Positions 1 through 39,662 of a stretch of DNA of 39,662 nt are shown piece by piece; position 1 is the first letter of the stretch; every line of letters starts with the position of its first letter. A program made the position numbers and the translations under genes. The notes beneath the pieces are model-generated. The model was not told the origin of the DNA, did not search any database, and saw only the letters and a program-made list of their open reading frames with translations. The stretch lies in NCBI GenBank assembly GCA_025354825.1, contig JANXMC010000533.1:1-39662 (forward strand), written 5' to 3'. Origin of the DNA: Myxococcales bacterium. Its GTDB lineage: Bacteria > Myxococcota_A > Polyangia > Polyangiales > Polyangiaceae.

Positions 1-312
1 GAAAATCCGGTAATCGAAGCGCAGCGACGCGTGGCGAAGCTCGGCCAGCCGGCTCTCGACGACGAGCTTTTCATCGAAGCGGGCCGGAAGCCTATAGCGA
101 ACCTGCGCCTCGACGACGGGCAGGTGCGTGCCGCGATCGGCCCACTCTTTGTAGGCGACGTTTCGGCGCCGCAGCCACTCGACGCGCCCGGCTTCGAAGT
201 ACGCGAGGTAGTTCGCGTGGTGGACGATCCCCATCAAGTCGGTGTCGCAGAAGCGGACGCGAACGGTGAGGCGAGAGGTGGCGCGTTCGAGGTCGAGGGT
301 CGGGAGCGGCAT
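1..312 (-). CDS. acyl-CoA thioesterase, YbgC/4-hydroxybenzoyl-CoA thioesterase (hotdog) family, partial at window edge
   Basis: Reverse-strand translation from ATG at 312: MPLPTLDLERATSRLTVRVRFCDTDLMGIVHHANYLAYFEAGRVEWLRRRNVAYKEW...; the D-T-D-xMGxVxHxxYxxxFExxR pattern is typical of YbgC-type thioesterases. Confidence 0.88.
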   Translation of the reverse strand, partial: MPLPTLDLERATSRLTVRVRFCDTDLMGIVHHANYLAYFEAGRVEWLRRRNVAYKEWADRGTHLPVVEAQVRYRLPARFDEKLVVESRLAELRHASLRFDYRIF

Positions 313-326
313 GCAGCGGCGGCACG

Positions 327-1394
327 TTAGCGCGCGGCCGCGGCTCCGTCCGCCGTTGTAAAGAAGCCCGAGGGGCCTGCGGCGCACGACAACTCGGTGA
401 CGACCCACGGGTCGCCGTGTTGGGGTAGGTCGTTCGGGTAGCCGCAGACGCCGCTGCGTACGCCGCTGTCTTGATCGACCGTAACGTAGTTGCACAGGTT
501 CGAGTCGCACTCGCCGGCCCCCGCGCACCGGTCGCCGACGTGCTTTCGAGGTGTGCACGCGCCGCTCGACCCTTGCACATTGCAATACGCCGTGGGGCCA
601 CAAAAAATAGCGTTGTCGCGCGTTCCGACGCATTGCGCGCCCAACTCCGCGTACGCCTTGCAGACGCCCATTTGATCGATCGAGTCGGCGCTCACGGGGG
701 CGCACCAGCCGCGCGCCGCGTCGCAACGCGCCGCTTGGTAGTCGACGCTCGATGAGGTGTAGCGCGAGCAGGGCTCCCCAGGAGCGACGCCGAGCTTCGA
801 CTCGACGCACACGTGGGGGCCGGCGACGTACGGATAGCTGTACGAAACGCCGCCGTCGGTCGTCGTGTCCTCGACGCACGAAGCGGTGTACGCCGCGCTC
901 GACGTGACGCATTCGACAGCGTCGGTACAGTGCCCGCCGCGGGCGACGGTTGGCCGAATCACCGACGCGCATTCGGGGACGGTCACGACGTCGAGCGGTG
1001 GGTCGCCATAGTAGCCGTTGTTCCTGTCGCACCGCTGCATGCGGGCCGCGACCGCGCGCTCGCAGGCCGCCGCCGCGGTCGGATCGAACGTGACCTTCGC
1101 CCCCGTGAGGCTCGCGCTCAGGAGGCGCAAGTACGCCGGCGCGACGGCCGACGTGCAGGCCGCGGCGTCGTAGCGGTACGTGGCATCGCCGCAGCAACGC
1201 TCGAGGGCGCTGCAGGTCGCCGAGGCTAAGCGCGTCACGAAGGCCGACGCCTCGGAAGCGTCCGTCGGAGCCGTGGTGGCGCTCGGCGAGGCTTGGTCGG
1301 TCGCGCCGCTGCACGCCGAAACGAGGCCCGCGCCTCCGAGCGCGAGCCCGGCGAGGAGGGCAAGGGTACCTGCGCGCGTCATCGAGGTCGTCAT
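327..1394 (-). CDS. Cys-rich putative lipoprotein, function unknown
   Basis: Frame of the 327..2798 ORF; internal start MTTSMTRAGTLALLAGLALGGAGLVSAC gives a signal peptide with lipobox; many Cys in the mature part (CSALERCC, CNVQGSSGAC, CAGAGECDSNLC). Confidence 0.8.
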   Translation of the reverse strand: MTTSMTRAGTLALLAGLALGGAGLVSACSGATDQASPSATTAPTDASEASAFVTRLASATCSALERCCGDATYRYDAAACTSAVAPAYLRLLSASLTGAKVTFDPTAAAACERAVAARMQRCDRNNGYYGDPPLDVVTVPECASVIRPTVARGGHCTDAVECVTSSAAYTASCVEDTTTDGGVSYSYPYVAGPHVCVESKLGVAPGEPCSRYTSSSVDYQAARCDAARGWCAPVSADSIDQMGVCKAYAELGAQCVGTRDNAIFCGPTAYCNVQGSSGACTPRKHVGDRCAGAGECDSNLCNYVTVDQDSGVRSGVCGYPNDLPQHGDPWVVTELSCAAGPSGFFTTADGAAAAR

Positions 1395-1547
1395 CGAAGG
1401 CCGAGCAGCAGGCGGCGTGCCAGAGCCGTATTTCCCGCGTGGCGAGGCACCCAACGCCCTCACCCAGGCGTCGAGGGGCGCATCCGATGTCGCGCTCGCC
1501 GACCGCGCGGCACGGGGTGGCACTTTACGTAGGAGCCCCCCGTCGCC

Positions 1548-2087
1548 ATGGTGACGCCCGTGCAACCGCCGAAGCGTCGCCTCCCGCTGCTGCCGTCGCA
1601 GCCGCCCACGCCGTCGGGGGCCGGTGGCGACGGCGACGAGGCCGACGAGCGCCCGCCGTGGCAGTGGATAGGCTTCGGAACAGCCGCGATTTTCGGCGCG
1701 TGGCTCCCCCTCGCGTACCTCGCCGAAGGGGTGAAGGCGCGGGTGCTTCGTGGCTACGTCTCCGACGGGGCGAGCGCCGAGGACGCCCAGCTGGCGATCG
1801 CCGCGCTCACGTCGGGAGAGCGTACGCGGCTGCTCGTCATGACGGCGATTCTGTACGTCGGGCCGCTCCTCGCCGGGGCCTATGCGGGCGGCTTTTTGGT
1901 CGGCAAATGGGGCGGCAAAGCGGGCGTTCGCGAGGCGGCGCTCGCAGGTGCCGCGACGGCGATGATCGTGAGCGCGCTGTCGTGGTCGTCGACAGGCCTC
2001 TCGTGGGCGCCGCTCGTGGGGCTCGCCCTGGCGACGCCGGCGTCGGCACTCGGCGGCCTCGCAGGCACGAGACGCCGCGCGCCGTGA
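1548..2087 (+). CDS. hypothetical membrane protein with Pro-rich N-terminus
   Basis: 179 aa ORF with several hydrophobic segments (IGFGTAAIFGAWLPLAYLA; LLVMTAILYVGPLLAGAYAGGFLVG); RBS-like taggag upstream. Confidence 0.7.
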   Translation: MVTPVQPPKRRLPLLPSQPPTPSGAGGDGDEADERPPWQWIGFGTAAIFGAWLPLAYLAEGVKARVLRGYVSDGASAEDAQLAIAALTSGERTRLLVMTAILYVGPLLAGAYAGGFLVGKWGGKAGVREAALAGAATAMIVSALSWSSTGLSWAPLVGLALATPASALGGLAGTRRRAP

Positions 2088-2135
2088 CGCGGGCGGAGCG
2101 CCCCACTGCGGGAGCTGTGCTACGGGCAAGCACCG

Positions 2136-2804
2136 ATGCTCTGCCTGAAGGTACCGACCGACCCTGCGTGGGCGAAGCTCGCGTCGGCCGATCTCGACGA
2201 CGTGCTCGTCGATCACGCCCACTGCGAGATGAAGGCCGCCTCGAACGCTCTCGCCCTGGCCGCACGCCACCCCTCGCGGACGTCCCTCGTGAGGGCGCTG
2301 ACGTCGCTCGCCCGTGAGGAGCTCGACCACTTTCAGGCCGTCCTCGCGCTCCTCGAAAAGCGCGGCCTTCCGCTGGGCGAGCCACGCGTCGACACCTACG
2401 CCGCCGAGCTTCGGCGTGCGGCGGGCGCCGTCTTGAAGCCGCCGAAAATGGCCGCTGCGGGGACGCCGGCGGCCGAAGTTCGATGGCAATTGGTCGATCG
2501 GCTGCTCATTGGCGCGGTCATCGAGGCGCGGTCGTGTGAGCGCTTCAAGCTGATGATCGAGGCCCTCGAGGCGCGGGTTGCCGCGGGCGATCACGCCCTC
2601 GACGATGTGCTTGTACTCTACAAAGAGCTCTTCCCCGCCGAGGCGCGCCACTACCGAACCTTCGTCGACCTCGCCGTCGTCGAAGCGGCCGGGAACGACG
2701 ACGCGGTGCAGGCGCGACTCGCCGCCCTCGCCGTCGAAGAGGCGCGCATCGTCGCTGCCCTCGACGCCAGCGACGACCCTAACCGCGCGACGATTCACGG
2801 CTGA
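2136..2804 (+). CDS. miaE: tRNA-(ms2io6A)-hydroxylase-like protein (MiaE family)
   Basis: DHAHCEMKAASNALALA, REELDHFQAVLALLEKRGLPLG, LIGAVIEARSCERFKLMIEAL, LYKELFPAEARHYRTFVDLA: diiron ExxH motifs of MiaE. Confidence 0.9.
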   Translation: MLCLKVPTDPAWAKLASADLDDVLVDHAHCEMKAASNALALAARHPSRTSLVRALTSLAREELDHFQAVLALLEKRGLPLGEPRVDTYAAELRRAAGAVLKPPKMAAAGTPAAEVRWQLVDRLLIGAVIEARSCERFKLMIEALEARVAAGDHALDDVLVLYKELFPAEARHYRTFVDLAVVEAAGNDDAVQARLAALAVEEARIVAALDASDDPNRATIHG

Positions 2805-2824
2805 GCGCGCAGGGACACGACGCC

Positions 2825-4261
2825 ATGGAAGCTATCGCCGTCACCGATTACCGCGCGCTCGACGCCGAGATTCAGCGGGCCGTTCGCGCCCTCGCGGCCT
2901 TCCGCGCCGAGCTCGCCCGCGACCCCGAGGCGGCCGAAGCGCTCGACGCCCTCGCACCGTTCCGACGTGTCTCAGGGAAAACCGTCTTCGACGCCCTCGC
3001 GGCCCACAGCCCCGTATCGTTCGAGATTCCGTTTCGCGATGCGCTTCGCCGATGGGTCGCCGAGCTCACGATGGCGCGGATCGCCCGCCCTCACGAGGTC
3101 ACGCTCGCAAAGGCCATCGCCGAAGCGTCCGCGCACTTCACCCTCGGAAAAGGGCGCAAGGTTAGCTACCGCGAGGCGCTCTACGGTGTCGTCGCGTCGC
3201 CGCTCCCCATCGAAGCGCGTGCGTATCTCGAGGCGATGGCGGAGCGTGGCGACGACGTCGCGTCGGCTGCGCGCGCGGTCACCGAAGTGCGCTTCGAAGC
3301 GGCGCAGAGGCTCGGTCTCGCGCGGCCCTCGTCGCTGTCGCTGGCCATTCCGCGGGGCGAGCTCGTGGCGTTTGCGAACGCGCTTCTCACGGCGACCGAC
3401 GGCGCGTCGGCGCACGTCCTCGGCGAAGCGCGGTTGCGCGAAGACCGCACGCGTACGGCGCCCGACGCAACGCTCGCCGTGCGCGTGGCGCTCGCCCGTA
3501 ACGCGCGCGAGGGGTGGCCGGCGCGGCTCACCGCCCGTTGGTTTCTCGACCTCTTTTCGTCTGGCGACGTCGCATCGGGGACCCTCGACCTCACGCGCGG
3601 CCTTCGCGTCGCGATTCCCAAGCTCCCCGAGGCCCTCGGCGCGTCGAGCTTCGCGCGGGCTCTCGGCGCCTTCGGCTACGCCGTCGCCGAGGCGGGGACG
3701 GCTCCGTCGCTCCCGTTCGTGCTCGCGCGCGAGCCGCTCTTCGTGCGGGCCCACAGGTTCGCTCTCGTGTTCGCGTCGCTGCCGACGAGCGAGTCGTTTC
3801 AGCGTCGCGCCCTCGGCCTCGCGCCGTCGGTCGCGCGCGATCAGGCGCGTGCGATTGCGCGAGCGTCCCTGGTCGATGCCCGCACGATCGCGATGCGCTT
3901 CTTGCTCACGGACGATGCAAAGCTGCCGGCACGCGACGTCTTCGAGGAGCTGTCGAGCCGCGTCTTCGGCGCGCCGTTGCCGAGCGGGCTCACCGCCGCG
4001 TGGCCTCTCGCGCGGGGCGACGAAGCGGCGCGGCTCGCAGCCCTCGCCACAGCGGAACCCCTCGCGAACGAGCTCGTTTCGCGCTTCGACGACGACTGGT
4101 TTCGCAACCCCAAAGCCGCCATGCACCTTCGAGCGATCGCCTCTGCGCCGGCCCGCGAGGAGCCGCGCGCCGAGGGCGACGGCGGGGGCGGCGGTGTCGA
4201 CCCGCTCGACGCGGCGGCGGCGCTGCGCCTCGCGCGACGGTTCGAGGAAGCCATCGCGTGA
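2825..4261 (+). CDS. hypothetical protein, 478 aa
   Basis: Long ORF with strong GC3 bias, close downstream of miaE; no family recognised. Confidence 0.75.
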   Translation: MEAIAVTDYRALDAEIQRAVRALAAFRAELARDPEAAEALDALAPFRRVSGKTVFDALAAHSPVSFEIPFRDALRRWVAELTMARIARPHEVTLAKAIAEASAHFTLGKGRKVSYREALYGVVASPLPIEARAYLEAMAERGDDVASAARAVTEVRFEAAQRLGLARPSSLSLAIPRGELVAFANALLTATDGASAHVLGEARLREDRTRTAPDATLAVRVALARNAREGWPARLTARWFLDLFSSGDVASGTLDLTRGLRVAIPKLPEALGASSFARALGAFGYAVAEAGTAPSLPFVLAREPLFVRAHRFALVFASLPTSESFQRRALGLAPSVARDQARAIARASLVDARTIAMRFLLTDDAKLPARDVFEELSSRVFGAPLPSGLTAAWPLARGDEAARLAALATAEPLANELVSRFDDDWFRNPKAAMHLRAIASAPAREEPRAEGDGGGGGVDPLDAAAALRLARRFEEAIA

Positions 4262-5169
4262 GACGCGCGGCGCTTCTCGTTGCGGCCATCGCGGCGGCTC
4301 TCGCGACGGCGTCGTCGCTTGCGTTCGTCCGTGCCGCGTCGGCCCAAGCTCCACGCCGCGCTCCCGCACCGCCACCCGCCCCGGCGGTTCACGCGACGCC
4401 GTCTGCGCCGCTCCCCGCGCTCCCGGTCATCGCGTCCGTGCGCGTCGACGTCGCGCGCGACCACGTCGTCGTCACCGAGGACATCGTCGTCGCCCGTGGT
4501 GAGATGCACGCCGGCGATCTTTCGCTCTTCGTCGCCTTTGGTGCCCCAGGCGCGCCACGCGCGTTCGACGCCCGCCTTTTTGCTGCCGATCCGGCGCTCC
4601 TCGCGCCCATCGACGAAGCCGTCTCCGAGCCCGTCGCCGTCGAGCGCGCGCCTCGGCGTCCCAAGACCGCCCTCTTGCTCCTCGGTCGCCCGCAAATGAG
4701 CGGCGCCGTCGTTCACGTTCGCGAGCCCGCCTTCCGGCGTGCCGTGTCGGCCGCGGGCGCGGCGATGCTCCGCCTTCGAACGCTCCTGGAGATTCCGCAG
4801 GAGGACGCGGCCGGCGGTCGCGAGCTGGTGATCCGCCTGGGCACCGAGGGCGGCGCGCCCCTCACGCTCACGCGCCTCGAGCTCCACGCCGAAAGCGCGC
4901 ACCCCGCAGTCCTCGCCGCCGAGGCCATGCTGTGCGGCGGCGGCAATGGCATGGCTGGAACGGGCACGAGCGACGGGCCCGACCCCTATCCGATCGCCGT
5001 CACGCTTTCGCCGACGCCGCGGGCCCCGTCCGCGCCCGCTCCGCCCGCACCCGTTGCCGCGCCCATCGATCCGCCGTCGCCCGCGCCACCGCGCCCCACG
5101 GCGCCCTGGCTCGTCGTGCGCCACGCGACGGACGATCTCTGTCTCCGCTTCCACACCGACAAGAGCTGA
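4258..5169 (+). CDS. secreted hypothetical protein with Ala/Pro-rich C-terminus
   Basis: GTG at 4258 overlaps the upstream TGA (GTGA); RRAALLVAAIAAALATASSLAFVRAASAQA signal peptide; the frame is the C-terminal part of the 3514..5169 ORF. Confidence 0.78.
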   Translation: MRRAALLVAAIAAALATASSLAFVRAASAQAPRRAPAPPPAPAVHATPSAPLPALPVIASVRVDVARDHVVVTEDIVVARGEMHAGDLSLFVAFGAPGAPRAFDARLFAADPALLAPIDEAVSEPVAVERAPRRPKTALLLLGRPQMSGAVVHVREPAFRRAVSAAGAAMLRLRTLLEIPQEDAAGGRELVIRLGTEGGAPLTLTRLELHAESAHPAVLAAEAMLCGGGNGMAGTGTSDGPDPYPIAVTLSPTPRAPSAPAPPAPVAAPIDPPSPAPPRPTAPWLVVRHATDDLCLRFHTDKS

Positions 5170-5211
5170 CGCGCGCCGCGAGGCTCGCCTCGTCGCCGGC
5201 TTCGCCGCCGA

Positions 5212-6249
5212 TTAGAAGTTGTCCGGCTCGTCCGGCGTCGTCTTCGCGGCGTCGTAGAAGTAGCGAAGGCCGAGCGATACGACGGTCGAGGGAAAGTCGG
5301 CGGCTACGTCGCGACGGCCGCTCAGCTCGACGCTGAACTTGCTGTCGATGTAGCCGAACCCCGCCGAGATCGCGTGGGCGCGCTGCCCGTTGTCGTAGCG
5401 ATAGCCGATTCTTAGCGGGAAGTGGCTTGCGACGAAGATTTCGCCGCCGAGCATTCCGCGCGCTTGGGCTTTCCCCCACGTCGTGAAGTCGACCATCCCG
5501 TCGGCCTCGATGGCGAAAATCCCCTCCTGATAACCAAGGCCGCCGGTGAGCGTCGTCGGCGCGAAGCGGTTTCCCGGGTTCGTCAGGTTTCGGCCGAGGG
5601 CGGCGATGCGAAACCCTTCGCCGACGGCGATGGTGGCGCCGATGTCGAAGGTGATCGTGTTGACGGTCGGCTCCGTCGAGACGCCGCTCGATGCGAGGCT
5701 CGCGCCCAAAGGGCCGTGCCCCGCCTGCTGATCGAGCCGCAGGTAGCGACCCGTCACGCCGAGCGCGAAGCGGTCGCCGAGGGGGAGGCCGAGCCCGAGG
5801 CGCAAGTCGGTCCACTGCCGTTTGAGGCCGTCGGGATCTTGCTGCGACCACGAGCCGGCTACGCCGCCGGCGATTTTGCTCGTGACGGAGTCGACCACGG
5901 CGCCGCCGTAGCTCTGCCGGCGCGCCTCTGGCGAAAGGGAAGCGACCCCCTCGAAGTGGTAGACGCGCGAGAAAGGCAGGTTCGCGGGGTTGAGGTAGAG
6001 CGCCGACGTCGACGTGCCGAGGGCGGTCTGCGCGCCGCCCATGGCCACCGTGCGGGGGCTCTGAATTTCGCCGACGTCGTACCCCTGCTCGGGGGTCGTG
6101 GTCGACGGGTCGGCCTTCGCGAAGGGCGCCACGGTCAACGTGGCGAGCGCGGCGCCCAAGGCGAGAACGCTCGCGCGCGGCTTCCTTGCGGCGGCGACGG
6201 CGGCGGTCGCGACGACGTGAGATCGCTTTCTGCGGGAGGGGTACGGCAC
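5212..6249 (-). CDS. outer-membrane beta-barrel protein (FadL/PorV-like)
   Basis: Signal peptide; AMGGAQTALGTSTSALYLNPANLPFSRVYHFEG; alternating beta-strand pattern ending in aromatic strands (SLGLRYFYDAAK). Confidence 0.75.
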   Translation of the reverse strand: MPYPSRRKRSHVVATAAVAAARKPRASVLALGAALATLTVAPFAKADPSTTTPEQGYDVGEIQSPRTVAMGGAQTALGTSTSALYLNPANLPFSRVYHFEGVASLSPEARRQSYGGAVVDSVTSKIAGGVAGSWSQQDPDGLKRQWTDLRLGLGLPLGDRFALGVTGRYLRLDQQAGHGPLGASLASSGVSTEPTVNTITFDIGATIAVGEGFRIAALGRNLTNPGNRFAPTTLTGGLGYQEGIFAIEADGMVDFTTWGKAQARGMLGGEIFVASHFPLRIGYRYDNGQRAHAISAGFGYIDSKFSVELSGRRDVAADFPSTVVSLGLRYFYDAAKTTPDEPDNF

Positions 6250-7367
6250 GCGGGGCGGACCCTATCAAGCGATGGAACGCGGGGCGTAGTTTTCGGCGCT
6301 TCGCGAAGTGTGGCCCCACGGGCGAGCGCCGGTGACCGTGTCGCGTCGACCGCGTGTTTCGTGACGCAGGTCAAGCCGCGTCGACGAATCGCAAAGGTGG
6401 GCAAATGTCACGGCGAAGACGCGGGATCGCCGCGTCTTGACACGGGCAGGTGGCTAAAAAGCAGCCCAGCCGGCGTGGACGAATTTCCCCGTCCCATGGA
6501 TTGCGGTGGCAGGTCGCGGGGTTGCGCATCGCCCGCCGAAGCGCCCATCTGCGAAGCGGATTTCGCGGGTGGATTACATCCAAAAAAGCGGAGCCCTATC
6601 CATCACTTCCGCCCTCTGGGTAGATCGCCGTGGACGGACGCGAAGCACGGGTGGTAGCTCCATGCTCGTTCGCGTCGGGCGGGTTCTTCCGCGGCGCGCC
6701 AGCCCAAGCTTCAAGGGGGCGGCGTCCGTGACGAGCTCGGTCGCGTGGCCGTATTTGCCTTTGCGTTGCAGCACCCGACAACACGAAGCTCGAGCACGAA
6801 GCGTTCCTGGCACGTTCAGCACACTTGGCCAGACGCGACACCACGACAACCGCGCCACCCGAACCCAAACAAGACGCCGACAGGCTTTTTCCGATCCTGA
6901 TTCCCCGATCGAACCGCTCGCTCTCACACATGAAGAGCGCGCCCATCCCCGAGACGAAAGGTTGACGCAGGCAGGGGCAACCCGCTCTCATCCTGCGCTT
7001 CGCTACGAAGACCGACGCCCTGAGCGTCGCCCCTGATCGCCCCGTGGCGGGTTCATCCCGAGCATCGACTACGCGGCGTTCGTGACGATGCGGCAGACGA
7101 TTGGCGCGACGGTTCTTGCCGTAGCGGTCGACGGGCCGACGAAACCGACGCTCTCCCCGAGAGCAGCGGGCCCCTGAGTGAGACGATCGCAACCGAGTAC
7201 GACCCCGCGCGGTGCGCCGGGACCCGATGCTCGGATATGCCTGTCTTTTGCGCCCGACGTAGGTGACAAGCTTTTGAAATCGTTCTCGAATATCGCTGCA
7301 ATACGCCCACTGCCGCGAAGCTCTCAACCCCGATCCCTACCCAGAGAATGAGTGATGCGATCAGGGT

Positions 7368-7388
7368 CTTTCCACATCCTGTGGATAA
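7368..7388. promoter_or_regulatory. head-to-head DnaA boxes: CTTTCCACA (7368..7376, 7/9) and TGTGGATAA (7380..7388, 9/9 on minus strand)
   Basis: ctttccacatcctgtggataa read directly; the core TCCACA-tcc-TGTGGA is a perfect inverted repeat. Confidence 0.7.
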
Positions 7389-7637
7389 CTTGTGGTGTTT
7401 CCGCGCGCGCCTTCGTGGCGGCGCGTTTGGCGCCGTCCGCGCGGCCCACTCGAAACGATTTTCGGCTCTGAACGCCTCCACGTCGACTGCGCTCCCGCGT
7501 AGCGACGCGGGGCGAGCGCTCTTGTCCGTGATGTTGAAAATGGCAGGCCTGGAAACCGGCGCGTTGCAGCCGCGCGCACCGGCTCATGGGGGGACTTGCT
7601 TCGATGGAGTTGTTACAGGCCGAGATGACAGTCACAT

Positions 7638-7680
7638 GGCGCGAGACGACAGCGCGCGAGACGACCGCGCGCGAAGCAAC
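7638..7680 (+). repeat. 15-bp tandem repeat, about 3 copies (gcgcgagacgac unit)
   Basis: ggcgcgagacgac / agcgcgcgagacgac / cgcgcgcgaagcaac; if translated it gives RETTARETTAREA in the extended DnaA frame. Confidence 0.7.
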
Positions 7681-7735
7681 GTGGGTCGACGTCGTAGGTT
7701 CGAGCTGGATTCAAGGATCTCCACTGCAGGCACGC

Positions 7736-9244
7736 ATGCTGGGTAGAGAAGACAGCAAAGAGGCAACGCTCTGGAACGACGCGATCGCGTACACGCGCGC
7801 GAAGTCGCCGGGGTCGTTCGATCAGTGGTTTTCCGGCGTCCAGTACGACGGCCTGACGGACGGCGTCCTCTGTCTGCGCGCCCGCGACGAGTTCGTGCGC
7901 GCGTGGGTCGACGACCACTTCCTGCCGACGATTGCCGACCGCATTCGCGAGCACACGGGGTGGAGCGTTCAGGTCGCGTGGACGGTCGACAGCACTCTCG
8001 ACAAGCCTGTCGCGAATCAACCCGCGCCTGCGCCCGTGCGTCCGCGCCCGCTCACGCTGCGCCACTCGTCGGCGCCGCCGCCGCCGCTCCCCCCGCCGCC
8101 GGCCCATGCTGAGGACGCGCCGATTCCGATCCCGATGGGCGTCGACGCGGAGCTCCACTCGATGCGCGGCATCGCCGTGGGTGAGCGCAACGAGATGGAG
8201 CTCGTGGCGCCTGCCGTCGACGGCCTCAATGGCAAGTACACGTTCTCCAACTTCGTCGTCGGCCCGTCGAACCAGCTCGCCCACGCCGCCTGCATCGCGG
8301 CCGCGGGTGGCGGTGGCCGTCGCCACAACCCGCTCTTCATTTGCGGCGGCACCGGCCTCGGCAAAACGCACTTGGTGCACGCCGTCGCGCACCGCGTTCG
8401 CACCGAGCACCCGGGCGCGCGCATCCTTTACCTGTCCGCCGAGAAGTTCGTGAACGAGTTCGTCGATGCGCTCAAAGAGCAGCGCATGACCGAGTTCCGC
8501 GCGCGCTACCGCGACAAGTGCGATCTGCTTCTCATCGACGACATTCAGTTTCTCGCGAACAAGCCGCAGACGCAGGAGGAGTTCTTCCACGCGTTCAATA
8601 CGCTGCACCAGGCGGGCAAGCAGATCATCGTCACGAGCGACAAGTATCCGCAGCAGCTCGAACGGATGGAAGAGCGGCTCATCTCGCGCTTCACGTGGGG
8701 GCTCGTGGCGGACATCCAGGCGCCGGAGCTCGAGACGCGCGTCGCAATCGTCGCGAAAAAAGCGCAGATCGAGCGCATCGACATCGGCGACGACGTTCTC
8801 CTCTACATCGCGCAGAGCGTTCGCTCGAACGTGCGCGAGCTCGAAGGGACGCTCATTCGCCTCGCGGCGAAGTCGTCGCTTCTAGGTCGCATCGTCGATC
8901 TCGAGTTCGCTCGAAACGAGATCTCGGCGACATCGAGCACGCGTGCGAGCGAGACGAGCCTCGAGGACATTCAGCGCGAGGTTTGCCACCACTTCAAGCT
9001 TCGAAGCGTCGACCTCTTCGGCAAGGATCGCCACAAAAGCGTGGCCTTCGCGCGCCACGTGGCGATGTACCTTTGCCGGCAGCGCCTGAAGTGCAGCTTC
9101 CCCGAGCTCGGTCGCGCCTTCGGTAACCGTGACCACACGACGGTCATGAGCGCCGTGCGCAAGGTCGAAGCCCTTCGTGGGACCGATCCTGAAGTGAGAG
9201 CGCACCTGGAAGCGCTCGAGCGGAAGCTCGGCACCAACGATTGA
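7736..9244 (+). CDS. dnaA: chromosomal replication initiator protein DnaA
   Basis: Walker A GGTGLGKTHL, Walker B LLIDDIQFL, KYTFSNFVVGPSNQLAHAA, domain IV FGNRDHTTVMSAVRKVE. ORF opens at 7586; 7736 chosen because DnaA domain I begins LWNDAIAYTRAK; the true start is uncertain. Confidence 0.95.
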   Translation: MLGREDSKEATLWNDAIAYTRAKSPGSFDQWFSGVQYDGLTDGVLCLRARDEFVRAWVDDHFLPTIADRIREHTGWSVQVAWTVDSTLDKPVANQPAPAPVRPRPLTLRHSSAPPPPLPPPPAHAEDAPIPIPMGVDAELHSMRGIAVGERNEMELVAPAVDGLNGKYTFSNFVVGPSNQLAHAACIAAAGGGGRRHNPLFICGGTGLGKTHLVHAVAHRVRTEHPGARILYLSAEKFVNEFVDALKEQRMTEFRARYRDKCDLLLIDDIQFLANKPQTQEEFFHAFNTLHQAGKQIIVTSDKYPQQLERMEERLISRFTWGLVADIQAPELETRVAIVAKKAQIERIDIGDDVLLYIAQSVRSNVRELEGTLIRLAAKSSLLGRIVDLEFARNEISATSSTRASETSLEDIQREVCHHFKLRSVDLFGKDRHKSVAFARHVAMYLCRQRLKCSFPELGRAFGNRDHTTVMSAVRKVEALRGTDPEVRAHLEALERKLGTND

Positions 9245-9249
9245 GAACG

Positions 9250-9283
9250 AAGCCCCTGCTGAGCAATCAGCCGGGGCTTTTTC
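9250..9283. terminator. Rho-independent terminator between dnaA and the convergent CysRS-like gene
   Basis: AGCCCCtGCTGA-gcaa-TCAGCcGGGGCT followed by TTTTT; GNRA-type GCAA loop. Confidence 0.8.
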
Positions 9284-9289
9284 GTTTCG

Positions 9290-10357
9290 CTAAACGTGCA
9301 CTCGCCAGGTAGTGGCAGCCGCGCTGTCGAAGAGCTCGATGCCGAGCGTTTCGAGCTCGGCGCGGAGGGCGTCGGCGCGGTCGAACTCTTTTGCGGCCCG
9401 CGCGGCGACCCGTTCGTCGACCTTCGCCTGCACGCTGTCGGCGTCGAGCTTTCGAAGCGCCAGCCTCCGCGCGGTCGTGCGCGCGGCGTAGTCGTCGTGG
9501 GGCGCCTGCAACAGGCCGAGAGTCGCGCCGCCGTTCGTGATCCCCTTCGCGGCTTTCGCGGCGAGGCCGCGGGCGCCGAGAAGCGCGCGGGCGTCTTTGG
9601 TTTTGGCCGCCTGCATGAGCACTTCGTTCCCGGTGCGCGCGATGTCCGTGAGCGCGGCGAGGGCTCCTCGCGCGTCGAGATCGTTCTCGAGGGCTGCGAG
9701 CAGGCGCTCGGGCGCCTCGGCGAGGACGGCGGCTTGGAGCGCCATTCCCGTTGCCTGGTGCGGGCGCGCACCGTCGGCGAAGCGGAGGAGCGCCGCGCGC
9801 GTCGTGTAGAGGTAGTCGACGCGCCGCTCCGCATCGTCGACGGCGGGGAAGCTCGCCGTGCCGTCCGTGCCGGTCTCGGTTTCGAGCAACAGCGGCGCCC
9901 GGTAGTGCGTGCCGAGGGCCGCGTAACGGAGAGCGTCGACGTCGTTGCGGGCGAGGACGTCGTGAAGGGGCGTCGACCCGGTGGAGCCCACCGCCGCGCG
10001 GAGCCAGACGCTCGCCGCGGGCTTGGTGTCGCTCGCGACCTCGCCGCAGAAAATGTCGAACGTGGTGCCCGCTCCGGCTTCATCGCCGTCCTGCGCGCGG
10101 GCGAGTGTCACGACGCCGCCGCGCATACGGAGCGCCCGGACGAGCACGTCGAACACCATGAGCGCGCGGGCCGCGGACACGTTGGCGCCTTCGTCCGTTG
10201 CCGTGCCCGAAACGAACATGGTCACAGCCGCGGCTTTCGAGCCGGACGAGCGTGCGATCAGCGGCTCGATCGCATCGGAGAGCGCGTTGTAAACGTGGAA
10301 GCCCGACGAGGGCGTGGCGGGGGGCGTGACGGGACCGGTTCGCGTGGGGGGCATCAA
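9290..10357 (-). CDS. degenerate cysteinyl-tRNA synthetase-like protein (predicted non-catalytic paralogue)
   Basis: ARALMVFDVLVRALRMRGGVVTLARAQD, TTFDIFCGE, LHDVLARNDVDALRYAALGTHYRAPL, AKEFDRADALRAELETLGIELFDSAAATTWRV all match CysRS segments; HIGH and KMSKS are absent. Confidence 0.82.
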   Translation of the reverse strand: MMPPTRTGPVTPPATPSSGFHVYNALSDAIEPLIARSSGSKAAAVTMFVSGTATDEGANVSAARALMVFDVLVRALRMRGGVVTLARAQDGDEAGAGTTFDIFCGEVASDTKPAASVWLRAAVGSTGSTPLHDVLARNDVDALRYAALGTHYRAPLLLETETGTDGTASFPAVDDAERRVDYLYTTRAALLRFADGARPHQATGMALQAAVLAEAPERLLAALENDLDARGALAALTDIARTGNEVLMQAAKTKDARALLGARGLAAKAAKGITNGGATLGLLQAPHDDYAARTTARRLALRKLDADSVQAKVDERVAARAAKEFDRADALRAELETLGIELFDSAAATTWRVHV

Positions 10358-10409
10358 GCGCGGCGATATAGCTCTCGGGAGGGCTAGGCACTAGAGTCAC
10401 GCCCTCGGT

Positions 10410-11039
10410 ATGCGAAGCGTTTGGCTTGATCTCGGCGTCAGCGTCAGCGTCAGCCTCGGCCTCGCCCTCCGTGTGGGCGTCGTCGTCACGCTTGCGGCTG
10501 CAACGGCGGCCGTTGGCTGCGGTGGCGGCCGCGCGCCGTTCGACGGCACGACCTACCGCGACGGCGCCATCGCCTTCCGGGTGCCGCCGGCCCCCGCGGG
10601 GTGGCGCCCCATCGCCGTCACCGACGCGACGCTGGCCTACCGCGACGACGCGGACGACGCCTCCGTGCTCGTGAACGCGCGCTGCGGCGATCGCCAGGCG
10701 GACGCGCCCCTCGAGGCGCTTCGCAACCACCTGCTCGCGGGGACGACCGCGCGCGAGCTGTCGTTCGAAGAGACGATCCCCTTCGACGGCCGCGAGGCGC
10801 TGCACACGCACGCCGTCGCGAAGCTCGATGGCGTGCCGATGGGTTACGACATCTTCGTTCTTAAAAAAGACGGCTGCGTCTACGACTTCGTCCGCGTCTT
10901 CGCGCCCGCGCCCGCGCCCGGTTCCGTCTCGTCGGGCGACGCAGGCACGCCGCTGACGCTCGCGCCGGGGGGCGCCGCCTTCGAAGGCTACGTGAAGAGC
11001 TTCCACACGCTTCCACGCGGACGCGGAGGCGCCTCGTGA
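10410..11039 (+). CDS. putative lipoprotein
   Basis: N-terminal hydrophobic region ending AATAAVGCGGG; last codons overlap the GTG of the next gene. Confidence 0.75.
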   Translation: MRSVWLDLGVSVSVSLGLALRVGVVVTLAAATAAVGCGGGRAPFDGTTYRDGAIAFRVPPAPAGWRPIAVTDATLAYRDDADDASVLVNARCGDRQADAPLEALRNHLLAGTTARELSFEETIPFDGREALHTHAVAKLDGVPMGYDIFVLKKDGCVYDFVRVFAPAPAPGSVSSGDAGTPLTLAPGGAAFEGYVKSFHTLPRGRGGAS

Positions 11040-11899
11040 CGCCGCCCGATCGTCCGAGCGCGCCTAGCTCCGAGCGCGCCAGCCGCCGCCCGAGCGTCCT
11101 GCCCCCGCCCGCCCTCGTGGCGTTGCCGCCCGCGCGCCACCGCATCACGAGCGCGATGCAGCAGATCGGCGAAGTGTCCGAGCTCACCTGGCACGTGATT
11201 CGAAGCGCGCTTCGTCGGCCGCTCGAAATCCCGGCCACGATCTACCAAATGGATTCGCTCGGAATCCGCTCCGTGATGATCGTCGCCGTCACGTCGATCT
11301 TCATCGGCATGGTCATGACGATTCAGTTCGCCTGGGGCCTCAAGCGCTTCGGCGGCGTCGATTACATCCCGCGGGTCATTGTCCTTTCGTTCGTCCGCGA
11401 GCTTGGCCCGACGCTCACGGCCGTCATCGTCGGCGGCCGCATCGGCAGCGGCATGGCTGCGGAGGTTGGCGCGATGAACGTCACCGAGCAGGTCGACGCG
11501 ATTCGCGCCCTCGGCGCCGATCCGGCGAAGAAGCTGGTGCTCCCGCGGGTCGTCGCCGCGATGATCGTGATGCCGGTGCTGAGCGCCATCTCCGATTTTC
11601 TCGGAACGATCGGCGCAATCATCATCTGCGCGACGCAGTTCGACATCTCGCCGCAGCTCTTCGTGCGGAGCGCGCTCGACTCGCTGGTGATCTCGGACTT
11701 TCTGGCCGGCCTCGCGAAAACGCCTGTTTTTGGCTACATCATTGCGATCGTCGGCTGCCACTTCGGCCTCCGCACGACGGGCGGAACCGAAGGCGTCGGC
11801 ACCAGCACCACGCGCTCCGTCGTGGCGATCTCGATCGCGATTTTGATCTCCGATTTCCTCATGACGAAGCTCTTCATGAGCATCGGCTTCAGCCAGTGA
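11036..11899 (+). CDS. MlaE-family ABC transporter permease
   Basis: FVRELGPTLTAVIVGGRIGSGMAAEVGAMNVTEQVDAIRALGADPAKKLVLPRVVA: MlaE signature. Confidence 0.92.
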   Translation: MTPPDRPSAPSSERASRRPSVLPPPALVALPPARHRITSAMQQIGEVSELTWHVIRSALRRPLEIPATIYQMDSLGIRSVMIVAVTSIFIGMVMTIQFAWGLKRFGGVDYIPRVIVLSFVRELGPTLTAVIVGGRIGSGMAAEVGAMNVTEQVDAIRALGADPAKKLVLPRVVAAMIVMPVLSAISDFLGTIGAIIICATQFDISPQLFVRSALDSLVISDFLAGLAKTPVFGYIIAIVGCHFGLRTTGGTEGVGTSTTRSVVAISIAILISDFLMTKLFMSIGFSQ

Positions 11900-12246
11900 C
11901 AGACGCAGCGGCACACGGCGCGTTCGACGTCGCGCTCCGTCGCCGCGCGGGCCTCGCGGTGGTCGCGTTCGTCGTGGCCGTCGCGCTCCTCGCCGCCATC
12001 GTCGTCGACGCGCGGGCGAAGCGCGCGGCGCGTGCCCTCGATCAGCCGGTGATCGACGCCGTCGCGCACGTTTTGCCCACGTCCGACCTCGCGCTTTCGG
12101 GCGGCGCGCGGTGGCTTCGCGCGCCGTCACTCGAAGAGCCGGGGGCCGCGTTTCAGGACGGACCGGCGCTGCCCGACCCCGATCCGGCGGGCGGCATCAT
12201 GGCGCCGCCGCGCGCCGTGTGGGCCGCCGAGGTGACGCGCCCATGA
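11896..12246 (+). CDS. small single-TM hypothetical protein
   Basis: GTG start overlaps the upstream TGA; RAGLAVVAFVVAVALLAAIVVDA TM; stop overlaps the next ATG. Confidence 0.7.
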   Translation: MTDAAAHGAFDVALRRRAGLAVVAFVVAVALLAAIVVDARAKRAARALDQPVIDAVAHVLPTSDLALSGGARWLRAPSLEEPGAAFQDGPALPDPDPAGGIMAPPRAVWAAEVTRP

Positions 12247-13448
12247 GCACGTCGTCGTCGACGTCGGGAATCTTGGCCTACGCCATCGGCTCCCTCGCGC
12301 GACGGCGCGCGAAGGCGATCGCCCTCGGCGGTGGCCTCGCCTTCGCCGTCGCACTCGTTGCGGCGGTTCTGTTTTTGAGCGACGCCCTCCGGTCCGAATC
12401 CGACCGCGCCCGCGCGGCGATTCCCGACGTCGTCGTCCAGCGCCTCGTTGGCGGTCGCCCGGCGATGATGCACGCGGGCGACGTCGACTTGCTCACAGGG
12501 ATCCCCTCGGTTCGCGGCGTGCGCGCGCGCGTCTGGGGGTACCTGTTTTTGCCGTCGCTCCAAGGGAACGTGACCATCGTCGGCGTACCGAAAAACGCCA
12601 CGGGCACGACCGAAACGTCGCGGCTCAGCGAGGTTCAAGGGACGCTCGCGCAAGGTCGCGTGCTCACTGCCGGCGCGCATGAAATGGTCACCGGGGCCGG
12701 GCTCGCGAAGTACCTCGGCATCTCCGTCGGCGACATGCAGGGGCTCCCTTCGGCGAACCCCGATGCGCACCCCCTCACCCTCGTGGGGACCTTCAGCTCG
12801 AAGGTCGATCTCTACGCCGTCGACGTTCTCCTTTGCGACGAGGACGACGCGCGCGCGCTCTTGATGATGCCGCCCGGCGACGCGACGGATCTTGCCGTCA
12901 CGGTGACGAATCCCGCGGAAGCGCGTGTGATCGCAAAGACGATTTTGGCCCGCCTCCCCGGCACGCGCGTCATCGAGCGGGACCTCTTGGGTCGTGTCTA
13001 CGCGCTCGCCTACGGCCGTCGCGCGGGGCTCGTTCTCGCCGCGTCGATCCCCGCGCTCCTCGCGCTCTTGGTGCTGGCGTGGGATCGCGTGAGCGGCCTC
13101 GGCGAAGGCGAACGGCGCGAGATCGCGACGCTGAGAGCCGTCGGTTGGAGCACCTCCGACGTGCTCGCCGCGAAGCTCTACGAGTCGCTCGCCATCGGCG
13201 TCCTCGCGACCGCCGCCGGCATCGTGATGGCGTACGCGTGGGTCTTTCTTTTGGGCGCGCCCGGCCTGCGCGCGACCCTCGTCGGGTGGAGCGTGCTCTA
13301 CCCCGAGGCGCCTCTCACGCCGATGGTCGACGCGACACAAATTCTCGGTATCGCATTGGGCGTACTCGCACCGTTCGTGGGGCTGAGCATCGTCCCCGCG
13401 TGGCGTGCGGCGTCGACCGATCCGGCCGACGTGATGCGCGGCGGCTGA
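12243..13448 (+). CDS. FtsX-like/MacB-type ABC transporter permease
   Basis: EGERREIATLRAVGWSTSDVLAAKLYESLAIGVLATAAGI and PAWRAASTDPADVMRGG are typical of FtsX-like permeases; ATG at 12243 overlaps the upstream TGA. Confidence 0.85.
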   Translation: MSTSSSTSGILAYAIGSLARRRAKAIALGGGLAFAVALVAAVLFLSDALRSESDRARAAIPDVVVQRLVGGRPAMMHAGDVDLLTGIPSVRGVRARVWGYLFLPSLQGNVTIVGVPKNATGTTETSRLSEVQGTLAQGRVLTAGAHEMVTGAGLAKYLGISVGDMQGLPSANPDAHPLTLVGTFSSKVDLYAVDVLLCDEDDARALLMMPPGDATDLAVTVTNPAEARVIAKTILARLPGTRVIERDLLGRVYALAYGRRAGLVLAASIPALLALLVLAWDRVSGLGEGERREIATLRAVGWSTSDVLAAKLYESLAIGVLATAAGIVMAYAWVFLLGAPGLRATLVGWSVLYPEAPLTPMVDATQILGIALGVLAPFVGLSIVPAWRAASTDPADVMRGG

Positions 13449-13554
13449 GCGCGCGGCAGGGCAATAAAGGCAAGCTTCGCCGACACGCGCGCACGTGCGC
13501 CCACGAGCGCGCGTATCGCGCGGACCGCGTACGGGGCTTAGAATCGGGAGAACC

Positions 13555-13992
13555 ATGAGCCCGCCGCGTGTCTTCACGCTCGAAGAAGTGAACGAGCTCG
13601 TACCGCTCTTAAACAATCTCGTCGCCACGCAGCTCTCGCGCCGACTCGAAATCGAAGGGCGTCTCAAGTCGCTCAGCGAGGCGCTCGGATCGACCCCTTC
13701 GGATCTCGTGGTCGTCGAGGCCGACGCCACCGACGTGCGCACGATGAAGCGCGAGCTCGCCGGACGCGTCGAGGAGTACCAGACCGGCTGGCGCGACATC
13801 GAAGACCTCGGCGGCGTCTTGAAAGACGCGAAAACCGGCCGAGTCGACTTCTACGGTCGCGTCGACGGCAAGCTCGTCTGGCTTTGCTGGCGCTACGGCG
13901 ACGAAGAGATTCGGCACTACCACGCGCTGGACGACGGCTTCAGCGCGCGAAAGGAATTGCGCCATAGCGCGAAGCACAGGCTCCTCAACTAA
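13555..13992 (+). CDS. DUF2203-like protein
   Basis: FTLEEVNELVPLLNNLV... LKDAKTGRVDFYGRVDGKLVWLCWRYGDEEIRHYHALDDGFSARKEL. Confidence 0.85.
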   Translation: MSPPRVFTLEEVNELVPLLNNLVATQLSRRLEIEGRLKSLSEALGSTPSDLVVVEADATDVRTMKRELAGRVEEYQTGWRDIEDLGGVLKDAKTGRVDFYGRVDGKLVWLCWRYGDEEIRHYHALDDGFSARKELRHSAKHRLLN

Positions 13993-14003
13993 GCTGCGTC
14001 GTC

Positions 14004-14612
14004 ATGACGTTGGCGACCGTAGACAGAGCGGCGGCGGCCGCGGCCATCGACGCATTTCTCCGCGCTCTCGGGCGCGATCCCGAACGTGAGCCCGACCTCG
14101 CGGGGACCGGCGCACGCGTCGCCGACGCCTTCGCCGACGAGCTTTGCGAAGGGTACGCCGTCGACGTGGCGAAGCTCCTCGCCGAGAACGTCATCGACCT
14201 GGGCGGGCAGACCTCGTCGGCAACCGGCCACGCTCTCGTCGTCGTGCGCGACATCGCCGTCACGACGACCTGCCCGCATCACTTGATGCAAGCGACCGGC
14301 ATCGCCACCGTCGCGTTCGCCCCTGCGCAACGCATCGTCGGCGTAGGCGCCGTCGCGAGCCTCGTCGACGCCTACGCGCGAAGGCTCACGCTTCAAGAGC
14401 GGATCGGCGACGAGGTCGTCGCGGCGCTCATGACCCATCTCGCGCCGCGCTGGGCGGGGTGCCGCCTGCTTCTCTCCCACGGCTGCATGACGGCGCGGGG
14501 GGAACGGAAACACGGGGCGCGCGTCGAGACGCTCGCGTTCGGCGCGTCTGGCGACGAGCTCGCCGGCGACGCTCTCGCGATCGCGCACCGTGCTCTCGGA
14601 GCAGGCTCGTGA
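14004..14612 (+). CDS. folE: GTP cyclohydrolase I-like (FolE family)
   Basis: TGARVADAFADELCEGY, TTTCPHHLMQATGIATVAFAP, VVGVGAVASLVDAYARRLTLQERIG-like segment, HGCMTARG: Cys/His zinc ligands kept. Confidence 0.82.
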   Translation: MTLATVDRAAAAAAIDAFLRALGRDPEREPDLAGTGARVADAFADELCEGYAVDVAKLLAENVIDLGGQTSSATGHALVVVRDIAVTTTCPHHLMQATGIATVAFAPAQRIVGVGAVASLVDAYARRLTLQERIGDEVVAALMTHLAPRWAGCRLLLSHGCMTARGERKHGARVETLAFGASGDELAGDALAIAHRALGAGS

Positions 14613-15295
14613 ACAACATCGCCGTGGTCACCGGCGGCGGTCGCGGCATCGGTCGCGCGACCGCGCTCATGCTCGCCGAGCGCGGCTGCCACGTCGCGGT
14701 CTTGGGGCGCGGTATCGAGGAGCTCGAACGAACCGCAGCCGACGTCGTCGCGTGGGGTGCGGGGTCGATGGCGCTGCACTGCGACGTGTCGGTGCCATCG
14801 GATGTTGCACGGGCCAGTGCCGAGGTCGTGCGCGTGCTCGGCGCGCCGAACATCGTGATCAACAACGCCGGCGTCGTGCACCGCGCGTGGGTCGAAGAGA
14901 CGACCGACGAGCAGTGGGACGAGGTGATCGACGTGAACTTGAAGGGCGTGTTTCTCATGACACGCGCCTTTTTGCCTGCGATGCGCGCGGCGAAGCGCGG
15001 TCGCATCGTCAACATCGCGAGCATCTCGGCGACCCTCGGCACGCCGATGCTCAGCGCCTACTGCGCGTCCAAGTGGGGTGTCGTCGGTTTTACGAAGGCG
15101 CTCTCCGAGGAGCTGCGCGGCAGCGGCGTTCAAGCGCTCTCGGTCTTGCCGGGATCCGTCGACACGGAGATGCTGAAGGGGAGTGGCTTCCCACCGCAGA
15201 TGACGGCGCGCGAGATCTCGAGCGTCGTCGTCTACGCGGCCCTCGACGCTCCGGCGGCGATGAACGGAAGCGCGCTCGAAGCGTTCGGGCCCTGA
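14609..15295 (+). CDS. short-chain dehydrogenase/reductase (SDR)
   Basis: VVTGGGRGIGRATA (TGxxxGxG), NNAG, S...YCASK catalytic motif; GTG start overlaps the folE stop. Confidence 0.92.
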   Translation: MNNIAVVTGGGRGIGRATALMLAERGCHVAVLGRGIEELERTAADVVAWGAGSMALHCDVSVPSDVARASAEVVRVLGAPNIVINNAGVVHRAWVEETTDEQWDEVIDVNLKGVFLMTRAFLPAMRAAKRGRIVNIASISATLGTPMLSAYCASKWGVVGFTKALSEELRGSGVQALSVLPGSVDTEMLKGSGFPPQMTAREISSVVVYAALDAPAAMNGSALEAFGP

Positions 15296-15339
15296 GTCGG
15301 CCCGACGCGAAGCGAGCGAAACAGAAAGAGCAGGCGAAC

Positions 15340-15993
15340 GTGAACGAGCGCGAGACAGAGAAGACCGGTGACTTCGAGGCGGCGCTCCAGAACCTCCCCG
15401 TGTTCCCGCTGCCGCAGGTCGTGCTGTTCCCACGAGCGCTCCTCCCGCTCCACATCTTCGAGCCGCGGTATCGGGCCATGCTCAAAGACTGCCTCGCGGG
15501 CCATCGCCACATCGTCATGACCCACGTCGATGCAAGCAGCGGAGCGCGCGAAGGCGTCGTCGCGGGCGTCGGCTACATCGTCGAGCACCAACCGCTCCCC
15601 GACGGCCGCGCCAACATCGTGGTGCAGGGGCGCGCGCGCGTGCGTGTGACCGAGCTCCCCTCGAGCGACCCGTACCGGCGTGTTCGCGCAACGAAGCTCG
15701 AAGACGTCACCAAGCGCGTGTCGCAAGCCGACCGCACGGCTCTCGTGACGGCGGCCGGCGCGTATGCCGGCGAGGTGGGTCGGCGCGATCCGCGTTTCTC
15801 GTTCGCCGTGCCGCCGAACCTCGAGACCGGCGCCCTCGCCGATCTCTGCGCGCACCATCTGATCCTCTCGGCGGAGATGCGCCAAAAGATGCTCGAGGAG
15901 CTCGACGCGAGCCTTCGCGTGCAGTCGGTCATTCGCGAGCTCGCGACGCAACACAGCGCGCTCCTCCACGTGAGCGGAGGCGTTCTCCATTGA
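15340..15993 (+). CDS. LON substrate-binding domain protein (no ATPase or protease domain)
   Basis: LPVFPLPQVVLFPRALLPLHIFEPRYRAMLKDCL; 217 aa only. Confidence 0.88.
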   Translation: MNERETEKTGDFEAALQNLPVFPLPQVVLFPRALLPLHIFEPRYRAMLKDCLAGHRHIVMTHVDASSGAREGVVAGVGYIVEHQPLPDGRANIVVQGRARVRVTELPSSDPYRRVRATKLEDVTKRVSQADRTALVTAAGAYAGEVGRRDPRFSFAVPPNLETGALADLCAHHLILSAEMRQKMLEELDASLRVQSVIRELATQHSALLHVSGGVLH

Positions 15994-16006
15994 GCTTGAA
16001 GACCTC

Positions 16007-16339
16007 GTGAAGCTCGTCGGTCGCGTGAAGCGGGACGCCCTGAAGGACGGCGCGATGGTGCGCATTCCGTATCCGCCGTTCGACGTCCTCGTGACCGAGC
16101 TCGAGTCGGGCTACGGCGCCATTGAGGACGCCTGCAACCACGCGGGGGCGAGCTTGCAAGAAGGGACACGCCTCCCTCGAGGGCGCGTGAGCTGCCCCAT
16201 GCACGGCTACGTGTTTTCCCTCTCGACGGGCGAGCTGCTCGTTCCGCGCGGCCTCTGCGATCACCAGCGACGCTTCGTGGCCGACGTCGAAGGCGACGAA
16301 ATCGTCGTGTGGGACCCGTTCCAAATGGTGATCACATGA
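16007..16339 (+). CDS. Rieske [2Fe-2S] ferredoxin-like protein
   Basis: DACNHAGASLQEG (CxH) and RVSCPMHGYVFSLSTGE (CxxH). Confidence 0.9.
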   Translation: MKLVGRVKRDALKDGAMVRIPYPPFDVLVTELESGYGAIEDACNHAGASLQEGTRLPRGRVSCPMHGYVFSLSTGELLVPRGLCDHQRRFVADVEGDEIVVWDPFQMVIT

Positions 16340-17544
16340 GCGGCAAGGCGGCTCCGAACGCGAACGCGAATCCGAACGCGCAGGTACCGGTCGACGGCGA
16401 TGCCGTGGTCATCCTCGACCAGATCGTTCGCCTGGCGGCGAGCTACGGCGCGAGTGACATTCACTTCGAGCCGAAAGACACGCTCATGCAGGTGCGCTTC
16501 CGCGTCGACGGAGCGCTGCTCTTGCAAGCGCCCCTCGCCGTCGCGATCGCGCCGCAAATTCTCTCGCGCATCAAAGTGCTCGCGCGCATGGACATCGCCG
16601 AGCGGCGCGTCCCCCAGGACGGGCAATTTTCCCTCGACATCGGCGGCCCAACGAAGCTGCACCTCCGCGCGTCGACATTCCCGTCGATGTGGGGTGAGAA
16701 GATCGTGCTTCGCCTTCTCTTGGCGGAGACGCTCATCCCCTTCGACAGCCTCGGCTTCGAAGCCGACATCGGTGCGGTGGTTCGAGCCATCGTTCAACGG
16801 CCTCAAGGGTTCGTCCTTGCCTGCGGCCCCACGGGCTCCGGCAAGACGTCGACGCTGTACTCGTTTCTACAGCTCCTCGACACGACGCGCGTGAACGTCG
16901 TGACGCTCGAAGATCCGGTCGAAGTCGAAGTGGCAAGCATCACCCAGGGCCAGGCAAATCCGCGGGCGGGGTTCACCTTCGAGCTCGGTCTTCGCGCCGT
17001 TCTTCGCCAAGACCCAGACGTGATCCTCGTGGGCGAAGTGCGCGACTCTCAGACCGCGGGCATCGCGCTCCAGGCGTCGCTCACTGGGCACATGGTCTTC
17101 TCGACGCTCCATACTTCCGACAGCGTCGAGACGATCGTTCGCCTCGTCGATCTCGGCATCGAGCCGTGGATCATCGCGAACTCGATCTCGGCGGTCGTGG
17201 CGCAGCGCCTGGTGCGCAAGGTCTGCCCCCACTGCCGCACGATGGTGCCTCTCGAGATCGACGTCTGGGACGGCGACGAAGTGATCCTCACGCAAGGCAC
17301 ACAGATTGTGAGGCCCCGCGGCTGCGAGCGGTGCCACGGCGCGGGCTACCGCGGCCGCACGGGGATCTTCGAAGTGCTCGATTTCGACGACGAGCTTCGG
17401 GATCTCATCAAGCGCAAAGCCACGGCGCCGGCGTACCGGGCGATTCTCCAGAAGCGGAAGATTGCGTCCCTCCGGCGGACCGGCCTTCGCAAGGTGCAGC
17501 AGGGGCTCACGTCCGTCGACGAAGTCCTCCGCGTCACCCTCTGA
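16336..17544 (+). CDS. GspE/PulE/PilB-family type II/IV secretion ATPase, short form
   Basis: ACGPTGSGKTSTLYSFL, VTLEDPVE, QDPDVILVGEVRDSQTAGIALQASLTGHMVFSTLHTSDS, CPHCR zinc motif; ATG overlaps the Rieske TGA. Confidence 0.93.
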   Translation: MSGKAAPNANANPNAQVPVDGDAVVILDQIVRLAASYGASDIHFEPKDTLMQVRFRVDGALLLQAPLAVAIAPQILSRIKVLARMDIAERRVPQDGQFSLDIGGPTKLHLRASTFPSMWGEKIVLRLLLAETLIPFDSLGFEADIGAVVRAIVQRPQGFVLACGPTGSGKTSTLYSFLQLLDTTRVNVVTLEDPVEVEVASITQGQANPRAGFTFELGLRAVLRQDPDVILVGEVRDSQTAGIALQASLTGHMVFSTLHTSDSVETIVRLVDLGIEPWIIANSISAVVAQRLVRKVCPHCRTMVPLEIDVWDGDEVILTQGTQIVRPRGCERCHGAGYRGRTGIFEVLDFDDELRDLIKRKATAPAYRAILQKRKIASLRRTGLRKVQQGLTSVDEVLRVTL

Positions 17545-17705
17545 AATGAAAAGTGCCCGCGCAGAGCAGCTGGGGGGGCAGCCGAGCTCCACGCGAGCGG
17601 TAACCGTACATGCACCTGGTGTGCCATGAAAATGGCTGCGAACTACCAGGGATTCCCCCGTGGCCGACCCGCCGTTTGGATGCAGATCTGAAATTCGGAA
17701 AAGCA

Positions 17706-17730
17706 GGGGTGCAACATTAGGTTGCACCCC
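17706..17730. terminator. 10-bp perfect hairpin between convergent genes (possible terminator)
   Basis: GGGGTGCAAC-ATTAG-GTTGCACCCC; on the minus strand it is followed by TGCTTTTCC. Confidence 0.6.
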
Positions 17731-17753
17731 CGGGCCTCGACGTCAGGGTTGAG

Positions 17754-20700
17754 TCAGCGCCGGACGCAGCGGAGAGCTCGGCGCACTCGGCCGGAAGCTG
17801 CCGCCACCGAGACTGCGGTCGTGCTGTCGTCTTCGCGACGAGTGACGGTTTTCCTGCCGGTCGTCCGCTCGCCCGGCATGCGCCCGCCGGCCTCGAACCG
17901 TGCGAGCTGCGACGGCTCGAGAGAGCCCGAGACCGACTCGATGCAAGCCCCGTCGCGGCGCAGGTGGAGCCGCGCCATGGGGACCGCGCCCACCGACGCC
18001 GGCGGCTCGGACGGCGACGACGCGCCCGAGCCGGCTGACGCGGCAGTCGCGGCGGACCGTGCGTTCCACATCCGAAGGGGCGCGCCCGTCCACGAGACGT
18101 CGAGGACCCAGCCGGCTTCGTCCCCCTGGCACAACGTTACCGGCGGTCGGTCGCTCAAGTCGGTCGTGCCGAGGGGCTCGGGGTCGCCCATCGCGCCGGT
18201 CTCGAGATCGACGGGGAGAACCCATCGGGACGGCAGATACCGACCGTCGCTCGGCTGCCCTTCGACCACGACGCCGAGCGCGCGACCGTCTGCGCGCCGT
18301 GCGAGCTGCGTTGCCGTATGCGCGGAAGGGTCGCTTCGGCTCTCGCTGTTCGTCGTGGCATCGACCCAGCGTCCCGTGCTTCGAGGGACGCGCGCCATTT
18401 CGCGCGCCAGCGCGCCGTCGATCTGCCAGAGGACGGTCGCCGGCAGCTCGCCCGCGATGGCCGACGTTGCGACGTACCAGCGCCGCCCCACACGCGTCGC
18501 CGCTTCGACGTCGCCGAACGGCTCGTGATCCATACGGCGGGCTTCGACGATGGGCCGGCCGTCTTCGACGACGAGAAGAGTCGTTTCGACCGGGCTCGGG
18601 TGCCGGCCCAAAAGAAGAGCGTGCTGCGGATCGTCGCCGAGGGCCACGGTCCAGAACGCCGTGGTGCTCGCGAAGGACGCGGGGACGCTGGGCGCGCCGA
18701 TCGCTCGCCGTGCGGCTTCGATCGTCACGAAGGGTGACGTCGACGGCGTGGTCGTGTGGACGTCCGTCGAGTCGCCGTAGGGCGAGACCCACCGCGCGAC
18801 CCAGCGCGAGCTCTTGTCCCAGTCGCCCGTCTTCGGCCCCCACGCATAGAGCCGCGCGAGGGGGCCCGTTCGCGGGGCGCGCGACAGAATGTCGAGCGCT
18901 TCGGCGGTGACGGCGACCTCGTCGGCGCGAACCGTAGGCGACGATGCGGCGTAGAAGGGCGAGAGGTCGCCCATGGGCGGCGTGCCGAAGGGCGCGAAAA
19001 GGCCGATGCCCGCACGCATCGAAGGCTGCGCGAATGGCGGAAGACGAGGGGTCGCGAGCGGGGTGAGCGCAGCGCCGCCGGGCGGTGACGCCGAGCTCCC
19101 TTGCGAAGGCGCCGGCGGGCCGAGGTCGCAGACAAGATCGAGCGGCGCGAGGGCCGTTGCGGGGCGCCGAGCCGGCGGCGGCGCTTCGGGGAGCGGCGGC
19201 CGTTTCGCGTCGCCCCACCCGACACGGAGCCACCCCGCCGCCGTGCAGCCAATAGGGCCGCAGGCGCGCGACGTCACTTGCCGGGTTGGAACGAGAGGCT
19301 CGGGGACGTCGAGCGCCGTCCACGTCATTCCTCCATCGACGGTCTCGTACCCCCGGCGCGACGCCGACCATCCGAGGCCGTAGCGCCCCGACACCATCGG
19401 TGCGCCGAGATCTTTCACGAGCTTGCCGACGTGCGCCGTCGCCGAGCTCGCATCGACCTCGATGCCGAGGAACGTGCCGCCCGCCTCTATCCAGCCGCTG
19501 AGCACACCCGACGTTCGCTCTTCGAAGCCGTCGAGCCAGGCGCCGTTTCGCACGATGCGCGTGACATCGGGGTCGACGACCAGGGCGGACAGATCGAGCG
19601 ACCGTGTCTGCGCCGTGCCGTGATCGAGAATCGTCAGGCGTGCCGCGGCCAGCACCCCTTCGGGCGGCGTGATGACGGCGACGCGCCCATCGGCGAGGGG
19701 GACGACGCGCTCGCCGCCGTTGGTTCCGCGAACACGAACGTCGCGCCAGGCCGACGCCATCGGGCCGGACGCGAGGGCCCCGAGCACGCAGTACGACCGC
19801 TCGGCGCCGTCCTCTTCGGCGAGCGCGCTCTCGGCACACGGCCCGTGCACCGCGAGGGCGCCGTTGCCCGCGGCGAGAACCGCGCGGGGCGTGTCGAAGC
19901 GCTTCACGTCGACGAGGGCGCCCGACGCCTCGTCGTAGGCGTAGATCGCGGTCTGCCCGCGGGGCTCGCCGCAGACGAAGCCGAAGGTCGAAACGCTGCT
20001 GGCGACGCGCGTGTCGAAGCGCATCGCGTGGCACCGGGAAGGCTTGAGCGCGTAGGCGTCGCGTGCGACGTCGACGAGGGCGCCGTCGTCCAGACGAACG
20101 CGCCCGAGGCTGCCGTCGCGCGCGACGATCGCCGTGCCGTCGCCGAGCGGGAAGCCGTCTTCGACCGCCGCCGTGAGCGGGCGTTTTCCGAAGGTGCGGA
20201 GGCCGTCGAGGTTCGCGCTCGTGCTGCCGGCGGAGAAGCTCGCGCTGGTCGTCACCGCCGTGGGTGCAGACTGCACGGATTCGGCGGCGCGCCCCACCTG
20301 CCCATCGGGCCGCACTTCGTAGGCGACCTTGGCGTGGGTCGTGTCCTCGCCGGTGACCACGAGGAGGTCGCCCACGAGGTCGACGGAGGTTGCGTCGATC
20401 GGAAGACCGAGGGGCTTCCACGTGGCGCCCGCATCGAACGTCGCGACGACGCCGCGGAGATCGTTCACGGCGACCGCGCGCCAGCCGTCGGCCGCGGCAT
20501 ACGCGCCGACGACCGACGAGCCGGGCCAAGGCCCCACGTCGAGGCGCGCCCCCGTACGGGGATCGATCGCCTGGTGGGTGCCGCGATCGCCCCTCACGTA
20601 GACGCGATCGAGCCCGACGAAGATGCGGACGATCTCGTTGGGCGACGTGAAGATCGGCGAGATCGGCGACAGCCACTGATCGGCGCGCCAGACGGTGTTG

Positions 20701-21179
20701 CCAAGGACGTAGAGGAACCCACCGCCGAGGCGCTCGGGGAGCATCGCCGTGGCCTTGGGCGGCTGCGGGAGCCTGTCGATCGCGGCTTGCATCGCGCCGA
20801 AGGGAAGGCTCACGAGGCGCACGCCGCCGGCGATGCCCCGCACGCCGCCGCCGGCTTCAACGCCGTAGAGGCGGAGGTCGTCGACGGACTCGGGCACGAC
20901 GCGTGCGCCGACGACGGTAGGATCGACGGCGCGCAGGGACGTCGCCGCCGACGCGTTGCCCCCCGCGCGCGCCGGCTTTGCCGCCGGCTGCGCGTCGACG
21001 CGAAGGTGAGCCCGCGCGCTCTCGGGCGACCTCGCGAAGAAAGTCCCGCTCGCGCCTCGCGCCGCGCATCCATTCGTAAGGGCGAGCGCCACGACGATGC
21101 AGCGGCTGGCGGCGATGGCCGCACCGGCGGACGCCCCGGCCGCGCCGCCTCGCTTCGGGCCCGGCAGCGCTCGTCCCAT
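17754..21179 (-). CDS. very large putative lipoprotein with BNR/sialidase-like repeats (1141 aa)
   Basis: LALTNGCAA lipobox; BNR-like TFDAGATWKPLGLP and TVDGGMTWTALDVP; strong codon bias throughout. Confidence 0.8.
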   Translation of the reverse strand: MGRALPGPKRGGAAGASAGAAIAASRCIVVALALTNGCAARGASGTFFARSPESARAHLRVDAQPAAKPARAGGNASAATSLRAVDPTVVGARVVPESVDDLRLYGVEAGGGVRGIAGGVRLVSLPFGAMQAAIDRLPQPPKATAMLPERLGGGFLYVLGNTVWRADQWLSPISPIFTSPNEIVRIFVGLDRVYVRGDRGTHQAIDPRTGARLDVGPWPGSSVVGAYAAADGWRAVAVNDLRGVVATFDAGATWKPLGLPIDATSVDLVGDLLVVTGEDTTHAKVAYEVRPDGQVGRAAESVQSAPTAVTTSASFSAGSTSANLDGLRTFGKRPLTAAVEDGFPLGDGTAIVARDGSLGRVRLDDGALVDVARDAYALKPSRCHAMRFDTRVASSVSTFGFVCGEPRGQTAIYAYDEASGALVDVKRFDTPRAVLAAGNGALAVHGPCAESALAEEDGAERSYCVLGALASGPMASAWRDVRVRGTNGGERVVPLADGRVAVITPPEGVLAAARLTILDHGTAQTRSLDLSALVVDPDVTRIVRNGAWLDGFEERTSGVLSGWIEAGGTFLGIEVDASSATAHVGKLVKDLGAPMVSGRYGLGWSASRRGYETVDGGMTWTALDVPEPLVPTRQVTSRACGPIGCTAAGWLRVGWGDAKRPPLPEAPPPARRPATALAPLDLVCDLGPPAPSQGSSASPPGGAALTPLATPRLPPFAQPSMRAGIGLFAPFGTPPMGDLSPFYAASSPTVRADEVAVTAEALDILSRAPRTGPLARLYAWGPKTGDWDKSSRWVARWVSPYGDSTDVHTTTPSTSPFVTIEAARRAIGAPSVPASFASTTAFWTVALGDDPQHALLLGRHPSPVETTLLVVEDGRPIVEARRMDHEPFGDVEAATRVGRRWYVATSAIAGELPATVLWQIDGALAREMARVPRSTGRWVDATTNSESRSDPSAHTATQLARRADGRALGVVVEGQPSDGRYLPSRWVLPVDLETGAMGDPEPLGTTDLSDRPPVTLCQGDEAGWVLDVSWTGAPLRMWNARSAATAASAGSGASSPSEPPASVGAVPMARLHLRRDGACIESVSGSLEPSQLARFEAGGRMPGERTTGRKTVTRREDDSTTAVSVAAASGRVRRALRCVRR

Positions 21180-21205
21180 GCCTCTAGACTACGCGAACGG
21201 CGCGA

Positions 21206-21272
21206 TCAGACCAGCGCGTGGCCGCCGTCGACGTGCACCGTCGTCCCGGCGGCAAGGCGGTTCCCCATGAGA
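21206..21272 (-). pseudogene. C-terminal remnant of a short-chain dehydrogenase/reductase
   Basis: Reverse frame reads ELLMGNRLAAGTTVHVDGGHALV followed by TGA at 21206..21208; resembles the canonical SDR end ...TGttlHVDGGhal; no SDR domain upstream in frame. Confidence 0.45.
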
Positions 21273-21478
21273 AGCTCCCACCGACCGCGTGAGCCGTGCC
21301 GTCGCGCACCACCAAGCGGCCGCGGGCGGGCGCTCACTTGCCCGTCCGCGTTCGCCGTGCGATCGCGTGAAGCGCCGCGCCGCGTCACCTTGCCCCATCC
21401 GGAGCGTGGAGCTAGCGTCCACGGGTCACGAACGCGCCCGTAAATCTCGGGCGTTCCGCGAGAGAGGTGAGGATCGTC

Positions 21479-22483
21479 ATGGCATATGTCGTTGCGGTGG
21501 TCGGAGCCACGGGTGCAGTGGGTCGCGAGATGTTGCGCACGCTCGAAGGGCGCAAGTTCCCGATGAAGAAGCTCGTGCTCCTCGCGAGCCCCCGCAGCGC
21601 TGGCCAGAAGCTCCCGTTCAACGGCACAGAGATCACGATCGAGGCGCTCACATCGGCGTCTTTTGACGGCGTCGACGTCGCGCTCTTCAGCGCGGGCTCC
21701 TCGGTCTCCCTCGAGTGGGGGCCCATCGCCGCCAAGGCTGGCGCCGTCGTCATCGACAACTCCAGCGCCTGGCGAATGGACAAAGACGTTCCGCTCGTTG
21801 TCCCCGAGGTGAACATGGCGGCAGCCGCCAACCGTCCGAAGGGGATCATCGCAAACCCCAACTGCTCGACGATTCAAATGGTCGTTGCGCTCAAGCCGCT
21901 CCACGACGCCGCCGGCATCAAGCACATCGTCGTCTCCACGTACCAAGCGACGAGCGGCAAAGGGCACGCGGCGGTCGAAGACCTTCTCGCGCAGACGAAG
22001 CAGCTCCTCGCCGGCGAGACCGTGACGCCGACGGTGTTCCCCGGGCAGATCGCCGGAAACCTCATCATCGATTGGAAGGCCGGCGCCGACGACTACTCCG
22101 AAGAGGAGTGGAAGATGGTGAACGAAACCCGCAAAATCATGGGCGACGACACGATCGGCGTCTCGCCGACGACGGTGCGCGTGCCGGTCGTGAACAGCCA
22201 CTCGGAGGCGATTCACGTGCAGTTCAAACGCCCGATGACGGCCGCCGAAGCGAAGATGTTGCTCAAGACGGCCGAAGGCGTTGTGCTCGCCGACGCGCCC
22301 TACGCCCCGGGCAACTCGCCGCAGCCGCTCCACGCCACGGGGACCGATGCCGTGTACGTCGGGCGCGTTCGCGACGACCTCGCCGTCCCCGGCGCAATCA
22401 ACATGTGGGTCGTGAGCGACAACCTCCGTAAAGGCGCAGCTCTCAACGCCGTGCAGATCGCCGAGCGGCTCTTTCCGCGCTGA
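21479..22483 (+). CDS. asd: aspartate-semialdehyde dehydrogenase
   Basis: VAVVGATGAVGREMLRTLE, NPNCSTIQMVVALKPLHD, STYQATSGKGHAAVEDLL, VRVPVVNSHSEAIHV. Confidence 0.96.
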   Translation: MAYVVAVVGATGAVGREMLRTLEGRKFPMKKLVLLASPRSAGQKLPFNGTEITIEALTSASFDGVDVALFSAGSSVSLEWGPIAAKAGAVVIDNSSAWRMDKDVPLVVPEVNMAAAANRPKGIIANPNCSTIQMVVALKPLHDAAGIKHIVVSTYQATSGKGHAAVEDLLAQTKQLLAGETVTPTVFPGQIAGNLIIDWKAGADDYSEEEWKMVNETRKIMGDDTIGVSPTTVRVPVVNSHSEAIHVQFKRPMTAAEAKMLLKTAEGVVLADAPYAPGNSPQPLHATGTDAVYVGRVRDDLAVPGAINMWVVSDNLRKGAALNAVQIAERLFPR

Positions 22484-23705
22484 CGAGAGAACGGAGCCGC
22501 GCGCGTGCCCTTGAACGCGCGCGCGGCCGTCTCGAAGACGCAATCGCGGCGAACGCCGCGAACGCGGTGAGCACGGCCCACGTTTCGCCGCGGCTGCCCG
22601 GTGTCGATAGGCCCACCACCGTGCAGCCGCACCCTCCGCTGTCGGCGGGCGCGAAGCTCGGTCTAGGCGTGCCGAGCCCTGCATCGCGAGCTCGCGGGGG
22701 CGGAGTCGCGCTCGCGATGGGGAACGACGGATCGGTGATGGGGCCGGTCACGAACGGCGCGCCGCCGTCGGTGGAGGGATTCGTCGTCACCGCGTCGCAC
22801 GCCGACGCATGCGTCGCTCGCGTTGTCGCGCAGCTCGTGGGGCTCGCGCACGACGGCTCGTCGAGCGCGGGCGGGCGCGTCCCATCGCCAATCGCGCCCC
22901 GATTCGGGTATGCGGCCGCGAGCGCAGGCCAGTGAGCCGCCGACGGCGGGTTCTCCATCCAGCCGTAAATCCGCTCTTGGTACGCATAGGCGCCGCCGTT
23001 CTTTGGATTGTACGGGCCGCGGTTCGCCTTGAGGTTCGGGTTGTTCGGGTTGTTCGAATAGGCGAGCCCGTTGTACGCCCAGAGCGCCGTGTACCAGTCC
23101 TCGACGACGTCGGGGTTGCTGTCGCCGACGCAGCTCGTGGCGGCCCATTTGTCGCGCAAGATGAGCGTGCCGGTCGCAAGGTTGTACGTCGCGTCCGAGG
23201 CGACGCGCGCGGGATCGAAGACCGTCGTTTCGCCGACGTGCATGCCGCTCGTGACCTGGCTTACCCCGTAGCCGCAATCGAACGACACGATGGTGCGCTC
23301 GCCCGCGCCGACCGACGTCTCGGGCGCGTCGGGCACACAGAACTGCACCCAACCGCTCTCGACCATCGCGAGCGCCTTCAGCACATGGCAGGGGAAATGC
23401 GCGTCGACGAGGGCGACCGGCTTCGGCTTCAAGCACCCCGAGTCGATCTTCGAAATCGCAGGCCCGTCCGCCCCCCACGACGCTTTTCCGCCGGACACTT
23501 TTGCGAAGATCCCGTTCCACGCGGCGGGGGTCGGATTCGTCCCGAGGGTCGGCTCGACACCGCAGCGCACGCCCGTCGCGGTCCCCGCCGGCGTATAGCT
23601 CGGGCAGTAGGCGTAGGCCGACGACGCTTGCATCGCGAGCGCCACCGCGCAGGCGATCCCCGCGGTCGCGAAGGGCGCGCGCAGGCGCTTGCGCGACCGC
23701 TTCAT
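22443..23705 (-). CDS. secreted lytic transglycosylase-like protein with MYXO-CTERM-like C-terminal anchor
   Basis: Signal peptide; ALAMVESGWVQFC...DCGYGVSQVTSGM (SLT-like); C-terminus SGGCGCTVVG...TWAVLTAFAAFAAIASSRRPRARSR. Confidence 0.78.
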   Translation of the reverse strand: MKRSRKRLRAPFATAGIACAVALAMQASSAYAYCPSYTPAGTATGVRCGVEPTLGTNPTPAAWNGIFAKVSGGKASWGADGPAISKIDSGCLKPKPVALVDAHFPCHVLKALAMVESGWVQFCVPDAPETSVGAGERTIVSFDCGYGVSQVTSGMHVGETTVFDPARVASDATYNLATGTLILRDKWAATSCVGDSNPDVVEDWYTALWAYNGLAYSNNPNNPNLKANRGPYNPKNGGAYAYQERIYGWMENPPSAAHWPALAAAYPNRGAIGDGTRPPALDEPSCASPTSCATTRATHASACDAVTTNPSTDGGAPFVTGPITDPSFPIASATPPPRARDAGLGTPRPSFAPADSGGCGCTVVGLSTPGSRGETWAVLTAFAAFAAIASSRRPRARSRARARLRSLVSAERAARRSARR

Positions 23706-24925
23706 CGAAGTGCCGTTCGCGTTCCGCCCACGAAGCCGAGCGCCTCGAGGCGCTCGCGCGCTTCACCGTATTTGCCAATCGCGACTGTGGTGCCGGTCGC
23801 GACGTGGACGGCGCTCAGAGACTCCGAGCCGTCGGCCGCCTCGTGGGCGGTCATCGCCCAGACGCCGTCGTTTGCCATCGCGCGAAGCGACTCGAGCTCC
23901 ATCGTTTGCGCGGGGGCGAACAGCCGCGCGCCGCGGGGCAATGTCGAGCCGCGGCCGCCACTTCGCGTCGCCCACGCGAGCCCCGTACCCTCGAGCGCAA
24001 ACGGCACCGCCGCCTCGTCGCGCGTCGCCATTACGCGCGTGCGAAGTCCCGTGGCGAGGTCGACGCGCTCGACGACCCAGAGCGTCGCGTCGTGTGCGTC
24101 AAGGTTGCTCATCACGAGGGAGCGCGCCTGCCCATCGAGCGTGAAATCGCGCGCGAACGGCGGTACCGCCGCAACGACTCTCGAGCGCGCCGTGGCGCGG
24201 TCGATGGCCACGATTTCGGCAACGCCGGGCCCCACGCGGTAAACGACGAGCTCGCCGTCGAGCTCACCGGCGATGTGCAGCGCATAGCCCGACCACGTGT
24301 AGACCGCACGTATCGAAGCGGACGCGCGATCGACCGCATCGACGGACAGGTTGTCGACGCGCAAACGCCCAGCGCGCCCATCCCCGGTGGACACGTCAAC
24401 CCCGGCGACCCCGCGTTCGACGTAAATGGCCCCATCGAGCGACGCGAGGGGGCGGCTCGCGTGGACGATGCCGTCTGCGAGGCGCGTGACGCCGTGCGCT
24501 TCGTCGGCGCCGTAGAGGACCGCCGCGAAATCGGTCTCGCGCGCGCGCGGCCCACGGGGCGCCGTGCCGTCGGCCACGACGACCACGGCGCGTGCGCCGG
24601 GCACAACGTCGCCGCGGGCGACGCCTTCGCGCGGGAGAGCGATCGTCCCGAGTGGGGTCGACGTTGCGGAGGACGAAGGCCGCGACGACGTGTCGATGCG
24701 CTCGAAGCGGATCTCCACCGACGTCGCATCGATCGACCGAGGCGTCGCGAGGACGGCGACCTCGGTAACCGGCAGCGCTTCGGGCGCGGCGGCGCGCGAC
24801 GAAGGCTCGCCGTAGGGCAACGCGGCCAGCAGCGCGCCCGCAGCCACCGCGGTTGCGACGAGGGCCAGCCCACGACGGAGGCGTCGCGTTTGCGTGGCGC
24901 TGCGATCTCGAACGGGCTCGGGCAT
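23702..24925 (-). CDS. hypothetical membrane-anchored beta-propeller-like protein
   Basis: N-terminal TM LALVATAVAAGALLAALP; repeated beta-rich segments; ATG/TGA overlap with the 22443..23705 gene. Confidence 0.7.
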   Translation of the reverse strand: MPEPVRDRSATQTRRLRRGLALVATAVAAGALLAALPYGEPSSRAAAPEALPVTEVAVLATPRSIDATSVEIRFERIDTSSRPSSSATSTPLGTIALPREGVARGDVVPGARAVVVVADGTAPRGPRARETDFAAVLYGADEAHGVTRLADGIVHASRPLASLDGAIYVERGVAGVDVSTGDGRAGRLRVDNLSVDAVDRASASIRAVYTWSGYALHIAGELDGELVVYRVGPGVAEIVAIDRATARSRVVAAVPPFARDFTLDGQARSLVMSNLDAHDATLWVVERVDLATGLRTRVMATRDEAAVPFALEGTGLAWATRSGGRGSTLPRGARLFAPAQTMELESLRAMANDGVWAMTAHEAADGSESLSAVHVATGTTVAIGKYGEARERLEALGFVGGTRTALR

Positions 24926-25001
24926 GGCGAAGACTCGGGGGGCGAGCGCGGGGTGCGCTCCAAGTATTCCCCCGCCCGCGCCATCGCGCGAGGGGTCCCG
25001 C

Positions 25002-25727
25002 TCAGGCCGCGGCGCTAAGGTGCTTCAAGTCACGGGCGAGCGACTGCACGGCGCGCGCGTGAAGACGGCTCCCCCACGACTTCGACAGCCCCAGCGAGCG
25101 CGATGCCTCGTCGAGCGTCACGTCGCCCATGTAGTAGCGCTCGAGGAGCGTGCGCTCCACCTCGGGGAGCTGCTTCATCGCCGCACGAACGGCGGCCCAC
25201 ATCTCGGCGCGCGAGAGCTGCTCCTCGGGCGAGTCGCTGTCCTCCGTGCTCTGGCCGTCCACCGACCGCGAGCCGGCGATGCGGAGGCTCATCATCGAGG
25301 CGAGCGCCGTGAGGTACTCGGTGAGGTCCTCTTCGGCCTTCAGCGCGCCCGGTGTGATCGAGCCGTCGGTGCTCGTGGCCTGGGCGGCCTCGGCGCTGCT
25401 CGCCGCAGCCGCCTCGGCGCGGAAGCGCTCGAAGGCGCGCCGCGGCAGGACGCCGTGCTTGCGGACGCCGTCCAGGATCGCGCCGCGGACGCGGAGCGAG
25501 GCCCACGCGCGAAACGGGATGCCGTGGCCGTCGTCGAAGCTGCGCGACGCGCGAAGGAGCGCCTCGCGCGCGAACGACGTGAGGTCTTCGAGAGGGAGCG
25601 AGAGACCGAGCTGCCGGCGTGCGCGTCGCGCAATGCCGTCGGCGAAGGGGAGCTCGGCGTGGAAGCGGGCGAGGGTCGTGGGCGAGTCGACGTTCGTGAC
25701 GGAGGGCATGTGAACCCTCCATCGCAA
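25002..25727 (-). CDS. RNA polymerase sigma factor, sigma-70 family (FliA/sigma-28-like)
   Basis: LEDLTSFAREALLRASRSFDDGHGIPFRAWASLRVRGAILDGVRKHGVLPR; sigma4 LPEVERTLLERYYMGDVTLDEASRSLGLSKSWGSRLHARAVQSL. Alternative start at 25709. Confidence 0.9.
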   Translation of the reverse strand: MRWRVHMPSVTNVDSPTTLARFHAELPFADGIARRARRQLGLSLPLEDLTSFAREALLRASRSFDDGHGIPFRAWASLRVRGAILDGVRKHGVLPRRAFERFRAEAAAASSAEAAQATSTDGSITPGALKAEEDLTEYLTALASMMSLRIAGSRSVDGQSTEDSDSPEEQLSRAEMWAAVRAAMKQLPEVERTLLERYYMGDVTLDEASRSLGLSKSWGSRLHARAVQSLARDLKHLSAAA

Positions 25728-25793
25728 TGGGCGTGCCGCCTGTGAATTTGCCGACGTTCGGCCAATTGTCGCGGGAAAACCCTTATCGACAGC

Positions 25794-25830
25794 GCGTTTC
25801 GCCCGCGAACGAAACAGTGTTTCGAAACGC
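25794..25830. promoter_or_regulatory. cluster of four alternating GTTTCG/CGAAAC motifs upstream of the sigma factor gene
   Basis: GTTTCG 25796..25801, CGAAAC 25810..25815, GTTTCG 25819..25824, CGAAAC 25823..25828; includes the perfect palindrome GTTTCGAAAC. Confidence 0.5.
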
Positions 25831-25870
25831 GTTATGCCGCGCGCGATTCGATAGCCCGGGCGGCGTGCCC

Positions 25871-27148
25871 TCAGCCGACGATCTCGGCGACCGCTTCGAC
25901 GAGGCGGTCGATGTCCCCCGTCGTGTTGAAGATGTGCGGGCTCGCGCGAACCGTCCCATCGAGCTTCGCGCGCGCGTGGAGCACGTGGGTGCAGTGGAAG
26001 CCGCCCGACACGCAGATGCCGAACATGTCGGAAAGGGCGCGGGCGACGTTCTCTTGGGTCATGGCCGGGGCGTCGACCACGAAGGTCGCGAGCGCAATGC
26101 GGCGCGACGCGGGAACGTCGCCCGCGAGGATGCGCACGCCCGAAATCGTGCCGAGGCCGCGGAGCAGGTAGTCGGTCATCTGTACGTCGTGCGCGCGAAT
26201 CGCCGTCATGCCGATCTTGCGCATGAAGCGCACCGCGGCGCCGAAGCCGATGGTCGCCTCGATGGCCGGCGTGCCGGCCTCGAAGCGGAATGGCGGGTCG
26301 CGCAGCACCAGCTCGCCGATCCCCAAGTCACCGTTCACGGCCACCATGCCGCCGCCGACTTGGTACAGCCCGAACTTCGCCATGCGCTCTCGCTTGGCGA
26401 AGAGCACTCCGACGCCGCTCGGCCCGAAGGCCTTGTGGGAGCTCGCCGCGTAGAAGTCGACGTCGAGCTTTTTCACATCGACGGGCAGGTGACTCAGCGA
26501 CTGCGCGCCGTCCAGAAGCACGGGAATGCCGCGGCGCCGCGCGATGGCGACGATCTCCTCGACCGGCGCGATGACGCCGGTGACGTTCGAGACGTGCCCC
26601 ACGGAGATGAGCTTCGTGCGCGGCGTGATGAGGCTCTCGATCATCTCCCAGCGGGGCACACCGTCGCCGTCGATGGGGATCGGCACGGGCGCCGCGCGAA
26701 CGCGCCACGGAAGCCAGTTCGCGTGGTGCTCGCTCGCGGGGAATACGACCTCGTCGTCCGCCGTGAGCGCGAGGGCGTGGGCGACCAGGTTGATGGCCTC
26801 GGTGGCGCCGCGCACGAACACGAGCTCGTCGGGGGCGGCGTTGAGCAGCCCCGCGACCTCCAGCCGTGCGGCGTCGTAAAGCTGCGTCGCCTCGTCGCCC
26901 AAGCCGTGGACACCGCGGTGCACATTGGCTGTGCACGACGCGTAGTAGTGCGACACGGCGTCGATGACGACGCGCGGCTTCGGTGTGGTCGACGCGCTGT
27001 CGAGGAAGACGAGCCCGTGCCCCGAAAGCTCGCGCGAGAGGAGAGGGAACTCGGGCCGCAGCGACTCGGCGAGATGGTTCAAGCTCGTCGTGCTGGCGCT
27101 TGCTGGGTTGCCGTTCGTCGGGCCCGTCGTCGTGGTCGTGGTCGTCAC
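25871..27148 (-). CDS. SufS-like cysteine desulfurase (class V aminotransferase)
   Basis: GATEAINLVAHAL, EHHANWLPWR, DGAQSLSHLPVDVKKLDVDFYAASSHKAFGPSGVGVL (PLP Lys), FEAGTPAIEATIGFGAAV, FHCTHVL (Cys loop), VRASPHIFNTTGDIDRLVEA. Confidence 0.92.
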   Translation of the reverse strand: MTTTTTTTGPTNGNPASASTTSLNHLAESLRPEFPLLSRELSGHGLVFLDSASTTPKPRVVIDAVSHYYASCTANVHRGVHGLGDEATQLYDAARLEVAGLLNAAPDELVFVRGATEAINLVAHALALTADDEVVFPASEHHANWLPWRVRAAPVPIPIDGDGVPRWEMIESLITPRTKLISVGHVSNVTGVIAPVEEIVAIARRRGIPVLLDGAQSLSHLPVDVKKLDVDFYAASSHKAFGPSGVGVLFAKRERMAKFGLYQVGGGMVAVNGDLGIGELVLRDPPFRFEAGTPAIEATIGFGAAVRFMRKIGMTAIRAHDVQMTDYLLRGLGTISGVRILAGDVPASRRIALATFVVDAPAMTQENVARALSDMFGICVSGGFHCTHVLHARAKLDGTVRASPHIFNTTGDIDRLVEAVAEIVG

Positions 27149-28518
27149 AGGCCTACCTCACCGATTTCGAATGTGGCCGCGTAGTCGAGAGGGAATGCGC
27201 GCCGCGCGATGCGCACCTTGCCGCTCGCCTCGGCGGCGAGAGCACTAACCGTTCGCACGTCCACGGCGAGGCCGGCGAGGAGCACGGTGAGGGCGGCGCG
27301 CACGTCGCGCACCACACGCTCAGCGTCGATGGAACCTCCGCTGTCGTCGCAAACGACGTCGACATCGACCTGCTCGGGCGTGCGCTGGTTTGCCTGAAAA
27401 AGCGCGACGCCGTCGACGTCGGCGAGCGCGCGGTCGAGCGCCCCCGCCGTGACGAGCGCCCCGTCGCCGCGGACGATGGCGTCGTCGACGCGCCCTTCGA
27501 GCGACACGAGCGCCGCCACATCGGACGGCCCACGTGGCGCGTCGCGCTCGACCTGCACGAGATCGCCCACGACGTAGCGCACGAGGGGCTGCGCCTCGCG
27601 ATCGAGCGTGGTCACGACGACGAGCGCCACGTTGGCGGCACCGGGGGTTGCGACCTTGACGGGGAGAAGCTCGACGTGCGTCGTGAACGGCGCGTCGAAA
27701 GGTGCATGATACAACCTTCCGTCCTCGCCTTGGACGAACAGCGTACCAACCTCGCGCGCGCTGTAGACCTGCAGCACGGGCACGGACGACACGGCCTTGA
27801 TCGCGCGCAACGCCGCGGCGGTCGTCGTCGCGTGGGTCAGCGCGATGAAGCCGCGCACGTCGAGCGTTTGCCCTTGGCGCGCCGCATACCGCGCGAGGAC
27901 GGCGAGATGCATGGGGTCGGCGATGAGGCCCACCGTCGCATGGCGCGATAGCTCGGCGATCATGCGCGCCATCTCCGCGGGCTTCCAGTAGGTCGGATCG
28001 GGGCGCTGGCTCAGCGCGAGGACCGACCCCGTAAGCCGCTCTTCATAGGCGAGGTCCCCCGCGTTGCAGCTGCGCGTTCCCGTGGCAGGCATCGCGAGCA
28101 CGGCGAGCCGCGGCGACGCGCCCACCTCGCTGCCGAGCGCCCGCGCCACGACGGCGTTGGTGCGAAGCGCCCGCGCCTCTTGCCGCGCCCACCACCCCGC
28201 ATCGTGCAGCACGCGCGCGCGCTCGCCCGTCGACCCGGCCGTCTCGACGATCTCGATCGCACCCGACGCGAGGTCGGCCTTGAGGTCGCGCCCCGCCGGC
28301 ACCCACTGCTTTGGCAGCGTCGCGCGGATGTCTTTCTTGTGGAGCAGCGGGAGCGACGCGAGGGCCTTCGCCAAGCTGCCTTCGGTGGCGAGCCGCGCCC
28401 CGCGCTTTACGTAAAAAGGAATCTCACGGAGCGCGCGTTCAATGGATACTCGAACGTTGGACCGAACTTCGCGCGCGTGCCCATCGTCGGCTGCGACCAC
28501 TTGGACCCCTGCGACCAT
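27145..28518 (-). CDS. PaaK/CapK-like adenylate-forming ligase
   Basis: VETAGSTGERARVLHDAGWW, QVYSAREVG, QPLVRYVVGDLVQVE, GKVRIARR; 4-bp overlap with the SufS-like gene. Confidence 0.8.
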   Translation of the reverse strand: MVAGVQVVAADDGHAREVRSNVRVSIERALREIPFYVKRGARLATEGSLAKALASLPLLHKKDIRATLPKQWVPAGRDLKADLASGAIEIVETAGSTGERARVLHDAGWWARQEARALRTNAVVARALGSEVGASPRLAVLAMPATGTRSCNAGDLAYEERLTGSVLALSQRPDPTYWKPAEMARMIAELSRHATVGLIADPMHLAVLARYAARQGQTLDVRGFIALTHATTTAAALRAIKAVSSVPVLQVYSAREVGTLFVQGEDGRLYHAPFDAPFTTHVELLPVKVATPGAANVALVVVTTLDREAQPLVRYVVGDLVQVERDAPRGPSDVAALVSLEGRVDDAIVRGDGALVTAGALDRALADVDGVALFQANQRTPEQVDVDVVCDDSGGSIDAERVVRDVRAALTVLLAGLAVDVRTVSALAAEASGKVRIARRAFPLDYAATFEIGEVGL

Positions 28519-28545
28519 CGCTGCGCGATAGCATGAGTGGGGCCC

Positions 28546-29931
28546 TTAGTTCGATGTGCCAATCGTCCCGAGCGCGCGACCCAGCGCCGCGTCGTAAATA
28601 TGAATCACCCGTGACTCGGGGACATAAACTCGGCTCGCCGTAACCGTCATTGCGTCGACGGTGGTTTTGGGCATTCCGACGTCCCAAAGGCGATTGCCGG
28701 ACTTTGCGTCGAACGCTGCGACGTGCGCGTCGCCCTTGACGGTCTCGTAGCTCACCATCACGCGCCCACCTACGAGATCGCCCACCTTCGGCGGCCCTTC
28801 GGCGAGCCCGAGGGTGTCGGCCGCGACCGGGACGCTCCACCTCGGCTTCTTCGTTTTCGGGTCGAAGCCGGCGAGCATCGGTGTCCGCGTTCCCGGCGAC
28901 TTTGTCCCGAATGCTACGCCGTCGTCGCCTTCGACGAGGCCGTTCTGTGTGTCGAAGCCAGGTACCGTGGGGACAGCCCTCTTCGGAGTGCAACGCGCTT
29001 TCAAACTAGGATTTCGAAAGTGCATTTCGCAATCGAAGTTATCGGGGAAGGGGAGCTTGACCGGCATCCACGCGGGCTCCTTCGCGGGCTTCAGGGAAGC
29101 TGTCCTTCCGTCATACGAGACATCCTTCTTGTCGCTCATCTTCAGCCATGCGTCGCCGCTCGGGCCGGGCGCGGCGAAGATGTGCTCGACGCGATCGGAG
29201 AGCTTTTCGCTCTTCCGTTCCGTGCCGGTCGCGACGTCGTAGACCCTGAGGTTCGCCCGCGAGTCGGCAATGAAGACGTTGCGCCCCGCGACGGCGTAGT
29301 GCACCGAGGTTTCGGCGCCGACGTCTCCGATGGGGCCGACGCTCCAGAGCAGCTCGAACGTCGCGCCGTCGAAGGCCCCGACGAAGAGGCGCGACTTGCT
29401 GTTCACGTAGTCGTAGGTCGTGTAGCGCCCGATGAGATCCTCGACGCCATCGCCGTTCACCTGCGTCAGAACGGGAGGCTCGCTGTACCCCTCCATCATG
29501 ATCTTGTTGCTCGCCGCTTCGAGCGGGTTGCTCACGAGGGACTGCGCCGTCTTCCCGCTGGCGATGCGCGCACGGCTCGCGCTGGTGACGATCGACGTCA
29601 CGCTGCCAATGCCTGCGAAGAGCATGATCGGGATCACGTAGAGCGCGACCATCCACCCTTTGAAGCCGCTCGCGGGGGGCTGATACGCGATCCGCGGCAC
29701 GCTCCCGTTCGCGTAGGCGCCGCCCGGGCCGCGCGCGTTGGGCCCAGCGCCGAACGCCGTGACGATCACCTGCCCGGGCTGCAGCTGCGGCGGACCGAAG
29801 CCCGGCGCGCCCTGGCGGGGCGCATCGAAGCGAGTGCCGCAAAACTGGCAAACGACGAAGGGGGTGCCCGCCGGTACGACGAGATGCGCGCCGCAGTGAG
29901 CGCACTTGGGAGCAGTGAGCGAGGTCGCCAT
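28546..29931 (-). CDS. zinc-ribbon + TM + PQQ-like beta-propeller protein
   Basis: CAHCGAHL...CQFCGTRF zinc ribbon; TM KGWMVALYVIPIMLFAGIGSV; AFDAKSGNRLWDVGMP-type repeats. Confidence 0.8.
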   Translation of the reverse strand: MATSLTAPKCAHCGAHLVVPAGTPFVVCQFCGTRFDAPRQGAPGFGPPQLQPGQVIVTAFGAGPNARGPGGAYANGSVPRIAYQPPASGFKGWMVALYVIPIMLFAGIGSVTSIVTSASRARIASGKTAQSLVSNPLEAASNKIMMEGYSEPPVLTQVNGDGVEDLIGRYTTYDYVNSKSRLFVGAFDGATFELLWSVGPIGDVGAETSVHYAVAGRNVFIADSRANLRVYDVATGTERKSEKLSDRVEHIFAAPGPSGDAWLKMSDKKDVSYDGRTASLKPAKEPAWMPVKLPFPDNFDCEMHFRNPSLKARCTPKRAVPTVPGFDTQNGLVEGDDGVAFGTKSPGTRTPMLAGFDPKTKKPRWSVPVAADTLGLAEGPPKVGDLVGGRVMVSYETVKGDAHVAAFDAKSGNRLWDVGMPKTTVDAMTVTASRVYVPESRVIHIYDAALGRALGTIGTSN

Positions 29932-29998
29932 GGAGCCCTAAGCGTACGCCGATACGTGGGATCCGCGCCCGTGCGGCGACGTCGTCCACGCTGAGGGC

Positions 29999-30391
29999 TT
30001 GACGGGTGGACGTTTGGCACGTCGGCCCCCCAGATCTTCCCTCTCTCCCGCGACGACGACCTCCCGTTTCCACGTCACAGCCCTGGACGTCGGCGATGCA
30101 TTTTCCGAGCTCCACACGACCGTGGCGCGGCTCCCCTCGTACGACGGCGTGCGCCTCGCCATCGATTGCCCTGATCGCTACCGCGGCGTCGTTCGCGCGG
30201 CCTCGGGCGCACTCGTCGCGGCCGGCGGCGTCGCCAGCACGCTCCCCGAGATCGACCACGTGCTCACCCACGCATGGGCACGGAACATCGGCCATTCAGC
30301 GCCTTCGCGAGGAGGAGGCGTTGCTCGTTTGACGGGCCGCGTCGATGGCGCGTTACGCATCGCCAACCACCTGCGCGTGCGTCTGGCGTGA
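29999..30391 (+). CDS. small hypothetical protein (possible)
   Basis: 130 aa ORF with TTG start; most third positions G/C; no family recognised. Confidence 0.4.
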   Translation: MTGGRLARRPPRSSLSPATTTSRFHVTALDVGDAFSELHTTVARLPSYDGVRLAIDCPDRYRGVVRAASGALVAAGGVASTLPEIDHVLTHAWARNIGHSAPSRGGGVARLTGRVDGALRIANHLRVRLA

Positions 30392-30601
30392 CAGCGCGAT
30401 CCCAGGAGAATTTCCCGCCGGAAGAACCACCCACGCACGCCCCCCTTCGCACCCAATGCCTCAGGAGCGCGCTCTACTGAACGCAAGTTCTTGTGTGGCG
30501 GATGCGCGACACCCCCCGCTTGACCACGGCAAAAGGGCGGGCTACTTCCAATCCTGTTCCCCCCCTCGGGGGGCCGTTTTGGGGGACAGGGGTTTGACCG
30601 C

Positions 30602-30874
30602 ATGGGCAGTCGTTTGACCTGGCCACAGATTCGTCGAAGTGAAGAGTTCCGCGGGCGCTGGGTAGCGCTCGACCACTGCACTTACGACGCACGTACCGCG
30701 CAGCCGCTCGAAGGGAGCGTTGTCGATTCGGACGAAGACCTCGTCGAGCTTTGCAACCGGATGCAGCAGAGCGACAACAAGCACTGCGCCATCCTGTTTT
30801 GCGGCGAGTGCGAAGAAGAGCGTGCGCCGATGTCCTCACGGAGGTCGCCGACTCCTCCCCGCGCCTACCACTGA
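30602..30874 (+). CDS. small hypothetical protein, weakly DUF5678-like
   Basis: RGRWVALDHCTYDARTAQPLEGSVVDSDEDLVELCNRMQQSDNKHCAILFC. Confidence 0.5.
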   Translation: MGSRLTWPQIRRSEEFRGRWVALDHCTYDARTAQPLEGSVVDSDEDLVELCNRMQQSDNKHCAILFCGECEEERAPMSSRRSPTPPRAYH

Positions 30875-31039
30875 CCGTCGGCACGAGGCTGCTGCGGCCG
30901 CCTTGGCGTCGGTCGCCATCGCTCCGGCTACAGGAAGCAGGCATCGCTCAGGCTTCCTAGCCACTGCGTCCTCGCTGCGCCTCGTGACGACCGTCACCGC
31001 GAAGCGTGTTTAGAGGGAGGGCGCGAGCGAGGGAGAGGG

Positions 31040-32356
31040 CTATTTTACGATCGGTTTTAGGACGGTTTTGCCGTCTTTGACCGAGACTTCGAAGTCGATG
31101 TTTTTGCCCGCGCCGACCTTGTCGCGGAGCTTTGCCGACGAGTCGCGGAGCGACTTTGCGAGGCCGTCGAACGTGACGGCGGCAGTCGATTCGCCGTTCG
31201 CGCGTTTGGTGTCGACGTACCGCGCGTAGATCTGGCGGACGCGCTCGTCGGGCATTCCGTTCGCGTCGGCGACGCTCGTCGGTGGGCGCGCGACAACGCG
31301 GGCGACGGGGGCGACCGGGCGTGAGGCTGCCGGTGGCGGCGCGGCGGTGGACGCGACTGCCTGCGGCGGGGCGGCCGGCGTCGGCGGCGATGCGAAGGGC
31401 GACGGCGGGCGGACGATGGCGGGGACGCTCGGTGCGGGGGCGGGCGCGCTCGCCGACGCGGCCGGTGCCGACAGGGGCGGACGCGGCGTCATTGCGGGGC
31501 CGTTCGGCCCAAGGGCGGCGGGGCGCGTGATGACGATACGCTTCACCGGCGCGCGCTCGATTCCCGGCGAGGACGGCGCGGGCGGGCGCGGGGCGCTCGC
31601 CGGCGACGGGCCGAAGTGCGGCTCGTCGATGCTCGCGAACGACGCGCGCGCGGCCGGTGCGGGCTGTGGGTTGGCTGCCGAAGGCTGGGCAGGCGACGCT
31701 GCGGGCGCGCTCGCCGCGGCCGTCGGAACGGGCGGTTTCATCGCGCGCGGCGGCAGCGGCGGCGCGAGGGCGCGGGCTCCGGCGGGTGCGGGTGCGGGCG
31801 GCGGCTGCGCGGGTGACGGTGCGGGCGCGCGCTCAACCGACTTCATGACCATCGGCGCCGTCGCCTCGGCAAACGCGTCGTCGAGCGACAGATCGAGATC
31901 GAAGCCGTCGGTCAGCTCGAAGATCCCGCCCGCCTCTTTCTTCGCCGTCGTCTGCTGAAGGGCGTCGCGTGCGGCTTCGGCCTGTTGCGCGGCCTCGGGG
32001 TTCGCGCGCGCGGCCTCGTTCGCCGCGACCATCGCCTCCGGAGGATCGGATCCGAAGCGCGCTTTCGCACGGCGCACGTCGCGCTTGTACGTCCCGTTCT
32101 CGATCTGCCGGCAGATGCGCAGCCAGTAGGTTTGGTACGTGTTGTACCGCTGAATGACGACTTGAAATCGGAAGCGGAGACCCGTGTTGCGGATTTGCGT
32201 TTTGCGCAAAATCTCGAGGCGTCGATCGAAGTCTTTTCGAACGACCTGCGGCTCCATCTTCTCGATACCGGTGAAATACTGGTCGTACAGCGACCGGAGT
32301 CGCTCGAGCCGGAGCTCGACCTCGCTCACCGCGCTTTCGACTTCACCGGCCTGCAA
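31040..32356 (-). CDS. MXAN_5187-like protein with long Ala/Pro-rich linker
   Basis: N-terminal coiled region, about 220-residue A/P linker, C-terminal DERVRQIYARYVDTKRANGESTAAVTFDGLAKSLRDSSAKLRDK...DFEVSVKDGKTVLKPIVK; TTG start. Confidence 0.75.
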   Translation of the reverse strand: MQAGEVESAVSEVELRLERLRSLYDQYFTGIEKMEPQVVRKDFDRRLEILRKTQIRNTGLRFRFQVVIQRYNTYQTYWLRICRQIENGTYKRDVRRAKARFGSDPPEAMVAANEAARANPEAAQQAEAARDALQQTTAKKEAGGIFELTDGFDLDLSLDDAFAEATAPMVMKSVERAPAPSPAQPPPAPAPAGARALAPPLPPRAMKPPVPTAAASAPAASPAQPSAANPQPAPAARASFASIDEPHFGPSPASAPRPPAPSSPGIERAPVKRIVITRPAALGPNGPAMTPRPPLSAPAASASAPAPAPSVPAIVRPPSPFASPPTPAAPPQAVASTAAPPPAASRPVAPVARVVARPPTSVADANGMPDERVRQIYARYVDTKRANGESTAAVTFDGLAKSLRDSSAKLRDKVGAGKNIDFEVSVKDGKTVLKPIVK

Positions 32357-32467
32357 TCGCGTTCCCCTCGCTGTCGCCGAACCACGATCCGCGTGCTCGT
32401 TCCGAACCGTGCCTCACGCATCACGCTCAGCACGCGCCGACGATCATGCAGCCGATCGCTCTCGCTG

Positions 32468-33367
32468 TCACAACGGAGTGATCTTCACATTGTCGTAGCA
32501 AACCTTCACCTGCCAATTGTTGAAGCCGAAGTGGTCGTGCCCGAAGCCCGCGAGGGGGGCGCTGTCGTCGAACGAAAGGAAGTCGACGCCATCGACGGAC
32601 CACCGGACTTTGCGCCCGTCGGAGCGCTCCACCTTGAAATGATACGTTTGGCCCACGTTCACCGGCTTTTGCCGTGGGTCGTCCGACGTGGGGTCGACGT
32701 TGACCACCTTGCGGTCGTCGCCGTGCTCGTTAATGCGCGCGAGGACGTGCAGCGTGTTCTTCCAGCCGCCGAGGATCGTCAGGTAGCTCGTGGCGTTCGT
32801 ATACGAGAGCGCCGTCGCAGCGGAGCGGCCGTCGCCCCACAGCTCGGCTTTCACGTCCCCGTCGGCGCCGTAGCTCGTCGCCTCGAACTCGATACGCGCG
32901 TTGATGGGGAGCGTCCGATTCAGCCAGACGCCGTGGTTCTTCGCGTTCTCCACGCAGAGGCGCCCCTTTTCGATGTGCCACGCGGACGTGCCGGCCTGCG
33001 TCCAGTCGGGGCCAAGATCGGAAGCCGCCGCATCGTTCGCATTCGCCGACGCCGCCGCCGCTGCTGCCGCTGCTGCCGCGGCGCCGTCGGAACGCGGTGC
33101 GGCAGCGGGCGCGGCGGCGTCGGTCGCACTTGCCGAGCTTGCTGGGCTCGCCGGTTCCGCTGGCTTCGGCGCGCGGTCGAACGTGTCCTCGAACGGCGCG
33201 CGCATGACGTTCACCGACGGACGAATCGTGGGCGTTGCCGCGGCATTCGCATTGGGACCTGGCGGTCCCGCGTCGCTCGGCGTGCTGTTGCCGGGCGGCA
33301 CACAGGCGATTGCCGTGAGCGCGGCGCCGCCGCCGATCACGAGGGTGGATGCAAAATACAGCCTCAT
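32468..33367 (-). CDS. putative lipoprotein with lectin/glucanase-like (ConA-like) C-terminal domain
   Basis: MRLYFASTLVIGGGAALTAIAC lipobox; Ala/Asp linker; WHIEKGRLCVENAKNHGVWLNRTLPINARIEFEATSYG...YHFKVERSDGRKVRWSVDG. Confidence 0.78.
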   Translation of the reverse strand: MRLYFASTLVIGGGAALTAIACVPPGNSTPSDAGPPGPNANAAATPTIRPSVNVMRAPFEDTFDRAPKPAEPASPASSASATDAAAPAAAPRSDGAAAAAAAAAAASANANDAAASDLGPDWTQAGTSAWHIEKGRLCVENAKNHGVWLNRTLPINARIEFEATSYGADGDVKAELWGDGRSAATALSYTNATSYLTILGGWKNTLHVLARINEHGDDRKVVNVDPTSDDPRQKPVNVGQTYHFKVERSDGRKVRWSVDGVDFLSFDDSAPLAGFGHDHFGFNNWQVKVCYDNVKITPL

Positions 33368-33475
33368 CGTCCTGGGGAGCCGGGTGGTCACGACCGAAGT
33401 CTCTATCACAGGCCGGCAAAACAGCGTCTGCGCCCGCGTGCGTCGGCCACGGACTTTGTGTAAAGCAGCCTTGCC

Positions 33476-34861
33476 ATGCACCCCATCCTCTTCCGCATCC
33501 CGCTCCCGCACATGCCGCTCAAGCTCTGGTGGGCCCTGGTGGCGGTCGCCGTCATCGCGCTCATCTACACGGCGCTTTCCCTCAAGAAGGGCGACAAGAG
33601 CACGGCGCTCGTCACCGCCATCGTGCTCGCTGCAGCGGGCGCGGGGAGCTACTTCGCGCGCGGCATTCAGTTCGAAGCGGCGAACCTGCCCATCTACTCT
33701 TACGGCGTGATGCTCGGCCTCTCGCTGGTCGTCGGCTGGTACCTCTCGCTCTCGCTCGCCGAGCGCGACGGGCTGCCGAAGGAGACCATGGCCAACTGCT
33801 ACGTCATCACGGCGGTCGCCGCGATCGCGGGGGCGCGGCTCCTCTACATCGTGACGAACCTCGACGAGTTCAAGACCTTCAGCGACGTCTTCGCGCTCCG
33901 TCGCGGCGGCCTCGTCGCCTATGGCGGCTTTCTAGGCGGCTTCGTCGGTAGCTGGCTCTTTCTTCGCCAGCACAAGATTCGCCTCATGCCGTGGGCGGAT
34001 GTTGCCGTCCCCAGCTTGGCCTCGGGCCTCTTCATCACGCGCATCGGTTGCTATCTCTTCGGCTGCGACTTCGGCAAGCGCCTGCCCGATTCGGCGCCGG
34101 GCTTTTTGAAGACCCTAGGCACGTTCCCGCACTGGTCGTCCGGCACCCTCGACGGCGGCGACGGCTCGCCCGCCTTCGTCCGCCACTTGGAGCTTTTCCG
34201 CGGCACGAACACGGGCTCGGAGATCCTCGCCGCGAACCACTCGCTCCCCGTCCATCCGACGCAGATTTACGAGTCCCTCGTGGGCATATGCCTACTTGGC
34301 ATTCTGCTCCTGCAGCGCCGTAATCTGAAGTTCCGTGGGCAGATCTTCTTCACGTTCGTGTACGGCTATGGCGTCCTCCGCTTCCTCCTCGAGATCATCC
34401 GCGACGACGTGGAACGTGGCGAGTACGGCCCGATGATGGGCGAGCACGTGCTCATCCCCGCGGTGCTCTTGCTCCTCGCGGTCGGCTTCGCGTTCGGCAT
34501 GGCGCTCGGCATCAAGAACCCCACGGTGCGCCTCGGGGCGCGCATCGCCGCCTTCGTGCCTGCGGTGGTCGCGTACGTGATGCTCGCGCCGGCGTCCTTC
34601 GGGCAGAGCATCAACATTCAGCTCTCGACGAGCCAGTGGATCGCCTTCGTCACGGCGATGCTCGTCTCGTACTTCTACGCAAAGTTCTGGAACGACGCGC
34701 GCATCAACCCCAAGCTCGCGATGGATCTTGGTGACGGCGCGACCGAAGGCGTCGCCGCCGAGGCTGCAAAAGCCAAGGCCGACGAAGCCGAGGACGAGGA
34801 CGAGGCCGACGAGGAAGACGAAGCGGACGCGGGCGACGCCACCGCGAAGCCCGCTACGTGA
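33476..34861 (+). CDS. lgt: prolipoprotein diacylglyceryl transferase
   Basis: YSYGVMLGLSLVVGWYLSL, GGLVAYGGFLGG, RIGCYLFGCDFGK, HPTQIYESL; acidic C-terminal tail. Confidence 0.92.
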   Translation: MHPILFRIPLPHMPLKLWWALVAVAVIALIYTALSLKKGDKSTALVTAIVLAAAGAGSYFARGIQFEAANLPIYSYGVMLGLSLVVGWYLSLSLAERDGLPKETMANCYVITAVAAIAGARLLYIVTNLDEFKTFSDVFALRRGGLVAYGGFLGGFVGSWLFLRQHKIRLMPWADVAVPSLASGLFITRIGCYLFGCDFGKRLPDSAPGFLKTLGTFPHWSSGTLDGGDGSPAFVRHLELFRGTNTGSEILAANHSLPVHPTQIYESLVGICLLGILLLQRRNLKFRGQIFFTFVYGYGVLRFLLEIIRDDVERGEYGPMMGEHVLIPAVLLLLAVGFAFGMALGIKNPTVRLGARIAAFVPAVVAYVMLAPASFGQSINIQLSTSQWIAFVTAMLVSYFYAKFWNDARINPKLAMDLGDGATEGVAAEAAKAKADEAEDEDEADEEDEADAGDATAKPAT

Positions 34862-34879
34862 GGCCCTTGGCGTCGCTGA

Positions 34880-35425
34880 CTACTGCAGCGACGCCGTCAC
34901 TGCGGCGAGGAGCGCCTTCTGCTCCTCGTCGCCGAGCCGCCCGACCGCGCGAAATTTCACCACCCCCGCGCGGTCCATCACGATGACGTTGGCGCTCGCG
35001 TCTTTCACGCCGAGCGACTCAATCGCGATGCCTCGCCAATCCATCAGGATCTCGATTCCGAAGCGGCTCGCGATCGTTCGAATCGCTTTGCGCGCAATCG
35101 TCGACGCCGGCGCGAAGTCGTACCCCATCAAGTTCGCCACCGCGACGACCTCGACCTGATCGCGCAAGCGGTGCTCCTGCCCGTAACGCGCGACCGCTTC
35201 TTTCACACGCGCGTTCGTCTCCGTGTGATGCCGGTCCTCGTAAAAGAGAACCGCGACCTTGCCGCGGTACGACGAGAGCGCGCGCGTTCCGCCACTCGAG
35301 CTCTCGAGGCTGAAGTCCGGCGTGGGCGCGCTTTCGGCGGCGTCCACGATGCGCGCATCGGCCACGACAGCCGTGGCAGCGCCCGAAAAAACGAGGGCTG
35401 CGAAGAGGGATCGAACGCGCGTCAT
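34880..35425 (-). CDS. secreted YtfJ/thioredoxin-fold-like protein without cysteines
   Basis: Signal peptide; PDFSLESSSGGTRALSSYRGKVAVLFYEDRHHTETN...ANVIVMDRAGVVKFRAVGRL; no Cys in the translation. Confidence 0.72.
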   Translation of the reverse strand: MTRVRSLFAALVFSGAATAVVADARIVDAAESAPTPDFSLESSSGGTRALSSYRGKVAVLFYEDRHHTETNARVKEAVARYGQEHRLRDQVEVVAVANLMGYDFAPASTIARKAIRTIASRFGIEILMDWRGIAIESLGVKDASANVIVMDRAGVVKFRAVGRLGDEEQKALLAAVTASLQ

Positions 35426-35447
35426 GGCCGGCTCCGGAGGTAGTACG

Positions 35448-35506
35448 ACACGTGTATCTGATGTACGGTAGGTAAAGCTTGTTCCGTTTTGAGCGATTCT
35501 AGCTCA
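35448..35506. promoter_or_regulatory. candidate operator region of the carotenoid operon
   Basis: ACACGTGT palindrome (35448..35455) and inverted repeat TGAGC-gattcta-GCTCA (35490..35506) between the divergent genes. Confidence 0.4.
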
Positions 35507-35569
35507 GTATGAACGAATTGAACGATTTGGGAGCGCTTTTTCTCGCGACCGGTCTCTAATCTCAACGAA

Positions 35570-37081
35570 ATGAAGCAGACCGCAGTCGTCGTGGGTGCAG
35601 GGCTCGGGGGGCTGGCGGCGGCGGCACGCCTTGCCCGCGCGGGCTTCGACGTACGGGTCTTCGAAAAAGAGAGCGCTCCCGGCGGCCGCTGCGGAAGGCT
35701 CACCGACGGCCCCTTCGTTTGGGACATCGGTCCGACCATTCTGCTCTTCCCCCAGGTGCTCCGCGATCACTTCACCGCATGTGGTGCGCGGATCGACGAG
35801 CACCTCGCGCTTACGCCGTGCGATCCGAACTACCGCATTCACTTCGGCGACGGGTCGGCGCTGACGATGAGCGCGAACCTCCGTGAGATGCAGACGGAGC
35901 TCGAGCGCCTCGCGCCCGGCTCGTTCTCGGGCTTCCTCGCGTTTCTCGACCAAGCCAAAGGGGCGAAGGAGATCGCCTTCTCCACGTTCCTCGCGCGCAC
36001 CTTCGACAGCGCGCTTTCGATGATGCGGCCCGACGCGCTTCTCGGTGTTCTCAAATCACGCTCGTACCGAAGCCTCTATAGCGTCGTGTCCGACCTCGTG
36101 TCCGACGAGCGCGTGCGCATGGCGCTCACCTTTCAAACGATGTACCTCGGCCTCTCCCCCTTCGAGGGGCCGGCCCTCTTTGGTCTCTTGCCCTATACCG
36201 AAATGACCGACGGTATTTGGCATACCGCGGGGGGCCTCTCCGCCATCTCGCGCGAGCTCGCGGCGCTTGCGGAGCGCTGTGGTGCACGCATCGAGTATTC
36301 CCGCGCCGTCGAACGAATCGACGTTTCGCCCGGCGGCGCCAAGGCGCGCGGCGTGACGCTCGCCGACGGCGAGACGGTGACCGCCGACGTCGTGTTGGTG
36401 AATGCCGATTTACCCTACGCGTACCGCGCGCTGCTCAATCGGCCCCTCCGGCGCGGCAAAAAGTTCACGAGCAGCGGCTTCATGATGTTCCTCGGCTGCG
36501 ATCGCGAATGGGACTCGGTGCTGCATCACAACGTGCTGTTCGGAACGCGCTACCGCGAGTCGTTCGACGACCTGTTCGAGCGCGGCCGCGTGCCGGAGGA
36601 TCCTTCGTTCTACGTGGCGCACCCGGGTCGGAGCGACGCCTCGATGGCGCCTCCGGGGAAGAGCGCGCTTTACGTGCTCGTGCCTGTGCCGCACCTTCCG
36701 GCCCATGACGGGGGTCGTGGGGCGGGGCAAGGGGTCGATTGGAACGATCACGGCGCGAACGGCATGCGCCGCAAGCTTCGTGAGCACGTCCTCGCGCGCC
36801 TCGAGCGGACGATCGCGCCGGGGATTTCGAAGTCGATCGCCGTCGAGCACACGATGACGCCCCTCGATTGGCGCGACCGCTTCTCCCTCGAGCACGGTTC
36901 GGCGTTCGGCCTTTCCCACACGCTCGACCAGGTGGGCGGCCTCCGCCCGCCGAACCGCGACCCCGAGACCGGCAATCTCTACTTCGTCGGCGCGAGCACG
37001 CAGCCCGCGACGGGGATTCCCAACGTTCTCATCGGCGCGCAGCTCGTTTCCGATCGCATCGCACGGGAGCAACGGGCATGA
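35570..37081 (+). CDS. crtI: phytoene desaturase family FAD-dependent oxidoreductase
   Basis: VVVGAGLGGLAAAARLARAGFDVRVFEKESAPGGRCG; C-terminal NLYFVGASTQPATGIPNVLIGAQLVSDRI. Confidence 0.93.
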   Translation: MKQTAVVVGAGLGGLAAAARLARAGFDVRVFEKESAPGGRCGRLTDGPFVWDIGPTILLFPQVLRDHFTACGARIDEHLALTPCDPNYRIHFGDGSALTMSANLREMQTELERLAPGSFSGFLAFLDQAKGAKEIAFSTFLARTFDSALSMMRPDALLGVLKSRSYRSLYSVVSDLVSDERVRMALTFQTMYLGLSPFEGPALFGLLPYTEMTDGIWHTAGGLSAISRELAALAERCGARIEYSRAVERIDVSPGGAKARGVTLADGETVTADVVLVNADLPYAYRALLNRPLRRGKKFTSSGFMMFLGCDREWDSVLHHNVLFGTRYRESFDDLFERGRVPEDPSFYVAHPGRSDASMAPPGKSALYVLVPVPHLPAHDGGRGAGQGVDWNDHGANGMRRKLREHVLARLERTIAPGISKSIAVEHTMTPLDWRDRFSLEHGSAFGLSHTLDQVGGLRPPNRDPETGNLYFVGASTQPATGIPNVLIGAQLVSDRIAREQRA

Positions 37082-38067
37082 CGGTTTCACGTTTCAACCT
37101 GCCCTCGCGTTCGCATTCGCAGCCCTCGCCCGCCCGGGCCCGGGCCGATCTTGGGTACCGTATGGCGGAGGCGATCACACGTGAGCGCGCGAAGAGCTTC
37201 GCCTTCGCGTCGGTGGCCCTCGACGCGAAGACGCGCCGTGCCGCGTTTGCCGTTTATGCCTTTTGCAGGCGGTGCGACGACGCGGTCGACACGGGCGTGC
37301 GCGAAGGTCTGTCGGTGAGCGAGCGCGTCGCCGAGCTCCACGGGCGCGTCGAGGTTTTGCGCGCGGAAGTCCGCGCCGTGTATGCGGGCGACGACGGCGG
37401 CGACCCCGTGCTCGCGGCCTTCGGCGACGCGGTGCGCGGCCGCGGCGTGCCGATGGAAGCGGTCCTCGGCCTCATCGACGGCATGGAGCAAGACGTGACC
37501 GTGACGCGCTACGCGACATGGGACGAGCTCTTGCACTATTGCGAGCTCGCTGCCGGCACCGTGGGCCGGATGATGGCGGCGATATTCGGCATTCGCGAAA
37601 CCGCGGCCTTGGCGCCGGCGTCCGCCCTCGGGCGCGCGATGCAGCTCACCAACGTGCTGCGCGACGTGCGCGAAGACTTCGTCGACCACGGCCGCATTTA
37701 TCTGCCTACCGAGGCGCTCCTGGAGCGTGGCCTCACCGACGCGCATTTGGCTCGATTTTCCGCACAAAACGGCCTTGGCGAAGGGCGCGAGGCCGAGGCG
37801 TTTCGCGATCTCGTTCGCGAGACCGCGTCCCGCGCACGGCTGCTCTACCGCGTTGCCGATTCCGGCGTGCCGCGCATCACGAGCAGCGCAGGGCGTGCGT
37901 GCGTGCGGCTGATGCGGTCGTCCTATTCCGAAATACTCACTGTGCTCGAGAGCCGTCATTGGGATCCGTTCCTCGGGCGGGCGAGCACGACGACGCGCGA
38001 GAAGCTCCGCGTCGGCGCGCGAGCCGTTCTCTTCCCGGGCGCGATGCCGCTTCAAGGAAGCCCGTGA
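37078..38067 (+). CDS. crtB: phytoene/squalene synthase family protein
   Basis: FYAFCR-like VYAFCRRCDDAVD, YCELAAGTVGRMM, LGRAMQLTNVLRDVREDFVDHGRIYLP; ATGA overlap with crtI. Confidence 0.94.
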   Translation: MTVSRFNLPSRSHSQPSPARARADLGYRMAEAITRERAKSFAFASVALDAKTRRAAFAVYAFCRRCDDAVDTGVREGLSVSERVAELHGRVEVLRAEVRAVYAGDDGGDPVLAAFGDAVRGRGVPMEAVLGLIDGMEQDVTVTRYATWDELLHYCELAAGTVGRMMAAIFGIRETAALAPASALGRAMQLTNVLRDVREDFVDHGRIYLPTEALLERGLTDAHLARFSAQNGLGEGREAEAFRDLVRETASRARLLYRVADSGVPRITSSAGRACVRLMRSSYSEILTVLESRHWDPFLGRASTTTREKLRVGARAVLFPGAMPLQGSP

Positions 38068-39662
38068 GCGCGCTCTCCGACATGCACGTCGTCGTCGTAG
38101 GGGCAGGCTTCGGGGGTCTGTCGGCGGCGGCGCACCTCGCGAAGGCGGGGGCGCGCGTAACTGTCCTCGAGCGCGCGCAGACGGTCGGGGGAAAAGCGGC
38201 GCACCTCGCGCGCGACGGCTTCACGTTCGACGCGGGGCCCACGCTTTTGACGATGCCGTGGATCGCCGAGGAGACCTTCGCCGCCGCGGGGGTGCGCCTC
38301 GCCGACGTTGCGCCGCTCACGCGGGTCGAGCCTGCGTGTCGGTACCTTTTGCCGGGCGGCGAAGAGCTCGTCGTGTCGGCCGACGATGAGGCGACGCGAG
38401 CGTCCATCGCGCAGGTGAGCGCCGCCGACGCGCGCCACTGGGGCGCGTTCCTTGCCGAGTGCAAAGCGATTTGGGAGGCCGCGGGCGAGCCGTACCTCGA
38501 GGCGCCCTTCGAAGGGTACGTCGGCTTTTCGAAGCGTGTTCTCCGCCGCGGCGCCAAGGCGGTGAAGCTCGGGATGGGTCTCGGCACCCTGGACGACGTC
38601 GCGCGCCGCCATTTCGAAAGCGCCGCGATGCGCGCATTCGTCGGCCGCTTCGCGACCTACGCGGGTGGCTCGCCGACGCAGGCGAGCGCGGCGTTCGCGA
38701 TGATCCCGTACCTCGAGATTTGCACGGGTGCTTTCTACCCGCACGGCGGCATGCACGCCCTTGCCCGCGAGCTCGCGCGCGCCGTTGAAGCGCGCGGCGT
38801 GCGCATCGTGACCGGTGCCGACGTGACCGCGATCACGCTCGACGCGGGCGGTCGCGCGAACGGCGTCACGTATTCGGCGGTCGACGGCCGCGACACGCGC
38901 CTCGCCGCCGACGCCGTGGTCGCGAACATCGACCCACGGCTCGTCGTGGGGCGCCTGTTGCCCGAAAGCAGGCGGCGCGCCGCGGGCTTGCGCGAGCTCT
39001 CTTCACGCACGCCGTCGCTCAGCGGGTTCGCCTGGTCCTTCGGAATCGTGGGCGCGCCCCCGTCGTCCGCGCTGCACACGGTGCTGTTCGCCCGCGATTA
39101 CGACGACGAGATGCGCGCGATCTTCGATCGCAAGAACGTCTGCGACGACCCAACGGTCTACGTGAGCGTGCCGACGGTGCTCGATCCATCGCGCGCACCC
39201 GCGGGGCATCACACCGTCTTCACACTCATCAATGCACCGGCGACCGGCGACGCTGGCGACTGGAGCCGCGAGACCGCGCATTTGCGCGCCCGCGTTCTCG
39301 CGCGCCTCGAGCGCGATTGGTGCCCGGGACTCGCCGCACGCATTCGCAGCGAGGCGTTCGTCACGCCAGCCGACATCGCGCGCACGGGGAGCGCCGGCGG
39401 TGCCATTTACGGCGCAGCCCCCATCGGCGCTCTCGCCGCGTTCGATCGCCCCGCCAACCGCGCGCGTGGCGTCACCGGTCTCTATTACGTAGGCGGCGCG
39501 ACGCACCCCGGCGGCGGCGTGCCGCTCGTCATGCGCGGCGGTCGCTTCGTCGCCGAGCTTCTCGAAAGCGACGCCCGCGCACGCAAGCTGCCTCGGGCAC
39601 GCGCCACCGCGACGGCGGGAGGCCCGGACGGGAGCGCCAGGGAGCTCGCGGCCGCCGCGATC
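38064..39662 (+). CDS. second CrtI-type (CrtD-like) carotenoid desaturase, open to window edge
   Basis: GTGA overlap with crtB; VVVVGAGFGGLSAAAHLAKAGARVTVLERAQTVGGKAA; GLYYVGGATHPGGGVPLVMRGGRFVAELL; no in-frame stop to 39662. Confidence 0.88.
   Translation, partial: MSALSDMHVVVVGAGFGGLSAAAHLAKAGARVTVLERAQTVGGKAAHLARDGFTFDAGPTLLTMPWIAEETFAAAGVRLADVAPLTRVEPACRYLLPGGEELVVSADDEATRASIAQVSAADARHWGAFLAECKAIWEAAGEPYLEAPFEGYVGFSKRVLRRGAKAVKLGMGLGTLDDVARRHFESAAMRAFVGRFATYAGGSPTQASAAFAMIPYLEICTGAFYPHGGMHALARELARAVEARGVRIVTGADVTAITLDAGGRANGVTYSAVDGRDTRLAADAVVANIDPRLVVGRLLPESRRRAAGLRELSSRTPSLSGFAWSFGIVGAPPSSALHTVLFARDYDDEMRAIFDRKNVCDDPTVYVSVPTVLDPSRAPAGHHTVFTLINAPATGDAGDWSRETAHLRARVLARLERDWCPGLAARIRSEAFVTPADIARTGSAGGAIYGAAPIGALAAFDRPANRARGVTGLYYVGGATHPGGGVPLVMRGGRFVAELLESDARARKLPRARATATAGGPDGSARELAAAAI

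Follow-up and report, generated by a model that had tools for sequence, protein, structure and literature searches.

A cysteinyl-tRNA synthetase derivative without a catalytic site beside dnaA in a Polyangiaceae genome, with its tRNA-binding half under constraint

The derivatives of cysteinyl-tRNA synthetase (CysRS) listed in PMC9437257 are catalytic ones only, namely CysRS* and MshC. As far as that account covers it, CysRS* of Desulfobacterales (Mukai 2017, via PMC9437257) keeps catalysis and has lost the anticodon-binding domain. MshC is the CysRS-derived, ATP-dependent cysteine:GlcN-Ins ligase of mycothiol synthesis (PMC9437257; PDB 3c8z). Vertebrate DALRD3 (PMC7237682) has a DALR anticodon-binding domain, is devoid of a recognisable synthetase catalytic motif and binds specific tRNAs for methylation by METTL2. 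An anticodon-domain-only CysRS was not found in a literature search of partial coverage.

The window, that is, the whole 39.7-kb stretch of DNA that was analyzed, carries a CysRS-derived open reading frame (ORF) of 354 aa at positions 9290-10354 of the minus strand, recognized by translation and by its match to TIGR00435, and without a catalytic site. Its direct ancestor is the bacterial CysS (TIGR00435; PDB 1li5, 1u0b, 3tqo, 8qhp), with which it shares the slot beside dnaA in relatives, the DALR and CysS_C domains and the anticodon-side residues, whereas it lacks HIGH, KMSKS, the zinc ligands and approximately 170 catalytic-domain residues. Like CysRS*, it is a bacterial CysRS derivative that has lost part of the enzyme, but as a mirror image, keeping the anticodon-binding domain and not catalysis. 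The only tRNA gene in the window is one for tRNA-Ser, and on that basis no coupling to SelC*/SelB* of the CysRS* type was found. MshC, too, is a CysRS-derived protein outside translation; however, it is catalytic, whereas the ATP and cysteine sites and the Cys-ligation core are deleted from the ORF. DALRD3 may work in a similar way, as a DALR domain without catalytic motif acting as tRNA-selecting partner of a modification enzyme, although it is ArgRS-related, vertebrate and has a known methyltransferase partner, and we do not claim the ORF as a member. Aminoacyl-tRNA synthetase-derived, non-catalytic tRNA-binding proteins (DALRD3-like, Arc1p-like) form a functional class, not one family; the ORF shares with this class the lack of a catalytic core and a tRNA-binding domain under selection. 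Its tRNA binding is predicted, and action through a partner would be a further trait of the class.

The stop codon TAG of the ORF was located at 9290-9292 and the start codon ATG at 10352-10354 (translation checked), immediately preceded by a TTG at 10355-10357 as an alternative start. TIGR00435 matched with an E-value of 8.5e-15 and 54.8 bits, below the equivalog cut-off of 340; PF01406 (E 5e-4) and PF23493 CysS_C (E 4e-3) matched below gathering. Lying far beyond chance and far under the cut-offs, these model matches show homology to CysRS at the level of sequence comparison. Sequence relatives in the PDB were solved CysRSs only (E 4e-12 to 8e-6). GC content at the three codon positions was 0.73/0.55/0.87 and gene-like in every segment. 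For the ORF, neither an SD-like sequence nor a sigma-70-like promoter was seen, and no partner gene pointed to a role. The sole dnaA copy in the genome lies at 7586-9244 on the plus strand, followed at 9250-9284 of that strand by a hairpin (AAGCCCC...GGGGCTT) and a T-run. This probable dnaA terminator was read directly from the sequence and is absent from the scanner's list. A preliminary description of this DNA had called the ORF CysRS-like and convergent with dnaA; the TIGR00435, Pfam and PDB matches support the former and the gene coordinates and strands the latter.

Following alignment with full-length orthologues, the losses from the catalytic domain could be placed, all on the minus strand. 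What is left of the Rossmann fold's first half spans residues 17-86 (10097-10306), with 53% of the conserved residues kept and with AlphaFold strands E43-48 and E81-85 and helix H59-77. Within it, codon 49 (10208-10210) encodes Ser for the first zinc ligand, the Cys of CGxTxYD, and codons 58-61 (10172-10183) encode NVSA for HAGH, the family's own form of HIGH. Between residues 86 and 95, approximately 145 catalytic-domain residues are missing; the alignment and indel list place the junction of this large in-frame loss, which comprises catalytic domain and CP insertion including GWHIEC with the second zinc ligand, at 10070-10099. The distal catalytic strand remnant, residues 95-128 (9971-10072), has lost GMDLIFPHHEN, an 11-aa deletion carrying the other zinc ligands, and at its end KMSKSLGNF, by a 10-residue deletion with its junction near residue 127. 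In total, the catalytic domain has lost approximately 170 residues. Because GWHIEC and GMDLIFPHHEN are deleted in addition to the Cys-to-Ser change, the NVSA replacement and the KMSKS loss, both signatures are gone and none of the four CysRS zinc ligands is left, neither the first C, nor the C of GWHIEC, nor the H and E of HHENE.

Given the established mechanism of class I synthetases, no aminoacylation is expected without these motifs. Catalysis has thus evidently been lost from the ORF, judging from its sequence, and formation of Cys-AMP or Cys-tRNA would not be expected. The loss of HIGH, of KMSKS and of the first zinc ligand had been reported before, and the alignment confirms all three; that report understated the extent, which includes every zinc ligand and the approximately 170 residues. 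All indels relative to the orthologues are in frame, and together with the codon-position GC this rules out a frameshift or sequencing error as the source of the motif loss.

Retention of conserved residues varies along the ORF, counting as conserved those shared by 90% or more of 20 orthologues. From N to C terminus, the ORF keeps 16/30 conserved residues in the N-terminal part (53%), 8/17 in the middle part (47%), 14/23 in the stem-contact region following KMSKS (61%; residues 129-168, 9851-9970, minus strand), 25/32 in the DALR-type helical bundle (78%; residues 169-282, 9509-9850, minus) and 20/21 in the CysS_C anticodon-binding domain (95%; residues 283-354, 9293-9508, minus). The last value bears out the earlier remark that the C-terminal part is well preserved. 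Both the DALR and the C-terminal anticodon-binding domain of CysRS are therefore present, as seen from the orthologue alignment, which runs end to end at 44-48% identity, and from the fold match to 1u0b_B. Equivalents of E. coli R427, D436, D451 and W458 (numbering via alignment), residues which we take to have a role at the anticodon, are present in the CysS_C domain. An AlphaFold model built with 31 orthologues as alignment reached a pLDDT of 88 and a pTM of 0.86, with values mostly >90 from residue 131 onwards, including the DALR helices; the N part was modeled with lower confidence as a shrunken sheet and one helix. The top PDB match of the predicted fold was 1u0b_B, the CysRS-tRNA-Cys complex.

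To the right of the ORF, synteny identifies a putative lipoprotein gene (10410-11039, plus strand), the conserved right-hand neighbor of cysS in the family, and an MlaE-like permease gene (11036-11899, plus) as the next conserved neighbor. At least eight related genomes (G020, G100, G101, G069, G078, G079, G082 and G098) share the order dnaA, convergent CysRS, lipoprotein, MlaE, and their CysRS in this slot is full-length and canonical; in the tree the ORF nests within the dnaA-type CysRS clade (99*). Named relatives belong to the Polyangiaceae, several of them to Labilithrix. By position, the ORF is the orthologue of the housekeeping CysRS of the family. It is not a duplicate, because it occupies the conserved cysS slot and nests in the dnaA-type clade; synteny and tree rule out a within-genome duplication as its origin. 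The preliminary term 'non-catalytic paralogue' therefore holds for the first word and not for the second. The degenerate ORF adjoins dnaA only because the ancestral cysS already lay there; full-length CysRS fills the slot in those related genomes, and no second degenerate form was found. As a separate observation, the dnaA-cysS gap of a close relative (G020; L035, ~1540-2330) contains repeated copies of a unit with GGCGGCGCTAGCGTCCTGGCGGTTGAAT, also seen at L007 700-1480.

One other CysRS gene is present in the same genome, on contig C827, encoding 576 aa with all motifs intact (CGPTVY, HVGN, GWHIEC, HHECE, KMAKR); the second, intact cysS whose absence would have told against the earlier interpretation thus exists. 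A single tRNA-Cys(GCA) gene was detected among 42 tRNA hits in the genome. The C827 CysRS forms a clade with those of G062, G063, G065, G101 and G009, separate from the dnaA type, and G003 also carries this type, cut by the contig end. In G101, a single-contig genome, both types are present and intact. G062, G063 and G065 have the C827 type but lack the dnaA type, and ~7 kb of other DNA fills the dnaA slot of G062. G071 has another CysRS type; its dnaA and lipoprotein genes lie ~40 bp apart with no cysS between them. Displacement of a synthetase by a foreign copy is well known. Within this one family at least three CysRS types occur, the dnaA type, the C827 type and the type of G071, G114, G116 and G019, representing repeated displacement of an essential synthetase. 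Another contig (G000:C620:6592-7519; L168) carries eight densely packed tRNA genes (Asn, Thr, Asp, Phe, His, Ala, Gly, Gly). Several of them score low and duplicate tRNAs found elsewhere, and the run resembles a tRNA array of a mobile element or phage.

C827 is a contig of 4.6 kb in a draft genome of 859 contigs with 4.6% estimated contamination. Its tetranucleotide signature correlated with that of the window at 0.63, with a median of 0.64 for pieces of the window itself, and the loci carrying the C827 type in G062, G063 and G101 correlated with the window at ~0.2. The signature gives no support to C827 being a contaminant, although it might still be one. The same draft state and contamination estimate could suggest an artefact in the ORF or its surroundings, through misassembly, a mis-binned contig or sequencing errors. 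However, read errors could not give rise to dispersed substitutions, frame-preserving indels and gene-like codon positions together, the flanking genes on either side follow the synteny of the family, the genome has a single dnaA and C827 shares the signature of the window; we consider an artefact very improbable.

The chief rival is that the ORF is a functionless relic, a displaced CysRS on its way out whose intact frame and conserved C terminus reflect chance or recency. It is in keeping with this that the dnaA-linked cysS has been displaced and wholly lost in other genomes of the family, that the remnant is present in one genome only, and that remnants do occur, as illustrated by G157, which has a 74-aa CysS_C scrap in addition to an intact cysS. 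Had the ORF evolved neutrally, at 1.26 substitutions per codon, it would have stayed free of stops with a probability of ~0.5-1.5%, which is small and not negligible, so the lack of stops is only moderate evidence for selection. Decay along the gene is unequal, however. The share of conserved residues kept differs between the N and middle parts together and residues 169-354 (Fisher p 0.0004). In the N and middle parts, functional orthologues of the dnaA-type clade that had been held out keep 90-100%, and they show no gradient from N to C terminus; more distant functional CysRSs keep 73-100% there, and the C827 type 57-76%.

For the branch of the ORF, a codon model that let omega differ between regions was fitted on a main tree of 13 taxa and on a smaller tree. 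A uniform neutral mixture, with an equal share of the branch under neutrality for the whole gene, was worse than the free model by a delta lnL of 10.4 on the main tree and 9.3 on the small one, whereas a model that relaxed the N part alone was worse by 0.02 and 0.9, respectively. Omega of the C part equalled the background (~0.07), and omega=1 for this part was rejected by 34 lnL. With five control branches as foreground, no such regional pattern appeared. Since synonymous divergence on the ORF's branch is saturated, so that absolute dN/dS values are not to be trusted, and no close relative with the same form is available for a direct dN/dS estimate, the evidence is the contrast between regions. 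Every segment had a GC3 of 0.86-0.88, compared with an intergenic GC of roughly 0.67. These tests, together with the in-frame indels and the preservation of CysS_C relative to the N part, make a relic less likely, and we regard it as rather unlikely. The earlier statement that the ORF is not a decaying pseudogene agrees with the codon model and the conserved-residue gradient, in the sense that decay is not uniform. Constraint has also eased to some extent in the post-KMSKS and DALR parts, and any use of the protein after the loss of catalysis may already have come to an end.

Other degenerate forms were sought widely. Among 108 genomes of the family, 153 genomes of the order (>=85% completeness) and 36 named loci, no comparable truncated CysRS was found, and a scan of genome contigs with the ORF alone as query returned no relative. 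Scanning with the C-terminal alignment yielded the 36 named Polyangiaceae/Myxococcales loci, nearly all with canonical CysRS motifs; the exceptions were L138, with an interrupted frame, and a few in which one signature is spelled differently. In L138 (PLYU01000244.1) and in G097:C204, the dnaA-type cysS is split over two reading frames (open frames of 386 and 593 aa), probably through an assembly frame error. Short CysRS frames in G140, G030 and G150 were ruled out as truncated genes, as they stop at contig ends. The stand-alone CysS_C of G157 (family f8), at G157:C69:23125-23346 (L190, ~2126-2347, minus strand), has its own ATG; no such separate copy was found in four other f8 genomes. It is either a second case of this domain outliving the rest or plain scrap. 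A catalysis-dead CysRS with a constrained anticodon half was thus seen in one genome only.

Taken together, we slightly favor the reading that the ORF is a non-catalytic tRNA-Cys-binding protein, kept in the ancestral slot of the old cysS after displacement by an acquired C827 enzyme. The lineage's original housekeeping CysRS would then be the ORF itself, still beside dnaA. Following acquisition, the CysRS of another lineage would have taken over charging of the single tRNA-Cys, and the old cysS would subsequently have been stripped, by in-frame deletions, of its zinc site, of HIGH and KMSKS and of the greater part of its catalytic domain. The leftover of that domain would be drifting, while the DALR bundle and above all CysS_C would be under continued purifying selection. 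Because these two domains appear to have stayed under such selection, the protein is most likely a non-catalytic tRNA-Cys-binding factor, which would recognize the anticodon arm. Such a factor might present tRNA-Cys or shield it, or hand it over to a modification enzyme or the C827 synthetase. 'Kept for another role', as proposed earlier, can thus stand for the tRNA-binding C terminus, where constraint is regional; with neither the cysteine pocket nor any zinc ligand left, the suggested cysteine sensing is unlikely.

Arc1p-type cofactors assist eukaryotic synthetases, and the remnant could analogously act in trans as a tRNA-binding subunit of the C827 enzyme, which would charge while the remnant helps to bind tRNA-Cys. 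The C827 enzyme comes from another lineage, its C-part keeps few of the natively conserved residues (31% in DALR, 57% in CysS_C) and exactly these parts are retained in the remnant. Against this, the C827 type serves without a remnant in G062, G063 and G065, and the two genes lie on different contigs; such a subunit seems improbable. As for the factor kept after displacement, a more specific form is put forward tentatively: the redundant CysRS may have been turned in place into a stand-alone adaptor binding the anticodon arm of tRNA-Cys, with a dedicated role, which would make it a bacterial equivalent of DALRD3 and the reverse of CysRS*.

To our knowledge, the in-between state of a synthetase displacement has rarely been seen. 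Here it would now be caught, as an old synthetase without catalysis whose tRNA-binding half is constrained. One bacterial family holds the whole series at a fixed slot, with the old enzyme only, both enzymes, the old one stripped and the old one gone, and for this reason the recruitment of displaced synthetases as tRNA-binding proteins becomes directly testable.
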